From: Desulfomonile tiedjei DSM 6799
GTDB lineage: Bacteria; Desulfobacterota; Desulfomonilia; Desulfomonilales; Desulfomonilaceae
Assembly: GCF_000266945.1 (NCBI RefSeq)
Contig: NC_018025.1
Span: 3,786,001-3,850,000 of the forward strand
DNA length: 64,000 nt
Reading direction: 5' to 3'
Positions within the stretch are counted from its first letter, which is position 1; each line of letters begins with the position of its first letter. Below, piece after piece: positions 1 through 64,000 of this stretch. The position numbers and the translations under genes are program-made. The notes beneath the pieces were generated by a model, which saw nothing but the letters and a program-made list of their open reading frames with translations, ran no database searches and was not told where the DNA came from.

Positions 1-578
1 TCCGCTAGCGATGCCGAAGAAGCAACCACCATGACAGCATCGGCACAACCAAAACTGAGTGAATGCCCCAGGGTTCCTGAAGACGTGCAAATTCCTATAG
101 GTTCCGGGGTTGCATCCAAGGCTATTCTCAACCCCTTGAACATCGAGCTTTCAGCCAGGAGAAGCATTTCTCTACGCTTTGAGGAGAAAAGGAAGATGTC
201 TCCTCCGTTCTCCACTATCAGTTCATGGCTGAAGGGCATGAGATCCATTCCGACGAATTCCGAAATCGCACCTGCAACCGATGCCATCGGCCCCACGCCA
301 CATTGCGTCGAAACTGAAATCATGGTCTTGACAATCTTCGCTGCTGTGTCATCCGGAGGAACGGGAACCAAAGACCGGGCAAAAAAAGGATGACTTACGA
401 TGTACTCTTCAATCTGCCGCCGATAGTGCATCACCGTGGGGAAGGCTTTGCGACTCAGGTTGGTCGTACCCGAAATCAAGAGATCGGTTTGCTTGATGCG
501 AATTCTCGCGGAGATCAACTCCTTTGAGTTGACCAGTCCTCGATACAGGTCCGCATCTATTTCTCTGGGTACAGGCAT
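1..578 (-). CDS. UPF0280 family protein (ApbE-like), 3' end beyond left edge
   Basis: The reading frame is open from position 578 to the left edge. It contains landmarks I associate with UPF0280/ApbE-like proteins: a KQTDLLISG segment near the N-terminus, RRQIEEYI, GVGPMASVAGAISE, IVENGGDIFL and CTSSGTLGHS. These proteins have no settled function; the fold is related to FAD:protein FMN transferases. An ATG at 578 has GAGGG about 9 nt upstream, whereas an in-frame ATG at 587 is too close to that sequence, so 578 is preferred. It lies 12 nt after the Fe-S gene and closes a three-gene minus-strand operon with a molybdopterin oxidoreductase. The C-terminus is not in the window. Confidence 0.75.
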   Translation of the reverse strand, partial: MPVPREIDADLYRGLVNSKELISARIRIKQTDLLISGTTNLSRKAFPTVMHYRRQIEEYIVSHPFFARSLVPVPPDDTAAKIVKTMISVSTQCGVGPMASVAGAISEFVGMDLMPFSHELIVENGGDIFLFSSKRREMLLLAESSMFKGLRIALDATPEPIGICTSSGTLGHSLSFGCADAVMVVASSASLA

Positions 579-590
579 TTGATCCATCCC

Positions 591-1085
591 TCACGCCGTG
601 ATCTGGATGTCACCCATTTCACGGAGTCGTTTCTCGTTCAGGACGAAGGCTACATCTTTCGCATGGCCGAAATAGATGCATTTCATGGTGCACCGCGTTG
701 CGCATGCAGGCATGAACCCCATTTCCAGCCGATCCACACAAGAGTCGCAACTTTTAGCTCGTCGATCGGGTTGTTGTCCGAAGGGACAGGTGATCCAAAA
801 ATTGTACTGGCTATAATAGTCACAAGGTGTATCGCAGTGACGGCATGATAAAGGCATGCGCAGGAGCGGCTGAATACTTGGACTCTTGCCGGCGTGTACC
901 CCGATAGCTCTGCAGGAATCGGGTTCGTGAATATCCGCGGTGTGTTCGATTCGGCATGCGATCTGGCAAGCGCCGCAGGATATGCAGCGGTCCAGGTCAA
1001 CCATGAGAACCAGTTCCGCAGGATTTCCCTTATCCAGATCGGCCACGGAGACCTTGAAGTTTTTGCTCACATAGAGGACTTTCAT
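591..1085 (-). CDS. DmsB/HycB-type 4Fe-4S electron-transfer subunit
   Basis: This 164-residue protein has four Cys clusters. CISCGACQIAC lies near residue 35, CRHCDTPC near 80, a lone CPFG near 100 and CDSCVDRLEMG..CATRCTMKC near 115-140. That is the arrangement of the iron-sulfur subunit of DMSO-reductase-family molybdoenzymes, which carries electrons to or from the catalytic subunit. No twin-Arg or other signal is visible, so a cytoplasmic location is likely. It sits 64 nt downstream of the large molybdopterin subunit. No membrane-anchor subunit is visible inside the window; one could lie beyond the left edge. The electron acceptor is unknown. Confidence 0.85.
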   Translation of the reverse strand: MKVLYVSKNFKVSVADLDKGNPAELVLMVDLDRCISCGACQIACRIEHTADIHEPDSCRAIGVHAGKSPSIQPLLRMPLSCRHCDTPCDYYSQYNFWITCPFGQQPDRRAKSCDSCVDRLEMGFMPACATRCTMKCIYFGHAKDVAFVLNEKRLREMGDIQITA

Positions 1086-1149
1086 TTCTCAACATTCCTC
1101 CGGGTTGTCTCCGCGCAAGGAATCGTTTCGAGCAACCATCGCTGCGGGT

Positions 1150-3363
1150 TCATGATACGCTCTTTCGCGGTTGAAATTGTTCGACAAACCTGACGATCAG
1201 TGCAGTAGCCGCTTCTTTTTCCGACTGAAACTTGTATGCGGTTACCCATGCAAACTTCTTTGGTGCCACCCCGGAAGATGGCAGATCAAAGAGGCTTCTG
1301 GGACTTTCATATGCAAAAAAAGGTTGATAAGGATCGATTTCCTCCGGACACCAGACAGTCCTGGGGTCAATGTCGTCACTCAACCACGCAGGGGCAGTCA
1401 AAGTGCCGTTGTCATTTTCGAGGGTGAGAGATTCGCCTTTACTGACGCCAATGAGTCTTGCCAGTTGCGGATGAATCTTGATTCCTGAGCCGTTGGCTTC
1501 GACTCCCCGATCCGTTACGAAGTGGCCGAACTCGTTGGTGCTGTCGATAAGTGTTCCTGTTATCAACATCAAAGGGTATAGGGCTTTTTGCGGTTCTGCC
1601 GATGACGATTTGTCATGAATCAGGGAGACTGCACAGTTGATTTTGCCCGAGGTTGTCGGGAAACGACTTTCTGATAGAGGATAATTCGTGCTCCTGCGGA
1701 ACAGAATGTTCTTACCTCTGATATTTCCCTGGATAAGTCGGTTGTCTTCAAAATCCAATTCCGATGGATCGATACACGGCCACAGTATTCCACCGGGTGG
1801 GTTGATTTCGGGATCCAGATCCTTGGCGGAGACTACCTGAGTCAAAGGATTGTTGAGCAGGAAGAAATGTACAGCTTTCCGAGAATCGACTTCTCCCTGT
1901 TCGTTCCGCCATGGACATGGCTTGCCGGAATCCATGGAAGTTGCCAAGTCCGTCCAGAATTGCAGATTCGATCCACACTCTCCCGGAGGTTCCACGATTT
2001 TGTGGTGCCACTGTACAGACCTACTGTTGTTGGTAGCAACGAGACCGGAATATTCAAGCCACGAACTCATGGGAAAGGAGAAGTGGGCACGATGAAAGGT
2101 CTCGTTCGGATATGACGAGAGGTGCACGATGAGGGGAATTTCGCTCATCGCAGCTTTTGTCTTCTTTCCATCCGCGAGGCGTGCACAAGGATTCCCACGA
2201 CAGATCAGTGCACCGATTCTGTGTTTGGGAGAAAGGAGAATATCTTCAAGATCGAAATGAGACTCTTCCTCCTCGGATGTCCTTGCATCACCGGAATTCT
2301 CCAAGCCCCAGGATTCCCAGAGAAAGGGTGATGCATTAAGAAGGTTCAATCCTCCTCCGGGAATTCCTATCGATCCTCTTGCGCAAACAAGAGCCGCGCA
2401 GAGAAATACTTCGAGCTCGGAAAGGTATCTCCGGGAATGCCAACTCCCTGCAATAACCTGGATCGGATAGGCACGACCGATGGTGTCGGCCATCCTCTCC
2501 AAATCTTTAATATCGACCCAGCAATCCTTGGCTGCCGTTTCAAGGGAAACCTTTTCGAGTTCCGACTTGAGACTCGTAAAGCCTTCCGTGGATTCTTGCA
2601 TGAACTCTTCGTCTATCATTCCTTTCCGAATAAGAAGATGCAGAATTGTCTTCAACGCCAGAGACTCACTTCCAGGTTTCACACGAAGCGATAGACTGGC
2701 TCTCGAAGATGTCATTGTAGTTGCGGAACCAATCGAGAGGAGAGGTGTGCCCCGATCTCTGGCATCCAGGAGAGGACCCAAGGTCATTGGATCCGTGGCT
2801 GCAAGATCGCAATTATAAAGCAGAATGCACTTGCTGTGGCACCAGTCGCGGGGTGAATTCATCAGCAAAGAGGATCCCGGAACGCCGAACATGTTGTCGA
2901 TGATGCCGCCTTTTCCAAAGGGACGAGGAAAGAATCGGGCGGGAGTATTGGTTATGCCGAACTGACGGGCGAACCAGGCTGCGCCTGCAAGGTAATCAAA
3001 AGGATCGGAATCGTTGCCGTGAATGCAGATAGATTCTTTGCCGAAGGTCGATGCAATTTCCGAAATCCTTTTTGAAAGTGCACGAATGGCGTCACCCCAT
3101 GTCACCTCCTGGAAAGGTTGTGTGAGGCTTGCCCTTACACGGGATTGTGTAATGCGGTTCGGATTTGTGCCATGAAAATAGGAGAGCATTCCTTTGGGGC
3201 AGAAGGAACCTTTGTTCACAGGGTGCTCTTCGTCACCAAAAATGTCTACGATCTCGCCATTTTTTAGAAAAACCTTTACACCGCAACCTGCCGGACAATT
3301 ACCACAGGTGGATCTTCTCATGGTGTCAAAGTCTCTGACGGTTTGTTGCTTTTTCTTGAACAT
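1150..3363 (-). CDS. Molybdopterin-dependent oxidoreductase, large subunit (DMSO reductase superfamily)
   Basis: The 737-residue protein begins with a [4Fe-4S] site (Cys20, Cys23, Cys27 and Cys55 in NKGSFCPKG), followed by the WGDAI motif of the bis-MGD family. A C-terminal molybdopterin-dinucleotide-binding domain (LMLITGTL, then an HPQLARLIGVSKGE segment) is present. The protein lacks a Tat signal and is probably cytoplasmic. The stretch where relatives carry the Mo ligand (Cys, Sec, Ser or Asp) reads ITNTPARFFPRPFGKGG and has no obvious Cys or Sec, so substrate and even catalytic competence are uncertain. It is the first gene of an operon with a DmsB-like protein and UPF0280. The substrate cannot be inferred. 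Confidence 0.85.
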   Translation of the reverse strand: MFKKKQQTVRDFDTMRRSTCGNCPAGCGVKVFLKNGEIVDIFGDEEHPVNKGSFCPKGMLSYFHGTNPNRITQSRVRASLTQPFQEVTWGDAIRALSKRISEIASTFGKESICIHGNDSDPFDYLAGAAWFARQFGITNTPARFFPRPFGKGGIIDNMFGVPGSSLLMNSPRDWCHSKCILLYNCDLAATDPMTLGPLLDARDRGTPLLSIGSATTMTSSRASLSLRVKPGSESLALKTILHLLIRKGMIDEEFMQESTEGFTSLKSELEKVSLETAAKDCWVDIKDLERMADTIGRAYPIQVIAGSWHSRRYLSELEVFLCAALVCARGSIGIPGGGLNLLNASPFLWESWGLENSGDARTSEEEESHFDLEDILLSPKHRIGALICRGNPCARLADGKKTKAAMSEIPLIVHLSSYPNETFHRAHFSFPMSSWLEYSGLVATNNSRSVQWHHKIVEPPGECGSNLQFWTDLATSMDSGKPCPWRNEQGEVDSRKAVHFFLLNNPLTQVVSAKDLDPEINPPGGILWPCIDPSELDFEDNRLIQGNIRGKNILFRRSTNYPLSESRFPTTSGKINCAVSLIHDKSSSAEPQKALYPLMLITGTLIDSTNEFGHFVTDRGVEANGSGIKIHPQLARLIGVSKGESLTLENDNGTLTAPAWLSDDIDPRTVWCPEEIDPYQPFFAYESPRSLFDLPSSGVAPKKFAWVTAYKFQSEKEAATALIVRFVEQFQPRKSVS

Positions 3364-3682
3364 TGTTTCCGGTCCTCTTCCAACGAATTCACCGAGAAAC
3401 TGTGCAATAACTCTAGATTTTTTCGATCATGAACCCCAGTCCCGATCTCAGACCTCGGATGGGGTTGCTATGAGAAAATGCAGACCTGGAGTCACTTTGT
3501 CCGCCGTGCTTTTATTCCGAACGCTTCAGCAACGGCCATTGTGGATAATCTCTTCTTTTCACGAACTGAGGTTAGTGCAACTGACATGCCAATTGCGAAG
3601 TGTGACCGGATTCTCAATCACAGAGGGACTATGAGGTGCTCTCGGGAGAGTCATTTGTTTAGCTCGGCGGTCTCCTTTATAC

Positions 3683-3991
3683 GATTTGCCGAACTAATGT
3701 CCGAATTGAGGACAAGAGTATTGGTGGGTGCCGCCCTCCGGAAAGTGTCTCAAAAATCTCTAATGCACAAAACTCGTGCCACGATTCTCCATCCGAGTAG
3801 GGGCAGACCTATGTGTCTGCCCTCATTTGGGCGGACTCGCAGGTCCGCCCCTACAATCAGGCCGTGAAGATGATGAGAATTTCGTGCCACGATTTGGAAT
3901 GAATTTCGACTTTTGAGACAGTCTCAAGGCGCCGGTCCCTACTAATATCTTGTGTTCGAGCGGGGGATAAGCGTCAGAATTTTGGGCAACC
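3683..3991. repeat. MITE-like repeat R3, copy 1, interrupted by a smaller element
   Basis: The outer parts (3683-3740 and 3926-3991) match the element at 6120-6293. Shared pieces are an AATTGAGGA..AGTATTGGTGGGTG block on the left and CGGTCCCTACTAATATC...GGATAAGCG.CAGAATTTTGGGCAAC on the right. The two ends are imperfect inverted repeats (TTTGCCGAAC / GTTGCCCAAAATT). The middle is occupied by the 185-bp element at 3741-3925. The whole 3364-4176 interval holds no convincing gene; apart from this repeat I see nothing coding in it. Confidence 0.5.
3741..3925. mobile_element. Non-autonomous IS1182-like mini-element, copy 1 (185 bp)
   Basis: It begins GAAAGTGTCTCAAAA and ends TTTTGAGACAGTCTC, the same termini as the two complete IS1182-type elements in this window (GAAACTGTCTCAAAA / TTTTGAGACGCTTTC). 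Its interior shares long blocks with the copy at 35912-36124: GTGCCACGAT, CCCCTACAATCAGGCCGTG, and TTCGTGCCACGAT.TGG.ATGAA near the right end. It encodes nothing. It is nested in repeat R3. No clear target duplication is visible here. Confidence 0.6.
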
Positions 3992-4176
3992 GCTCTAAAT
4001 ACATGCTTTCCTCGCGGGGTTTTTCGTCACATGCCGGTTGGCAGATCGGAATGTGTGTCCGACTGGGTACACCGCGTCCGGAATGCTTTTCATAGTGATA
4101 ATCCGGCAACAATCTCTTTCAAAACAGTTCTTGCAGATTTCTTTCAAGGATGTAACAATGGAGATTATGAGTTTTC

Positions 4177-4212
4177 TGTAATCAATTGATTACATGTAAC
4201 CGGTAGATTACA
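4177..4212. promoter_or_regulatory. Two abutting 18-bp palindromes (operator candidate)
   Basis: Positions 4177-4194 read TGTAATCAATTGATTACA, a perfect palindrome. Immediately next, 4195-4212 read TGTAACCGGTAGATTACA, an imperfect palindrome with the same TGTAA..TTACA arms. A TGTAAC half-site lies at 4151. The pair is about 130 bp upstream of the sigma-54 activator gene and roughly 810 bp from the divergent molybdoenzyme operon. Such a tandem array suggests cooperative binding of a dimeric regulator. Which regulator binds is unknown. Confidence 0.5.
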
Positions 4213-4339
4213 GTGGCAACAGAATCCGGTCGCTATGCAGCAAGAAGCGGCACTGAGGTCGGGCTCTGATGCAGACACGATTCTTCCCGTGATAGCTTAA
4301 GGAATATCGCATCCGCCTACCGATTCAGGAGGTTTGGCC

Positions 4340-5764
4340 ATGATGGCTGGCTCTGTGTGCCGTGATGCCGATGTGTTGCGACTGGAAAAGTATGAAGATT
4401 GCCTGCACAAGCTCATACTTGATCTTGCGCACGTTGGCGTGCTGATAACGGATAGGAAAGGTGACATCAAATATCTGAACCCGACGTTCGCCATGATGTT
4501 CGACATGGACATCAAGACGGCCATCTCCAAGAATATCAACGACTATTTTCCCCATTCCAAGCTCATGAGGGTAATGGAAACGGGAATACCCGATAAGGCT
4601 GTTGAGTTTTCTTTCAAAGGCCAGAGTGCCCTCGTGAATCGCTATCCCATTACGCACCAGGGAGTGACTGCAGGCGGGTTTATTGAAGTGTATTTTCGGG
4701 ATATTAGAGATCTCCAGAAACTCATGCGCAAGATGACCAACCTGCAGAAGAAGGTCATCTATTATAAGCGCAAAAGCCAAGGGCTTCCGGGAGCATCGTA
4801 CACTTTTGATGACATCATAGGCCAGAGCACGGTCATACGAAAATTCAAGAAATTGGGTATGCAGTTCGCCCGCAGCTCTATTCCTGTTCTCGTACTCGGC
4901 GAGAGCGGTGCAGGAAAGGAACTGGTTGCGCATGCAATTCATTCCGCCGGTTCCAGGTCCGATGAGCCTTTTGTCCGTGTAAATTGCGCGGCAATTCCCA
5001 AGGACCTGCTAGAATCAGAGCTTTTCGGCTATGAGGAAGGAACATTCACTGGAGCCAAGACGGGCGGGAGAGTGGGGAAATTTGAGCTGGCCGACAAGGG
5101 AACCATATTCCTTGACGAAATCGGTGAGCTTCCCTTGGATATGCAGGCCAAGTTGTTGAGAGTACTGGAGAACGGAGAAATTCAGAAGATCGGGACTTCC
5201 GATGTGGTCTATTCGGATTTCAGACTGATCGCAGCAACGAACAAGGATTTGGCGGCATCTGTGGCCAAAGGCACCTTCAGGGAAGATCTGTACCATCGTC
5301 TTCACATTCTGGTGCTCGCAATTCCGCCATTGCGAGACAGGCCTGAAGATATTCCCCTGCTTGCGCAACACTTACTGGATACTACCAGAGATAAGCCATC
5401 CAACCTGGAAATCACCTTCGCAAGTGAAGTGAAGCAACTGCTGCAAGCTTACCCCTGGCCGGGCAATATTCGCGAACTCAGAAACGTGCTCACGTTCGCC
5501 GTTTTTTCGCTAGACGAAGGACAGACAGAGATCCGGCTGCGAAACCTTCCACCGTACATGCTCGAAAATCAGGTCATGATGGTAACCAGATTGAAGCCTG
5601 CACTGTCCCCTCTGAATCAGGCCAGAGAGAAATCGGAAAAAGAGGCTCTTCTGGCGGCCCTGGAGCAAACCGCACAAAACAAGGCTCAAGCCGCAAAACT
5701 GCTGGGAATATCCCGGAACGAAATTTACCGCAAAATGCGAAGATACGGACTTCTGTCCAGATAA
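4340..5764 (+). CDS. PAS-domain sigma-54-dependent transcriptional activator (Fis-type HTH)
   Basis: It has an N-terminal PAS-type sensor (about residues 15-120), an AAA+ domain with Walker A GESGAGKE and Walker B GTIFLDEIGE, the R-finger region LRDRPEDIP, and a C-terminal Fis-like HTH (KAQAAKLLGISRNEIYRKMRR). The sigma-54 contact loop reads GTFTGA instead of the usual GAFTGA. The start is placed at ATG 4340 because AGGAGG at 4327-4332 gives 7-nt spacing; a TTG at 4334 would be only 1 nt away. It probably senses a small metabolite and activates either the divergent molybdoenzyme operon or the downstream Xsc-like gene. No -24/-12 site was found near either. Confidence 0.9.
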   Translation: MMAGSVCRDADVLRLEKYEDCLHKLILDLAHVGVLITDRKGDIKYLNPTFAMMFDMDIKTAISKNINDYFPHSKLMRVMETGIPDKAVEFSFKGQSALVNRYPITHQGVTAGGFIEVYFRDIRDLQKLMRKMTNLQKKVIYYKRKSQGLPGASYTFDDIIGQSTVIRKFKKLGMQFARSSIPVLVLGESGAGKELVAHAIHSAGSRSDEPFVRVNCAAIPKDLLESELFGYEEGTFTGAKTGGRVGKFELADKGTIFLDEIGELPLDMQAKLLRVLENGEIQKIGTSDVVYSDFRLIAATNKDLAASVAKGTFREDLYHRLHILVLAIPPLRDRPEDIPLLAQHLLDTTRDKPSNLEITFASEVKQLLQAYPWPGNIRELRNVLTFAVFSLDEGQTEIRLRNLPPYMLENQVMMVTRLKPALSPLNQAREKSEKEALLAALEQTAQNKAQAAKLLGISRNEIYRKMRRYGLLSR

Positions 5765-5817
5765 ACTCGATCCCCCCGAATCAGATGATTCTGCGCTTCG
5801 GGAGACAGTCTCCTGAC

Positions 5818-5867
5818 TGACGTGCTTCCATTCAAGCGCGGGATCCAATCTCATTGATGTCATCTCA
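5818..5867. repeat. 50-bp repeat R4, copy 1
   Basis: It starts TGACGTGCTTCCATTCAAGC, runs through CCAATCTCATTGATGTCAT and matches 6335-6384 at roughly four of five positions. It sits just downstream of the sigma-54 activator gene. Confidence 0.45.
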
Positions 5868-5935
5868 TATCGATTTGCTTTCAGAGTTAGACGAAAATCC
5901 CCTCTACCCCCATAGGCGCTACCTCGCTGTAATTC

Positions 5936-6085
5936 TTTGTCCTGCAGGGACCAAAGAAAATAGCCCGGTAATTTATTGCCGGGAATCTGTGTATCAGCCG
6001 TCCCGCCGGGACTCGAGAATCATTAGGTTTTTCCCTTAACCGGCGATGAATCGCCGGCCTATTTTCAGTTGTTCCTCCGGAACAA
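5936..6085. repeat. Cluster of five short hairpins
   Basis: Five successive inverted repeats occur in 150 bp of non-coding DNA: GTCC-TGCA-GGGAC (about 5939-5951), CCCGG..CCGGG (5964-5983), GTCCC-GCC-GGGAC (6000-6012), CCGGCGAT-GA-ATCGCCGG (6040-6057, perfect) and TTGTTCC-TCC-GGAACAA (6069-6085, perfect). No T-tract follows any of them. It could be decayed mobile DNA, REP-type repeats or a structured RNA. The 5765-6687 gap otherwise holds only repeats R3 and R4. Confidence 0.5.
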
Positions 6086-6119
6086 ACGATCCAGAACACG
6101 CTAATTTAGCGCTTATAGC

Positions 6120-6293
6120 AGTTGCCAAAATTAGTGACCGATTGAAGAGTAGGAATATTGGTAGGTGCCGTGCCTCCGTGCCGGCACATCTTCAATATGA
6201 TCAATGATATCGATGAATGGACCGGCAGCGACGCCGGTCCCTACCAATATCCTGTAATTCACACGAGGGATAAACGACAGAATTTTTGGCACT
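6120..6293. repeat. MITE-like repeat R3, copy 2 (uninterrupted)
   Basis: The ends are inverted repeats: AGTTGCCAAAATT on the left and AATTTTTGGCACT on the right. The interior has GC-rich palindromic pieces (GTGCCGGCAC; CCGGCAGCGACGCCGG). It matches the outer parts of 3683-3991. It is non-coding, about 174 bp. Confidence 0.5.
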
Positions 6294-6334
6294 GACTATA
6301 TGGGGAATGGGGGGATTTTGAATGCAAATTGGTA

Positions 6335-6384
6335 TGACGTGCCTCTATTCAAGCGCATGATCGAATCTCATTGATGTCACGTCA
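6335..6384. repeat. 50-bp repeat R4, copy 2
   Basis: This copy begins TGACGTG and ends CACGTCA, so its termini form a 7-bp inverted repeat. The interior (ATTCAAGCGCATGATCGAAT) matches 5818-5867. The segment just before it (6301-6333) resembles the right part of the element at 53157-53243. Confidence 0.45.
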
Positions 6385-6687
6385 ACTCCTCCAAGCACGG
6401 TGAAAAGCGAACCGTCCGGCGTCGGGAATCGAACAGACGAGTCGGCTGGCACACTTCCTGCACCAGTCACTACATATGTGCCTTCAATCGAAGGCTCGAA
6501 CAGTACGAATCTGCCAACCCTTTATCGACCCATACTTGCCGGGTTTCCTATTCCACAGCGACAGATGCCGCTTCCGGGTTGGCCGATGACGAATGTTGCC
6601 CAGACACGCCGCAAACAGGTCGGCTGTTTTTTCGCTCGATACGTTCTTTAAAAGAAACGCTCGAGCAGCAACCAGGAGGAAATGAGG

Positions 6688-8424
6688 ATGACGACAATGA
6701 AAATGTTGGCCAGTGAGGCGCTGGTCGAAACAATGGTCGCAGAAGGAGTAAAAGAAGTATTTGGGCTCGTCGGTTCCGCGTTCATGGATGTGCTGGATCT
6801 CTTTCCCCAGGCAGGCATCCGTTTTGTCTATGTTGCTCACGAACAGGCTGCAGCTCATGCCGCCGACGGACTGGCACGGGTTACGGGAAGACCGCAAGTA
6901 TGTATCGCGCAAAACGGCCCTGGCGCGATCAACTTTGTTTCGGGGATCACGGCCGCATTTTGGGCTCATTCCCCTGTGGTCGCAGTCACTCCGGAAACAG
7001 GAAGCAAAGGAATAGGTACAGGCGGGTTCCAGGAGATCGATCAGTTACCTTTTTTCCAGCCAAACACAAAATTCCAAGTTCGACTCAATCGTCCCGACCG
7101 CATGGCCGAAGTGGCTCGCCGCTGCTTCTATATCGCCAAATCCGAGATGGGACCTACCCAGCTCAATATCCCGAGAGACTACTTTTACGGAATCGTCCAG
7201 GACGAAATCTATACAACTCCGGAACTACTGAGAGGCGCCGGTCCCGCAAGCCAGCTTGCAGCAGCAGCAAACCTTTTGTCACAGGCCCGGTATCCTGTGA
7301 TTCTCGCTGGTGGCGGAGTTTCCATGGGTGATGCACTTGACGAGACCAAGATGCTTGCTGAATACCTGACTGCACCCGTAGTGAACAGCTACCTCCATAA
7401 TGATTCTTTCCCGTACGATCATCCCCTGGGAACCGGCCCGATAGGTTACTGCGGTTCCAAAGCAGCCATGAGGACCATAGCCAAAGCAGATGTAGTATTA
7501 GCTCTGGGCTGCCGTCTCGGTCCGTTCGGTACACTTCCCCAGTACGATATAGACTATTGGCCGAAGGGTGCCAAGATCGTTCAAGTAGATATTGACAGCC
7601 GAGTGCTCGGGCTCAGCAAGCGAGTCGAATTGGGGATCCTGGCCGATGCCAAAGCATTCGCTCAGGAACTCCTGTTGAAGCTCAAAGCTCAGGATGCTAA
7701 CCGAAAGTCGGACACCAATCGCATTGAAGACGTAAAGAAGGAAAAAGCCGACTGGGAGGAAGAGCTCCAGGCCACATCCTCATCATCCCAGAATCCGATG
7801 CATCCTCGACGCTTTCTTAAGGAGTTTTCCGCCGCCATTCCCAAGGACGCCATCGTCACCACGGATATCGGAAATACGTGTTCCATGGCAAATGCTTACC
7901 TGAAATTCAACGGTATTCGCCAGCACCTCTCTGCTTTGAGCTGGGGCAACTGCGGATTTGCTTACGGAGCAGCCCTTGGGGCAAAGATAGGAGCTCCGGA
8001 TAAGCCGGTCTTCGCGCTCCAGGGTGATGGCGCATGGGGAATAAGTGGTCTTTCTGAAGTAATGACTGCTGTGAGAGAGAACATCCCCGTTATTGCCGTG
8101 GTGTTCAACAATTTCGAGTGGGGTGCTGAGAAAAAGAACCAGGTAGACTACTACAATGAACGTTATCTAGGTGTGGATCTCCTGAGCAATCCGAATTTTG
8201 CTCAGCTCGCCAAGGACATGGGCGCAGAAGGGTACAGAGTACATGAGGCGGGAGACGTCCAGGAGTCCATTAACGCGGCCATTGCGAGCGGCAAACCGGC
8301 AGTAATTGAGGTCATTCAACAGGGTGGGAAGACGGTGTTGGCCGAGCCCTTCAGGCGGGATGCTCTCCAGCCGGCTTTACGGTATCTTCCCAAGTATGCA
8401 CACTTGACGGTCAAGCCGGAGTGA
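6688..8424 (+). CDS. xsc: Xsc-family thiamine-diphosphate enzyme (sulfoacetaldehyde acetyltransferase-like)
   Basis: This 578-residue protein has the three-domain acetolactate-synthase fold. The N-terminal PYR part has the catalytic Glu in AHEQAAAHAADG, the central part has GPIGYCGSKAAM and DIDYWPKGAKIVQVDID, and the C-terminal PP part has GDGAWG and VFNNFEWGAEKKNQ. The last motifs and EPFRRDA near the end are typical of Xsc, which cleaves sulfoacetaldehyde with phosphate to acetyl phosphate and sulfite. Xsc assignment is by recalled motifs; other substrates are possible. No phosphotransacetylase or taurine transaminase is adjacent. Start at ATG 6688 is 8 nt after AGGAGG (6674-6679); an ATG at 6682 would be too close. 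Confidence 0.65.
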   Translation: MTTMKMLASEALVETMVAEGVKEVFGLVGSAFMDVLDLFPQAGIRFVYVAHEQAAAHAADGLARVTGRPQVCIAQNGPGAINFVSGITAAFWAHSPVVAVTPETGSKGIGTGGFQEIDQLPFFQPNTKFQVRLNRPDRMAEVARRCFYIAKSEMGPTQLNIPRDYFYGIVQDEIYTTPELLRGAGPASQLAAAANLLSQARYPVILAGGGVSMGDALDETKMLAEYLTAPVVNSYLHNDSFPYDHPLGTGPIGYCGSKAAMRTIAKADVVLALGCRLGPFGTLPQYDIDYWPKGAKIVQVDIDSRVLGLSKRVELGILADAKAFAQELLLKLKAQDANRKSDTNRIEDVKKEKADWEEELQATSSSSQNPMHPRRFLKEFSAAIPKDAIVTTDIGNTCSMANAYLKFNGIRQHLSALSWGNCGFAYGAALGAKIGAPDKPVFALQGDGAWGISGLSEVMTAVRENIPVIAVVFNNFEWGAEKKNQVDYYNERYLGVDLLSNPNFAQLAKDMGAEGYRVHEAGDVQESINAAIASGKPAVIEVIQQGGKTVLAEPFRRDALQPALRYLPKYAHLTVKPE

Positions 8425-8555
8425 TAGAAGCAGAAGTAACAATTTCCACGTGAGCGGAGTTGACACATTCTTCCTTGATCACGGCATTCCTGGTTTTCTG
8501 AATCCCGCCTAAAACCTCTTCACTAAAAGCGGAATCCCAGGATGCTCTTTTAATA

Positions 8556-8583
8556 CCCCCTGTCATGAGAAGGTGGCAGGGGG
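8556..8583 (+). terminator. GC-rich hairpin after the Xsc-like gene (weak terminator candidate)
   Basis: CCCCCTG (8556-8562) pairs with CAGGGGG (8577-8583). It lies 130 bp past the stop codon. There is no following T-run, so Rho-independent function is doubtful. The rest of 8425-8741 shows no gene. Confidence 0.3.
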
Positions 8584-8741
8584 CCTGCGGTGATTCTCAA
8601 AAGCGATCGATGATTGTGAAGAGCGATTCATCGAAATTGGTAGTCACCGACCTGCGTGCCGGGAGACAATATGTAAATAAATCCATCAATTGCGTTAGGC
8701 AGCGACTGTGTTTCTTGTCAAGTAAGAACTAGCGGTATCGC

Positions 8742-9020
8742 GTAACCATTTAGTCATAGCCGGGCGCGCCCTGGAAGGGCGGCCCCAATAGTAGCCACGG
8801 GTGTCAACCCGTGGACAGCCGCACGCCCCTATGCATAGTTGAATGACCCTGAAAGGGTCCACCGATAGGCAATAATTTTCAAATGTCGTTGGTCGACCCC
8901 TTCAGAGTCTTGAAAACAAAAGACTTCCCGTATCGCTTCCGTGGGTTTGCACCCACGGCTACTGTTGGGTAGCCCCTATGGGGCTGTAGAAATCTCTACC
9001 CCCTGTAACTGAATGGTTAC
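8742..9020. mobile_element. IS66-like MITE (family M1), copy 1, intact
   Basis: The 279-bp element has terminal inverted repeats GTAACCATTTAGT / ACTGAATGGTTAC and encodes nothing. GTATCGC occurs at 8735-8741 and again at 9023-9029, a likely decayed target duplication. It contains several hairpins, notably CCACGGGT-GTCA-ACCCGTGG (near 8800) and CCGTGGGT-TTGC-ACCCACGG (near 8945). In other copies these same hairpins are occupied by insertions. A nearly identical inverted copy starts at 12226. GTAA ends and 8-bp duplications are IS66-family traits. Confidence 0.75.
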
Positions 9021-9121
9021 AAGTATCGCCATTAGAAATCGCAGATCGGACCGAAGGAAGCGCGAACGTCGGGAGATGAGTCATAGACTTGTCACCCTGG
9101 AGCTTTTTCAAGGAGAACGAA

Positions 9122-10159
9122 ATGGGTAAACAGGATGTAATAGATGCCGTAAAGGGACTTCCCACGGAGAAGGTCCCATGGGTTCCATATGCGGGGGTGC
9201 ATTGTGCTCACATGATCGACCAGCCTGCCGATAAGTATCTCCAAGACCCTGATCTGATCGTCGAGGGGGTCATGTTCACCGCAGAGAGATACAAAGCCGA
9301 CGGGATTCCGCTTTTGTTCGACCTGACGGTCGAAGCAATCTCTATGGGTTGCGATCACAAGTGGTGGCCGGACAACCCCCCTTCCATCACAGGGCACCCT
9401 CTCGACAAACAGAACCTCGTAGAATCCGGAATCAAGATACCTGGCCCCAAAGATGGTAGGTGGCCAGTCATCGTTGAGGCCGGCAGAAGACTAAAGGCCG
9501 CAATGCCCGATGTCGCTCTCTTCGGCATCCTCTGTGGCCCGTTGACCCTGGCCAGCCATTTGCGCGGAGTTCGGATCTTCACAGATGTGTACAAGAACAA
9601 GGTACTCGCGAAAGAAATCGTAGATTTCTGCGGTCAAGTCGCAGGTGAGTCGGCCAGGATCTATGCCGAGGAAATTGGGTGTGACGTAATAGCGATCACG
9701 GATCCTGTGGCATCTCAGATCAAACCCGAAACGTTTCGCGAATTTGTGACGCCTGCCTGTCAACCGGCCATCCAGGCGGCTAGAAAGGCGGGAAAGGTCT
9801 CGAGCTTCTTTATATGCGGCGACGCCACGAAGGTACTGGAAGAAGTGGCGCAAGTAGGAACTGACGGCTTTGCGATTGATGAGCAGTTGAACCTCACGTA
9901 CGTCAGGGATGTGGCACGCAAGCATAATGTTGGCTTCGGAGGAAACCTAAAGCTTACCTTGGCTTTGTCTTTGGGCATTGTGTCGCCGCGCGAAGACGCG
10001 ATCGCCTCTTTGGCCGCTGGAGGATCTACGGGATACGTTTTTGCCCCAGGGTGAGACATGCCCTACGATGTTCCGGCGGAACACGTGGATCAAGTTGTCG
10101 AGGCGGTGGAGTGGTATAACACCTACTTCGCAAAATATCCCCATCATATGATCAAATAG
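9122..10159 (+). CDS. UroD/MtaA-type corrinoid methyltransferase homologue, predicted selenoprotein (Sec311)
   Basis: The frame codes 310 residues of a uroporphyrinogen-decarboxylase-superfamily barrel, reaches TGA at 10052-10054, then continues open for 34 codons to TAG at 10157. The read-through segment (DMPYDVPAEHV, then a Glu/Val helix) is what this family has after its conserved GC[DE][IV]P motif. The TGA thus replaces a conserved Cys, which in MtaA/MtbA-type methyltransferases is a zinc ligand. A hairpin with a G-first loop follows (10065-10086). The other thiol ligand would be Cys242 in FFICGDATK; the usual His two residues earlier is Phe. The likely role is methyl transfer between a corrinoid protein and a thiol. 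Start ATG 9122 follows AAGGAG. The next gene's AGGAGG overlaps the TAG, supporting the longer frame. Confidence 0.75.
10065..10086 (+). promoter_or_regulatory. Bacterial SECIS-like hairpin
   Basis: ACG-(A)-TGTTCC, loop GGC, then GGAACA-CGT forms a 9-bp stem with one bulged A. The first loop base, a G, follows 20 nt after the UGA at 10052-10054. Bacterial SECIS elements are stem-loops starting shortly after the UGA with a G at the first or second loop position, which fits. Folding energy was not computed. Confidence 0.6.
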
Positions 10160-10168
10160 GAGGTTGCG

Positions 10169-10558
10169 ATGTCGGGAAAAATACAAATCGATGTTCTCAC
10201 ACTGGACAGCGTTCAGTGTGCGGCCTGCGGTTATATGATGGAATCCATTGCGGCTCTGCCCAAGGAGATTCAGGACATAATCGAATACAAGGAATGGTCG
10301 ATAAAGAACAAAGAGGGCATCGGAAAATTCCTTGAGATGAAAGGAAAGGTACTTCCAACCATAGCCATTCAGGGAGATCTACTCTTCGAATCCATCATTC
10401 CGCAGTACGAAGAATTGATCGATGCCATGGCCGACCGCGCCCCAAGCCAGGAAATGGCAACCAGGATCAGGATGCTCCGAGATATGGGGTTTGACTTCGA
10501 CAATCTGTCAGCCAATCTGGAGCGGGCTGAAGCGGGCAAACACACACGGCGAGAGTGA
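10169..10558 (+). CDS. Thioredoxin-fold-like small protein with CxxC motif
   Basis: This 129-residue protein has a beta-strand start (KIQIDVLTLDSVQC), a CAAC pair at Cys17 and Cys20, a helix, and a later LPTIAIQGDLLFES segment. The Val-Leu-Pro-Thr stretch resembles the cis-Pro region of thioredoxin-fold proteins. The C-terminal 30 residues are a charged helix without a known family in my memory. AGGAGG at 10158-10163 overlaps the stop of the selenoprotein, so the two are translationally linked. It could reduce the Sec/Cys site of the methyltransferase homologue. This is inference only. Confidence 0.65.
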   Translation: MSGKIQIDVLTLDSVQCAACGYMMESIAALPKEIQDIIEYKEWSIKNKEGIGKFLEMKGKVLPTIAIQGDLLFESIIPQYEELIDAMADRAPSQEMATRIRMLRDMGFDFDNLSANLERAEAGKHTRRE

Positions 10559-10607
10559 CGATCTCCCCATCCCGAGGCTGGCGTCGCTGGGTTAGGCCTT
10601 TCACAGT

Positions 10608-10845
10608 CTAACCAGGACGCCCGTTGCGATCCTTATATTTTGCTGCCCAGGCGTCCAAATCAACTCCATCGAATGCAGTGCCTTGAGTTTCGTGATCAGA
10701 ATACAGCATCAGTAGCATCTAATGGACCTCGGCGCTGACATTCAAAGTGCTCTTCAGCCTTTTCCTCCAAAGCTCCTTCCACGTGATTCAGAGCGGTTGC
10801 GGCTGTCCCGATCAACGCTTGCACCCGGGCGGATTCCCTGCTCAC
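10608..10845 (-). pseudogene. Small gene downstream of flavodoxin, apparently frameshifted (or two overlapping small ORFs)
   Basis: A GTG at 10845 overlaps the flavodoxin stop (GTGTGA) and opens a 49-codon frame (10696-10845) with protein-like composition: VQALIGTAATALNHVEG and ALEEKAEEHFE. A second frame (10608-10718, 36 codons, ATG with GAGG 8 nt upstream) overlaps it and carries DHETQGTAFDGVDLDAWAAK to a TAG. Joined by one shift near 10700, they would give a single acidic protein of about 78 residues. Either a frameshift broke one gene or two tiny coupled genes exist. I do not recognise the family. Confidence 0.4.
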
Positions 10846-11396
10846 ACCTGGAGAATAGCAGACGTCAAGGAAGTCACGTGGCGCAAGTCCTCCTCGTTCG
10901 GCCGGCCGGAAATGTCACCCATGCGTCCAATCTTGTTGAGCATCTCTAAATTCCCATGATACTGCCCAACGAAATGCCATTCCGCGAGTATTGTAAAACC
11001 CAAATGATCAAAGAGCTGGCCCAGGTACTTCATAGTCGGCCCCGATTCATTAACACCTGTGTGGCCTCCGCCAAAAGTGCAGTAGACAACGGCCTTCTTT
11101 CCCTCTCTCTTGGGCGCTTTTGGTTTCACGTCACCATTGATCAAATCGTTCTTCACATGTTTCTTCAGGGACTTCGACAAGAACTCCATCATAGCCTTGC
11201 TGGGAAGCCACTCATAAACCCCTGATCCGACAAAGACGAAATCGTAATCCAGAACGTTTACGCTCTCAGGATCGAGGCTCTGTCTGACCCTTACGGTTTC
11301 AACATGATGCCCGAGACTCTGAGCCGCTTTTTCGATACAATCAGCCACCTTTTGGGTGTTGGATGTTGCCGTAGAGAAGATATTCAAGACCTTCAT
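10842..11396 (-). CDS. Flavodoxin-family protein
   Basis: The 184-residue protein starts with a beta-strand and phosphate-loop-like segment (LNIFSTATSNTQKVAD), as in flavodoxins (T/S-x-T-x-N-T). It then has FVFVGSGVYEWLPS and CTFGGGHTGVNE, the usual FMN-loop positions. It is predicted to be a cytoplasmic FMN electron carrier or NAD(P)H-quinone-type reductase. The start is preceded by AAAGGAGGAAAGG. It lies about 200 nt downstream of the XRE-cupin gene on the same strand and is probably co-transcribed. Its stop overlaps the start of a small ORF. Confidence 0.75.
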   Translation of the reverse strand: MKVLNIFSTATSNTQKVADCIEKAAQSLGHHVETVRVRQSLDPESVNVLDYDFVFVGSGVYEWLPSKAMMEFLSKSLKKHVKNDLINGDVKPKAPKREGKKAVVYCTFGGGHTGVNESGPTMKYLGQLFDHLGFTILAEWHFVGQYHGNLEMLNKIGRMGDISGRPNEEDLRHVTSLTSAILQV

Positions 11397-11593
11397 TCCT
11401 TTCCTCCTTTGACGTGTGTCTCACGAAACTATCGTTGATACCAATGTGCTTCGACGCAAGGAACAGAGACTCGACTCCTATGCGGCCTTTTGCGGGAAAT
11501 CTCCTCCGATACGGATCCTGCGTCCCCGAGGGACTCTTGAGGTCCACCGCAAACGGCACTCCAATACGCCGCATTTCGACAACCGTATCGCTA

Positions 11594-12112
11594 TCAGACC
11601 ATACTGTGGTGAATTAACAGCATCTCGGCTTCTTCAACAATGTCATATTCGTGCTCATGCAATGCCTTGAATCTCAGCGCCGAGCCCGGGGTCAGTTCGT
11701 GCGATTGTCCTCTTACGGTCACTCTAACCTTGCCGGAAAGCACCAGGCACACTTCGGCCGTGTTCTCATGATGTTTGGGATCCGATTCCTTTCGGGCGCC
11801 GACCCGGGCTCGAACGTGACGAATCTCAAAGGCCGGAAACCAGACGTGGGTACCCTCAAATTGCCCCTTCTTGAACGGCTTGGTGATGGCAACCTCACAT
11901 TGCGCCACCTCCGCAAGCCGGATCAACTCGCTTGAAGACAGATGAAAGACCGCACTGAGAGCTTCAATAGTATCTATGGTCGGATTGCCGTTTTCTGCTT
12001 CGATCTTCGCTATTGTTCCTCGGGTAAGCCCGGCCCGTTTGGCCAGTTCCTCGGCGGAGAGACTCCATTTTTTGCGCAGATTGCGGATTACGGAAAAGTC
12101 GAACTTGCCCAT
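11594..12112 (-). CDS. XRE-family regulator with C-terminal cupin domain
   Basis: The protein is 172 residues. Residues 5-60 form a lambda-repressor-type HTH (SAEELAKRAGLTRGTIAKIE). Residues 95-170 form a cupin barrel (NTAEVCLVLSGKVRVTV, PGSALRFKALHEHEY). These are usually one-component regulators that bind a small effector in the cupin. Upstream (12145-12180) the DNA is very AT-rich and contains TGATCA and, on the minus strand, TTGACA, which could be a -35 box; no good -10 at 17 bp was seen. It likely controls the flavodoxin unit below it. The effector is unknown. Confidence 0.85.
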   Translation of the reverse strand: MGKFDFSVIRNLRKKWSLSAEELAKRAGLTRGTIAKIEAENGNPTIDTIEALSAVFHLSSSELIRLAEVAQCEVAITKPFKKGQFEGTHVWFPAFEIRHVRARVGARKESDPKHHENTAEVCLVLSGKVRVTVRGQSHELTPGSALRFKALHEHEYDIVEEAEMLLIHHSMV

Positions 12113-12443
12113 CGCGAAGCTCCTCTTAAATGCGGACGTTCCTTTTACGTACTATATAGTGATCATTATGTCAACTATAATATACAACCGAATGTAAATC
12201 TTCAGTGGACTTTTTTGAACAGAGTGTAACCATTCAGTTACACGGGGTAGAGATTTCTACAGCCCCATAGGGGCTACCCAACAGTAGCCGTGGGTGCAAA
12301 CCCACGGAAGCGATACGGGAAGTCTTTTGTTTTCAAGACCCTGAAGGGGTCGACCCACGACATTTGAAAATTATTGCCTATCGGTGGACCCTTTCAGGGT
12401 CATTCAACTATGCATAGGGGCGTGGGGCGGTCCACGGGTTGAC

Positions 12444-14124
12444 GAAACTGTCTCAAAACTCCATTTTGGGCTCGCGATTTGCCAAGAGATGTACTAGAAA
12501 GGAGAGGAATTCAACAACCACGAGGCTGTCATGGGCAAACAGATCCGGGCCGATTACGAACAGATCTTGATGTTTCCGCCGTCAGTGGAAGACTGGGTGG
12601 CTAAGGATCACCCGGCGCGCTTTATCCGAGATTTCGTGGATTCCTTGGATCTGTCCGAGTTGGGAATCGAGGTTCCCGACAGCGATACAGGACGTCCTCC
12701 GTATGCGCCAGATCTTCTGTTGAAGGTGTGGCTTTTCGGATACTTCAATCGGATCAGGAGTACCCGTAAGCTTGAAAAGGGTTGCCTTGAGAATATGGGG
12801 CTGATTTGGCTGACGGGGATGAATGCTCCGGATCATAATTCCTTATGGCGATTCTTCAAGGCGAACAAGAAATCATTGAGGCATCTGTTCAGACAGTCGA
12901 TTCGTGTTGCTCTGAAGGCCGATCTGATCGGTCTAGCTCTTCATGCCGTGGACGGGACCAAGATCCAAGCCGTCTCATCCAACGACAAGGCTCGGGGTCG
13001 TGAGCACCTGGAGAGGTTTCTGGAAAGTGTTTCGGAGAGATTGGACCGCACGATTGCCGATGCGATGACTGAGATAGAGAGAGCCGAGCGGGAAGAGACC
13101 GGTGAGTATCGCCTTCCGCAGTCCATGCAAGACGGATTGAAACGGAAACAGCGGATACAAGAGGCTCTGAAGGAGTTGGATGAATCGGACAAGAAGTCAG
13201 TTCACCCTTCGGAACCGGAAGCTCGCTTTATGAAGAATCGCCGGACCAAAGACTTGTCGTACAACGCTCAGGCGGTTGCCGACCAAAAGAGCGGCCTTAT
13301 CGTGGCCGCAGATGTGGTCACGGATGGGGCCGACAACGGGCAATTGGTCCCCATGCTCGACAAGGTGAAAGAGAATCTGGGCGCTGTGGCAGAGGAAAAT
13401 GTGGCGGACGGGGGATATTTTTCCTCAGGGCAGATAGGTCTGGCCCATGAGCGAGAATACGGCATTCTTATCGGGAAATCGTCAGGGGAAATTGTTTCCG
13501 AGAGAGGTGCGGATGAGGATCTCTATCACCGATCCCGGTTCGTCTTTGATCAGGAGCGTGATTGCTTCATATGCCCTGAAGGGCGCTTGTTGCCTTTTCA
13601 TCAGCGGAAAATTAACGGCAAGAACCACAATGAGGTTCGCAGGTATCACTGCAAGGATTTTCTAACGTGTCCCAATCGCTGGAAATGCTCCAAGAGCAAG
13701 AACGGACGCCTCATAGACCTCAGCGTTTACGAGGCGGCCCTAGAACGACACCGCAGCAAGAGGGAAAAACCAGAGAACAAAGAGCGCCTGAAGACTCGAA
13801 AGAAGATTATCGAGCCACCGTTTGCCTGGATCAAGAGCGCATTAAGCTTTCGGCGATGGACCGTGGCCGGAATCGACAACGTAAAGGCCCAGTGGGACCT
13901 TATTTGCACGACCATAAATCTCAGGAAGCTCTACCACCATTGGGTATCCGGCGAGGTGGCATTCACGTAAGCAGCCGGAGGGAGACCATGACCTTATAAC
14001 GGACAGTACACTCGGATCGAACCTCGCCTGATCTTCACTTGACGGGACTGCTTTTTTCCCAGAAGCAGGTCCTCCCGTCCGGCTTGCGTGATTCGCCGCA
14101 GTGCGCAGGTTTTGAGACGCTTTC
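12444..14124 (+). mobile_element. IS1182-family insertion sequence, copy A (1681 bp)
   Basis: The termini GAAACTGTCTCAAAA and TTTTGAGACGCTTTC are inverted repeats. The 4-bp target duplication TGAC lies at 12440-12443 and 14125-14128. It carries a single transposase gene. The other copy (34079-35759) has exactly the same length and an identical transposase, so transposition or duplication was recent. Confidence 0.85.
12531..13970 (+). CDS. IS1182-family transposase, copy A
   Basis: The 479-residue DDE transposase has the N-terminal DUF772-like domain (PPYAPDLLLKVWLFGYF, NRIRSTRKLE) and a catalytic core starting at HAVDGTKIQA. It continues with the second acidic region ADGGYFSSGQIG and a C-terminal Cys-rich part (CPEGRLLPF, CPNRWKC) before RWTVAGIDNVKAQWDL. 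It is intact and identical at protein level to the copy on the minus strand at 34233-35672. It starts 87 bp inside the left end of the element. Confidence 0.9.
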   Translation: MGKQIRADYEQILMFPPSVEDWVAKDHPARFIRDFVDSLDLSELGIEVPDSDTGRPPYAPDLLLKVWLFGYFNRIRSTRKLEKGCLENMGLIWLTGMNAPDHNSLWRFFKANKKSLRHLFRQSIRVALKADLIGLALHAVDGTKIQAVSSNDKARGREHLERFLESVSERLDRTIADAMTEIERAEREETGEYRLPQSMQDGLKRKQRIQEALKELDESDKKSVHPSEPEARFMKNRRTKDLSYNAQAVADQKSGLIVAADVVTDGADNGQLVPMLDKVKENLGAVAEENVADGGYFSSGQIGLAHEREYGILIGKSSGEIVSERGADEDLYHRSRFVFDQERDCFICPEGRLLPFHQRKINGKNHNEVRRYHCKDFLTCPNRWKCSKSKNGRLIDLSVYEAALERHRSKREKPENKERLKTRKKIIEPPFAWIKSALSFRRWTVAGIDNVKAQWDLICTTINLRKLYHHWVSGEVAFT

Positions 14125-14197
14125 TGACACCCGTGGCTACTATTGGGGCCGCCCTTCCAGGGTGTGCCCGGCTATGACTAAATGGATACAACAGAGT

Positions 14198-15743
14198 GTA
14201 AAGCTTCAGTTATTCGCGGGAGCAATTGTGATGGATATAGCTATTCTTGAGGGCCGTTTCTTTGAAAGAGGAGTTCATAGGGGTCCAGCTTAAGATTCGT
14301 TGCTAATTGATCGAGAGTTTTCTTCATCTGTTCTGCAGGGTCGTTACCTCGTTTCTTGAGGGTGGTGAGGACGGTTGTGAGAATACTGCGCGTCTTGGCT
14401 CCGTTATCAGAAATAGATCCATAGCTGACCTTCCTTGCCACAACAGTGGGTCTCAGATCTCTTTCGGCTAAATTGTTTTCTGCCGGAATCGTTCGGTCTC
14501 GAGCCCAGTGATAGAGCCTCTCTTCATTTTCACGGAAGATACCTTGGATCCGGCGAATGCCCATATGGCGGGCCGGTCGTTCCATTGCGGCCTTAATTTC
14601 AGTCCGAAGCTTAGCCGCTCGACGATAGAATTGCTTATCCGTAATCGGTTGGCTGCGAAGTCCCTGAGCGAGTGCAAGTAAAGGAGCCACAACAGCCACA
14701 AAAGTTGAGACCTCTGCTTCTTCGGGAAACTCTTTTTCCAAATCCTGGACATCTCGCAGAAGGTGAGCGTAACAATATTGAATCTCACATGGAGCTTTCT
14801 TGTAGCCGCGGTAACGATCCACAACCAAAACGCCCGGTAGCCGATCTTTGCCGAGGACTGCATGAGCTACTTGGGACGAGCGACTCTTGCCAAATTGGAA
14901 AATGCTCAAATCGGGAGTGGCGAAGAGCCAAACGTATCCGTTCTTGCCGTCAGTGCGCCAGCTCGTCTCATCTGCGTGTTTCACAGGAGCTTGTCGATAT
15001 TCTTCAATGAGCTTCTGGGGAACTCTTTCAAAAAGTCGCCCCATTCGATGATATACCTCCATCAGGCTTCCTTCGCTTACTCCAGTCTGTTCACAGATTC
15101 GTCCCATGGGAAGACCATAGAAGTAATACATCGTCATGGCATTGGCAATGAGTTGATTTCCGTAAAGACTCTTGGGAAGCACCCCGGGAGTCTGGGGAGT
15201 AAACGTGCGTTCACAACGATAACAATACCTTTTGGGTAAGCGAAATACTATTCGTTCGGGTTTTTGAGAAGGCGTATCCAGGACACTCCTCTCTTCCACC
15301 CCTTTCTTTTCAAGAATACCCCCGCATTCGGGACAGATATCTGGAGCCTCCACTTCTACCGCATAATCAAACTCGCACTCGTGGCTCTTGCGACCGGAAC
15401 CTTTGTGTCCCTGCCGCGCACCTTTGGGCTTTTTCTCCTTCTGTTCACTGTTCCTCTTGATTGGTATTTTGGATGAGGGAGTGGAAGAGCCGAAGTATCC
15501 TTCTTGAGCCTTGCGCTCTTGATAGCGCAGTTTAGCCTCCAGGCTCTGGATCTTTTCTTTTAACTCGTCAATGCAACGCTGTTTTTCCAAACAAACCGGA
15601 CAACCGTTTATGCCCATCCCATCATCACCTGAACAAGCGTTTCACCCACCAAGCCTATACCCCATCTCAAACCCGAACGCGAGAACCATTTAACCCCAAA
15701 AATAAAATTCTTCTCAAACTACCGCTCGAAACTGAAGCTTTAC
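14198..15743 (-). mobile_element. IS66-family element of the transposase-only type (1546 bp)
   Basis: The ends are inverted repeats GTAAAGCTTCAGTTATTCG / CGAAACTGAAGCTTTAC. Only the large transposase is encoded; tnpA and tnpB-like genes are absent, as in the ISBst12-type subgroup. It abuts the right target duplication of the MITE at 12226-14189. The 8 bp on its two sides (AACAGAGT and CCGGCAAG) do not match, so its own duplication has been lost or it is rearranged. Confidence 0.8.
14241..15617 (-). CDS. IS66-family transposase (TnpC-type)
   Basis: The 458-residue protein has an N-terminal Cys pair (CPVCLEKQRC) with a leucine-rich coiled coil. A zinc-finger segment (CPECGGIL .. CYRCERTF) follows, then the DDE core: KHADETSW, VVDRYRGYK and PAENNLAERDLRP. 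These are standard IS66 landmarks. The frame is intact. Confidence 0.92.
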   Translation of the reverse strand: MGINGCPVCLEKQRCIDELKEKIQSLEAKLRYQERKAQEGYFGSSTPSSKIPIKRNSEQKEKKPKGARQGHKGSGRKSHECEFDYAVEVEAPDICPECGGILEKKGVEERSVLDTPSQKPERIVFRLPKRYCYRCERTFTPQTPGVLPKSLYGNQLIANAMTMYYFYGLPMGRICEQTGVSEGSLMEVYHRMGRLFERVPQKLIEEYRQAPVKHADETSWRTDGKNGYVWLFATPDLSIFQFGKSRSSQVAHAVLGKDRLPGVLVVDRYRGYKKAPCEIQYCYAHLLRDVQDLEKEFPEEAEVSTFVAVVAPLLALAQGLRSQPITDKQFYRRAAKLRTEIKAAMERPARHMGIRRIQGIFRENEERLYHWARDRTIPAENNLAERDLRPTVVARKVSYGSISDNGAKTRSILTTVLTTLKKRGNDPAEQMKKTLDQLATNLKLDPYELLFQRNGPQE

Positions 15744-15777
15744 CCGGCAAGACACACATTCAAAGCTATATATGGAG

Positions 15778-15819
15778 AGGGAAACCCTTCTTATAAGAAG
15801 GGCTTCCTCGGTTTTCCCT
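15778..15819. terminator. Nested hairpin CCCTTCTT-ATAA-type
   Basis: CCCTTCTTATAAGAAGGG (15785-15802) is a perfect 18-bp palindrome enclosed by AGGGAAA .. TTTTCCCT. It lies 160 bp downstream of the minus-strand hypothetical gene and could end its transcript. T-runs are short (TTT). The rest of 15744-15978 shows no gene. Confidence 0.35.
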
Positions 15820-15978
15820 GAAGTACTCAACCCTCTTGCAGCGTGAGGGTAACGGATACCCCAAGGAAGGTTCCGGGATCACTTTTAGGGGTTGTGTAAT
15901 TCACTCCCGGATTTGCATCGGAGGTAGAGGGAGCATCGTATATGTTTATCTAGCCTGCATGACAAAATCACAATGAAA

Positions 15979-16452
15979 TCAGACACTCAGATGATCGTTC
16001 AAAGCCGAATAACGCTCTTCTGTCACTGCGGCAAGGGTTTCGAGCCGTTGAAATCGTTCTTTGAGCCAAGGGAGCATTTCTTGCAGTGCTTGCTTGAGTT
16101 CCAGCGCCTCCTTGTTCGATAAGTACCCGATGGCTTGCTCCACTCGAGAGAAATCGTCCAGAAAACGAAGATCTCGATCGCTCAGGGCTCGTATAACATC
16201 CATTCCCGTCAGTCTTCGCACATTTGCAGCAGACAGTTTTTGGAAGGCAGTTGCACTCAAATTTTCGAAATCTTTCCCTTCCCCGTTTTCGTTTTCGCCT
16301 GCTCGATCAAAGGCTGCTACAATGATTGCCGAGACAGGCAGGTTTTCTCCAAAGAATCGAAGCAATAGTTCATCCAATTCTTTCCGAAAATCATTCCAAT
16401 TCGAGGGCAATGCATCTCCGTCTGCTCCTTTCCATTGCACTAATTGCATCAT
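15979..16452 (-). CDS. Hypothetical protein
   Basis: The 157-residue acidic, helical protein has no membrane segment, signal peptide or Cys. Segments such as RKELDELLLRFFGENLP, LSAANVRRLTGMDVI and ALELKQALQEMLPWLKE suggest a helical bundle or coiled coil. A GGAGAGG-like ribosome site precedes the ATG at good spacing, supporting a real gene. I do not recognise the family. It is on the same strand as the sigma-54 activator upstream but 540 bp away. Confidence 0.55.
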   Translation of the reverse strand: MMQLVQWKGADGDALPSNWNDFRKELDELLLRFFGENLPVSAIIVAAFDRAGENENGEGKDFENLSATAFQKLSAANVRRLTGMDVIRALSDRDLRFLDDFSRVEQAIGYLSNKEALELKQALQEMLPWLKERFQRLETLAAVTEERYSALNDHLSV

Positions 16453-16595
16453 TTCTTGTTTCCTCTCCGCTGTAATGCTATCTTAAAAGACGGTCTATAG
16501 CATTGCTCCTGCAAACAATTATGTGTGGAGGACCGTTAGCTGACTGAGACCTTACAAACAGCTATAATGGAACGTCTTTTCAGACGTGTTGCTTT

Positions 16596-16706
16596 GAGGC
16601 CCTGGAGGTGCCGCTCTCGTGCTCGAATCAAAGTGTTTTCTTGATAGCCGAAACGGTCGTTACTAACACAATGGACAAGAGGTCTTTTCGCGGCACCTCA
16701 GGCCCC
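16596..16706. repeat. Inverted repeat in non-coding DNA
   Basis: GAGGCCCTGGAGGTGCCGC (16596-16614) is inverted with one indel at 16690-16706 (GCGGCACCTCAGGCCCC). A small hairpin ACGTCT-TTTC-AGACGT lies just before it (about 16572-16587), and GGCGTTTCAACGCC follows it. The 16453-16990 interval has no convincing gene; this is the only structure I see there. Confidence 0.4.
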
Positions 16707-16990
16707 AATGACGGCGTTTCAACGCCGGTAACTCGTCTTCGGTTAGTTAGTTGTAAAGCATTTTCTGTGCCAAATACGGGAGAATTGACTCGAAAATTAT
16801 CTTACTGATTTAATTATACAAATATCACAGTGTAAATTCGATGTCAGGGCATGCCGGAATTGGTGAGAATTCTATTCCGCGCGAAGTTGGAACAAAAGTT
16901 AGAAGACAACGACCTCGCATGACCTAAATCAAAGAAAATATTTCCGAATGGGAACATGCGTCATGTTCGATTTCGCGCGTGGATGCAAGA

Positions 16991-19054
16991 CTATGTGTCA
17001 TTATCGCGCGAAATGCCTACACGCTTCATATACCTGTAGAGCGCTCCTCGAGATATATCCAAGAGATCGGCGGCATCCTTCTTGTTACCACCGCTGCGCT
17101 CCAGGGCGCATTCACACAGCCACCGTGTGATTTCATCGATTATGGCCTGAAAGGTTTTGCCCTGGCCGAAAGAGACTCTCAGCGACTGTTCATCGTTGGA
17201 AGGCAGCAGGATATTCAGGCTGCCCTCCTGAGACAACATCAGGGCCCTCTCAACCACGTTCCGCAGTTCCCTCACGTTTCCGGGCCAGCTATAACTCATG
17301 AAACTTCTCATTCCTGCGGCGTCGATGGGAGGAAGTTCCGTGAGCTGTAGGTCCTTCGCCAGTTTGGACATGATCTCTCTCAACAGAATAGGAATATCTT
17401 CGGTCCTGTCTCGTAATGGCGGCATGGTTATCGTAAACACGTTGAGACGGTGGTACAGGGGCGATAGAAACCGGCCTTCTTCAACTTCCGTTTCGAGATT
17501 TCGGTGAGTGGCAGCAATGAGCCGTGCATTGACATGAACCGCCCTTTCTCCTCCTACACGCAGGAATTCCCTGGTATCGAGAAACGTGAGCAGCTTCGCC
17601 TGCAAGGGGAGCGGCAACTCACCAATTTCGTTGAGCAATAATGTGCCACTTTCAGCCAATTCCAAGAGCCCTTTCTTGCGGGCTCTCGCACCAGTGAAAG
17701 CGCCCGCCTCATGACCGAAGAGTTCGGATTCCGCCAATTCCTTCGATATTGCAGCGCAATTCAGCGAAAAATAAGGACCGCTGGATCTCCTGGAATGGTC
17801 GTGAATCCATTGAGCCAGGTAATCTTTTCCGCTTCCACTCTCACCCTGGAGCAGCACGAGGCTGTCCGAATCGGAAGCATAGCGAGCAGTCCGCATGGTC
17901 TCGCGCATTGCTGAAGAGGGATATTGCTCCGGCTCAGGAGGGGACAAGGTGACCTGTGCCTTTTTTCTATCGGTGATTTCCCGTGAGATGCCGCAAATCC
18001 CGACCACCTCACCGGCATCGTTCTTGAGAGGTGTTCTCACCTCATGGAACGTCAGACGGACCCCGAACAAAGTCCTTGACTGCTCCTCTTCAATGGATTC
18101 CCCTTTGAGAACCCTGAGGTCTGCTTCCCTGATGAGCTTCCCGGTTTCTTCTCCGAAAAAATCTTCTGCTTTTCGCCCCAGAATTTGTGATGAATCAACT
18201 CCGAAGATTCGCTCCATTGCCCGATTTACATGCGTGAAACGCATATCAAGGTCTTTGATGAAAATGAGGTCGTTCGCGCCTTCAAATACGGTGCGAAACC
18301 GTTGTTCACTCTCGCGCAAAGCCTCTTCGGCGCTCTTTCGGTCCGTTATATCGTAGATAACAGCTATGGTGTCTTTGCCGGGATCGGTTGGATCAAGAAT
18401 CTTTATCCTTACATGCCCGTCAAATAGGGTACCATCCTGTTTGACGAATTTCGCATCAGTTTGGGCAATTTCCTTACCATTTTTGTAGAGCAGCCTGCCC
18501 ACTCGCTCGAATTCTGCTTCTGAAGGATACAAAACTCTTGCGCTCTTTCCCGAGAATTCGTGGCTGTTCTGAAATCCGAACATTTTGGTCCAGGACTCGT
18601 TCACCCATATTATGCGCCTGTCTTGTGTCAGTCCGATACCCACGGGAGAGAGTGACAAAATACCTCTCAGAGTTGCCTCACTCTTTCGAAGACCTTCCTC
18701 CATACTTTTTTGATGGGTGATATCATTTGCGATGAGCAGAATTCGGTGTTCACCATTGTCGGTAAAACGATTCAAACGGCAATCCAGCCAGACATTCCTG
18801 TCAAAGCTTCTCACCACAAGAACTTCTCTTCGCTTTTCCCTGCCGGTAGACAGAACTTCATCTGCATCAACGAGAAGGCCGAATCCTTTCCATGAATCCA
18901 TTTCCCGAAAATTGCGTTGCCAGACTTCTTCGCGACCGGCTCCTATCATGGAGCACAGCGCTTCGTTAATGGAAATGCATTGACCGTCAGCCGTGAATAC
19001 GGCCATTCCCAAAGAAGTCGCCTCGAGTACATTTTGATGTAATCCGTAGGTCAT
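16991..19054 (-). CDS. Sigma-54-dependent activator with three PAS domains
   Basis: The 687 residues comprise three consecutive PAS/PAC units (about 10-115, 125-240 and 250-370; each ends with a DIT(D/H)..-type PAC motif). An AAA+ domain follows, with Walker A GESGSGKD and the GAFTGA loop, and a C-terminal Fis-type HTH (NKKDAADLLDISRGALYRYMKR). Walker B reads GTLLLNEIGE, i.e. Asn where relatives have the catalytic Asp of the DE pair, which may slow ATP hydrolysis. No receiver domain is present, so sensing is by PAS ligands or redox state. No obvious target operon is adjacent. Confidence 0.9.
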   Translation of the reverse strand: MTYGLHQNVLEATSLGMAVFTADGQCISINEALCSMIGAGREEVWQRNFREMDSWKGFGLLVDADEVLSTGREKRREVLVVRSFDRNVWLDCRLNRFTDNGEHRILLIANDITHQKSMEEGLRKSEATLRGILSLSPVGIGLTQDRRIIWVNESWTKMFGFQNSHEFSGKSARVLYPSEAEFERVGRLLYKNGKEIAQTDAKFVKQDGTLFDGHVRIKILDPTDPGKDTIAVIYDITDRKSAEEALRESEQRFRTVFEGANDLIFIKDLDMRFTHVNRAMERIFGVDSSQILGRKAEDFFGEETGKLIREADLRVLKGESIEEEQSRTLFGVRLTFHEVRTPLKNDAGEVVGICGISREITDRKKAQVTLSPPEPEQYPSSAMRETMRTARYASDSDSLVLLQGESGSGKDYLAQWIHDHSRRSSGPYFSLNCAAISKELAESELFGHEAGAFTGARARKKGLLELAESGTLLLNEIGELPLPLQAKLLTFLDTREFLRVGGERAVHVNARLIAATHRNLETEVEEGRFLSPLYHRLNVFTITMPPLRDRTEDIPILLREIMSKLAKDLQLTELPPIDAAGMRSFMSYSWPGNVRELRNVVERALMLSQEGSLNILLPSNDEQSLRVSFGQGKTFQAIIDEITRWLCECALERSGGNKKDAADLLDISRGALYRYMKRVGISRDNDT

Positions 19055-19435
19055 GATCTGCCGATCTCTCGTCCTTTTCGGGTCATCCAGTCTCTTCCCG
19101 AGAGGCGCTCAAGTGTTTCGAAATTACTTTCCGTGGATCGAAAGCGATCCGTTTACTCGGGTACCATAGCAAGTCAATGGTGTAAAATCCAATGATTTCG
19201 TGTAACGGCTACCGGGAATGGCAAGATGTACTATCTTATAGGGATAAGCCTTTGGAGGCAACCCTCGTGCACGAATCCGCGAACAGCGACTCGTTGAAAA
19301 TGTATCGAAAAGGACTGAGAAGGCGTTTTTTGAAAGATTCAGGATGGAAATGGATGGCTGTGCGAATCTGACATTTCTCCTTTTTGAAATGCTGTATCAG
19401 GAGAAATGCCAGATATAATTGGGATTTGCCACGAA

Positions 19436-20272
19436 TCATTCCGTATTTGCTCTCGACCCCATACCTCGTCCGGGCAAGTCCGGGCTCTTTTGTACGTTGG
19501 GATTCGTTTCTGAGAATCTACCTTTCGTATCAGCCTGAGTTTCTCTCGAACGCTTTTCGCTATGCATCATCTGTGCGTCGGTACGAGACCGTTCTCTTCC
19601 AACTTCCGGTTTATCTACAGATTTTCCCTGGCCCATTTCTTCAGGACCTCGGTCTTTTTGAGCACGTTCTCGCATAGACTCATTGGTTCCTTGTGGTCGA
19701 AAAATGTCTCTGGCGTGCCATCTTCCTTGGTCCTTGCGTTCGAGAGCTTTGTCCTGTCTCTCGTCTGAAGTTTGCTGTCGGGATCTGAGATCCTTCTTAT
19801 CGCGATCCATTTCGCTGCTGCTCTTTTCCTGCTCCTGTTCCCGCTGCCGGGTCATTTCTCGTGCGCTCCGATCCCCAGTCCTTTCGGGAGAGACAGACAT
19901 TTTGTGCTCAACATAGAAGTTGTGCACTCTCGGACGCCATTGAGAGAGAGCAGCGTCATTGAGTGTTTCAATTACCGGTGCTTCTTTTAGGACCGTGACG
20001 TCGATATCCGTGACGAGCGTGTCGCCCGAAGAGCTTCTCACGATATTCCAGGGTACCGGATAATAGCGACCTCTTGCCCCAGAGAAATCTCCTGAAAGAA
20101 CAATGTATTCTACGCATCCCCGGTCACTCAGCACTACGTTTTGTACTTTACCCAGTGTGACCCCTTGGGAGTTCTTCACCATCTTGCCGATCACTATCAT
20201 ATCCTGGCCCGAAGCTTGCGTGCTCAGAAATACCAGAAGCGGGAGCACTAATAATAGACCTATTCTTTTCAT
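19436..20272 (-). CDS. Exported PRC-barrel protein with long charged tail
   Basis: An N-terminal signal peptide (MKRIGLLLVLPLLVFLSTQASG) is followed by a PRC-barrel domain (about 25-100: MVKNSQGVTLGKVQNVVLS, then YYPVPWNIV). After residue 120 the protein is a low-complexity tail rich in Arg, Glu, Gln, Asp and Ser (REMTRQREQEQEKSSSEM), probably disordered. PRC-barrel proteins of this sort are envelope or stress proteins of unknown detailed role. It is monocistronic as far as can be seen. The 19055-19435 and 20273-20515 gaps show no further gene. Confidence 0.75.
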   Translation of the reverse strand: MKRIGLLLVLPLLVFLSTQASGQDMIVIGKMVKNSQGVTLGKVQNVVLSDRGCVEYIVLSGDFSGARGRYYPVPWNIVRSSSGDTLVTDIDVTVLKEAPVIETLNDAALSQWRPRVHNFYVEHKMSVSPERTGDRSAREMTRQREQEQEKSSSEMDRDKKDLRSRQQTSDERQDKALERKDQGRWHARDIFRPQGTNESMRERAQKDRGPEEMGQGKSVDKPEVGRERSRTDAQMMHSEKRSRETQADTKGRFSETNPNVQKSPDLPGRGMGSRANTE

Positions 20273-20515
20273 TGTCTACTCCATAATTTGATGAACGACA
20301 ACAAAGGGGCTCATCAATTCGCTCGAAGAGATAAACAATTGCCCTTTTATCTTACATAACGTTGTATATTCCTGGAGAGGGAGTCAACACCGTATGCAGT
20401 CCAGTCCATGAGACTGACGCTATATGAAAATGCATTGATATAATTCACAAGTGAGCTCTGTATTCTTATCGGAAGAGCTGAAGCAGCACGGAGATTTGAG
20501 AAAAAAAGAAAATTC

Positions 20516-21094
20516 TCATCCTCCACCCCATCTATTGAACAAGTTATGAGGAATTCCGAACTGATCCAATGCCTTTCCAACAGTCTGGTCTATAATGTCG
20601 GCAATGGTGCGGGGTCCATGATAGAATGACGGCACGGGAGGAAGGATTATCCCACCCATTTCCGTAATTGCAGTCATAGCCCTGAGATGTCCCAAATGCA
20701 AAGGTGTTTCCCTTGGAATGAGAACGAGTTTCCGTCTCTCCTTGAGCACAACATCCGCAGCTCTCACAAGGAGATTATCGTTGAGAGAAAGCGCAATCAT
20801 GGACAGACTCTTCATGGAACACGGAGCCACAATCATTCCCTCGGTTTTGAAGGAGCCGCTGGAAAGGGGAGCCGCAAGATTCTCCGGAGCATGGACCTGG
20901 TCTGCAAGCTGCTCTACTTCTTCAGGAGGCAGAGTTCCTTCCAGATTCATTGTGATACGAGCGCCATGGGTAAGAACGAGGTGTGTCTCAATGTCCTCAA
21001 TTTCTTTGAGAACCTGCAGGAGCCTTACCCCGTAGATCACTCCGCTTGCGCCACTGATTCCTACTATGATCCTCTGCAAGATATTCCCTTTCAT
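20516..21094 (-). CDS. ubiX: UbiX-type flavin prenyltransferase
   Basis: The 192-residue protein has the flavin-binding motif VGISGASGVIYGV at the N-terminus and IVAPCSMKSLSMIA. It ends its conserved core with LIPRETPLHLGHLRAM and PPVPSFYHGPRTIADIIDQ, all UbiX/Pad1 hallmarks. UbiX makes prenylated FMN, the cofactor of UbiD decarboxylases. A UbiD homologue lies in the same cluster at 24256. The start is set at ATG 21094; an in-frame GTG at 21121 would add nine unlikely residues. It is the last gene of the minus-strand catabolic cluster, 176 bp after dctM. Confidence 0.9.
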   Translation of the reverse strand: MKGNILQRIIVGISGASGVIYGVRLLQVLKEIEDIETHLVLTHGARITMNLEGTLPPEEVEQLADQVHAPENLAAPLSSGSFKTEGMIVAPCSMKSLSMIALSLNDNLLVRAADVVLKERRKLVLIPRETPLHLGHLRAMTAITEMGGIILPPVPSFYHGPRTIADIIDQTVGKALDQFGIPHNLFNRWGGG

Positions 21095-21270
21095 GCTTTT
21101 TCGTCGCTGTGTCTGAGTCACCGTTTAGAACAAAGAGCAGGTTCCTGATGCCCGCGTCGTGCGAGAAAAGTTGCTCGCACCTGACATCTTCAGGCGTTCC
21201 GAGTCACCCCAGAACAAATCGTGTTTTATTGCAGTACGTTGTTGTTTTATTGCAGCCCCGAACTCCCGGA

Positions 21271-22542
21271 TCACTGCCCGGTGTGCCCTAGCCAAATCCT
21301 GGGAAGCCACAGATAGAGCTGCGGGAAATACGTTATAATTACGAGCGCCACAAGAAAGACTCCGAAGAATGGAGGTATAGCCCGGGCGATCTCTTCAAGC
21401 CTTTTCTTGAAAATGCTCTGCATGACGAACAGGTTAAGGCCGAAAGGTGGAGTAAACATGCCTATGGCCAGGTTGATCGTGAAGACAATGCCCAGATGCA
21501 GCAGGTCTATTCCCAGAGCATTGGCAATAGGCGCCACCACCGGAGCAAGAACCAGCACAGCCGAAGTGGGATCGAAAAAGCATCCTACTATGAGAAGTAC
21601 CAGGTTCAGTATCACCAGGAACCAGAACTGGCCGAGATCACCCACAAGAGGGACCAGCATATCCGGAACACGGGCCACAGTCAGCGCTTGAGAAAAAACG
21701 GTACTGGATGCAATGAGGATAAAAATCTGAGCAGAGAGCCTTGTGGTGTCCTTGATACTGCTCACGATCTGTTTCCAGCCCAGTTCACGATACAGAACGG
21801 CGGGGAGAAGAAAAGCGTAGACAGCCGAAAACGCCCCTGCCTCCGTCGGAGTAAAGATTCCCGTGTAGATGCCTCCGAGGATTACAATCGGAAAGCTGAG
21901 AGCTGACAAACCCTGGATCGTCTTATGAACGGCCACTTTCAAATCAAAACGCTGAGAGACATCAGGTCGCGGGCTGACAAGGAAAATGTACACAGCCAGA
22001 CACCCCCCCAGGATAGCTGCGGGCACCACTCCGGCCAGGAACAGTGCACCAATAGAGACATTCGTGGCTGTGGCGAAAAGGATCATGTTGATGCTGGGAG
22101 GCATGATGATCGCCAGAGCCCCTGCTGAAGTCAAAAGGCCCAAAGCGAATCTTTCACCGTTGGTCTTTGTGATCTCTGGAAACATTACCCGGCCGATGGT
22201 GGCCGTTGCTGCAGCGGATGACCCGGAAATTGCACCAAAGATTTCGTTGGCGATTATTCCTGCAATGGGAAAACCTCCGCGAACCCTTACCAGCCATGGA
22301 ACGGTGCAGTCCACCAGGCGGCGGGAGATGGAGCTATTTTCCATAAGAGCTCCAGCCAGGAGAAAATAGGGAACGGCTAGAAGTGTGAATTTTGCCACGC
22401 CGTCGTATAGGCCGATAACGACCATATCAACAGGAATGTGATAAGCGATGACCAGAATATAGAGTCCACCGGCCAATAGCCCCAAATAAATGGGAAACCC
22501 CAGGACTAAACAGGTGAAGAGAATCACAACGCCCCAGATCAT
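21271..22542 (-). CDS. dctM: TRAP transporter large permease (DctM)
   Basis: The 423-residue membrane protein has about a dozen hydrophobic helices and typical DctM motifs: ANEIFGAISGSSAAATATIG, PPSINMILF and FTPPFGLNLFVMQS. It forms the Na+-driven channel of a TRAP transporter. The start overlaps the dctQ stop by one base (TAATG), so the pair is translationally coupled. Confidence 0.93.
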   Translation of the reverse strand: MIWGVVILFTCLVLGFPIYLGLLAGGLYILVIAYHIPVDMVVIGLYDGVAKFTLLAVPYFLLAGALMENSSISRRLVDCTVPWLVRVRGGFPIAGIIANEIFGAISGSSAAATATIGRVMFPEITKTNGERFALGLLTSAGALAIIMPPSINMILFATATNVSIGALFLAGVVPAAILGGCLAVYIFLVSPRPDVSQRFDLKVAVHKTIQGLSALSFPIVILGGIYTGIFTPTEAGAFSAVYAFLLPAVLYRELGWKQIVSSIKDTTRLSAQIFILIASSTVFSQALTVARVPDMLVPLVGDLGQFWFLVILNLVLLIVGCFFDPTSAVLVLAPVVAPIANALGIDLLHLGIVFTINLAIGMFTPPFGLNLFVMQSIFKKRLEEIARAIPPFFGVFLVALVIITYFPQLYLWLPRIWLGHTGQ

Positions 22543-23054
22543 TATGAACCTCCTTTCTCACAATTGACTACCGGAGGTTCGTCCCCATACTTGACCGCGG
22601 GGTCCAAAATACGCGGAATCATGATGATGATGAACGTTACGGGAAGGGCCAGAAACGCTATCCAAATCGGAAACCCCAGGGCCTGAGTGCAGGTCTTGAA
22701 GTTGTAGTTGTTGGTTATGACTCCGCATCCGGAGATCAGGAGATAACCGAATATGAACAACGTCAGGGCAGTCCTGATTGTATTGACCAGAAATTGCAGT
22801 TTGGGGCCGAACAGTCTGGACACAACTGTCATTCTCAACTGACTATTTTCACTCTCCAGCATACCCTGTGAAAGATACACCATCCAGACCATACTCAGAA
22901 CGGTCATCTCTTCCATCCAGGCTATGGGTCGAGCAAACAAGTAACGCATTACGACATTGAGAAATCCCATGACAGTTATGACTACCAACAAGAAACCGGA
23001 GACATTGTCCAACACTCTCATCAACGACCTAGTGAGTTTTAGAGCAGACGACAT
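22542..23054 (-). CDS. dctQ: TRAP transporter small permease (DctQ)
   Basis: This 170-residue, four-helix membrane protein has the family motif FLNVVMRYLFARPIAWMEEM and a middle WMVYLSQG. The start is placed at ATG 23054, which has AGAGAGG upstream; an in-frame TTG nine codons earlier is less likely. It acts with DctM and DctP. Confidence 0.88.
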   Translation of the reverse strand: MSSALKLTRSLMRVLDNVSGFLLVVITVMGFLNVVMRYLFARPIAWMEEMTVLSMVWMVYLSQGMLESENSQLRMTVVSRLFGPKLQFLVNTIRTALTLFIFGYLLISGCGVITNNYNFKTCTQALGFPIWIAFLALPVTFIIIMIPRILDPAVKYGDEPPVVNCEKGGS

Positions 23055-23170
23055 AGCAGCCTCTCTATTCTGTCTCAACATGGGTGAAGAGTTGTGATCA
23101 TGCGCTTGCAGAGGGGAAGATCGGTTCTTTGAGGAGACTCCTCCCCTCTGCTGATATTGGGGGTTGTCGG

Positions 23171-24178
23171 TTACTTCTCCATAGCTTTCTTTAGTCTCTC
23201 ATAGATCGGCTTTGCATCGGGATTTTCCATGAGAAAAGTCTCGTGCACGAGTGTGGAGGCATTCTTGAGTTTTTGCTGTAGCTCCGGCGATGCATCCATC
23301 ACTTTCACCCCGGATGCCACCATTTTTCTCATTGACTCTTTTTCGGTATTACGTGCGTATTGAGTGGCCTCGGGAACTATTTCCTTGGCGCTGTTGGTAA
23401 CTATATCTCGCAAGTCTGCGGGCAAGTTGTCCAACCATTTCTTATTCATCAGGAAGACGGTCACTTCAGCGCCTTTTGGTTCGGTGAAAATGTACCCGGC
23501 AACCTGGAAATACTTCAGCATAAAAAAGAACTGAGCCGCACTCTCCAAACCGTCGATCACTCCCTGCTGAAGAGCAGTGTAAAGCTCGGGAACATCCATG
23601 GGAATGCCCGCGCCGCCCCAGGCTTTGATCTCGTTTTGAAGAACTTTTGCTCCCATGACTCGCACTTTCTTCCCTTTGAAATCGTCCATGCTGTTAACCG
23701 GGAATTTCAGAAGAAGAATACGGTCACCGTAAGGATAAAATGCGGCTGCCACCAACCCTCTGTTCTGGAGATATTCCCTCAATTTGTCTCCCGCCCTGCT
23801 ATTGAGCAGCGCTGTGGCGGTCCAGACGTCTTCGAAGAAGTACGGCAGGTCGATCAATGTCAGGATATCCGAGAATCCTCCCAGGAATGCTGTGGGTTCC
23901 AGGAGCCCATGGATCGTGCCCATCTGCAATCCCTGTAACATCTGGGCATTACTGCCCAGTTGACAGGAAGGGAAGAGCTGTACTTCGATCCTGCCTTGGC
24001 TCTTGTTTTCAACCACCTTTTTGAACAGGTCCATTTCGTGGGTTTGTGGATCGTTGGTGGTAGGGGTAGCGACCCTCATGATCACTTTGTCGGCTGAAAA
24101 TGCGTTTCCGACAAAAAAGATCGTGAGAACCATGACCACCAGAACAGTCACCGACAGTGAATGCATCTTTTCTTTCAT
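23171..24178 (-). CDS. dctP: TRAP transporter solute-binding protein (DctP)
   Basis: The protein is 335 residues. A signal peptide (SLSVTVLVVMVLTIFFVGNAFSA) is followed by the DctP fold: IMRVATPTTNDPQTHEMDLF at the start, QLFPSCQLGSNAQMLQGLQ, KKVRVMGAKVLQN and LQQGVIDGLESAAQFF. The conserved Arg of R-x-M (VRVMGA) that binds a carboxylate is present, so the ligand is probably an organic acid. The start at ATG 24178 places the signal correctly; longer starts would not. Confidence 0.92.
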   Translation of the reverse strand: MKEKMHSLSVTVLVVMVLTIFFVGNAFSADKVIMRVATPTTNDPQTHEMDLFKKVVENKSQGRIEVQLFPSCQLGSNAQMLQGLQMGTIHGLLEPTAFLGGFSDILTLIDLPYFFEDVWTATALLNSRAGDKLREYLQNRGLVAAAFYPYGDRILLLKFPVNSMDDFKGKKVRVMGAKVLQNEIKAWGGAGIPMDVPELYTALQQGVIDGLESAAQFFFMLKYFQVAGYIFTEPKGAEVTVFLMNKKWLDNLPADLRDIVTNSAKEIVPEATQYARNTEKESMRKMVASGVKVMDASPELQQKLKNASTLVHETFLMENPDAKPIYERLKKAMEK

Positions 24179-24255
24179 AGCAAGCTCGTTCTTTTTGTTT
24201 ACAAACGTAATTATTGTTGGATCGACTGCTATGTCGCGCATTCGACAATAACACA

Positions 24256-25602
24256 TTAGACCAAATACTGTGATAGATTAAGTTCAGCGGCTCCCGGCAC
24301 TTCTATGGTTTCGGGAAAACCGACCAGAGGTTTTGTTGCATCGATCCCGATCTTGGTCACCAGGAATTCGTTTTCCACCGTGGGATCCAATGCATTTGTC
24401 TTGGCCTGGGGAATGATGACTACATTACCCATGGGTTTCCAGCGCGTGCTGATAGCCAGCAGGACGCTGTAATAGTCAAAGATGTCGATGTCTTCATCCA
24501 CGACTACAGCCATTTTAATGAAAGCATCGGCTCCAAATGTTGCCGCCAGTACATTTTTTGCCTCACCTTCGTGACGTTTCTTGATCCGGACGAAGCAGGT
24601 GAATCGACAACAGCCTGATGGCGGCATATACACGTCTTGCACGGTCGGACAGGCCTGCCGAACGGCTCGATATATGGAAGCCAAACGGGGAGTACCTCCC
24701 AGGAACTGATGATCGACATGCCCTGAAAACACGTCGAGATAGATTGGCTTCTTACGCATGGTAATTGCGGTTATTCTGATGTATGGATTGACTCTGAGCT
24801 TACCGTAAACAGTAGTGTACTCACCGAAAGGAGCGTCCTCACAGGTGTCGCCGGGATAAATCATGCCTTCCAGGACGATCTCTGCATCAGCGGGTACTTC
24901 CATATTCACGGTCTTGCATTTCACCAGACGGAGCGGCTCCTGCATATAGCCGCCGGTGATTTTGTATTCATCGACTCCGTACGGAACAAAACTGAGCGCT
25001 CCCATGTAGACCAGGGGATGGTGCCCGATGGTAATAGCAATCGGCATAGGCTCGTTCTTATTCATGTACTTATCGAAATTCACCCGACCGTGTCCTGTTT
25101 CTGCCAGGTGGATGCCCAATTGAGCTTTTCCCTGAAGCATGTGCCGGTACATACCGACGTTCCTGATACCGGTATCCGGATCGACCGTAACCATCATGCC
25201 TGAAGTGATGTACGGTCCGGCGTCTTTTTCGTTGTGGTACCAGATGGGAAGCTTGAACAGGTCAACATCGTCACCGGTGTAGACAACCTCCTGTACGGGT
25301 GCATTGTCGACCATCACCGGTTCCAAGGGCTTTTCTTCACGTTCTCGCAGTATTTTGTTCAGGTTGTTTCCATCAGTTCCGAAAGCAAGAGCTATTCTTT
25401 CCCGATCGGCAAACATGTTGGCAACAACCGGGATATCGGTTCCTTCCACTTTATGGAAAAGAACAGCAGGTTGTTTCCTGTCTATCTCCAGCTTGCGCAA
25501 TACTGCACATCCTTCAAATTTTCGGTCTACCTCCTTTCCAACCTCCAGAAGATGTTCCTTGTTGCCCTTAATTCGGTCAAGAAAAGATTTCAGATCATAC
25601 AT
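24256..25602 (-). CDS. UbiD-family prenyl-FMN-dependent decarboxylase
   Basis: The 448-residue protein has UbiD motifs: a substrate/prFMN region (ITIGHHPLVYMGALS), the catalytic Glu region EDAPFGEYT, and VFSGHVDHQFLGGTPR. The C-terminal part carries AVVVDEDIDIFD and WKPMGNVVIIPQAK. UbiD enzymes reversibly decarboxylate aromatic or unsaturated acids. The co-clustered UbiX supports activity. Start ATG 25602 has GAGGTGGG upstream. It is separated from the RraA genes by a 177-bp MITE insertion, so read-through may be affected. The substrate is unknown. Confidence 0.9.
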   Translation of the reverse strand: MYDLKSFLDRIKGNKEHLLEVGKEVDRKFEGCAVLRKLEIDRKQPAVLFHKVEGTDIPVVANMFADRERIALAFGTDGNNLNKILREREEKPLEPVMVDNAPVQEVVYTGDDVDLFKLPIWYHNEKDAGPYITSGMMVTVDPDTGIRNVGMYRHMLQGKAQLGIHLAETGHGRVNFDKYMNKNEPMPIAITIGHHPLVYMGALSFVPYGVDEYKITGGYMQEPLRLVKCKTVNMEVPADAEIVLEGMIYPGDTCEDAPFGEYTTVYGKLRVNPYIRITAITMRKKPIYLDVFSGHVDHQFLGGTPRLASIYRAVRQACPTVQDVYMPPSGCCRFTCFVRIKKRHEGEAKNVLAATFGADAFIKMAVVVDEDIDIFDYYSVLLAISTRWKPMGNVVIIPQAKTNALDPTVENEFLVTKIGIDATKPLVGFPETIEVPGAAELNLSQYLV

Positions 25603-25726
25603 GCTCACCCACCTCATAGCTTTCTTTGAATTTCAACAGAGTTCGTGCATAACCATCAGCGACCGGATTCCTTCTTAAAAAGGGATCCCTCTTGTTTTGC
25701 GTTGTACGAACGGCAACGATTTGCCG

Positions 25727-25903
25727 ATTACCGTTCAGTCAAACGGGGTAGAGAAAATCTTCTCCTGCGATCACGGTCCCTCCGACTTTCTAAATCCCCC
25801 CTACCCCCCCTTTACTAAGGGGGGAATTGCACGTTGCTTCTTACTCCCCCCTTTTATAAAGGGGGGCAGGGGGGATTTTACCCACGAATAACTGAATGGA
25901 TAC
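25727..25903. mobile_element. IS66-like MITE M1, copy 4 (177 bp)
   Basis: Ends ATTACCGTTCAGTC and AATAACTGAATGGATAC match the M1 termini. Exact 8-bp target duplications ATTTGCCG lie at 25719-25726 and 25904-25911. The centre differs from other copies and is a long CCCCCCTTT../..AAAGGGGGG inverted repeat (about 25793-25880). It lies inside the catabolic cluster between the RraA genes and ubiD and could form a strong hairpin in the transcript. Confidence 0.65.
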
Positions 25904-25929
25904 ATTTGCCGATCGTTCCCTCTTGCGAA

Positions 25930-26604
25930 TCACTCTTGCATCTTCTTGGCCTGCAACTTGTGGTATCCGAACTTTTCTCGCACCTCCCTGAGGCTCAACC
26001 CACTCTTGACCGCCTGCACGATGGAGTTTTCCGCCTCTTCGATAGCTTGAGCCGAGGACAAGACACCTTCGGCGATTTCCCATGGGACAACCACGACCCC
26101 GCTATCATCCCCGACCAGGATGTCGCCGGGTTTTACCTGAACATTCCCTACCGAAACAGGAACTTGCATGGCCTGGACCATTACTCGGTCTTTTCCGGTC
26201 ACCATGAATCGACCGCGAGTGAATATCGGGTATTGTTCCTCTCGAATTCCCGGCACATCGCGGCAGACCCCATCAATAACCGTTCCTTCCACTCCTTTCA
26301 TCTTCGCAGTTACAGTGAGAATATCTCCCCAAACAGTGCAGTCTGTCCGTCCGTTGTTGTCGAGGACAACAACGTCACCTGGGCCCAGGTCGTCGATGTA
26401 GTCGCCAACGGTTCCCTTTACGCTCCCGACGGGAACATACTTGACCGTAAAAGCCCTTCCGGCCATTCTAAGACCGGGAATTACCGGGGAAATTCCCAGA
26501 CATCCTCCGATCATGCCGAACGTACCAAGGGCGTCCGATATGGCCGCGGTTGAGAGAGACTTGTATTCTTTCAGTATCTCCAGACCTGGCTTCTTACTTT
26601 CCAT
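25930..26604 (-). CDS. RraA/HMG-aldolase-family protein, paralogue 1
   Basis: The 224-residue RraA-fold protein shows SDALGTFGMIGGCLGISP, WGDILTVTAKMKGVEG, DGVCRDVPGI and PGDILVGDDSGVVVVP. Members either inhibit RNase E or act as metal-dependent aldolases/decarboxylases of 4-hydroxy-4-methyl-2-oxoglutarate or oxaloacetate. Aldolases have R-D-x2-E/D; here the motif is RDVPG, without the acid. Function may thus differ from its two neighbours. It is last of three tandem paralogues. Confidence 0.82.
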   Translation of the reverse strand: MESKKPGLEILKEYKSLSTAAISDALGTFGMIGGCLGISPVIPGLRMAGRAFTVKYVPVGSVKGTVGDYIDDLGPGDVVVLDNNGRTDCTVWGDILTVTAKMKGVEGTVIDGVCRDVPGIREEQYPIFTRGRFMVTGKDRVMVQAMQVPVSVGNVQVKPGDILVGDDSGVVVVPWEIAEGVLSSAQAIEEAENSIVQAVKSGLSLREVREKFGYHKLQAKKMQE

Positions 26605-26619
26605 TGTCTTCCCCCTCGA

Positions 26620-27300
26620 CTAAAGGGCTATTTTTTTTAACATTTGTTCATAGTTATATTTCCGGTCGACTTCCAGGATGTCGAGACCGGCCAGGATATC
26701 GTTTTTCATGCTTTCTTCCTTGGCCATAATCGTTTCTGCCGCTGAAATGACCTCGTACACTTTCTCCACCGGGATGACGACCACACCATTGATATCGCAA
26801 ACGAGAATGTCTCCGGGGCGTACCTGGACGTCCCCAATTCTGATCATACAGTTGAAGTCTTCCTGCATGATTCGGCCTCGTGCGGTAATAGGAACGACGC
26901 CTCTGGCAAACACAGGGAAATCCATTTTCTGGCACTCGTCCACATCTCTGGCAGCTCCGTCGATAACGACGCCTGAAATCCCCTTCTGCTTGGCTGCGCA
27001 GGACAGAATTTCCCCCCAGCAGTTGTTTTGCACGTCACCATGGTTGTCTATTACGATCAGATCCCCTTCCTCGGCAGAGGCGATCGCTTCAACACCCAGG
27101 TGATGTTTCGATTTCGTCATACCTGCAGCGGTGATTTTGATTGTTACAGCTCTACCGCATACCCGGGGCATGCCGAAGAGCGGTCTGATTCCGATTACAG
27201 CTCCCCGGAGCCCCACCTGGTCCAATGCATCGGAAAGATTGGTTGTGGACAACTTTTCCAGTTTCGGTCGACAGTCGCGATCAAAAACATGTCTGTCCAT
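26620..27300 (-). CDS. RraA/HMG-aldolase-family protein, paralogue 2
   Basis: The 226-residue protein has the same fold landmarks (SDALDQVGLRGAVIGIRP, DNHGDVQNNCWGEILS, DGAARDVDEC). The active-site motif reads RDVDE, matching the R-D-x2-E pattern of HMG-type aldolases. It is 12-15 bp from its neighbours and clearly co-transcribed. It could cleave a hydroxy-oxo acid to pyruvate or oxaloacetate products. Confidence 0.85.
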   Translation of the reverse strand: MDRHVFDRDCRPKLEKLSTTNLSDALDQVGLRGAVIGIRPLFGMPRVCGRAVTIKITAAGMTKSKHHLGVEAIASAEEGDLIVIDNHGDVQNNCWGEILSCAAKQKGISGVVIDGAARDVDECQKMDFPVFARGVVPITARGRIMQEDFNCMIRIGDVQVRPGDILVCDINGVVVIPVEKVYEVISAAETIMAKEESMKNDILAGLDILEVDRKYNYEQMLKKIAL

Positions 27301-27312
27301 GACGCTTATTCC

Positions 27313-27993
27313 TTATTCCTCTTTCAGCCCTATGCGCTGCAGAATGTCCGAGAGCCCGTATAGCTCCAGTGTGGTCTTTCCTTCTTTTAGGAGTTGTGAG
27401 ACTTTCGCTTCTTTTTCTTCTCGCTGTCTGGCCTTTTCTATGACCCAGGGTACATCCTCTCTGGCTACTACCGTTACTCCATCAGCATCCCCGACTATCA
27501 GGTCACCCGGGTTGATCACGGCGCCGGCCATAAAAATCGGCATGTTTATGGTTCCGAGACACGATTTCGTAGTAGCTTTTATACACAGCGCCTGACAAAA
27601 GATGGGAAAGCCGAGACCGGCTATGTCTTCCGAATCCCTGACGGCTCCGTCCGTTACCAGTCCTGCCACTCCTCGATGTTGAGCAGCGGCGGTCATGATG
27701 TCTCCCCAGAAACCTGCTTCAACATAGGAAGATGTATCCACAACCAGAACGTCACCAGGTTGAGCCGTGTATATGGATTTATGGACAATAAGGTTATCAC
27801 CGGGCCGTGCTTTGACTGTGACTGCGGGCCCGCAGATCCTCATTGAGCTCCGTATAGGTTTGATGAAGTGGTTAAGGGCCCCTTTCGCACCATAAGCTTC
27901 ATAAATGGTGGCGGATGGAAAAGCTTTTATCGCTTCGACAAGATCGGGCGACACTCGGTTAATGTTTCGTATGACGTGTTTGTCCGTGTTCAT
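27313..27993 (-). CDS. RraA/HMG-aldolase-family protein, paralogue 3
   Basis: The 226-residue protein has IYEAYGAKGALNHFIKPI, VDTSSYVEAGFWGDIMTAAA, DGAVRDSEDI and PGDLIVGDADGVTVV. The motif RDSED fits R-D-x2-D of the aldolase type. It is first of the three, 15 bp after the serine-dehydratase-like gene. The three paralogues are clearly divergent, so they are not recent duplicates. Confidence 0.85.
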   Translation of the reverse strand: MNTDKHVIRNINRVSPDLVEAIKAFPSATIYEAYGAKGALNHFIKPIRSSMRICGPAVTVKARPGDNLIVHKSIYTAQPGDVLVVDTSSYVEAGFWGDIMTAAAQHRGVAGLVTDGAVRDSEDIAGLGFPIFCQALCIKATTKSCLGTINMPIFMAGAVINPGDLIVGDADGVTVVAREDVPWVIEKARQREEKEAKVSQLLKEGKTTLELYGLSDILQRIGLKEE

Positions 27994-28008
27994 TTCTGTC
28001 TCCCCGAT

Positions 28009-29433
28009 CTACTGGGCGACTTCGATACCAAGTCGTTTAGCGGCATTGAGAGCTTCCTGTAGAGAAGGTTCTGCCTGGACGATAGCCACTCTGCCTCCGC
28101 CACGGTTCCGTGCATCGATCATGGCGCTTTTTTCGGAGGCTTCGATCCTTATCCGCTGAACCTGCGGTTCTTCAATCTTGTTGATTTTGATTTGAATATG
28201 TTTCAGTTCCGGTAAGTCCAGGACCCGCTTGTACATGTCGGCGTCGCCGGTTGGAGTTCCATAAATCGCGGCCATCAAGATGGCGGGTACGTTTATGGCT
28301 CGCCTGGAAAACAGGTCGGCAGTCAGGTCTATCTCGATGCTGCTAATGGTCCCTGCGGTCATTGCATGGCATATGCGAGCCATGTTGGCCGGCGAGCCCA
28401 CGGCCATGCTGCTTCCCCCGACGACGACGTCGCCAAGGACTCCCGTGAGGGGCCTGGCCTCTTTCAGCATGTTCCTGACTTCTTCCCTCGCTCGTACCTG
28501 AATTGTCTCGGCACTCTCCTTTTCCCGGGCCCGTATTTCACCATCGACATAGGGCTCGATTTGCGGTTTCTTTGCGAAATACGGCTCCAGGTACTCCAGA
28601 TTTATGGATGTGATAATAGGAGCAGCCTCCATATGAATCCTGGCGGCCATGGCCAGCATCACATCAATGTCCACATCTACAGGCAATGAAGTCTCGAGGA
28701 CAAGGTTGGAAGCAAGATTACCGATGAGAATGGCTCCGCCTATGTGGGCAGCGCAAAGACCGTGGACCATCACCCTTGGGGTGCAGGGAACGGCGATAGT
28801 CGGCGACAGTGCGAGAACAACAGCCCGGGCAACCTGTCTCGCCGTTCCGCCTCTCATATCTGTCAATGCTGCTGCAGTTGCTGCCGCGCCCGCTCCAAAC
28901 CCTTCCATGTTGCAGCCGGTAGTCTTCTTCCCGACTCTGAAGAAACTACCCAGTTTGAGCATAATCGCGGCGGCATGGGCCAATTTTTTTTCAGGGACGC
29001 CGGCTTGCCGAAACGCATGGAGCAAACCGGTGTAAGGACAGGAATCTCCGGTTCCTGCGCATGGCTGTAAGCCGATTTCATGGTTGCCGACTTCAGTTGC
29101 CAGCGTGTACGTCACCGCATTATTAATAAGCTCATCATCGATCAGAGCACGTTCCTTATTCGCAAGATCCGTCCCGACCGTGCCCAACAGAAAACTTCGG
29201 CCCGAAGTCAGTCCAACCTCAAGAGCTTCAAAATTGTGCTGAAATGTGGCCAGAGCCAGGTTAAGAATCTCTTCTTCAGACTTTTTCTCCCGGACTATGG
29301 CTTCGGCAACGACGGCTTCGCCGAATGGAGCGTTTTCTTCCTCCGAAACCTTGACCAACTCGCCGAAAGAAAGCAGTCTTCCGTTGAGGTCGTCACGAAG
29401 TCGTTTGATCATTCTTTCAAGAGGGCTCATCAT
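28009..29433 (-). CDS. L-serine dehydratase alpha-chain-like Fe-S lyase
   Basis: The 474-residue protein resembles the SDH-alpha/UPF0597 group. PCAGTGDSCPYTGLL corresponds to the P-x-C/A-G segment, TTGCNMEGFGAGAAATAAAL to the GCQ(A/G)E..ASAMA segment, and VPCTPRVMVHGLCAAHIGGA supplies further Cys. These Cys could hold a [4Fe-4S] cluster used for dehydration of serine or a related hydroxy or amino acid. No beta chain is adjacent. In context it may be a hydratase or dehydratase in the ring-fission part of the pathway. Exact substrate not assignable. Confidence 0.7.
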   Translation of the reverse strand: MMSPLERMIKRLRDDLNGRLLSFGELVKVSEEENAPFGEAVVAEAIVREKKSEEEILNLALATFQHNFEALEVGLTSGRSFLLGTVGTDLANKERALIDDELINNAVTYTLATEVGNHEIGLQPCAGTGDSCPYTGLLHAFRQAGVPEKKLAHAAAIMLKLGSFFRVGKKTTGCNMEGFGAGAAATAAALTDMRGGTARQVARAVVLALSPTIAVPCTPRVMVHGLCAAHIGGAILIGNLASNLVLETSLPVDVDIDVMLAMAARIHMEAAPIITSINLEYLEPYFAKKPQIEPYVDGEIRAREKESAETIQVRAREEVRNMLKEARPLTGVLGDVVVGGSSMAVGSPANMARICHAMTAGTISSIEIDLTADLFSRRAINVPAILMAAIYGTPTGDADMYKRVLDLPELKHIQIKINKIEEPQVQRIRIEASEKSAMIDARNRGGGRVAIVQAEPSLQEALNAAKRLGIEVAQ

Positions 29434-29549
29434 TTTCTTACTTCACCTTACCAGTGGCTGCCTTTGATTCTGGTCAAAGGCAGCCGGTCACACGGTTGGT
29501 TGGTTCATGCCCCGTTGTGATTCAAACCTTGTTCCTGAATTTCATCCTT

Positions 29550-31175
29550 TCAATCCCAACCTGCCACCATTCCGTCCGAGCCTTTACGGATGAGGGACGG
29601 TTTATTCAGATCCGGTCTGTTTTCCGGGAAATCTTCGCGATAATGAATACCTCTGCTTTCTTCCCGCAACATCGCCGATTTCATGATAGCCTCTGTGGTT
29701 GTGAGGAAATTGTCTATTTTCAGATTCAGTTGCTTGAGGTTCGCTCGATAGTCGTCAATGAGCTGTTCCAGTTTCTTGAGCCTATCTGCGTGACGTACTA
29801 CCATGAGGGCCTGATCGATGGCTTCACGAATGGGCGCCAAGTCTTGTGGTTCAACTTCTGACGAAGCCATTTCAGGAACGTGCTTCACGTCCATCTTCAA
29901 TGGCCTGTTCAGGGCCAAAGTCGCTGCGGCCTGACCTCCGCGAAACCCGAAGACTTGGGAATCAGCGAGATTGTTGCCACCCGGTCTGTCAGCTCCATGC
30001 ACGCCTCCGGATGCCTCACCCACAGCGAAAAGACCCGGAACACCAGTAAAGGCATGCTCGTCTATACGTATGCCTCCATTGAAGCTCTGCACAAGAGGAG
30101 CTATTTCCACTTTGTCGGTGCAAAGGTTTACGCCTTTATCCAGGAAAGCTTTGAACGTTATGGGCGCTTTGTTCTTGAGTTCCGCTTCCGGAACATGATT
30201 GACGTCAAAGAGTATCCCGCCGTGTTCGGTGCCCCTCCCGGACATGATCTCCTTACTCATGGCAATGTCCAGGTAACGTGCATTTGTCCTGACTGAAAAG
30301 GGAAAAGACATGGATTTAAGGGAAATGACCTCTTCTCTGGTAACGCCCTCAGGCAGATAGTCGGAGAGAAACTCCTTTCCCTGACCGTTCCTCAAGCGAG
30401 GAAGTAGATTCCACATATGGGAATGGATGATGAACGTCATGTGGGGGTACACCACGCCCGGGCCTATCTGGATAAACTCCAGGTTAGTAAGAGTGGCTCC
30501 CGCGCGGTAAGCCATGGCATATCCGTCACCTCTCAGGGACGGGTGGTTAATATTATGAGGAAAGAGAGCACCGGCTCCACCATTTCCCAGAATCACCGCC
30601 TTGGCCAGGATGACTATCTCCTCACCCTTTCGAATGCCTTTTACGCCCCAGACTTCTCCGTCCTGAACGATCAGATCCAGGACCCGGATGCCTTCCAGAG
30701 CGTTAACCCCAAGATTCAGTGCAGCTTTCTTGAGTGCAGCGACGATTGCTACGCCGGTCTGCCCGCCTTGAGAAAGGGAGCGGGCTTTTGTACATCCTGA
30801 CAGTTTTCGCTGCCTGAGCTTTCCGTCAGTCTGGTCAAATTGAACTCCAAGATCGATCAACTCCGATAGGCGAGCAAGTGATTCGTGAGCTATCAGAGAC
30901 GACAGCTCATGATTTGCCACGCCCAAACCGGTCTCTATAATGTCCTGGAGAAATATTTCCGCCGAATCTCCATCCCCGGCCGCATTGAATGGAGCGTTTA
31001 TCCCTAATGTTTCCGAAGCGACCCAGACTGTGCTGCCCGTCGCACCCCATGTCCCGTCAACCGCGATAGTGACATCCAGATCAGGGGCTGCTTTTTTGGC
31101 TTCATAGGCTGCCCTGCTGGCCGCACCTCCACCACCTACAACCAATACATCGGTTTGTACTATGCTACTAACCAC
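29550..31175 (-). CDS. FAD-dependent fumarate reductase/aspartate oxidase-like flavoprotein
   Basis: The 541-residue protein has an N-terminal FAD-binding motif (DVLVVGGGGAASRAAYEA), the RSLSQGGQTG region, VILGNGGAGALFP, and near the C-terminus GLFAVGEASGGVHGADRPGG with NNLADSQVFGF. These identify the SdhA/FrdA/NadB superfamily. The C-terminal helical domain is present. It lacks an adjacent FrdB-type Fe-S subunit; electrons may come from the PreA-like protein encoded just upstream. GTG 31175 is chosen because GGAGG is 7 nt before it; TTG 31181 and GTG 31178 are alternatives. Confidence 0.85.
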   Translation of the reverse strand: MVSSIVQTDVLVVGGGGAASRAAYEAKKAAPDLDVTIAVDGTWGATGSTVWVASETLGINAPFNAAGDGDSAEIFLQDIIETGLGVANHELSSLIAHESLARLSELIDLGVQFDQTDGKLRQRKLSGCTKARSLSQGGQTGVAIVAALKKAALNLGVNALEGIRVLDLIVQDGEVWGVKGIRKGEEIVILAKAVILGNGGAGALFPHNINHPSLRGDGYAMAYRAGATLTNLEFIQIGPGVVYPHMTFIIHSHMWNLLPRLRNGQGKEFLSDYLPEGVTREEVISLKSMSFPFSVRTNARYLDIAMSKEIMSGRGTEHGGILFDVNHVPEAELKNKAPITFKAFLDKGVNLCTDKVEIAPLVQSFNGGIRIDEHAFTGVPGLFAVGEASGGVHGADRPGGNNLADSQVFGFRGGQAAATLALNRPLKMDVKHVPEMASSEVEPQDLAPIREAIDQALMVVRHADRLKKLEQLIDDYRANLKQLNLKIDNFLTTTEAIMKSAMLREESRGIHYREDFPENRPDLNKPSLIRKGSDGMVAGWD

Positions 31176-31317
31176 CACCAATCCTCCCTGGCACTTATTC
31201 TCTGACCAGTCAGTTGATTGTGATTAATTGGGGTTTGTCGCCGGAGTGGAAGAAGGCCTGGTATTTTCAGGACGATCCCGCGACCAACCCCTACTGTATT
31301 TTCTTCATCCGTTATAG

Positions 31318-32508
31318 TTAGACGTATTTCAACTCCGCAGCGTACTCGGGACAGACTTCTACGCACATCCCGCACACGTCGCAAAGCTCTGCATTGATAA
31401 CCGCGCCGGCTTTGGTCAGAGTAATAGCGTCATAGAAACAGCTACGAAGACATGTCCCGCATTTGGTACACTTACTCGTATTGATTACTGCCTTAATGTT
31501 GTCGGGCTTTCGTGGCACATTAGCGGTCTTAACTATGTTGGGCAGCGCCATGCCGCGGATTTCATTGAGGCTCTTGTATCCTTTGGCTTCCATCCAGGCG
31601 CTCATGCTATCCACCCAGCGTCCGGCGACCTTGTATCCTTGCAGCATGATTCCTACCGCCGACTGCACAAGAGAGGCTCCGCACATGGTATACGCAATGA
31701 TGTCACGCCAATCCCACACTCCCAGACCTGCAATAAGAGGTATCTTGAGTTCTTTGGCAGCCTGGCTAATGAGCTTCAGACCGTAGCCGATCAGGTAAGG
31801 ACCTCCATACCCACCCATTGAACCGAAAGGAATCGGCTTGGCAGTCTCGATATCGATGATGACTCCGGAGAATCTGGCAGACATGTTGACCGCATAGGCG
31901 CCTGCTGCCTCTACCTGTTTAGCCACATCCACCGGATTGTTGGTCTGAGGTGTAATTTTGACAGAGAAGGGTTTTTTGAGTATGTCAGCGCAGGTTTTGA
32001 CTGCTTCATACGTAACATCCACAGCCCCGGCACCCATTTTGACACCCATATCCTGTGCAAAGGGGCAAGAATTGTTGAGTTCCACCCAGTCTGCGCCGGT
32101 CTTATTGACCAGTTCGCACATTTCCACCCATTCTGCCAGGGAGGAACCAGAGAGACTGGCGATAACCACGCCGTCATCCTTGATCAGGTCTTTGGTCCGG
32201 TTGATATCGTCCATGTAGGTTGGATAGTCAAATGCGGAACATTCTTCCAGCGAACGCAAAGTGAAGGCGTGAGGCAACTTGTTCGGATAACCCGGATACT
32301 CCCGGTAATCGATGAGCTTGAACCTGGGTCTGGGAAACTGTCTGCCCAATCTGCCTCCCTCACCGAAGAGAGACTTGGCTATGACCGCCCCTGCTCCACC
32401 GTCAATACCGTGCTTCATTCTGATTGCATCCATCGTAGGAGTCGCGGACGCCACCACCACGGGATTCTTGAACTTTACGCCACCTATTTCAACACTTAAA
32501 TCAACCAT
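31318..32508 (-). CDS. PreA-like dihydropyrimidine/dihydroorotate dehydrogenase with 2x[4Fe-4S] tail
   Basis: The 396-residue protein has an FMN TIM-barrel (VEIGGVKFKNPVVVASATPT, ELNNSCPFAQDMGVKMG, VNMSARFSG, GLGVWDWRDIIAYTMCGAS). A C-terminal ferredoxin follows with CTKCGTCLRSC and CDVCGMCVEVCPEY. PreA reduces uracil/thymine with electrons from PreT; no PreT is adjacent here. It may reduce a heteroaromatic or enoate ring in this cluster. Start ATG 32508 has AGGAG upstream; thirteen extra residues from 32547 are unlikely. Confidence 0.87.
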   Translation of the reverse strand: MVDLSVEIGGVKFKNPVVVASATPTMDAIRMKHGIDGGAGAVIAKSLFGEGGRLGRQFPRPRFKLIDYREYPGYPNKLPHAFTLRSLEECSAFDYPTYMDDINRTKDLIKDDGVVIASLSGSSLAEWVEMCELVNKTGADWVELNNSCPFAQDMGVKMGAGAVDVTYEAVKTCADILKKPFSVKITPQTNNPVDVAKQVEAAGAYAVNMSARFSGVIIDIETAKPIPFGSMGGYGGPYLIGYGLKLISQAAKELKIPLIAGLGVWDWRDIIAYTMCGASLVQSAVGIMLQGYKVAGRWVDSMSAWMEAKGYKSLNEIRGMALPNIVKTANVPRKPDNIKAVINTSKCTKCGTCLRSCFYDAITLTKAGAVINAELCDVCGMCVEVCPEYAAELKYV

Positions 32509-32543
32509 TGCTTTCTCCTCGTTTCTTGCCCCGAAAAGAATCT

Positions 32544-33272
32544 TCATTTCTTCTCAGGACTCAATTTTTGAACCTCTGAGAGCCTCTCGTGGACCGTACG
32601 TATGTGGACACGCATCTGATCGTGAGCCATACCAACGTTTCTGAAACGTATGTTGTCGAGAATGGTTTTGTGAGCAATCAACTCGTTCCGGACGAATTCC
32701 TCATCAATCTCAGTCTCTCGGACATTGTCCTTCAAGACATCCATGACCGAATTTAACGTGAAAATTACAACCGGATTTTTGGTGAGTTTGCAGATGATAC
32801 GATGAAAGTTGAGGTTATTTATTCGGGCTTGCTTTATCTCGCCAGCATCCAAAGCAGCTTGAGTCATGGAAACATTGTGCTCCAATTCCGTCAGTTCGTC
32901 GCCTTTCCACACCTCTGCAGCTACGCTGGCAATTTCGGGTTCAAAGATGAGACGCGCCATGGTCAAGTCGCCTAGCCTGACCCTTTTCAGTTGAAGCATG
33001 TCAGACAAATAGGTGCTTACCGCTAAGGTATCCGCTTCGGCCACAAAGACGCCACCTTCGGCACCTCGCTTTGTGCAAACCAGACCGGAACTCTCCAGGA
33101 CACGGATGGCCTGCCGAATGGAGACTGTGCTCACTTCAAAAACTTGGGCCAGTTGACTCTCCGACGGAAGCTTGTCACCAGGTCCGTAGGTGCCGTCGAA
33201 GATGGTTCTCTTGATCTGAGCAGCTACTTCGGCAGCGTATTTTCTGGACTTTAGAGGCTTGAACTGCTTCAA
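32544..33272 (-). CDS. GntR-family regulator (FadR/FCD subfamily)
   Basis: The protein has 242 residues. An N-terminal winged HTH (FDGTYGPGDKLPSESQLAQV, VSIRQAIRVLESSGLV) precedes an all-helical FCD ligand-binding domain (LGDLTMARLIFEPEIASVAA, NLNFHRIICKLTKNPVV). It heads the catabolic cluster and probably represses it in the absence of the substrate or a metabolite. Palindromes at 33316-33330 and 33458-33471 upstream are candidate operators. Confidence 0.9.
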   Translation of the reverse strand: MKQFKPLKSRKYAAEVAAQIKRTIFDGTYGPGDKLPSESQLAQVFEVSTVSIRQAIRVLESSGLVCTKRGAEGGVFVAEADTLAVSTYLSDMLQLKRVRLGDLTMARLIFEPEIASVAAEVWKGDELTELEHNVSMTQAALDAGEIKQARINNLNFHRIICKLTKNPVVIFTLNSVMDVLKDNVRETEIDEEFVRNELIAHKTILDNIRFRNVGMAHDQMRVHIRTVHERLSEVQKLSPEKK

Positions 33273-33315
33273 CTTTACTCTCTCCAGTGAGTCGGACGTT
33301 GACTTGTTACGAATG

Positions 33316-33330
33316 ACAACAGTTAGTTGT
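33316..33330. promoter_or_regulatory. Palindrome ACAAC-AGTTA-GTTGT, candidate GntR operator
   Basis: It is a 15-bp inverted repeat 44 bp upstream of the GntR gene start, in the expected promoter position. Confidence 0.35.
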
Positions 33331-33457
33331 TAAGCTTTTGTACGCTGAATCGACGATGCGCTGTATTCGGAAAGAAGAGACCAATGACAGCACAGCGTCA
33401 CTATTTGTTGTGTCGTGCTACCGAGCAAAGGTCTGAGCGAGAGGAACAATCTAATTA

Positions 33458-33471
33458 GGTAACTAATTACC
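33458..33471. promoter_or_regulatory. Palindrome GGTAA-CTAA-TTACC, candidate operator
   Basis: It is a perfect 5-bp-arm inverted repeat 186 bp upstream of the GntR gene, within a TAATTA-rich stretch. Weak evidence. Confidence 0.28.
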
Positions 33472-33734
33472 GAATTCAGATTTTCTCGTCAAGAAAAAAA
33501 TTCAAATCTTAATGTTGTCATTTTTTAACTGTTATTACACAGACTTATCAATGCCGATCTTCCTCTCAAGCCTCAATCTCACGAAGACGATGCAAAATCT
33601 TCGAGAGTTCTTTATGACTCTCCCCCCTCTTCTGCTTCCCTTCCCGCAGGTCTCCATACAGACTTCGGTCGCTTTCCAACTCCTAAAATCTCTTACCAAA
33701 GTGCTTTCACAGAAGGAATATTGGGAAACCTGTT

Positions 33735-33826
33735 ATTTGCCGGTCCCGGCAAATCTCCTTCGCTACGAACGCCACGCCTTGGCGTGGCTGACTTCACTTC
33801 GGAGACATGCCGGGACCGGATTTGCT
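33735..33826. repeat. REP-like palindromic segment
   Basis: ATTTGCCGG-TC-CCGGCAAAT (33735-33754, perfect) and GCCACGCC-TT-GGCGTGGC (33771-33788, perfect) are followed by CCGGGACCGGATTTGC, an inverted partial copy of the first. The surrounding 33472-34003 stretch shows no convincing gene. Confidence 0.45.
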
Positions 33827-34078
33827 AGACGTTACTTCTTTGAACGCTCATTTGTATCACCTTTCCCTTCCGAATCCTTTCCCCACGGAGAACATCTCCA
33901 GTCAGACGCGTCAACGCGCTCATCCAGGTGGATCGCATTTCGTACAGGAATGAGACCGACGGGAGGGCGGGTCAAAGTAAGTAGAACGCTTAGGCTATCA
34001 GAGAACAACCATTCAGTTAGGCATGGGAGAGGTTTCTTCAGCCCCGAAGGGGCTACCCAACAGTAGCCGTGGGTGCTA

Positions 34079-35759
34079 GAAAGCGTCTCAAAACCTGCGC
34101 ACTGCGGCGAATCACGCAAGCCGGACGGGAGGACCTGCTTCTGGGAAAAAAGCAGTCCCGTCAAGTGAAGATCAGGCGAGGTTCGATCCGAGTGTACTGT
34201 CCGTTATAAGGTCATGGTCTCCCTCCGGCTGCTTACGTGAATGCCACCTCGCCGGATACCCAATGGTGGTAGAGCTTCCTGAGATTTATGGTCGTGCAAA
34301 TAAGGTCCCACTGGGCCTTTACGTTGTCGATTCCGGCCACGGTCCATCGCCGAAAGCTTAATGCGCTCTTGATCCAGGCAAACGGTGGCTCGATAATCTT
34401 CTTTCGAGTCTTCAGGCGCTCTTTGTTCTCTGGTTTTTCCCTCTTGCTGCGGTGTCGTTCTAGGGCCGCCTCGTAAACGCTGAGGTCTATGAGGCGTCCG
34501 TTCTTGCTCTTGGAGCATTTCCAGCGATTGGGACACGTTAGAAAATCCTTGCAGTGATACCTGCGAACCTCATTGTGGTTCTTGCCGTTAATTTTCCGCT
34601 GATGAAAAGGCAACAAGCGCCCTTCAGGGCATATGAAGCAATCACGCTCCTGATCAAAGACGAACCGGGATCGGTGATAGAGATCCTCATCCGCACCTCT
34701 CTCGGAAACAATTTCCCCTGACGATTTCCCGATAAGAATGCCGTATTCTCGCTCATGGGCCAGACCTATCTGCCCTGAGGAAAAATATCCCCCGTCCGCC
34801 ACATTTTCCTCTGCCACAGCGCCCAGATTCTCTTTCACCTTGTCGAGCATGGGGACCAATTGCCCGTTGTCGGCCCCATCCGTGACCACATCTGCGGCCA
34901 CGATAAGGCCGCTCTTTTGGTCGGCAACCGCCTGAGCGTTGTACGACAAGTCTTTGGTCCGGCGATTCTTCATAAAGCGAGCTTCCGGTTCCGAAGGGTG
35001 AACTGACTTCTTGTCCGATTCATCCAACTCCTTCAGAGCCTCTTGTATCCGCTGTTTCCGTTTCAATCCGTCTTGCATGGACTGCGGAAGGCGATACTCA
35101 CCGGTCTCTTCCCGCTCGGCTCTCTCTATCTCAGTCATCGCATCGGCAATCGTGCGGTCCAATCTCTCCGAAACACTTTCCAGAAACCTCTCCAGGTGCT
35201 CACGACCCCGAGCCTTGTCGTTGGATGAGACGGCTTGGATCTTGGTCCCGTCCACGGCATGAAGAGCTAGACCGATCAGATCGGCCTTCAGAGCAACACG
35301 AATCGACTGTCTGAACAGATGCCTCAATGATTTCTTGTTCGCCTTGAAGAATCGCCATAAGGAATTATGATCCGGAGCATTCATCCCCGTCAGCCAAATC
35401 AGCCCCATATTCTCAAGGCAACCCTTTTCAAGCTTACGGGTACTCCTGATCCGATTGAAGTATCCGAAAAGCCACACCTTCAACAGAAGATCTGGCGCAT
35501 ACGGAGGACGTCCTGTATCGCTGTCGGGAACCTCGATTCCCAACTCGGACAGATCCAAGGAATCCACGAAATCTCGGATAAAGCGCGCCGGGTGATCCTT
35601 AGCCACCCAGTCTTCCACTGACGGCGGAAACATCAAGATCTGTTCGTAATCGGCCCGGATCTGTTTGCCCATGACAGCCTCGTGGTTGTTGAATTCCTCT
35701 CCTTTCTAGTACATCTCTTGGCAAATCGCGAGCCCAAAATGGAGTTTTGAGACAGTTTC
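34079..35759 (-). mobile_element. IS1182-family insertion sequence, copy B (1681 bp)
   Basis: It has the same length, termini and transposase as copy A (12444-14124), in opposite orientation. The 4-bp duplication GCTA lies at 34075-34078 and 35760-35763. It sits between CCGTGGGT and ACCCACGG, i.e. in the loop of a perfect hairpin. Confidence 0.85.
34233..35672 (-). CDS. IS1182-family transposase, copy B
   Basis: The 479-residue protein is identical to the product of 12531-13970. The frame is intact and presumably active. Confidence 0.9.
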   Translation of the reverse strand: MGKQIRADYEQILMFPPSVEDWVAKDHPARFIRDFVDSLDLSELGIEVPDSDTGRPPYAPDLLLKVWLFGYFNRIRSTRKLEKGCLENMGLIWLTGMNAPDHNSLWRFFKANKKSLRHLFRQSIRVALKADLIGLALHAVDGTKIQAVSSNDKARGREHLERFLESVSERLDRTIADAMTEIERAEREETGEYRLPQSMQDGLKRKQRIQEALKELDESDKKSVHPSEPEARFMKNRRTKDLSYNAQAVADQKSGLIVAADVVTDGADNGQLVPMLDKVKENLGAVAEENVADGGYFSSGQIGLAHEREYGILIGKSSGEIVSERGADEDLYHRSRFVFDQERDCFICPEGRLLPFHQRKINGKNHNEVRRYHCKDFLTCPNRWKCSKSKNGRLIDLSVYEAALERHRSKREKPENKERLKTRKKIIEPPFAWIKSALSFRRWTVAGIDNVKAQWDLICTTINLRKLYHHWVSGEVAFT

Positions 35760-35911
35760 GCTAACCCACGGAAGCGGTACGGCAAATCCTTTGTCTTCAA
35801 GACCCTGAAAGGGTCGCCCAATGACAACGGGGAATCATTGCCTGTTTGTTGGTCGACCCTTTCAGGGTCGTTGAACCATGCTTGTGGACATGGCGCTGTC
35901 CACGGGTTGAC

Positions 35912-36124
35912 GAAAGTGTCTCAAAATTCTCGAATACAGAACAAATAGTGCCACGATTCATCATCCTTGTAGGGGTAGGTCTCGTGCCTACCCTCCTGCA
36001 ATGACCGGCACGGAGGCCGGTCACTACCGGGCACCCACGAGGGGCGCCCCTACAATCAGGCCGTGAAGATCATGAGAACTTCGTGCCACGATCTGGGATG
36101 AATTTCGACTTTTGAGACAGTTTC
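35912..36124. mobile_element. Non-autonomous IS1182-like mini-element, copy 2 (213 bp)
   Basis: Termini are GAAAGTGTCTCAAAA and TTTTGAGACAGTTTC. The 4-bp duplication TGAC lies at 35908-35911 and 36125-36128, between CCACGGGT and ACCCGTGG. Its interior resembles 3741-3925. It encodes nothing and is probably mobilised by the full-length transposase. Confidence 0.7.
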
Positions 36125-36413
36125 TGACACCCGTGGCTACTATTGGGCCGCCCTTCCAGGGCGCAGAATCCCTAGTGTCCGCTCGTAACTGAACAGTCAC
36201 TGTCAGAGTAGACATTGCTCTTGACTGAAGGCGCTCCGGTAAAGTACGCTTTCAATATGATCGAATTTTGGCGACGCTGCTTGATCCCGGTTTTATCGAT
36301 GCTCAGGCAGTTGCGAGCGGTTTTTTGTTGCGTAAACAGGGGTGATAGGATCCCCCGTTAATGAGGTAAAGTCGTCGAGAAGCCGGGTACATTATCGCAA
36401 GGGAGGCATTGTC

Positions 36414-37112
36414 ATGAGGGAAGTAGGCTTTGTTCTCACGTTGGCATTCTTTGTTGGAGCTTCGATTCTAATGGCCGTTCAAACAGGTTTCTGTAAAGAC
36501 ATCGTGGGCGTTATAGTCGTTGATATGCAAGGTGATTTCACTACGTTAAAGAACGGGGCACTTGCAGTCAACGGAACCGACAAGGCCTTTGTGGAACGGG
36601 TGCAAAAGGCCACCGAAGCCTTGAAGCAAAAAGGGTGTACCATTTTTGCCACTCAGGACTGGCACCCGAAAGACCACATTTCGTTCTTCACGAATCACGA
36701 AGGCAAAAAACCGTTTGAGGCTATCCAGATAGAGGGCAGGACTCAGGTGCTCTGGCCGCCTCATTGTGTTCAGGAAACGGACAATGCCGCTCTCCTGCTG
36801 GATAAGAGCCTGTTTGCCGCTGTTGTTAAAAAGGGCCAGGACAAAAAATATGACAGCTATTCCGGCTTTCAGGATGATGGTGGAAAACAGACCGAAATGG
36901 CCAAAATCCTGAAAGAAAGCGGGATCAAGGAGCTCATTGTCTACGGCATAGCCACGGATTATTGCGTGAAGGCTACAGCCATTGACGCAGCCAAAGAAGG
37001 ATTCAAAGTTACCGTTATTGAAAACTTGTGCCGGGGGGTGGCTCCTGAAACATCCGCCAAAGCTATTCAGGAAATGAAAGACAAAGGCATAACCGTCAAA
37101 CAGGAGCTGTAA
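36414..37112 (+). CDS. Exported nicotinamidase/isochorismatase-family amidase
   Basis: The 232-residue protein has the PncA catalytic set: Asp37 (VVDMQGDF), Lys140, and Cys184 (GIATDYCVKATAIDA). The metal site is Asp82-x-His84-x3-His88 (DWHPKDH). It begins with a hydrophobic signal peptide (VGFVLTLAFFVGASILMAVQ), so it should act in the periplasm, unusual for a family that is mostly cytoplasmic. It would release nicotinic acid and ammonia from nicotinamide. ATG 36414 has GGGAGG 8 nt upstream; an in-frame ATG at 36342 would bury the signal. It is monocistronic. Confidence 0.88.
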   Translation: MREVGFVLTLAFFVGASILMAVQTGFCKDIVGVIVVDMQGDFTTLKNGALAVNGTDKAFVERVQKATEALKQKGCTIFATQDWHPKDHISFFTNHEGKKPFEAIQIEGRTQVLWPPHCVQETDNAALLLDKSLFAAVVKKGQDKKYDSYSGFQDDGGKQTEMAKILKESGIKELIVYGIATDYCVKATAIDAAKEGFKVTVIENLCRGVAPETSAKAIQEMKDKGITVKQEL

Positions 37113-37212
37113 TACCGATTCGTCTTTCTTCTCATAATTTAGGAGGCTGGGGTATTCTTCGCTCCGGACGACGCAGAGCCGTCTAATCACTTCGCTCAGG
37201 ACACCCCAGCCT
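37112..37212. repeat. Palindromic repeat R5, copy 1
   Basis: GGCTGGGGT (about 37144) pairs with ACCCCAGCC (about 37202), and the interior has TTCGCTCCGGACGACGCAGAG..TCTAATCAC. It is an inverted copy of 56537-56643 (same AATACCGATTCG...TTCTTCT.ATAAT lead-in). It lies between convergent gene ends, starting at the pncA-like stop codon, so it may act as a bidirectional terminator. Confidence 0.6.
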
Positions 37213-37311
37213 TCGCTATTTTCATCGCTAGATGCACGGCATAATCTTGAACACATGAATAGGCCAGTGATATGGCACTCATCTTAAGCGCAAATTACCC
37301 TGAATTCATTG

Positions 37312-38970
37312 CTACTTTTTTGAAAAAGCTTCCTTGTACGTGATCCGCATTTCACGTTTTAGTATTTTGCCCGTGGGCGTTTTGGGAAGAGCATCGACGA
37401 TAATCACCTTCTTCGGACATTTGAATGCTGCCAATTCCTGCCTACACAGGTCCATGATTTCCTGTTCTTCTATCTTTTCGCCCTGCTTCGCAACAACGAT
37501 GGCAGTGACGGCCTCGACCCATTTTTCGTGAGGCAAGCCGATTACAGCCACTTCCTGGACGCGTTTATCCAGATATATAGCTTCTTCCACCTCTCTGGTG
37601 GGCACGTTTTCTCCCCCGGTTTTCACCATGTCCTTTTTTCGGTCCACGACGGTGATGTATCGGTCATCATCCATGACACCAATATCACCGGAATGGAACC
37701 AACCGCCTTTCATGGCTTCTTCGGTCTTTTCAGGGTCCTTGAAATACATGATCATCACGTGTGGGCCTTTGCCGCAGATTTCTCCGGAGACTCCCGGCTC
37801 TGTAACCTCCCTGGAGAGGTCGTCTTCCAGTCTCGTTTCCATGTTGAGTCCACCCATTCCTGCGGATCCCAGTTTCGCGGTCGCATCTTTTGCTTTCAGG
37901 ATGGTGTGGTACGGAGCAAGTTCCGTTTGACCGTAGTAATTATAGATTTTCGTTCCGGGCAGCCGCTCCATGATCTCTTTGAGAATCTCCACCGGCATAA
38001 TAGATGCGCCGTAATAGCATTTCTTCAGACTGGAGAGATCGTACTTGGTGAACTCAGGATGCCTCAAGATAGCTATCCAGACCGTAGGTGGAGCAAAGAA
38101 CATCGTCGCTTTATATGTTTCGATATTCTTGAGGATTTGAGTAATATCCGGTCCCATGAGGATATTCGTTCCGCCGAGCCAGAATATGGGATTCATAAAA
38201 ACATCACGTTGTGCGCAATGATATATGGGCAGGGCATTAATGTTGACATCTTCGCTGTCATACCGGCCGTCAATGATGCAGCCCATGTAATGCGATATGA
38301 GCGCCTGGTTACTGATGATGACTCCTTTGGGCTTGGATTCCGTTCCGCTGGTATAGGTCATCTGACACGGATCTTCGATATGGAGAATGGCGTCAGGCTC
38401 AGTTGCAGGATACTGCCTCACCCAGGAATCGAAGTCTCTGAAACGATCGCTGGATGGAGGAATTCCTGCGCCTTGATTCGACCAGATGAGCGTTTTTACA
38501 GTAGGCATATCGTCGAGAACATCTTTCACCAGATCGTACAGAGCATCTTCCACAATAAACACAGTGCTTTCAGAGTGGTTAATGCAATAGGAAATGTCTT
38601 TTCCTCTGAGAAGATAGTTGATTGCCAGGTACACAGCGCCGATCTTGCAGCATCCTATCCAGGTAAGCACGTGGTGAATGGTATTGTGAGCAAGTATTGC
38701 CACTCTATCGTACTTTTTGACACCAAGGTCCAGCAGAGCATTTGCAACACGGTTGCACTCATCTTCCATTTCTGCATAAGTGAGGCTCTTGTCACCGAAA
38801 ATAATGGCTTTTTTGTTCGGAACATGATATCGGGCCCGACGAATCATATCCGCGATGACCCATCTGTTGGACTTGTTATACCGGTTCATCAGGAATTCCA
38901 TGTTTTCCTGATTGAGCTCATTGTAGCGCTCCTTTTCTGCTTCGGTTAAAGGTTTCAACAAATCAGTCAT
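37312..38970 (-). CDS. Acyl-CoA synthetase (AMP-forming, class I ligase)
   Basis: The 552-residue ANL-superfamily ligase has the P-loop-like motif MTYTSGTESKPKGV, the adenine motif YNYYGQTELAP, the A7/A8 region GWFHSGDIGVMDDD and DRKKDMVKTGGENV. The C-terminal catalytic Lys is in PKTPTGKILKREM. It activates an aliphatic or aromatic acid to its CoA ester. TES replaces TTG in the first motif, a known variant in some subgroups. It is upstream of nothing obvious; the MaoC gene lies 224 bp away in the same direction. Confidence 0.9.
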   Translation of the reverse strand: MTDLLKPLTEAEKERYNELNQENMEFLMNRYNKSNRWVIADMIRRARYHVPNKKAIIFGDKSLTYAEMEDECNRVANALLDLGVKKYDRVAILAHNTIHHVLTWIGCCKIGAVYLAINYLLRGKDISYCINHSESTVFIVEDALYDLVKDVLDDMPTVKTLIWSNQGAGIPPSSDRFRDFDSWVRQYPATEPDAILHIEDPCQMTYTSGTESKPKGVIISNQALISHYMGCIIDGRYDSEDVNINALPIYHCAQRDVFMNPIFWLGGTNILMGPDITQILKNIETYKATMFFAPPTVWIAILRHPEFTKYDLSSLKKCYYGASIMPVEILKEIMERLPGTKIYNYYGQTELAPYHTILKAKDATAKLGSAGMGGLNMETRLEDDLSREVTEPGVSGEICGKGPHVMIMYFKDPEKTEEAMKGGWFHSGDIGVMDDDRYITVVDRKKDMVKTGGENVPTREVEEAIYLDKRVQEVAVIGLPHEKWVEAVTAIVVAKQGEKIEEQEIMDLCRQELAAFKCPKKVIIVDALPKTPTGKILKREMRITYKEAFSKK

Positions 38971-39194
38971 GCCAGCTCTCCTTTTTCAGAAAATTTCATT
39001 TATTGCATCGGTACGATTCATCGGTGAGGCCGATTCCTTGAGCAATCTTTGTGACATTCCTCTTCACGGGAAATGCAAATCCGAACGTCACAAAACCCGA
39101 TTTCTGCTCGTTTCGAAAAAAGGCATTATGCGATGGACAATTCTATGAGAGGCGCTGCCGTGATCAAGAAGCCCTGAACACTTCCACATTCGAT

Positions 39195-39677
39195 TCACCC
39201 GGCTGAATTGTTCGTTGTCCGACATCGGATGAAGCCTCCCGATTTCATGGTCATCACAATATCGCCGTGCTGATTAAGCACTTCGGTGAATGCTCGGATG
39301 AAGCCTTGGTCGGGCTTTGATGACGAACGCTGAGCTTCGAGGAGAGTAATCCGGACAGAAAGAACATCTCCGGGACGCACAGGTTTCAACCAATGCAGCT
39401 CATCCACACCGGGTGAGCCCAGGCTCGCTGTATGAGAGATGAAATTGTCGACCGTGAGTCGCATTGTCATGCTTGCTGTGTGCCAACCACTCGCAATTAA
39501 GCCACCGAATACTGACTTTTCGGCCGCGACAGGGTCGATGTGAAACGGCTGCGGATCGAAACGTTCCGCAAAGGCAATAATTTCAGATTCCTCAACGGTA
39601 ATGCTGCCGAACTCGTGCACGGAACCGGGAATATAATCTTCAAAATAGCGGTCTTCAACTGGGGTTGCGAATGTCAT
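39195..39677 (-). CDS. MaoC-family (R)-hydratase/dehydratase
   Basis: The 160-residue hot-dog-fold protein has the hydratase-2 motif [28 protein letters not shown], in which Asp and His are catalytic. Start ATG 39677 has AAGGAG 9 nt upstream. It probably hydrates an enoyl-CoA and may function with the adjacent acyl-CoA synthetase. The 39678-40099 region shows no gene; a 68-codon frame there looks non-coding. Confidence 0.85.
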
Positions 39678-40099
39678 AGGTGAGCACTCCTTACAAATGG
39701 AATCAGTCACAAAAAGACAGGGGGATGCAAAAGCAAAAAAGTTCCTGTCGAGAATACCTCATTTTCAGTTGAACGGAAAAGTGATTTCACAATCTGAGGT
39801 AGAATTTCTATGAGTTTTACATCTACGGCATAAAGAACACGATCGCTCTTTACTTTTCCAATCCGTCTGAATAGTTCTTTATTCGCGGAGTGAGCGCCAC
39901 TAATCCTGCACAACGTTCTTCATGCCTGGTTTCTCGGCGAGACTCCGGAACGCCTCCGGGACGAGCATCACATTATTTTACAGATTGTAAAGAATTGCTA
40001 CCTGTAGATCTGACATTTTGCAATAGAGTAATAGAGTTTCAAGACGTTTTTCTTCACACATTTTCTTTCTAATACATTCTGTAAGGATTACTAAATGTA

Positions 40100-41692
40100 C
40101 TACGAGTCTAAAAACCCCGAACACTTTGCTTCCTGATTAGAAAATCGCTCTTTTCTAGTCTCAGCTATTTGCTCGGCAGTCAACTGATCTAACCAGCCTA
40201 GATTTTTCAAATGCTCAAGAGTCCCATCAAAACTCGTTTCAAGTCGTTTCCGAACTTCATGAACGGCTCGTTCAGATGCAAGAGGCACAGTTAGAGCGGC
40301 AATAGCCCTATGAACCAGCTTGGAAGGCATGAGAAGCATCGCGGCGAACGCGTTCGCCCGTTTTTCGATCTGAAGGGGTGCCCACCCGTCACTAGCCATA
40401 GCCAACTTCTTGCCGTAACTACGGTCAAACAGAATATGGCAGAGTTCGTGAGCAAGAGTAAATCGCTCACCGGGAAAGGTATCGTTGCGTGAGTCACTGC
40501 AATTTATCAGAATCGATGGCTGGTGATATGGACCTGCGATAGAGACTCCTCTAATTTTCTTGTCACTAAGCTCGATCTTTTCTTGTCGTATTCCAAGGGC
40601 ATTGAGTATCGCTGAAATATTTATTGAATCTGCATCATTCTCTTCCAGTGAAAAGTACTCAATCACCTGTTCAGCTAGATCATATCCCAGTTCCCATGCC
40701 GGTTGTTTGTCGAGGAGGATTGGTTCATTAGCAACGAGGTCTTGGAGTTTGGAGCCTTCTGAGTTCGGGGAGTACAGTTCGATCAACTTTTCAGCCAGTA
40801 TTTCAAGATCGGTATCAGTGAGCGTAGGAGATGCCGACCCAAACATGAGTGCCGCATGACACGATCCTTTTAGGACAAGATCGTCATCGGTCACTTCCAA
40901 GAGGTACTCAGCAATTTTTTTTGGAGCCTTTCTGACAAGCTGAGTTATCTTGCGCCAGCGTTCAATGCCTTGCGCTGAAAAACCTAGTCCTGCAAGCCAC
41001 GCCAAGCGTTCATTTTTGGATGAATTCTTGACAGCATCGATTATTTGCCTAGTTCGTAGGAGTCGTTCAGAGTCCGGCAGTTGTTCGGTCAAGTATTGTA
41101 TAGTCTTCTGTAAGACCTCATATAACGGCGGCGCAACTTTTTCGGGATCCAGACGAACAAAACCATGAGAATAGATGAACATGATTTCTTCAGGAATCCC
41201 GGGGAGTGATTCGTTATTCCACGACACTTCAACCATATCTCGCCAACGTCTTATCACAACATCCGGAAACATTCCCCCGGATCGGCAGGAACGGAGAGAA
41301 TGCCGATATTGCCATTCTTGCCATCGCATATTCCATTCGTTTTCTGCATCTTTTTCATAACTTATCGGAGGAAATCGAGTCTTGAACAATGATTGCCATG
41401 CATCATCACCAGCATTCCAATTTGGCAGTCGCTCTTCGTGTAACAATGGATTCCAGTTTCTTGCAAGCCAGTCAATGAAAGGAAGTAAATACCAGTGAAC
41501 AGATGAGACTAATTCGCTTTCTTCTACATGGGAGCACAGATTCTTGCCGTGTACCCATATCTCCAACGAGCCCCAAGATAGACTTTCTTCCTCCGTAGTG
41601 CTTTGGCCGGCATCCGGGTCGGGTTCGAAAACTATATTCAAAGCAAAATCTTCTTTTTTGCCCACAAAAATATTATTAGGCACTGTTTCCAC
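40100..41692 (-). CDS. ImmA/IrrE-type metallopeptidase protein
   Basis: In this 530-residue protein, the C-terminal third carries the ImmA/IrrE zinc motif TLAHELCHILFD (near residue 415) and downstream EKRANAFAAMLLMPS, which supplies the third ligand. The N-terminal 300 residues have no family I recognise and contain several Trp-rich segments. No HTH is visible. ImmA/IrrE proteases cleave repressors or antitoxin-like partners in mobile elements, stress responses and defence islands. It starts 2 nt after the small Cys-rich gene's stop, so the two form an operon. Confidence 0.82.
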   Translation of the reverse strand: METVPNNIFVGKKEDFALNIVFEPDPDAGQSTTEEESLSWGSLEIWVHGKNLCSHVEESELVSSVHWYLLPFIDWLARNWNPLLHEERLPNWNAGDDAWQSLFKTRFPPISYEKDAENEWNMRWQEWQYRHSLRSCRSGGMFPDVVIRRWRDMVEVSWNNESLPGIPEEIMFIYSHGFVRLDPEKVAPPLYEVLQKTIQYLTEQLPDSERLLRTRQIIDAVKNSSKNERLAWLAGLGFSAQGIERWRKITQLVRKAPKKIAEYLLEVTDDDLVLKGSCHAALMFGSASPTLTDTDLEILAEKLIELYSPNSEGSKLQDLVANEPILLDKQPAWELGYDLAEQVIEYFSLEENDADSINISAILNALGIRQEKIELSDKKIRGVSIAGPYHQPSILINCSDSRNDTFPGERFTLAHELCHILFDRSYGKKLAMASDGWAPLQIEKRANAFAAMLLMPSKLVHRAIAALTVPLASERAVHEVRKRLETSFDGTLEHLKNLGWLDQLTAEQIAETRKERFSNQEAKCSGFLDS

Positions 41693-41694
41693 CT

Positions 41695-42063
41695 CTACCA
41701 GTTCTTACGGATATCATTGGCTGAGACTGCCCCTTGGTCTCGCCATTGGCGTCTAAGCGTCTCCGGTACTTCTTGCCATCCAACAGGATATCCGTGCCAA
41801 CAATCCGGTCGATGCTCCTGAGCACAAAAACACCGCCCGTCACAGGTCGCGTACCGTTTTCCATCCGGTCCCAAAACACTGTTGTTCAATAAGTCTTGCG
41901 GTGCAACACTCATCGATTTCGGACATATTGAACCTTTTCTCCCACGTTGCCAAGGAGACTTATGTTTTGGACTACCCTCATAGACCATAGTATAAAGGTC
42001 CTTCGAAAGATCAATTTGCTGTTCAAGCCCGTAACACAATATGGCCTCACGTTGCGATAACAA
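41695..42063 (-). CDS. Small Cys-rich hypothetical protein, partner of ImmA/IrrE gene
   Basis: The 122-residue protein has KGSICPKSM and a compact Cys/His-rich core CDGRCFCAQEHRPDCWHGY followed by PVGWQEVPETLRRQW. The core could bind zinc. An internal Met start (TMVYEGSPKHK) is possible. Tight spacing with the metallopeptidase gene suggests a functional pair, e.g. target and protease. I do not recognise a named family. Confidence 0.6.
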   Translation of the reverse strand: MLSQREAILCYGLEQQIDLSKDLYTMVYEGSPKHKSPWQRGRKGSICPKSMSVAPQDLLNNSVLGPDGKRYATCDGRCFCAQEHRPDCWHGYPVGWQEVPETLRRQWRDQGAVSANDIRKNW

Positions 42064-42386
42064 TAGGCTTCATCGCATTCTTAGTCAATCGCTTTCCTGG
42101 ATTTCCCTAACGCGAGTGAAAATTTCCGATTATGTTGTTTCGGCAGTCTAGTTTTCTCCAAATCCATCGCTGAATCGGTTAAAATGAACAGGTTGATGAA
42201 AAACTTCTTGACGGAGGACTTCGAGCACCATTACTATAGTTAGTAATATTTACTTACCTATTTCTTATCGAACGTAAAAATCCGCCAAAGCTTAGGGTTA
42301 AGGGATGTTCTTGGGTTCAGAATACCGATTCATAACACTTATTCTTCTTCATCCATGTGACTTTGCTTTGTGAAAGCAAGGCTCAG

Positions 42387-42521
42387 ATGCGCACTGTGTC
42401 AACAGGTTTCCCCCGGCCGGATTTGCTCCATCAGATAATTCGTGAGGGGGTGCCGAAAGACTTCGAGATCGCATTGGAGTTGATGAAGAACGATCATATT
42501 TGGATTGGTATTTTGTCTTAA
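42387..42521 (+). CDS. Small ORF, 44 residues
   Basis: The frame ATG 42387 to TAA 42519 has protein-like content: FPRPDLLHQIIREG and PKDFEIALELMKNDHIW. AAGG lies 5 nt upstream. It may be a real small protein or the remnant of a longer one. The rest of 42064-42662 contains no recognisable gene. Confidence 0.35.
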   Translation: MRTVSTGFPRPDLLHQIIREGVPKDFEIALELMKNDHIWIGILS

Positions 42522-42662
42522 ATAGGCGTGCTGTACTGTAGTCGACACTCTCGGACGTTAAAAGGTGTATCTTGGAGCGACTAATGATCCCATGCGTGAG
42601 GTCACGCTCAAGAAATCGGCAATCCGTTTCCCAATATCGAACAAGAGAGCAGGAGGTAAGTC

Positions 42663-44360
42663 ATGGACATCGTGAAGGGCTTTCCGGCGACATCCCAGGA
42701 TCATTTTCAGCTAAACGTCACCAACATCATCAAGCAAGCGGTTCAAAGCTTCGCCAAACAGGAGATTGCCTCGCGTAAACACGATGGCACCATCTTCCGG
42801 TACACGTATGGAGACGCATACAACCGAATGGGTAAGTTGGCGAATGCGCTCAAAGAGTTGGGCGTCCGGACCGGCGATCGTGTGGGAGTGCTCGCCTGGA
42901 ACACGCATGAGAATTATGAAATCTACTTCGGTGTTCCCGGTATGGGAGCCGTCATGCTGATGCTCAACCTGCGGCTTGCTCCGCCAGATCTTTCGTACGT
43001 CATCAATCATGCGGGTGCATCGGTGATTATCGTAGATGAGACGCTCTTGCCCATAGCTCAGGCAATTGTTTCTCTTTGCCCGAACGTGAAAACGTTCATC
43101 GTGATCACAGCGAAAAGTATCGACAACTTTGCGGACAAGTTGCCAAACGTCGTGTCCTATGAAGACATCCTTGCCAAGGCTGATTCACAATTTCCATGGC
43201 CCAATCTGGATGAGAAATCCGCATATGCCGCCTGCTACACTACCGGAACTACAGGAAAGCCCAAGGGCGTCTACTACTCCCACCGTAATGTGTATCTCCA
43301 TAGCTGTTCGATAGCACTCAATGCGGAAATTGCTCTTCGCGATACAGTCCTTCAAATCGTTCCCATGTTCCACGCCTTGGGCTGGGGACTGTCCCAAGCT
43401 TCTACCATGGTGGGGGCCAGACAGGTATTTTCCGGAATGTACACCCTCGATAAATTGGGTACCCTGGCAGAGCTTTTCGTGAACGAAAAAGTAAGCGTAA
43501 GTGCCGGAGCTCCGGCTATTTTTATGCCTTTCCTGGAATACATCCGTAAACTGGATCCAAAACCTGATTTGACGGGAGTCCGACTTCTTTCAGGTGCAAC
43601 CGAACCGCCGATTGCGATGATGAAGGGATTCGCAGAGCTGACCGGAGCCGAGGTAATTCACGCTTATGGTGCAACAGAGACTACTCCGCTTGTCACCATA
43701 AACAGGATCAAACCCTGGATGGAATCTACAATTTCCGAAGAAGATCGATGGGACCGAAAAAGGAAGCAGGGCTATTGCGTCAACGGACTGGATTTGAAAG
43801 TGGTGGATTTGTCCGAGAACCCGGTCCCCAATGATGGAAAAACGGCTGGAGAACTACTCATACGAGGCCCATGGATTACCGGCAGCTACCACGAAGCACC
43901 GGGTTCGGAAGCGCAATTCACCGCTGATGGATACTGGAGGAGCGGCGATGTAGCGACCATAGACGAGGAAGGCTACGTAAAGATAACAGACCGGGTAAAA
44001 GATGTGATAAAGAGTGGAGGCGAATGGATCTCTTCGGTTGATATGGAGAACGAAATTATATCACATCCGGCTGTTCTCGAGGCCGCTGTGGTAGGCGTTG
44101 CACATCCCAAGTGGCAGGAGCGACCGATCGCTCTGGTGGTGTTGAGACCGGAAGGCCGGGGAAAAATAAACGTCGAAGATATACGAGAACATCTCGCGGC
44201 GAAATTTGCGAAGTGGCAATTACCGGAAGCTGTGTTCTTTGTCGATACAATTCCCAAGACGAGTGTCGGTAAGATCAACAAGAAGGTAATCAGAGAAGAC
44301 TACAAGGAAACTTACGCTAGTCAGACGGAAATTCCCCCCGTTGGGCATTCTCGGACATAA
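42663..44360 (+). CDS. Medium/long-chain acyl-CoA synthetase (AMP-forming)
   Basis: The 565-residue ligase has ACYTTGTTGKPKGVYYSHRN, HAYGATETTP, YWRSGDVATIDEEGYVKITD and DVIKSGGEWISSVDMEN. The catalytic Lys lies in PKTSVGKINKKV. The SGGEW-I-S signature is typical of the fatty-acid/3-methylthiopropionate-type CoA ligases. AGGAGG precedes the ATG by 6-7 nt. It appears monocistronic and ends before a 9-bp-stem hairpin. Confidence 0.9.
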   Translation: MDIVKGFPATSQDHFQLNVTNIIKQAVQSFAKQEIASRKHDGTIFRYTYGDAYNRMGKLANALKELGVRTGDRVGVLAWNTHENYEIYFGVPGMGAVMLMLNLRLAPPDLSYVINHAGASVIIVDETLLPIAQAIVSLCPNVKTFIVITAKSIDNFADKLPNVVSYEDILAKADSQFPWPNLDEKSAYAACYTTGTTGKPKGVYYSHRNVYLHSCSIALNAEIALRDTVLQIVPMFHALGWGLSQASTMVGARQVFSGMYTLDKLGTLAELFVNEKVSVSAGAPAIFMPFLEYIRKLDPKPDLTGVRLLSGATEPPIAMMKGFAELTGAEVIHAYGATETTPLVTINRIKPWMESTISEEDRWDRKRKQGYCVNGLDLKVVDLSENPVPNDGKTAGELLIRGPWITGSYHEAPGSEAQFTADGYWRSGDVATIDEEGYVKITDRVKDVIKSGGEWISSVDMENEIISHPAVLEAAVVGVAHPKWQERPIALVVLRPEGRGKINVEDIREHLAAKFAKWQLPEAVFFVDTIPKTSVGKINKKVIREDYKETYASQTEIPPVGHSRT

Positions 44361-44398
44361 CAGGATCGGATGATCGCAATCCGGCTTTCATCAATCAT

Positions 44399-44430
44399 GA
44401 GATCCCGGCAACTTGGCTGCTCGGGATCTC
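44399..44430 (+). terminator. Hairpin GAGATCCCG..CGGGATCTC after acyl-CoA synthetase gene
   Basis: A perfect 9-bp stem with a 14-nt loop lies 39 bp past the stop. It is followed by AATGAAATAG rather than a T-tract, so termination is plausible but not certain. Confidence 0.4.
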
Positions 44431-44494
44431 AATGAAATAGAGCCGGACAAAGAAACTGCGATTGTGGCGGAAACAAGAGAAGAAGAAAACTAAG

Positions 44495-44644
44495 ATGTCA
44501 GACAAGAGGATTAGTCTGCGCCAGCTTTGGAAGGATAATTGGGTTTTTCTAATAGTTGCAGGTACTCTATTAATTTATTGCGGAATGCAAGTCTTAGTTT
44601 GGCTATTACAGCCAAGACCCTTCATATGGTTGGATGCCTTTTAG
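44495..44644 (+). CDS. Small single-pass membrane protein (49 aa)
   Basis: The MSDKRISLRQLWKDNW head is followed by one clear transmembrane helix (VFLIVAGTLLIYCGMQVLVW) and a short tail. A purine-rich AGAGAAGAAG lies upstream of ATG 44495. Its 3' end overlaps the next small ORF by 11 nt in another frame. Confidence 0.4.
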   Translation: MSDKRISLRQLWKDNWVFLIVAGTLLIYCGMQVLVWLLQPRPFIWLDAF

Positions 44645-44804
44645 GCTCAAATGGGAAGACTACCTTACTCATTTTGAAATAAATGTAATGGGTGATCCAA
44701 TCGTAACTTCCGCAATTGTTGATGGATATTTGGACTGCCTCGATCCGGCCCAATACATGAATATGGACGAATTTGGAATCCGGAGCAGAGCCAAGCTCAG
44801 GTGA
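44634..44804 (+). CDS. Small ORF overlapping the membrane ORF (56 aa)
   Basis: ATG 44634 to TGA 44802 encodes protein-like sequence (RLKWEDYLTHFEINVMG, SAIVDGYLDCLDPAQYMN). It could be a separate coupled protein, or the C-terminal part of a roughly 100-residue membrane protein split by a frameshift near 44640. Confidence 0.35.
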   Translation: MPFRLKWEDYLTHFEINVMGDPIVTSAIVDGYLDCLDPAQYMNMDEFGIRSRAKLR

Positions 44805-45038
44805 GCAGTTCAACCAATTGAAGGTTTTGAACTTTTCCGGTTATTTTGCTCTTGAACTCGATCGGATCTCGAATGAAGGTTGGCCTAAGAACCAACTTAC
44901 GAAACCGAGTTTGCACTCTCATCATCCGGGATGAAGTGTCGTGCCTGAAACCCGAACAATCATAGTACTGCTTTGACTTTGGTCATCTCTCCGGCTATGG
45001 TCAGTGGTCTTAATAGTGGAGAGCCCCGGAGTACTCGT

Positions 45039-48000
45039 ATGGTCATGGAAATGGAAACACGGACAGAGACTAAAATCCTGATTGCCGAAGACGAGGCTAT
45101 CGTCGGAGAAGATCTTGCACGGATTTTGCGGGAGTTCGGCTATCAAATCGTGGGCATAGCTTCTAAAGGTGAAGAGGCTGTTCGAATGGCGGACGAGTTG
45201 AAGCCGGCTCTTATTCTCATGGATATAAAGTTGGCAGGATATATGGACGGTATTCAAGCCGCAGAACAGATCCGTGTCGAATTGGATATTCCCGTTATTT
45301 TCGTTACGGCTTATGAAGAAGAAGATGTGTTATCCCGAGCAAAGCGGGCCCAACCATATGGTTATCTCACGAAACCTTTCTCGAATCACATACTGAAGAT
45401 CACCATAGACACCGCTCTACTCAGACATGCTGCAGACAAACGACTCAGGGAAAGCGAGGAGCGTTTCTCCAAGTCCTTCGAAAATAATCCGGCATTTCTC
45501 GCGATTGTGCAGATGAGTAATTGGGAAATGTTGGAAGTCAATGACGCATGGACAAAAGTGACCGGCTATACTCGTGAAGAAGCGATCGGCCGGACCCCCG
45601 TACAGTTGGGCATATACGATGATGAGACGTATCGCGAGATAATGGCGGAAGCAAGAGCCAAGGGCTCGGTCCGAAATGCAGAGATAGTATCAAAGAATCG
45701 GAACGGCGAAGATCGAGTGCTTCTGGTCTCACGCGAAGTCATAAGAATCAAGGATGAACCATATCTGCTTGCAATGGGAGTAGACATCACCGACCGTAAA
45801 CGGGCTGAGGAAACGATAAAGCAAAGTGAAAAGCGCTATCGCTCCTTATTCGAAAACATACTTGAGGGATATGTTTTCTGCCAGATGATTTTTGATGGAG
45901 ATTCGCCGGTTGATTTTGTTTTTCTTGAGGCGAATCCGGCATTCGAGAAATTGACCTGTTTGAAGAATGTTGTGGGGAAAAGAGCCAGCGAAGTGATGTC
46001 GGGACTGAAACAAAAAGATCTCAAATTAATCGAAATATGCGGAAGAGTCGCTTTGACCGGAAAACCGGAGAAGCACGAACTGTATGTGCATAGCCTGTCA
46101 TCATGGTTTTCCGCTTCTCTGTATAGCCCCCAAAAAGGCTATTTTGTCTCCGTGTTTGATAATATTACGGAGCGCAAGCATGCTGAAAATGCGCTGTCGA
46201 AGAGCGAGCAGTTTCTCCGTCAAACCGAGCAGATTGCTCGCGTAGGAGGATGGATTGCCAATCCTCTGACAAATGCCTTCCATTGGACAGATGGGTTTCG
46301 ACGAATCATAGAAGCCCCCTTCGGCTATCAACCGGATCTGGAAGAGGGATTGAAGTTCTTCACGCCTCCTTACATTCCCATTATCAAGAAGTTGTTGATT
46401 CACACGTTAGAGAGCGGGAATCCCCAGGAAATGGAAGCGGAGGCGATCACGGCCAGTGGCAGGCACTTGTGGACTGAAATCAAATTTCTCATGCGTGTTG
46501 ACGAATCCGGCGGCCCCCAAGTATTGGGAACTATACAGGATATCACCGAACGTAAGCAGGTTGAAAAGGACCGCACTCGATTGGTAACTGCTATAGAACA
46601 AGCTGCAGAGACGGTGCTCATAACGGATACGGACGGAACTGTCGTGTACGTAAATCCTGCATTCGAACGAGTGACCGGCTACAGTCGTGACGAAGTGCTT
46701 GGCCTAAATCCCCGGATTCTCAAGAGCGGTCATCAAGACGTCGCATTCTACAAGCGTTTATGGGAGACTATTGCAAATGGAAAGACTTGGAACGGCTTTC
46801 TGATCGATAGAAGGAAAGATGGCACGATTGTCCACACGGAAGCGACAATCTCTCCCGTGAAAGACATGTCGGGCAATATTGTCAATTTTGTTGCCGTACA
46901 ACGTGATGTGACCGAAGAGTTAAAACTCCAAAGGCAGCTTGCTCAGGCTCAGAAGATGGAGGCAGTTGGAGTCCTGGCCGGTGGAATCGCACACGACTTC
47001 AATAACCTGCTACAGGTGACATTGGGTTTTTCCGAAATCCTGCTCGAGGAAAAGAAAGAGACAGATCCGGAATACCGGGATCTGCAGAAAATATTTCAGG
47101 CAGCTACGAGCGGAGCGGAACTTGTTCGACAACTGCTCACTTTCAGTCGAAAGGTCGAACCGAAAACTGTTCCGCTTGATCTGACTGAACCGATAATGCA
47201 GATAAAAAAGTTCTTAAATCGGACCATCCCCAAGATGATCGACATTCGCATTAATGTGAGTGGCGATCTTGCAGAAGTCGATGCAGACCCAACTCAAATT
47301 GAACAGATTCTCATGAACTTGGCAGTAAACGCTCGCGATGCCATGCCCGAGGGAGGAACCCTTACGATAACTGCCAGGAATGAGACGCTTGATTCAGAAT
47401 GCGTCAAATGTCACCCTGGGGTCAGTCCGGGCGATTACGTGTTGTTGGCAATCACCGATACCGGAACAGGCATGGATACTGGCATTGTCGAACATATATT
47501 CGAGCCGTTTTTCACCACAAAGGAAATAGGCAGAGGCACCGGTTTGGGACTTGCCATGGTATACGGGATTGTTAAACAGCATGGCGGACATATCACGTGT
47601 CAGAGTGATGTGGCCCAAGGAACCACATTCAAGATCTACCTGCCCGCAATTAGACGTAAAACGGAGCCTGTAACAGAATCATCAGAGGAAATGCCCGCTC
47701 ATGGAACTGAAACCGTGTTGCTGGTCGATGATGAAGAATCTGTTCGAGAACTGGGCACACGGATTCTCGCACGGAGTGGTTACACGGTGCTGACCGCAAC
47801 CAATGGTGTAGAAGCTTTGGACCTTTACACCAGGGAAAAGGATGACATTACTCTCGTGATTTTGGATCTCATCATGCCCATCCTGGGAGGCAAAGATTGT
47901 CTCAAGAGAATCCTTCAGATTAATCCTCAGGCGAGAATGCTCATTGCCAGCGGCTATTCGGGCGACATTTCGATCAAGGAATGCTTGGATTTGGGTGCCA

Positions 48001-48074
48001 GGGGATTCGTTTCCAAGCCTTTCAGATACAAGGAATTGCTGAGACAGGTGCGCAAGACTCTGGATGGGAGTTGA
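45039..48074 (+). CDS. Hybrid sensor histidine kinase: receiver - multiple PAS - HisKA/HATPase - receiver
   Basis: Starting at ATG 45039 (GGAG 7 nt upstream) this is 1011 residues. An N-terminal receiver (ILIAEDEAIVGEDLARIL, phospho-Asp about 62 in ILMDIKLAG, Lys in YLTKPFS) is followed by four PAS-like units (about 130-620). The H-box is GGIAHDFNNLLQ (His about 652), the N-box is NLAVNARDAMPEGG, the G-boxes are DTGTGMD and GTGLGLAMVYG, and a C-terminal receiver ends it (LVILDLIMPILGGKD). No membrane segment is evident, so it is cytosolic. It probably feeds a phosphorelay rather than a dedicated adjacent response regulator. The C-terminal half closely resembles 58935-63893. Confidence 0.9.
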   Translation: MVMEMETRTETKILIAEDEAIVGEDLARILREFGYQIVGIASKGEEAVRMADELKPALILMDIKLAGYMDGIQAAEQIRVELDIPVIFVTAYEEEDVLSRAKRAQPYGYLTKPFSNHILKITIDTALLRHAADKRLRESEERFSKSFENNPAFLAIVQMSNWEMLEVNDAWTKVTGYTREEAIGRTPVQLGIYDDETYREIMAEARAKGSVRNAEIVSKNRNGEDRVLLVSREVIRIKDEPYLLAMGVDITDRKRAEETIKQSEKRYRSLFENILEGYVFCQMIFDGDSPVDFVFLEANPAFEKLTCLKNVVGKRASEVMSGLKQKDLKLIEICGRVALTGKPEKHELYVHSLSSWFSASLYSPQKGYFVSVFDNITERKHAENALSKSEQFLRQTEQIARVGGWIANPLTNAFHWTDGFRRIIEAPFGYQPDLEEGLKFFTPPYIPIIKKLLIHTLESGNPQEMEAEAITASGRHLWTEIKFLMRVDESGGPQVLGTIQDITERKQVEKDRTRLVTAIEQAAETVLITDTDGTVVYVNPAFERVTGYSRDEVLGLNPRILKSGHQDVAFYKRLWETIANGKTWNGFLIDRRKDGTIVHTEATISPVKDMSGNIVNFVAVQRDVTEELKLQRQLAQAQKMEAVGVLAGGIAHDFNNLLQVTLGFSEILLEEKKETDPEYRDLQKIFQAATSGAELVRQLLTFSRKVEPKTVPLDLTEPIMQIKKFLNRTIPKMIDIRINVSGDLAEVDADPTQIEQILMNLAVNARDAMPEGGTLTITARNETLDSECVKCHPGVSPGDYVLLAITDTGTGMDTGIVEHIFEPFFTTKEIGRGTGLGLAMVYGIVKQHGGHITCQSDVAQGTTFKIYLPAIRRKTEPVTESSEEMPAHGTETVLLVDDEESVRELGTRILARSGYTVLTATNGVEALDLYTREKDDITLVILDLIMPILGGKDCLKRILQINPQARMLIASGYSGDISIKECLDLGARGFVSKPFRYKELLRQVRKTLDGS

Positions 48075-48119
48075 TACTCGCCTCGTTGAGGAATGCTGAC
48101 ATCTTTCTCGTTTCTTCGA

Positions 48120-49670
48120 TCAGCTTGTCCCTTCACCTCTCTGGTAATCGTGTGGATTGAGACCGAATTTGCGTAGACGGTACTGCAGGGTGGAACGGGG
48201 CATCCCCAGGAGCCGAGCAGCACCGTGCGGGCCGCCCAGAACACCCTTGCACTTGATCAGAGCACGCTCGATGTGGGTACGTTCCGCATCTGCCAACGTG
48301 CTCACCGGGATCTGTTGCTCGGTTTGGAACGTGCTCAGTATTTTGTCGATATCAGCCTCTGAGATGCGCATCCCGGGACGAAGAATGACCAGGCGTATGA
48401 CGAGATTCTTCAACTCCCGAACGTTTCCCGGCCAATGGTAATGAATAAGCTTTTCAAGAGCCAGATCGGAGTACTCCGGGGCAGGTCGGTTCATTTGCTT
48501 TGCCTGGAGTTTGGTGAGGCGTTCAACAAGCAGAGCGATGTCCTCGGGCCGATCTTTTAACCGCGGAGTATGAATGGTCACCATATTCAAACGATAATAG
48601 AGGTCCCGCCTGAACGATCCGTTCCGCATAGAATTCTCGAGATCCTGATTGGTCGCGGCAATGATCCGTATGTTCACCTTAATGGCACGGCTCTCCCCTA
48701 CCCGCTCGAACTCGCCATCCTGAATCACCTGCAGCAACTTCGCCTGTAAATTCGCGGGTAGATCGCCCACTTCGTCAAGGAAAACGGTACCGCCGTTACC
48801 CATCTCGAACCGTCCCACTCGCTGGACGTGAGCACCTGTAAATGCCCCTTTGCCATGACCGAAAAGCTCGCTTTCAATCAATGACTCAGTCAAAGCAGGA
48901 CAGTTGATCTTAACGAAGAGATGATCGCGACGGGAGCTCAAGTTATGGACAGTCCGGGCCAGATAGTCTTTTCCTGTACCGGTTTCACCCGTGATCAGCA
49001 CAGAGGCATCGGTGTCCGCGACCAATTCGATTTGGCTCATGATTTCGGCCATTGCAGGAGATGCATAGAAAAAGTGATCTCGATGATATGCATCATTGCC
49101 GTTGACCATGAGAAATCGCTTCTGGCGCTCCAGATTTTCATTCACCTTTGCCAGGGCTACATAATTGAGCATGTTATCAACGGCTATGGCCACCTGATTC
49201 GACACATCGGTCAAGACTTCCACCAGATCGTGCATGTCCTCAGGTCTTTTCCGGAAGGAAAAATGGACGCTTCCGAGAATGCGATTGCGCACCATAAGCG
49301 GAAAAGCCATGGTCGCCGTGAGTCCGGAATCAAGCATTGAGATCACTGAAGGCAAGTCTTCGTAGCGATTCAGATCCTCGATAATCACCGGACTTTTCGA
49401 GGTTATCACCATTTGGGCAACGGAACCCTTCGCCAGAGGACGACTTTCTTTACTGGAAATCCCCTCGGGAGCGATTCCGTCCGCTGCTGCGAAGTAGCTG
49501 AGGGACTCGGTCTCAGGATCGTACAGATTGATGCTCAGCCGATCGTACCGAAAATGCTTGTGGATCTCAGTAGCCAGAGCCTGGAAGAGTTTCACTCGAG
49601 AAGTCTGCGTAATGATGGCATTGTTGATGGAAAGCAATATGCGATATCGTGTTTCGAGATTCCAATGCAT
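48120..49670 (-). CDS. GAF-domain sigma-54-dependent activator (FhlA-like)
   Basis: The protein is 516 residues. A GAF domain (about 15-165) precedes an AAA+ core with Walker A GETGTGKD, GAFTGA, Walker B GTVFLDEVGD, and R-finger region LKDRPEDIA. The C-terminal Fis-type HTH is GGPHGAARLLGMPRSTLQYRLRK. ATG 49670 has GAGG 6 nt upstream; an earlier TTG at 49721 falls inside a palindrome. It is divergent from larA-suyAB and faces a -24/-12 promoter at 49931, so it very likely activates that operon. The 3' end is tail-to-tail with the hybrid kinase. Confidence 0.92.
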   Translation of the reverse strand: MHWNLETRYRILLSINNAIITQTSRVKLFQALATEIHKHFRYDRLSINLYDPETESLSYFAAADGIAPEGISSKESRPLAKGSVAQMVITSKSPVIIEDLNRYEDLPSVISMLDSGLTATMAFPLMVRNRILGSVHFSFRKRPEDMHDLVEVLTDVSNQVAIAVDNMLNYVALAKVNENLERQKRFLMVNGNDAYHRDHFFYASPAMAEIMSQIELVADTDASVLITGETGTGKDYLARTVHNLSSRRDHLFVKINCPALTESLIESELFGHGKGAFTGAHVQRVGRFEMGNGGTVFLDEVGDLPANLQAKLLQVIQDGEFERVGESRAIKVNIRIIAATNQDLENSMRNGSFRRDLYYRLNMVTIHTPRLKDRPEDIALLVERLTKLQAKQMNRPAPEYSDLALEKLIHYHWPGNVRELKNLVIRLVILRPGMRISEADIDKILSTFQTEQQIPVSTLADAERTHIERALIKCKGVLGGPHGAARLLGMPRSTLQYRLRKFGLNPHDYQRGEGTS

Positions 49671-49714
49671 CGATCGCCTCGTAGGATACTTGCGCTCCAG
49701 GTTCCCTCTTTGTT

Positions 49715-49858
49715 TGCCCAACTTTGGGCAGCAGAGGTTTACACGTGTCCCTCGATCCCAGAGCTTGTTCAGGGCGTTTTCCGGATATTTCTAAAGCATA
49801 GCAGAGGCGAGAGGAAAGGCAAGACCAATCTTCGGCATTTTCCGCCCAATATTCGGCT
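49715..49858. promoter_or_regulatory. Three related palindromes, candidate enhancer sites for the GAF activator
   Basis: TGCCCAA-CT-TTGGGCA (49715-49730, perfect), AGACCAA-TC-TTCGGCA (49822-49837) and CGCCCAA-TA-TTCGGCT (49843-49858) share a YGCCCAA-N2-TTSGGCA pattern. They lie about 75-220 bp upstream of the sigma-54 promoter at 49931, the usual place for upstream activator sites. The first also sits just upstream of the activator's own start, so it may autoregulate. Confidence 0.55.
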
Positions 49859-49930
49859 CGACTGCGCCATGTAAAACCGAACCACACAGACTATCTCATA
49901 TTATTCCGGACTCTTACACACACAATAACA

Positions 49931-49948
49931 TCAGGCACGATCTTTGCC
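49931..49948 (+). promoter_or_regulatory. Sigma-54 (-24/-12) promoter
   Basis: TCAGGCACGATCTTTGCC matches the TGGCACG-N4-TTGC consensus, with GG and GC separated by 10 nt. It is about 70 bp upstream of the LarA-family gene and next to a divergent sigma-54 activator gene. Confidence 0.75.
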
Positions 49949-50016
49949 TTATGAATGGAGCATCGCCCGTCCATGACGCGGCGTTCCATTAGTTTCCCTG
50001 TACGTCGATAAGAACA

Positions 50017-51282
50017 ATGCACGTTGTACTCAAATACGGTGAGGCAGAGCGCCGATTAGAGATTCCCGAGAAAGCGGATGTGACTATTCTGCGACCCGCC
50101 ACCCTTCCACCGGTAAAAGATCTGAAAATTGCTCTGGAGGAAGCCCTCGCCCACCCGCTTGACAACCCCTCGTTCCAGGAAACCATTCGCACGATTGCTC
50201 CCAAGACCGTCGCCATAGCTGTTCCGGACGAAACCCGACCGTCACCGCTCGGAGTGATCTTGCCTGTGCTTCTCAAGCAAATCGAAAGCATTGCCCCACA
50301 TCTGGATGCTTCGGCAATCAGCATAATCGTTGGAGGCGGTTTGCATCAGCCTATGGCTGACCATGCATTGCGCCGCATCATTCCTCCGACCGTAGCCGCG
50401 CGATGCACGATTGTTGCACACGATGCCATCAATTCGCGCATGGCCGATCTGGGTCTCACCAGCCGGGGCACGCCGGTTCTTGTTAATGCCCGATTTGCAG
50501 AGGCAGACCTGAAAATCGTCGTCGGCCAGATAGATCCACATCAATTTGTAGGGTTCACCGGAGGTTCCAAGGGTGCGGTCATCGGTCTTGCTGCAGCAAA
50601 AACCATTGAACACAATCACGGCCTTATGTTCGATTCCCGCGCCCAGGTCGGCCGACTGTCAGACAATCCTGTCCGAGAGGACCTGAACGAAGCAGGACGA
50701 ATGGTGGGCATTCACCTGGTGGTGAATCTCGTCTTGGATTCCGACAAGCAACCGGTGAGTGCTTTGGCAGGCCATCCAGTATCCGTGCTTACCGCGGGAG
50801 CCGAGGTTTGTCGTTCGGTATACGGCGTGAAGATATCAGGCAAATTCGATGTGGTAGTCGCTTCCTGCGGCGGGCATCCCAGGGACATTTGTCTCTACCA
50901 GGCGCAGAAAGGACTAAACCTCGCGTCTCAGACGCTTAAGCACGGTGGAAAGATTCTCCTGCTTGCAGCGTGTCCCCAGGGAGTAGGCGATGACGTGTAC
51001 TACGAGTACGTGAGCCGATTCCGGACACCCCAGGAGGTACTGGAGCACTTCCGCAGTCTCGGATTCAAAATGGGAGCACACAAAGCTTATCTGTTCGGCC
51101 GCACACTCGACAACTTCGATGTGGCAATCGCGTCTGAACTCGATACGGCTATTCTCGACCGGTGCCTCCTGCGTTCCGCCGAGCCGGAAGAACAGATCCG
51201 ACGCTGGATTGAAGAGTTTGAAGGAACGCCGCGGGTTGCGGTTGTTCCGAATGCCAACACTACTTTTTTCGTCGCGGAGTGA
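50017..51282 (+). CDS. LarA-family nickel-pincer 2-hydroxyacid racemase/epimerase
   Basis: The 421-residue protein shows the LarA catalytic residues at nearly the same numbering as lactate racemase: His110 (GGGLHQPM), His175 and Lys185 (GQIDPHQFVGFTGGSKGA). Family members racemise lactate, malate, phenyllactate and other 2-hydroxyacids using the nickel-pincer nucleotide cofactor; its biosynthesis genes are not in this window. Being upstream of SuyAB-like genes, it may interconvert sulfolactate enantiomers. That is inference. The start ATG 50017 has a weak ribosome site. Confidence 0.82.
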   Translation: MHVVLKYGEAERRLEIPEKADVTILRPATLPPVKDLKIALEEALAHPLDNPSFQETIRTIAPKTVAIAVPDETRPSPLGVILPVLLKQIESIAPHLDASAISIIVGGGLHQPMADHALRRIIPPTVAARCTIVAHDAINSRMADLGLTSRGTPVLVNARFAEADLKIVVGQIDPHQFVGFTGGSKGAVIGLAAAKTIEHNHGLMFDSRAQVGRLSDNPVREDLNEAGRMVGIHLVVNLVLDSDKQPVSALAGHPVSVLTAGAEVCRSVYGVKISGKFDVVVASCGGHPRDICLYQAQKGLNLASQTLKHGGKILLLAACPQGVGDDVYYEYVSRFRTPQEVLEHFRSLGFKMGAHKAYLFGRTLDNFDVAIASELDTAILDRCLLRSAEPEEQIRRWIEEFEGTPRVAVVPNANTTFFVAE

Positions 51283-51348
51283 CATAAGTCCAGACTCCGC
51301 AGACCAGCCGAGAGTTTTTCCCGGCACAGCATTTGGAGAGGAGAGAAC

Positions 51349-51627
51349 ATGATTCAGTTTCTGGTTCATGAGAAAGCGGACAATGTGGGTGTGGCCACGG
51401 TTGATATCAAAGCCGGGGAAACCGCAAAAGGGTTGTTCATGGACACTCAGACAGAAATCGATATGAAGGTTTTGAGCGACATCCCACTCGGTCACAAAAT
51501 AGCCCTGGTGGATTTCAAGACCGGCGACACTGTCATCAAGTACGGGCACGATATAGGGCAAATTGTATCTGACACGACAACCGGAGCCCATGTGCACATT
51601 CACAATCTGAAAACAAAGAGGTGGTAA
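51349..51627 (+). CDS. suyA: SuyA-like sulfo-lyase small subunit (SAF domain)
   Basis: The 92-residue SAF/UxaA N-terminal domain protein contains HEKADNVGVATVDIKAGE, IPLGHKIALVDFKTGD and KYGHDIGQIVSD. In altronate dehydratase this domain is fused to the large domain; as a separate gene next to a 390-residue UxaA-like protein it matches (R)-sulfolactate sulfo-lyase (SuyAB). GGAGAGGAGAG precedes the ATG. Only 3 nt separate its stop from the next start. Confidence 0.65.
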   Translation: MIQFLVHEKADNVGVATVDIKAGETAKGLFMDTQTEIDMKVLSDIPLGHKIALVDFKTGDTVIKYGHDIGQIVSDTTTGAHVHIHNLKTKRW

Positions 51628-51630
51628 CAA

Positions 51631-52794
51631 ATGAATATACCAAAGATTGTCGGTTATCGTCGTGAAAACGGAAGGGTCGGAGTTCGGAATCATGTAATTA
51701 TTCTGCCTCTTGATGATTTGTCCAATGCCGCATGCGAAGCAGTAGCTAACAATATAAAGGGAACACTGGCTCTGCCTCACGCTTATGGACGTCTACAATT
51801 CGGTGAAGACCTCGAGCTGTTCTTCCGGACCATAATCGGCACGGGCGCAAATCCGAACATTGCCGCAGCAGTGGTGATCGGCATCGAACCGGAATGGACA
51901 CAGAAGATTGTGGATGGTATAGCTCTGACAGGAAAACCGGTGCAGGGCTTCTCCATCGAGCGCAGCGGGGATATCGCTACTATCGCAGAAGCATCCCGTG
52001 CTGCCAAGCAATATGTACAGTGGGCTTCGGAACTTCAGAGGACCGAGTGCACCCTGGACGAGTTGTATGTCTCGGTCAAGTGTGGTGAGTCCGACACGAC
52101 TTCGGGTCTGGCATCCAATCCCACGGTGGGGAACGCCATCGATAAGCTGGTGAACATGGGAGCAACGACCTGCTTCGGCGAGACTTCCGAGATCACGGGA
52201 GCCGAACTGGTGTGCAAAGAACGGGCCGCAACACCCGAGATCGGCGAAGAATTCATGCGTGTCTGGAACGCGTATAATGACACTATTGTGAAGTTCAAGA
52301 CCGACGACCTTTCCGGCTCTCAACCAACAAAGGGCAATATTCGAGGCGGCCTGACCACGATAGAAGAAAAAGCTTTTGGAAATCTCCAAAAGATTGGCAA
52401 AACTTCGCGATATCTCGGGGTTCTCAAACCAGCCGAGGCTCCCAAAGGCAAAGGCCTCTGGTACATGGATACTTCTTCCGCTGCCGCGGAGGCGGTCACC
52501 TTGTGGGCTGCTTCAGGCGCTGTAGTCCACTTGTTCCCGACAGGTCAGGGGAATATCATCGGCAATCCCATACTGCCGGTGATCAAGTTATCGGCCAATC
52601 CTTTAACGTGCCGGACGATGTCCGAGCATATCGATCTCGACGTGTCCGCTATTCTGCGGGGAGAGATAACTCTCGATCAAGCCGGCGACAAGTTGCTTGA
52701 AATGATCGTTCGCACGGCTAATGGTCGCTTAACCGCTGCCGAAGCGCTTGGTCATCGCGAATTTGTCTTGACCAAGCTCTACGTTAGCGCATAA
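51631..52794 (+). CDS. suyB: SuyB-like sulfo-lyase large subunit (UxaA family)
   Basis: The protein has 387 residues, with the UxaA-family start [19 protein letters not shown] followed by [31 protein letters not shown], and the Cys/Glu motifs [15 protein letters not shown] and [12 protein letters not shown]. Its size (about 42 kDa) and split organisation match SuyB, which eliminates sulfite from sulfolactate to give pyruvate. Other hydroxyacid dehydratases of the family remain possible. Sulfite released would feed sulfite respiration. This subunit likely binds a metal. Confidence 0.65.
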
Positions 52795-53156
52795 AAAGTA
52801 TTGACGTGACAAAAACGCGGGTAAGACAAGAAGGGCTAACCTGAAAAAGCCCGGAGTCGTTTCGGACTAAATATCGTCGAAGCAGACGAGTTAAGCGATC
52901 CCATGAGAACGGGTTTCTTCCGGCACGGTTCATCTGCTTGAATCGTTGCTCGGATGATATCTCATAGGGCAAAGACACTCCTTCGCTACTGAATGGCGGA
53001 GTGCGTCCTGCGATCGATCCCGGATATGGGATTGGAAATATCACGGTATTCCTGAACCGACCAGGTAGCCTGAACCGGTAAACCCTTGTTCACTCTTGTA
53101 TGTTCGTCCGATACCGATTCGCAATGAAAGAGGTGAGACCGGGGAACCCTCATATG

Positions 53157-53243
53157 ATACCAATTTGATTTCAAAGTTGAACGCCCCCTCTAATCCATTT
53201 TCATTGAAAGGGGAATGGAGGGATTTTGAAAGCAAATCAGTAT
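53157..53243. repeat. MITE-like element with ATAC..GTAT ends
   Basis: ATACCAATTTGATTTCAAAG at the left is inverted at the right (TTTTGAAAGCAAATCAGTAT), and the centre has an imperfect ATCCATTTTC/GGGAATGGA pairing. The right part resembles 6301-6333. It lies in the 642-bp gap between suyB and tctB, which has no convincing gene. Confidence 0.45.
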
Positions 53244-53279
53244 AATACCCATTTCGCCAACGATTTAGTAAAACCGGGA

Positions 53280-53339
53280 GGTCCGGCGGAGACACCGGAC
53301 CCTACTATCAGCCGGTAGTGGTCGGCCTCCGTGCCGACC
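53280..53339. repeat. Run of hairpins before tctB
   Basis: GGTCCGG-CGGAGACA-CCGGACC (53280-53301) and GGTCGG-CCTCCGTG-CCGACC (53320-53339) flank a CTAC..GTAG stem. Similar GC-rich palindromes occur in repeat R3. They may attenuate read-through from the suyAB unit into tctBAC. Confidence 0.4.
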
Positions 53340-53436
53340 AACATTCGATTCATAAAAGCGAAATGGAACAAGAAGGTGTTCCCCGCAACTCTAGCTGCTT
53401 TGAAAGCGGATTGATATCAGAGCACAGAGAGATCCC

Positions 53437-53904
53437 ATGGCAAGGACACAAAGCTCATATGACCGGATTGCTTCGATCTTTTTCATTGGCGTAGGTTTAT
53501 TCTTCACTCTGTATGCTCGCCGGGTAGACATTGGGAATTGGAATGAGCCCGGTCCTGGATTCCTGCCTTTCTGGGCAGGAATTACGTTAACCATCATGGC
53601 CGTCGCGCTTTTTATCGGCAGTCTACGGAGCACCGGAGTCAAACTTCCTCCATTTTTTCCTCAAGCCGATTCGTGGAAACGTGTGGCGGCAACCTCCCTG
53701 GCGATGATCGTCTACGCTCTGATTCTGAATTTCGTGGGCTTCACCATAGCTACTTTTGTCTTCGTGGGGTTCCTGGCGAAATGCATATTTCCCCAGACCT
53801 GGATGCGAACCGTCATCGTTGCAGGCCTCAGTGCTCTTGGAGCACGATTCCTTTTTATCGATCTCTTGAAGACTCAGCTTCCGCTCGGATTTCTCGGATT
53901 TTAG
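53437..53904 (+). CDS. tctB: Tripartite tricarboxylate transporter, TctB-family subunit
   Basis: The 155-residue membrane protein has four hydrophobic helices and the EPGPGFLPFWAGITLTIM motif found in TctB proteins. It is 7 bp upstream of tctA. It is the small permease of a TTT system for carboxylate uptake. Confidence 0.88.
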   Translation: MARTQSSYDRIASIFFIGVGLFFTLYARRVDIGNWNEPGPGFLPFWAGITLTIMAVALFIGSLRSTGVKLPPFFPQADSWKRVAATSLAMIVYALILNFVGFTIATFVFVGFLAKCIFPQTWMRTVIVAGLSALGARFLFIDLLKTQLPLGFLGF

Positions 53905-53911
53905 GTGCACC

Positions 53912-55429
53912 ATGGATTTGCTCAATCATATGGCTCTGGGAGCGCAGGTAGTCTTCACCCCCATGAACCTGCTTCTCTGTTTTCTCGGAGTGCTTCTCGG
54001 GACTCTCGTTGGAGTGCTTCCAGGACTCGGACCTACCGCAGCAATAGCATTGCTTTTACCGAATACGTTCCATCTTTCCCCTGTAGGCGCCATTATCATG
54101 TTGGCAGGCATTTACTATGGTGCAATGTACGGGGGATCGACTACATCGATTCTCGTCAACATTCCCGGAGAAGCAGCCTCGGTAATCACCACTTTGGATG
54201 GGTACCAGATGGCCTTGAAGGGTCGCGCCGGACCTGCACTGGGGATAGCTGCATTCGGATCCTTTATTGCCGGGACCGTTTCCGTTCTCGGGCTCATGCT
54301 GGTTGCTCCACCACTGGCTCAATTTGCCCTTGCTTTCGGCCCTCCCGAATATTTCTCCTTGATGCTTATGGGGATTTTGATCCTGATCTACCTGGCATCA
54401 GGTTCCATTCTCAAGGCGCTGATGATGGCAGTCCTGGGATTGTTGATCAGCACGATCGGAATGGACTCCATTTCCGGTACACAGCGCCTCACCTTCGGAA
54501 TGGTGGAACTGAGCGACGGTGTGGGGCTGATCCCCGTCATCATGGGTTTGTTCGGTGTCGCGGAAGTGTTTTCCAACGTCGAGCAAGTGATGAAGCAAGA
54601 GATAGTCACTTCCAAGATAAGGGATCTTCTCCCTTCGTTGCGAGACTGGAAAGATTCCTTTCGGCCCGTAATCCGGGGCTCCTTTCTCGGTTTCTTCTTG
54701 GGGCTTCTCCCCGGACCCGCGCCAGTAATTTCTGCCTTCAGCTCGTATGCCCTCGAGAAGAAACTTTCCAAACATCCTGAGAAATTCGGAACCGGTGTCA
54801 TCGAGGGGGTTGCCGGACCCGAGGCAGCGAACAACGCTGCAACAGGAGGCGCTTTCATACCGCTGTTTACCCTGGGCATTCCGGCTAACTCCGTGATCGC
54901 AATACTTTTGGGTGCTTTCATGATTCATGGGATTCAGCCCGGGCCGCTGCTCATTTCTCAGCATCCTCAGATCTTCTGGGGAACGGTCATCAGCATGTAT
55001 GTGGGCAATGTGATGCTCGTCATACTTAACCTGCCGTTAATCGGTTTATGGGTAAAACTGCTACGAGTTCCCTATCCCGTACTCTTTCCTCTCATTCTCG
55101 TCTTTTGCGTAGTGGGCGTATACAGCCTGAATTACAGCCTGGTGGAAGTGGGCCTGATGATCGGGTTCGGCATACTGGGCTATGTCGGCAGAAAATTCCG
55201 GCTTGAGATGGCTCCGCTGGTCCTGGCTTTGGTCATCGGTCCCATGATGGAACAGAATCTACGGCTGTCGCTGGTGATCTCCCAGGGCAGCCCCTGGATC
55301 TTCCTAGAACATCCCATTTCTGCAGCATTCCTGGGCTTATCTCTGTTCTTACTTATTTCACCTCTGATCCCATGGATTGGAGGCAAACGCAAGAAGCTAC
55401 AAGAGAAGGTGGAAGGAGAGGAAGTCTAA
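53912..55429 (+). CDS. tctA: Tripartite tricarboxylate transporter, TctA-family subunit
   Basis: The 505-residue, about 12-helix permease has the TctA signatures [59 protein letters not shown] and [20 protein letters not shown]. It works with TctB and TctC. The SuyAB context suggests a sulfolactate or similar C3 acid substrate, as for SlcHFG-type transporters. Confidence 0.93.
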
Positions 55430-55447
55430 CCAAGAAAGGACCGAAAA

Positions 55448-56410
55448 ATGAAAGGATTCAAACTGCTCTTCATCATCGTGGCTATCTTTGCTCTGGCAGG
55501 AATGGTCATGAGTGCCGAAAAATATCCGACCGGACCCGTAACGTATGTGATTCCCTTCAATCCGGGCGGCCAGTCTGATGTGGAGGCTCGCCTCCAGCAA
55601 CCGTTTCTTGAAAAAGACCTGGGAGTTCCCATTGTAATCACGTACATGCCGGGTGCGGGAGGTGGGTTGGCATGGACAAAATTCTCTCAAGCAAAGCCCG
55701 ACGGCTACACGATTTGCGGAATAAACGTTCCCCACATCGTCCTTCAGCCACTTTGTCAGGCGGATGTGGCTTTTAAGACTCAGGAAATCAACCCCGTGTG
55801 CATCTTCGAATCGACACCGATCGGTCTGGCAGTCAAAAAGGGCTCGTCGGTCAACAGTGTCAAGGAGTTCATAGAATTCGCCAAAGCCAATCCGGGCAAG
55901 GCTACTGTGGGCATGTCCGGCAAATTCTCCGGTCATCATATGGCAGCGCTTCAATTCATGAAAATGACAGGAACAAAACTTACCTTGGTGACATTCACCG
56001 GCGCAGCGCCACAGATCACCAATTTACTCGGCGGTCACGTAGAAGCTATCTTTGGGAACTCCTCGGATCTGGTGACGTATCAGACTCAGATCAAAGTTCT
56101 GGCAATCGGCTCTGAAAAGCGTATGGAGCAGCTTCCCGGTGTCCCGACGTTTGAAGAAGAGGGGATGAAATTCTTTCCACGGATCGATCGGGGCGTGGCT
56201 GTGCCCAAAGGAACTCCTCCAGACGTTACGGCCCGATTGGAAAAAGCCTTCCTCGATACGGTGAACACCGACAATTATCGTTCCAAAATCATTACGGCAG
56301 GATTCGTGCCCATGTGTTTGAATAGCGAACAATCGAAGAAGTACATTGCCGAGCAGATTGAGACTTGCGAGCAGTTGCTGAAGGAACACGATCTCCTCCT
56401 GAAAAAATAG
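55448..56410 (+). CDS. tctC: Tripartite tricarboxylate transporter solute-binding protein (TctC family)
   Basis: The 320-residue protein has a signal peptide (LLFIIVAIFALAGMVMSAE), then typical Bug/TctC features: the early YPTGPVTYVIPFNPGGQSD segment, VPIVITYMPGAGGGLAWTKF, FSGHHMAALQFMKMTG and HVEAIFGNSSD. It binds the substrate in the periplasm for TctA/TctB. Confidence 0.92.
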   Translation: MKGFKLLFIIVAIFALAGMVMSAEKYPTGPVTYVIPFNPGGQSDVEARLQQPFLEKDLGVPIVITYMPGAGGGLAWTKFSQAKPDGYTICGINVPHIVLQPLCQADVAFKTQEINPVCIFESTPIGLAVKKGSSVNSVKEFIEFAKANPGKATVGMSGKFSGHHMAALQFMKMTGTKLTLVTFTGAAPQITNLLGGHVEAIFGNSSDLVTYQTQIKVLAIGSEKRMEQLPGVPTFEEEGMKFFPRIDRGVAVPKGTPPDVTARLEKAFLDTVNTDNYRSKIITAGFVPMCLNSEQSKKYIAEQIETCEQLLKEHDLLLKK

Positions 56411-56536
56411 CGACTCCACCGTATCCGTCCGGACTGTTTCGAAAAGAGGATCGCGACCCAAAGTCAAACAAGGTAGAATCTAAGAAAGCCTCTTTTTACC
56501 GCTTTTCATACGATTTCGCAGTTATGCACATAACAT

Positions 56537-56643
56537 AGCGGAGGCCGGGGTATCTTGAGCGGAGTGATCAGACGGCTTTGCGTCGTCCGGAGCGAAGGAT
56601 ACCTCGGCCTCCCAGATTATAAGAAGAAAAGCGAATCGGTATC
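56537..56643. repeat. Palindromic repeat R5, copy 2
   Basis: GCGGAGGCCGGGGTATC pairs with GATACCTCGGCCTCC around an interior CGGAGTGATCAGACGGC..GTCGTCCGGAGCG. It is an inverted copy of 37112-37212. It lies between the end of tctC and the 3' end of the convergent tRNA gene. The 56411-56536 stretch before it shows nothing else. Confidence 0.6.
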
Positions 56644-56688
56644 AGGCCGCTTCTCGGGACGATGCATTCGATCATTCTGAGGGGTTGT

Positions 56689-56763
56689 TGGCTGGGGCGG
56701 GAGGATTCGAACCTCCGAATGCGGGTTCCAAAGACCCGTGTCTTACCGCTTGACGACGCCCCA
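56689..56763 (-). tRNA. tRNA-Gln (anticodon TTG), CCA encoded
   Basis: On the minus strand the acceptor stem TGGGGCG pairs with CGCCCCA. The D-arm contains AAGCGGTAAGA, the anticodon arm is ACGGGT-CTTTGGA-ACCCGC (anticodon TTG), and the T-arm is CGGAGG-TTCGAAT-CCTCCC. Discriminator G and CCA are genome-encoded (56689-56692). It sits next to ispE, a common arrangement in deltaproteobacteria as I recall. Confidence 0.97.
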
Positions 56764-56785
56764 TCAGCATGAAAGGAACGGTGAA

Positions 56786-57643
56786 TCAGTCCAGCACGAT
56801 CCCGTTCAGTTCCGGTGACGCTTCCAGGATAATCCATTCCGCTGGAAACGAAAAGTTTACCGGGATCGATTCTCCCCGGGGAACCAAAGCGAAAAAGGTC
56901 GGACCGCTTCCGGACATGAGTACGTGCTTGAATCCCTTATCCTCGAGACGCTTACCTATTTCAAGAATCTCGGGATACAAAGACTCGCTCACGGGCTGCA
57001 GGTCGTTGTGGAGAATGTCACACACGTCCGTGGACTCCCGCAGCACCGACCACAATCTACCCTCCACGGGATTGCCTGTCAAGTTCCTGGAAAACTCACG
57101 GTATACTCTGGCGGTGGAGACGGGAAATCCCGGGTTAACCAGCATGATACGGTAGTCAGAAGCAATTTTCACCGGCGTGACAATTTCGCCGATGCCCTCT
57201 CCCACTGCAGATCCCCCGCTGAAGAAAAAAGTGATATCAGCACCCAGTTCTTCAGCCCCCGTGCGCAGATCCTGATCCGAGACCCGGAACTGAAACAGCT
57301 CCCGCAGGGCAAGAAGCATTCCGGCCGCATTGGAACTTCCGCCACCAAGACCCGCAGCAATCGGTATCTGCTTGGTTAGACGTATCTTAACGGGTATCCG
57401 ACAGCCTACACGATCTTCCATCCACCTGAGCGCTCTGATTACCAGGTTATCATCCGATTTTAGTTGAGCTGCACCGATTACATCAAGTTTGCAGGGACCT
57501 GAGGATTTCTCTACGATCAATTCGTCACGCAGGCTGATTGCCTGGTACAAGGTCTCAATGGTATGGTATCCATCCGGACGACGATCGAGAACCTGCAGGA
57601 ACAAGTTGATTTTGGCAGGAGTTGTCGCTCGTATCTTTCGCAC
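56786..57643 (-). CDS. ispE: 4-diphosphocytidyl-2-C-methyl-D-erythritol kinase
   Basis: The 285-residue GHMP kinase has TTPAKINLFLQVLDRRPDGY at the N-terminus, the ATP loop KQIPIAAGLGGGSSNAAGML, the catalytic Asp in LGADITFFFSGGSAVGEG, and GSGPTFFAL near the end. It catalyses ATP-dependent phosphorylation in the MEP isoprenoid pathway. It is a housekeeping gene upstream of tRNA-Gln on the same strand. Confidence 0.95.
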   Translation of the reverse strand: MRKIRATTPAKINLFLQVLDRRPDGYHTIETLYQAISLRDELIVEKSSGPCKLDVIGAAQLKSDDNLVIRALRWMEDRVGCRIPVKIRLTKQIPIAAGLGGGSSNAAGMLLALRELFQFRVSDQDLRTGAEELGADITFFFSGGSAVGEGIGEIVTPVKIASDYRIMLVNPGFPVSTARVYREFSRNLTGNPVEGRLWSVLRESTDVCDILHNDLQPVSESLYPEILEIGKRLEDKGFKHVLMSGSGPTFFALVPRGESIPVNFSFPAEWIILEASPELNGIVLD

Positions 57644-57698
57644 TAGTGTGATTTCCTATGAATTTTTTTCCTGAAAAGATTAAATTTGAACCTGAAGA

Positions 57699-58337
57699 AT
57701 GTCAATGAAGAAAGGTAAAATAGTGGTTCATCCGGGTTGCAGTGAAATTTCCATTCCTGTTGGAGAGAACTCCATACGCATGATGGTTCCCGGGCAGGAA
57801 AAGGACTCGAGCGAACGCCTGACATTCTGGTGGGGGATTACTTCTGCAGCTATTGCTTTGGCAAAACACGTGCAATCATTCGAAATCGGAGGAAAGCAGG
57901 CCATCGAACTCGGGTGCGGGCTCGGACTTGCCGGTGTGACCGCCGGATTATGCGGAGCAGAGGTATTGTTCACGGATTTCATGCCAAAGGCTCTGAACTT
58001 TGCAGACAAGAATGCTCGTCTGAACGGTTTGCACAATTTTGCCACAGGATTCCTCGACTGGGAACAACCCGGCTCGATCGGAAAATTCGACCTGATACTA
58101 GGTTCGGAGATTCTCTACGATTATTTCTTTCACGGCTCTTTGATCGAGCTTTTCAGAAAGATATTAAACCCTGAAGGAACAATCCTTCTCGCGGACAGAA
58201 AGAGGCTCTGTGTATCACGCTTTATCGGACGCATGAATTATGCGGGGTTCATCTCCGAAGAATTTACGGAACACGTGCAGGTACAAGGCTTCCCGGATCA
58301 GGAAATAAGCATTTTTTCTCTGAAACTCTCAACATAA
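57699..58337 (+). CDS. Class I SAM-dependent methyltransferase (METTL21/lysine-methyltransferase-like)
   Basis: The 212-residue protein has SAM motif I IELGCGLGLAGVTAGLCGAEV followed by FTDFMPKALNFADKNARLNG and the FDLILGSEILYD motif (D/E-x-x-Y-type) seen in protein-lysine methyltransferases of the METTL21/Nnt1 group. The substrate protein is unknown. It is divergent from ispE with only 55 bp between the starts. Confidence 0.8.
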   Translation: MSMKKGKIVVHPGCSEISIPVGENSIRMMVPGQEKDSSERLTFWWGITSAAIALAKHVQSFEIGGKQAIELGCGLGLAGVTAGLCGAEVLFTDFMPKALNFADKNARLNGLHNFATGFLDWEQPGSIGKFDLILGSEILYDYFFHGSLIELFRKILNPEGTILLADRKRLCVSRFIGRMNYAGFISEEFTEHVQVQGFPDQEISIFSLKLST

Positions 58338-58533
58338 TCAGACCTTGACACCACCTCAGATAACATAATTTTTATGCTTGCTTCATTTTTTCCTTTTGAG
58401 AGAGGATATTCTCCTGTATTATTGCGGCAGTTTTCACTAGGGAGTCAGTCATTCAGTTTCTTTCGAACCTGGAGTCATCTCACGTTACCGGCTCGAGACT
58501 CCAATATCGCAATATAGTTGAATATTTTTGGTT

Positions 58534-58653
58534 ATGAATAGAACGGGCGCAGATAACCTGTCTCGTGTCTTGGGGACGATAAAGGAAAGGGTGAGGAAGG
58601 ATGAATTGCGTACGGAGATATGCAAGAACATCGCCCGCATTTCCTGGATTTAG
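58534..58653 (+). other. Possible small ORF (39 aa), low confidence
   Basis: ATG 58534 to TAG 58651 gives a helical charged peptide (SRVLGTIKERVRKDELRTEI). No ribosome site precedes the ATG. The frame stays open after the TAG for 26 more codons (AVLALGMPEGHA...). Otherwise the 58338-58934 interval looks non-coding. Confidence 0.2.
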
Positions 58654-58934
58654 GCGGTTCTCGCTCTCGGCATGCCCGAGGGTCACGCGACGTGCTCAGC
58701 GGGGAATAAGGGAGAAGAGTTGTCGGAATAGTATCTATATTTTAATAACTTGCGCTGTCAGCGATGGAATAATGCTGGTTGATGAGAATACGCTGCGCGC
58801 TCATATCTGTCACTCCGGTGTGAATTTGTTGAGAAATGCCGGACGATCTGAGAATCCGATGAAATTCCGCCATTATTCTCAAGAACGAACCAATCTTAAT
58901 GTGCGCCTTCTATCGAGAAGTACGGGAAGATTTG

Positions 58935-61900
58935 ATGAGCGAAGATAAACCGACGTATGATGAATTGGAACGGCGTTGTCGTAAGGCCGAGGCAATGCTT
59001 GAAGCCATTCGTTCCGGTCAGGCGGAAACGGTCATGGGCAAAGAAGGCCCTCTGGTGATTCGTCTTGCTCGGGCTGAAGCCAGAACGGCCCATATCAGGC
59101 AAGTCTTAGTAGCCGTTCGCAATGTCAACAAGCTCATCGTTCACGAGAACGATCCGCATCGCCTCATTGAGCGGGCATGTGCAAATCTTACCGAAACATT
59201 AGGCTATCACAGCGCCTGGATCGGATTGCTGGACGACACGGGAAAAAAGATGACCGTCACCGCAGCCGCAGGTCTCAGTGAACACTTCAGGAGTGTGAAA
59301 GAGCAACTGGAGCGAGGCGAATTTCCCTCATGCACCATCAAGGCCCTCAGCAATGAGAATGTTGTTCTGGAAGATCCTGTGAACGCCTGCAACGACTGTG
59401 CGCTCGCGAGTGGACACAAAGGCCGCGCAGTGTTAGCCCGGCGTCTTGCATTCGGCGCCAAGGTGTACGGCGTTTTGGTCGTATCCGTGCCTGTAGGTTA
59501 CGCTTATGACGAGGAGGAGCAGACTCTTTTTCGGGAGTTGTCGGAGGATATGGCCTTTGCCTTGCACAGAATTGATACGGATCGATGCCGCAAAGCTGCC
59601 GAACGCGAACTTGCCGGCACTTTGGAAAGCATCTCTGACGCTTTTCTTGCGCTCGACGACACTATGGTGGTGACCTACTTCAATGCATCGGCAAGTCGGC
59701 ACTTGGGACGCAGTCCGGATGAGGTTTTGGGAAAGCACTTCGCCAGTGCATTCCCGGAGATGCAAGGATCTATTTTCGAAATCAGGCTCAGAGAAGCGAT
59801 CGATACCGGAAAATTCGTAAGCTTCGAGACTTATTTCGATGTAGCCCCTTATCAGAATTGGTATGAGGTCAGGGTGTATCCTCGCGAGAAAGGCATTTCC
59901 GTTTATTTCCTGATCACCACGGAAAGGAAGCTTTCCGAAGAAAAACTGCGCCAAAACGAGGAACTCTTCCACAACTTCTTTGAGACAAATAATAATTACT
60001 GCTACATCATTTCTCCCGAAGGTACCATCATCGACGCCAATGCTGCCGCTCTAAAAATCCTGGGTTACGAACGTGACGAGTTAATCGGAGAATCTGTAAC
60101 AAAGATTTATGCATCAGAATGCCAGGGCCAACGGAGAGAAGCCTTCGATCGATGGAGACTGACGGGGCAGGCGCGAAATGTCGAATTGGTTCTCCTCACG
60201 AAATCGGGAGAACGGCGGACGGTGCTCCTGAATGCCGGTCATCTTTTGAAGAGAAACGGAGAAACGTTACTATCCGTATCCGTCCAAACGGATATAACGG
60301 AACGCAAGAAGATTGAGGAAGCCCTCGAACAGCAGCTCGCATTCAAGGAAGCCTTTCTTGAGGCAATACCTGCTCCTGTATTTTTCAAAGATCGCAATTA
60401 TATTTATCGAGGCTGTAATGCCGCTTTCGCTGAATTCTTAGGAATACCGAAAGAAAAGATCATCGGAAACTGCATCCTTGACTTAATTTCCAAAGAAATC
60501 GCAGAGTTTTACCAAGCTAAAGACGAAGACTTGTTCCGAAATCCGGGACTTCAATACTATGAAAGTGATTTCAAGACGCAAGACGAATCCATTCGCCATG
60601 GACTATTTCACAAAGCGACTTTTACGGATGCTTCGGGAGAAGTTGCCGGCATAATCGGTACGATATTGGACATCACGGATCGCAAGAAGGCCGAAGAGGC
60701 ACTGCGGCATCGTGAGCGACTTCTCGATAAGATCTACGAAATACTGCCGGTTGGACTCTGGATAGCTGATGAGACCGGACATCTTCTTCGGAGCAATAGT
60801 GCGGGCCGTGCCATATGGGGTGCAGAACCGCTCGTAGGTCAAGAGGATTATGGCGTATTCAAAGCTCGTCGATTGCCGTCCGGTGAGCCCATTGCGCCTG
60901 AGGAGTGGGCTCTCACGCGGACAGTGAACGAAGGCGTTACGGTCACGGACGAATTGTTGGAGATTGACGCTCTTGATGGGCAAAAGCGTATTATTCTGAA
61001 TTACACCGCTCCAGTCTTGGATGAAGACGGCCGTGTTGAAGCCGCGGTCATCGTCAATCTTGACGTCACGCGGCGAACGTGGGCCGAAGAGGCCCTCAGA
61101 CAAAGTGAAGCAAAGTACAAGGCTCTCTTCGAGGAAGCTCCTGTGGGACTTCTGTCTATAGACACAGCGGGCCGCATTCTCGAGGTAAACCAGAAGCTGC
61201 TCGAGATTATGGGCTCTCCGTCTCATGAAGATACGAAATCGATCAACATGCTGATGTTCCCGCTTCTCGTACGCTCAGGCATCTCAGGCATTTTCAGGAA
61301 CTGCTTGGCAACAGAACAGCCGCAGTACGCGGAAATCCCGTATACGAGTAAATGGAATAAAACCTCGTACCTACGGATTCTTGTCAGGCCCAAATTGGAT
61401 TCCACCGGAGCTGTAACGGGCTGTCAGGCGATGATGGAAGACATAAGTGAAAAGAAGATAGCCGAATCCAGGCTGGAGCGGGAATTGGCAGCGAATTTCG
61501 CTCTTGCAGAGCTTTACATTCCACTGATGTCTCAGTCCGCATCCATAAGTGACATGGCAGAAGCCGTGCTTGACAAAGCCAAGTCATTGACGAGAAGCCT
61601 ACATGGTTACGTGACGGAGATCGATCAAGCAACTGGGGAAAATATCTGCCTTACCCTTACGTCCATGTTGGATTCTGCTTGCACACTCGTGGAAAACCGA
61701 AGAATTGTGTTTGCCAAGAATCCTGACGGACGATATCCAAAGCTGTATGGACACTCGCTTAATACCGGAGAGCCGTTCTTTACCAATTCTCCCGCATCGC
61801 ATTCCGCCTCAGGAGGAACTCCTCCAGGGCACATTCCATTGGAAAGATTCCTTTCGGTTCCTGTAACTCTCGGTTACGAGATTGTCGGACAGATTGCGTT

Positions 61901-63893
61901 GGCAAACTCCGATCGAGACTATGACGAAGAGGATCTGAACGTTGTTAAGCGTCTGGCAAAGTTTTATGCTCTAGCGTTGCAAAGGAAACGCTGGGAAACA
62001 GCCCTTAGAGCCGGCGAACAGACATTACAACTTGTATTGAGCGGAGGTGATCTCGGTTTTTGGGATCTTGACGTGCAGAACGGCTTCCTCAAAGTGAATG
62101 AGAAGGTTCTGAACCTCATCGGCTACTCGGCAGAAGAAATAGAACCTACTGTCGAAGCGTGGCGAACCTTCTTACACCCCGATGAAAAGCAACGGGTTCT
62201 TGAATTGTTGGATTCCCATTTTGAAAAGCGTTCAGAGCAATATGAGGACGAATTTCGAGTCCGTTCCAAAGATGGGACATGGAAATGGGTGTTAGCACGC
62301 GGTCGTGTCGTGAAACGGGATGAAGACGGCTCCCCAGTCCGCATGACAGGAACCGTCCTGGATATAAGTCAACGCAAACGATCGGAACTTGCCCAGAGAC
62401 GTCTTGCAACCGCGGTGGAGCAGGCTCTGGAAGGAATGGTTATGACCGATACCCGGGGAATCATAGAATATGTGAATCCAGCATATGAAAAGATTACCGG
62501 GTACACGCGGGAAGAGATGGTGGGACGGACGCTTTCCCTGTTTGAAAATGAGGAACATGACTTTGCTGTTACGCAGTCGATTCTGCAGAGTCTTACCCGT
62601 GGAGAACGGTGGAGCGGACACTTTACGAGAAAACGGAAAGACGGTGTGATTTTTGAAGAAGATGTAATGATTGCACCGGTATCCGATCCTCGGGGGGCAC
62701 TTCTCAACTTTGTGGTGGTCGAACGGGATGTGACGAGAGAGGCTGCGCTCCAGAGGCAACTTCTCCAGGCTCAAAAGATGGAAGCCATAGGTACGCTGGC
62801 GGGCGGCATAGCCCACGATTTCAACAATCTTCTCCAGATAACGCTTGGCTATTCAGAGCTGCTTCTGACGGAGAAGAATGACAGAGATCCGGATTACGGC
62901 GATCTCAAGAAGATCAACAATGCTGCCAAGAGCGGTGCTGAACTGGTGAGAAGCTTACTTACTTTCAGCCGAAAAGTCGAAGCCGAACTCACACCACTTA
63001 ATTTGAACCGGCAAGTCAAGCAACTGGAAGCACTCCTTGAACGAACCATTCCCAAAATGATCGACATTCGATTGCAGTTGGCGGAAGTGCTTCACAGGGT
63101 GAATGCAGACCCCACACAGATAGAACAGATACTCATGAATCTCGCTGTGAATGCCCGCGATGCAATGCCGGATGGCGGCACTCTGACTATCGGAACTCGA
63201 AATGTGGAGCTTGATGAGGAATACTGTGGATTTCATGCAGACGTTGAACCAGGAGAGTACGTCTTACTCTCGGTTACCGATACAGGTCATGGCATGGACA
63301 AGCAGACTTTGGAACATATTTTCGAGCCTTTCTATACGACGAAGGAGTTGGGGAGAGGTACCGGGCTGGGCTTGGCAACAGTCTATGGAATTGTCAAGCA
63401 GCACGGGGGACACGTCACTTGCTACAGTGAAGTCGGCCATGGGAGCACGTTCAACTTGTACCTGCCCGCGATTACCGGAAGGACGGAAATCGATCTGGAA
63501 AAATCGATGGAAATGCCGGCTTTCGGAACAGAAACCGTTTTGTTGGTGGATGATGAGGAGCTGATTCGTAATCTTGGTGAGAGGATTCTTCAGAGGAGTG
63601 GTTACACCATAATTACTGCAAACAATGGTTCAGAAGCATTGGAAATATATAGCAGAGACAAGGACCGGATTTCTCTGATTGTTCTCGATCTCATCATGCC
63701 CCAGATGGGAGGCAAGGATTGCCTCAAGGGTCTGCTCAAGATAAATCCTAAAGTGAGAGTTCTCATCACAAGCGGATACGCCGCGGACGGATCCACGAAA
63801 GAATGCATTGAGCTGGGAGCGAAAGGCTTCGTTGCCAAGCCGTTTAAATATAAGGAATTTCTGAGACAGGTTCGCAAGGCTCTGGATGAATAA
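58935..63893 (+). CDS. Giant hybrid sensor histidine kinase: GAF - PAS repeats - GAF - PAS - HisKA/HATPase - receiver
   Basis: It is 1652 residues from ATG 58935 (a GGGAAGA-like site upstream). After an N-terminal coiled segment (DELERRCRKAEAMLEAI) there is a GAF domain (about 60-220, with CNDCALASG), five PAS-like units (about 225-850), a second GAF (about 870-1030) and two further PAS units (about 1040-1275). The H-box is GGIAHDFNNLLQ (His about 1294), with N-box NLAVNARDAMPDGG, G-boxes DTGHGMD and GTGLGLATVYG, and a C-terminal receiver (LIVLDLIMPQMGGKD). No transmembrane helices are visible. Stop is 12 bp from the tail of the convergent gene at 63906. Confidence 0.92.
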   Translation: MSEDKPTYDELERRCRKAEAMLEAIRSGQAETVMGKEGPLVIRLARAEARTAHIRQVLVAVRNVNKLIVHENDPHRLIERACANLTETLGYHSAWIGLLDDTGKKMTVTAAAGLSEHFRSVKEQLERGEFPSCTIKALSNENVVLEDPVNACNDCALASGHKGRAVLARRLAFGAKVYGVLVVSVPVGYAYDEEEQTLFRELSEDMAFALHRIDTDRCRKAAERELAGTLESISDAFLALDDTMVVTYFNASASRHLGRSPDEVLGKHFASAFPEMQGSIFEIRLREAIDTGKFVSFETYFDVAPYQNWYEVRVYPREKGISVYFLITTERKLSEEKLRQNEELFHNFFETNNNYCYIISPEGTIIDANAAALKILGYERDELIGESVTKIYASECQGQRREAFDRWRLTGQARNVELVLLTKSGERRTVLLNAGHLLKRNGETLLSVSVQTDITERKKIEEALEQQLAFKEAFLEAIPAPVFFKDRNYIYRGCNAAFAEFLGIPKEKIIGNCILDLISKEIAEFYQAKDEDLFRNPGLQYYESDFKTQDESIRHGLFHKATFTDASGEVAGIIGTILDITDRKKAEEALRHRERLLDKIYEILPVGLWIADETGHLLRSNSAGRAIWGAEPLVGQEDYGVFKARRLPSGEPIAPEEWALTRTVNEGVTVTDELLEIDALDGQKRIILNYTAPVLDEDGRVEAAVIVNLDVTRRTWAEEALRQSEAKYKALFEEAPVGLLSIDTAGRILEVNQKLLEIMGSPSHEDTKSINMLMFPLLVRSGISGIFRNCLATEQPQYAEIPYTSKWNKTSYLRILVRPKLDSTGAVTGCQAMMEDISEKKIAESRLERELAANFALAELYIPLMSQSASISDMAEAVLDKAKSLTRSLHGYVTEIDQATGENICLTLTSMLDSACTLVENRRIVFAKNPDGRYPKLYGHSLNTGEPFFTNSPASHSASGGTPPGHIPLERFLSVPVTLGYEIVGQIALANSDRDYDEEDLNVVKRLAKFYALALQRKRWETALRAGEQTLQLVLSGGDLGFWDLDVQNGFLKVNEKVLNLIGYSAEEIEPTVEAWRTFLHPDEKQRVLELLDSHFEKRSEQYEDEFRVRSKDGTWKWVLARGRVVKRDEDGSPVRMTGTVLDISQRKRSELAQRRLATAVEQALEGMVMTDTRGIIEYVNPAYEKITGYTREEMVGRTLSLFENEEHDFAVTQSILQSLTRGERWSGHFTRKRKDGVIFEEDVMIAPVSDPRGALLNFVVVERDVTREAALQRQLLQAQKMEAIGTLAGGIAHDFNNLLQITLGYSELLLTEKNDRDPDYGDLKKINNAAKSGAELVRSLLTFSRKVEAELTPLNLNRQVKQLEALLERTIPKMIDIRLQLAEVLHRVNADPTQIEQILMNLAVNARDAMPDGGTLTIGTRNVELDEEYCGFHADVEPGEYVLLSVTDTGHGMDKQTLEHIFEPFYTTKELGRGTGLGLATVYGIVKQHGGHVTCYSEVGHGSTFNLYLPAITGRTEIDLEKSMEMPAFGTETVLLVDDEELIRNLGERILQRSGYTIITANNGSEALEIYSRDKDRISLIVLDLIMPQMGGKDCLKGLLKINPKVRVLITSGYAADGSTKECIELGAKGFVAKPFKYKEFLRQVRKALDE

Positions 63894-63905
63894 TCTTCAG
63901 GGCAA

Positions 63906-64000
63906 CTACTTTGCATCGAGCGTTTCGCGGACCACAGTGAAAAGCTCTGTCATGTCGTAGGGTTTATTGACAATTCCCTTAACTCCTGCCTCATCGATAT
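63906..64000 (-). CDS. C-terminal end of a receiver-domain protein (partial)
   Basis: The frame reads IDEAGVKGIVNKPYDMTELF and ends VVRETLDAK, the last helix of a CheY-like receiver with the conserved Lys-Pro (NKPYD). The gene continues beyond the right edge. By analogy with its neighbour it is probably another hybrid kinase. Confidence 0.75.
   Translation of the reverse strand, partial: IDEAGVKGIVNKPYDMTELFTVVRETLDAK

Follow-up and report, generated by a model that had tools for sequence, protein, structure and literature searches.

A UroD/MtaA-fold protein with a probable selenocysteine at a cysteine-ligand position, and its thioredoxin-like partner, in Desulfomonile tiedjei

Within a 64,000-nt stretch of the Desulfomonile tiedjei DSM 6799 genome (contig NC_018025.1, positions 3,786,001 to 3,850,000; hereafter the window, whose first letter is position 1), a gene of the UroD/MtaA type contains an in-frame TGA, which raises the question of whether this codon ends a 310-residue protein or is read as selenocysteine (Sec) within a 345-residue one and, in the latter case, what chemistry the residue would serve. 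A preliminary description, made from the sequence alone, had placed the TGA exactly at a conserved Cys and had followed the frame for 34 codons to a TAG overlapping the ribosome site of the next gene. Both claims held: in a phmmer alignment with MtaA (4ay7) the TGA residue pairs with the APGC cysteine, and the 34 further codons run to the TAG at 10157-10159, with the ATG of the next gene at 10169 (Table 1). The description's reading of the codon as Sec311 is supported by the conservation of the TGA, by Cys forms nested within the Sec clade, by a hairpin under selection and by the Sec machinery of the genome, and we regard it as very likely, no selenium incorporation having been measured.

Table 1. 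Features of the locus in window positions, with a tRNA and elongation-factor pair from locus L063 of the same genome
Feature	Position	Strand	Remarks
Sigma-54-dependent regulator, upstream (context)	4334..5764	+	Pfam Sigma54_activat
Thiamine-diphosphate enzyme, upstream	6682..8424	+	Pfam TPP_enzyme N, M, C; link unsure
UroD/MtaA-fold selenoprotein gene (Sec reading very likely)	9122..10159	+	345 codons, UGA as codon 311, TAG stop
Cys138 codon	9533..9535	+	commonly but not always Cys; invariant in the 31 rows of alignment A1
Phe230 codon, where MtaA has its zinc-ligand His	9809..9811	+	Phe, Tyr or Leu in 52/52 readable copies, never His
Cys232 codon, putative partner of Sec311	9815..9817	+	Cys in 52/52 readable copies; aligned with the MtaA HxC (HIC) cysteine
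Glu254 codon (DEQ), conserved possible ligand	9881..9883	+	Glu in 53/53 readable copies
UGA, very likely read as selenocysteine 311	10052..10054	+	TGA at the equivalent codon of close copies
SECIS-like hairpin	10063..10088	+	5+6 bp helices, one bulged base, loop GGC (10075-10077)
GGAGG ribosome site of next gene	10159..10163	+	read directly; first base is the G of the TAG
Thioredoxin-like partner, CAAC motif (Cys17, Cys20)	10169..10558	+	adjacency, fusion, weak fold match
Transposase gene, DDE type	12531-13970		
Transposase gene, IS66 type	14241-15617		
GCA tRNA-Sec-like gene	L063 2735-2826 (genome near 3562734)		
Second SelB-like ORF	L063 2632-4875 (genome near 3562952)		

Decoding of the in-frame UGA

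Copies of the gene were collected by a peptide-pattern scan of genome contigs (35 loci) and from sampled genomes, the samples overlapping in that some pattern-scan loci were found again in others. Copies with a distinct sequence around the site number 54, comprising 48 close ones (at least 56% identical) in which codon 311 is readable, three distant copies (37–39% identity), all of which have Cys, and three that are truncated before the site. Among the close copies the codon is TGA in 44, Cys in three (L025, L026/L095 and L099) and Thr in one (L101), a comparative conservation (44/48) that puts chance out of question. A misread frame or a sequencing error is ruled out as well, the TGA being common to two genomic copies, of which the second, in the same genome as the window, is 85% identical to the first, and to 42 other distinct copies.

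The family ranges over Desulfobacterota, Bacillota and Actinomycetota. In the phylum sample, copies were found at E 1e-100 in 9 of 395 genomes (10 copies, 9 with TGA); a class sample of Actinomycetota yielded them at E 1e-80 in 6 of 249 genomes, all with TGA and all six already among the pattern-scan loci. The class of L030 (Desulfotomaculum copahuensis, Bacillota) yielded copies at E 1e-40 in 11 of 113 genomes (10 TGA, one Cys), and relatives of the window's genome did so at E 1e-30 in 10 of 60, including Thr, Cys and more distant copies. In each of the 31 rows of alignment A1 the reading frame runs on past the TGA with protein-like codons, and the alignment continues beyond the site in 51/51 readable copies, so that homologues ending at the site, which the preliminary description had named as a refutation, were not met with.

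A tree was built from 52 rows, namely 47 of the 54 copies and five canonical MtaA homologues as outgroup, with the trait residue masked and the partial copies L052, L053, L054, L055, L058, L059 and L099 omitted. Three changes account for the three states (Sec, Cys and Thr), the minimum possible being two, and the Cys pair L025/L095 (support 97/81) is nested within the Sec clade, where it joins a Sec row (100/99). Read most simply, the tree implies that Sec arose once from Cys and was lost twice, reverting to Cys in L025 and L095 and changing to Thr in the other case; long branches are flagged by the tree program for the canonical outgroup, L097, L098, L101 and L074. The copy with Thr311 (L101 1495-2520) is a paralogue adjoining an MtrH-like gene, in a genome that also carries a TGA copy.

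Behind the TGA the preliminary description had seen a bulged 9-bp hairpin starting 10 nt downstream, a claim that held in part: the GGC loop and the bulge are present, with a distance of 8 nt and helices of 5 and 6 bp. Folding of the 44-nt stretch gave −13.6 kcal/mol compared with −9.34 (s.d. 2.47) for shuffled sequences (z −1.72; 13 of 200 shuffles as good), which, taken alone, is modest to weak evidence. When compared with 400 synonymous recodings of the same peptide, the window hairpin reached z −3.09 (fraction 0.0025); the mean z over 35 TGA copies (400 recodings each) was −1.63, two Cys copies gave +0.64 and −0.29, and the test was mixed from copy to copy (fractions for TGA copies from 0 to 0.275). 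Furthermore, Val317 is encoded by GTT in 35/35 TGA copies, and in 43/43 by a DNA pattern scan of the hairpins (43 TGA copies, versus 44 in the main count), GTT making up 19% of Val codons in the same genes. At codon 319 the amino acid varies (Val, Ala, Leu, Ser), with a third base G in 34/34 EH-type copies that pairs with an invariant C. The stem of these EH-type copies retains its five inner pairs in 34/34, the next in 33/34 and the outermost in 20/34, and in EN-type copies a 3′ arm displaced by 3 nt restores the stem (five pairs in 9/9, the sixth in 0/9). Two Cys copies, L026 and L099, have kept most of the inner stem, which is absent from the Cys sister L097, and no Rfam SECIS family matched the window hairpin at the gathering cut-off. 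On the basis of synonymous recoding and codon conservation, we conclude that the hairpin is kept by selection on codon choice.

The window's genome encodes SelA (599 bits), SelB (404.5 bits) and a tRNA-Sec with a UCA anticodon (69.5 bits); the preliminary description had proposed a check for sel genes, and the absence of the machinery that would have refuted it was not met. The locus fulfils what is asked of a bacterial selenoprotein, namely a UGA in frame at a conserved Cys, with homologues that carry Cys there, a SECIS hairpin just after the UGA, and Sec machinery in the genome (SelA, SelB, tRNA-Sec). Across 32 other genomes, tRNA-Sec is over the cut-off in 27 and SelA in 30 (31/33 counting the window's genome). 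The five genomes without tRNA-Sec over the cut-off are G396, G408, G414, G418 and G426, for which completeness was not given; G418 (completeness likewise not given) has a TGA copy, yet neither tRNA-Sec nor SelA over the cut-off. The window's genome also holds a second SelB-like factor (291.3 bits, cut-off 242.25) and, directly before its gene, a tRNA-Sec-like gene with a GCA anticodon (51.9 bits, cut-off 47). For the second SelB-like gene Table 1 gives an ORF that extends upstream of the gene's probable start.

Fold and site residues

Membership of the fold family is shown, the fold itself being predicted: the protein scores 175.5 bits against Pfam URO-D (PF01208; gathering cut-off 23.9), and an AF2 model (pLDDT 93.4, pTM 0.92) has as its best PDB matches the MtaA structures 4ay8 and 4ay7 (Z 39.8 and 39.6, rmsd 1.9–2.0). 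By sequence, the closest solved relative (phmmer) is MtaA of Methanosarcina mazei. Models for named enzymes of the superfamily were not satisfied, as the protein reached 126.3 bits against TIGR01463 (MtaA/CmuA; cut-off 235.4), 62.6 bits against HemE TIGR01464 (cut-off 302.95) and 103 bits against the MtaA model (cut-off 400), and no NCBIfam model exceeded its cut-off for it. TIGR01463 matched 31/31 rows of A1 at E 1e-10, a bit score being available for row 1 only.

The APGC-motif Cys of MtaA binds zinc, and UroD S-methyltransferases hold zinc with His-Cys-Cys (PMC10418091). This His-Cys-Cys site is not met here, where the corresponding residues are Phe/Tyr/Leu, Cys and Sec (or Cys). The preliminary description had spoken of a selenol in the zinc site, of which one part held and one did not: Sec at the ligand position is supported, and zinc binding is not shown, remaining unproven because the zinc His of MtaA is replaced by Phe, Tyr or Leu in every readable copy. 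In the absence of metal-binding data, we consider a Cys-Sec redox or soft-metal site at least as likely as a zinc site. Two further cysteines were considered as ligands and rejected, Cys138 as an essential one (Thr or Ile in L074, L088, L090 and L101) and Cys28, which varies in A1.

The thioredoxin-like partner and the gene neighbourhood

Adjacency of the gene to a small thioredoxin-like partner, and fusion with it, are shown. Of the 25 extended Sec-type regions, 24 have a partner homologue starting 17–90 nt downstream of the gene, the exception, L126 (=L028), being a TGA copy without an adjacent partner; the 26th extended region is a Cys fusion, which brings the count to 25/26 if the fusion is included. 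Sister Cys proteins are UroD-thioredoxin fusions in 3/3 cases (L092, L097, L098). Assignment of the partner's own fold is weaker: its AF2 model (pLDDT 85.4) places thioredoxin folds at the top of a Foldseek ranking with a best E of only 1.4e-2, the protein encoded in the window has no Pfam match, and it scored 32.7 bits against HUIPC_Trx_selen NF047660 (cut-off 105). As a separate observation, L025, L026 and L028 lack an adjacent thioredoxin-like gene, and two of the three have Cys instead of Sec.

In six Actinomycetota loci the partner is itself of UxxC form (LQUPACGYM), and extra thioredoxin-like copies read QUxACVYM, QUASGTYM or HUIPC. Neighbouring genes contain 20 in-frame stops, of which 19 are TGA and lie without exception in genes similar to thioredoxin-like probes (L038 only at E 4.9e-5); the single TAG stands at the end of a DUF6951 gene and is probably its normal end. 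The HUIPC neighbour in L066 passes NF047660 (134.3 versus 105 bits), so that a member of this known selenoprotein group occurs in the neighbourhood, the window partner being its distant relative; unlike the UroD enzyme, the HUIPC-motif thioredoxin-like selenoprotein is a small partner protein. In two thioredoxin-like genes (L030 9969 and L032 4637) the TGA falls within QUASGTYM, with Gly for the second Cys.

In the window the gene has only its partner beside it and lies away from corrinoid genes, and the full operon surrounds the second copy of the genome (L060). There the order is UroD-Sec, thioredoxin-like protein, MtrH, canonical MtaA homologue, corrinoid protein, HUIPC-like Cys protein (91.5 bits, below the NF047660 cut-off), TrxR-like flavoprotein (Pfam gives Pyr_redox_2, the TrxR label being our interpretation), RACo-type activase, Sec thioredoxin-like protein, DUF6951, DUF2284, thioredoxin_3 and CobW. 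The occurrence of corrinoid neighbours is shown across the 26 extended regions, which encode a corrinoid protein in 24, the activase in 17, CobW in 17, a canonical MtaA homologue in 13, MtrH in 11, DGC in 8, DUF2284 in 5 and an MIP domain in 5 (L060, on the opposite strand, L105, L119, L120 and L122). Counts for the corrinoid protein and the MtaA homologue exclude L062, where the gene is absent, and the regions vary in length, some stopping at contig ends, so that absences are not proof. A corrinoid protein and an activase nearby, the mark of a corrinoid methyltransferase system, are thus found for the family and not in the window itself.

Several further genes were observed in these regions. 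An MIP channel with a C-terminally fused thioredoxin domain (L105 11901-13028) lies in the gene run of a UroD selenoprotein; the fusion was seen in L105 only, the domains of L119 and L120 being mutually out of frame by position and L122 unresolved. A 460-aa MtmB homologue (L102 6347-7729; PF05369, 275.7 bits) without an in-frame stop directly precedes a UroD selenoprotein, and L103 carries a relative of it; MtmB is expected to carry a pyrrolysine codon, which this homologue lacks. A short SMC-like ATPase gene sits right behind Sec thioredoxin-like genes in 8/26 regions (L105 15479-16447, L106 10131-11111 and others), and a homologue of the window's thiamine-diphosphate enzyme is found upstream of the UroD selenoprotein in L124 too (4883-6601).

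Proposed chemistry, rival explanations and known systems

The overall explanation that we judge likely is a Sec-containing UroD/MtaA protein that acts with a thioredoxin-like partner in a corrinoid methyl-transfer system. In this model, UGA311 would be read as Sec via the hairpin directly behind it (insertion in the cell being inferred), and Sec311 would replace the third zinc-ligand Cys of MtaA, with Cys232 retained and the zinc His lost. Cys232 and Sec311, whose separation was not measured, would form a soft pair binding or attacking a sulfur, selenium or metal(loid) group, at whose soft atom a methyl group would move to or from the corrinoid protein, the substrate being unidentified; the dithiol (or selenothiol) of the thioredoxin-like protein, supplied by the TrxR-like flavoprotein where present, would then reset the pair. 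The role in corrinoid methyl transfer is inferred and likely, with no activity or substrate measured. Resetting of the pair by the partner is also inferred, and we favour it by a narrower margin; a redox role for the partner is proposed because redox-neutral methyl transfer alone leaves the near-constant or fused thioredoxin unexplained. Against this explanation stand the window copy without corrinoid genes beside it, the partnerless L126, the five of 32 genomes without tRNA-Sec over the cut-off, and the paralogue L101, with neither Cys nor Sec at position 311.

Two rival explanations concern the codon itself. That the TGA is a genuine stop, ending a 310-residue UroD homologue and leaving the following 34 codons untranslated, has the standard code on its side and is all but excluded, given that the codons after the TGA remain in frame and protein-like throughout A1, that Cys copies within the Sec clade read through to the same end, and that the hairpin is under selection at synonymous sites. 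A rival that does not exclude Sec is that UGA311 is partly read as Cys, perhaps when selenium is short. It draws on the second SelB and the GCA tRNA-Sec-like gene lying side by side, on selC*/selB* pairs described for Syntrophobacterales and Desulfobacterales (PMC7609411), on the tRNA of GCA type that decodes UGA with Cys in Desulfotomaculum nigrificans (PMC11415595), and on the existence of family members with Cys at codon 311. A mixed Sec/Cys product is possible because such a pair is present and such a tRNA decodes UGA with Cys; nevertheless, the normal tRNA-Sec(UCA) is present too and reading of this hairpin by the second factor is not established, and on balance we lean against it.

The other rivals accept Sec311 and concern its chemistry. 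A plain zinc methyltransferase remains possible, though we consider it less likely; in it Sec would be a stronger zinc ligand along with Cys232, Glu254 and the substrate, a small thiol or selenol would be the acceptor, redox chemistry would play no part and the thioredoxin-like protein would have a side role. In its favour, UroD S-methyltransferases use the His-Cys-Cys zinc site, Cys232 and Glu254 are retained, and methylcobalamin:selenide transfer has been shown for ClMlp2 (PMC10418091). It is opposed by the loss of the His in all 52 readable copies and by the near-constant pairing, and sister-family fusion, with a CxxC protein (UxxC in some loci), which would be unexpected for redox-neutral transfer. 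Methyl transfer to or from a toxic metal(loid) (As, Sb, Hg) held by Cys232 and Sec311 is a lead only, and unlikely. It is favoured by a DUF2284 neighbour that aligns with the DUF2284 portions of two models, arsenite methyltransferase/DUF2284 and MbdU selenoprotein (88 bits to each, far under the whole-protein cut-offs of 575 and 600), by the DGC and DUF6951 neighbours, by the MIP channel domain in 5/26 regions (thioredoxin-fused in L105) and by the methylation of arsenic by MtaA as a side reaction (PMC13262295). Counting against it, no ars or mer gene was noticed among the neighbours (without a dedicated search), only a minority of the regions have the MIP domain, which in L060 lies on the opposite strand, and the MtmB homologue in L102 and MtaA-type neighbours point to ordinary methylated substrates. 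A bolder form of this idea, which we likewise hold to be improbable, is that organometal(loid)s have a dedicated corrinoid pathway that depends on selenium. Cys232/Sec311 would hold As, Sb or Hg, methyl groups would be exchanged between this metal(loid) and the corrinoid protein, and the reduced metal(loid) would be handled by the thioredoxin-like selenoproteins, the TrxR-like flavoprotein, the DUF2284, DUF6951 and DGC proteins and sometimes the MIP channel; if this were true, the protein would become a candidate for the enzyme by which anaerobes (de)methylate metal(loid)s with the help of corrinoids.

Returning to the favoured explanation of a Sec protein in corrinoid methyl transfer, its nearest known counterpart is MtaA (methylcobamide:CoM methyltransferase), with which it shares the fold (4ay7: Z 39.6, rmsd 2.0, 29% identity), the alignment of Cys232 and residue 311 with the HxC and APGC cysteines, and the corrinoid proteins nearby, and from which it differs in the lost zinc His, in Sec for the second Cys and in the thioredoxin-like partner. 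The Mlp proteins of type 1 mlp clusters, which combine Mlp2 and Mlp3, are similarly MtaA-like proteins of anaerobes with a corrinoid protein, an activase and a link to selenium; unlike the present family they are almost invariably His-Cys-Cys, the Sec-containing genes described there are others, and none of the three clusters detailed has the H4folate methylase (PMC10418091), whereas MtrH is found in 11/26 regions here. Sec-assisted organometallic (SAO) and Tso operons resemble these loci in having several selenoproteins per operon, SAO with an organometal theme, and differ in that their protein families in Table 1 of PMC13188914 do not include URO-D. Pyrrolysine methylamine methyltransferases likewise belong to a corrinoid methyltransferase system in which a stop codon is recoded; they use UAG and pyrrolysine rather than UGA and Sec, belong to a different family and act on methylamines.

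The preliminary description was unsure whether such a family had been recorded. No URO-D family appears in Table 1 of the 2026 review PMC13188914 (119 prokaryotic selenoprotein families or subfamilies), whose text contains neither 'uroporphyrinogen' nor 'PF01208', and look-up by terms found no URO-D selenoprotein in PMC12013277, PMC1914089, PMC5029168, PMC1242214, PMC9312934 or PMC2398784 (supplements not covered); 34 putative selenoproteins are given in the supplements of PMC8318568. Mention elsewhere in the literature is not excluded, and we describe the protein as an apparently unlisted Sec form of MtaA-like methyltransferases, one that has an altered site and is paired with a redox partner.

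On the very likely Sec reading, these results add to the URO-D superfamily a selenoprotein family that is unlisted in that review table, and they place selenium beside a likely corrinoid methyl-transfer site; some loci hold a cluster of several selenoprotein genes. The standard code closes such genes at the UGA, so that annotation may truncate them. The Cys fusion sister family offers a natural Sec-free comparison, by which the value of selenium in this chemistry becomes directly testable.
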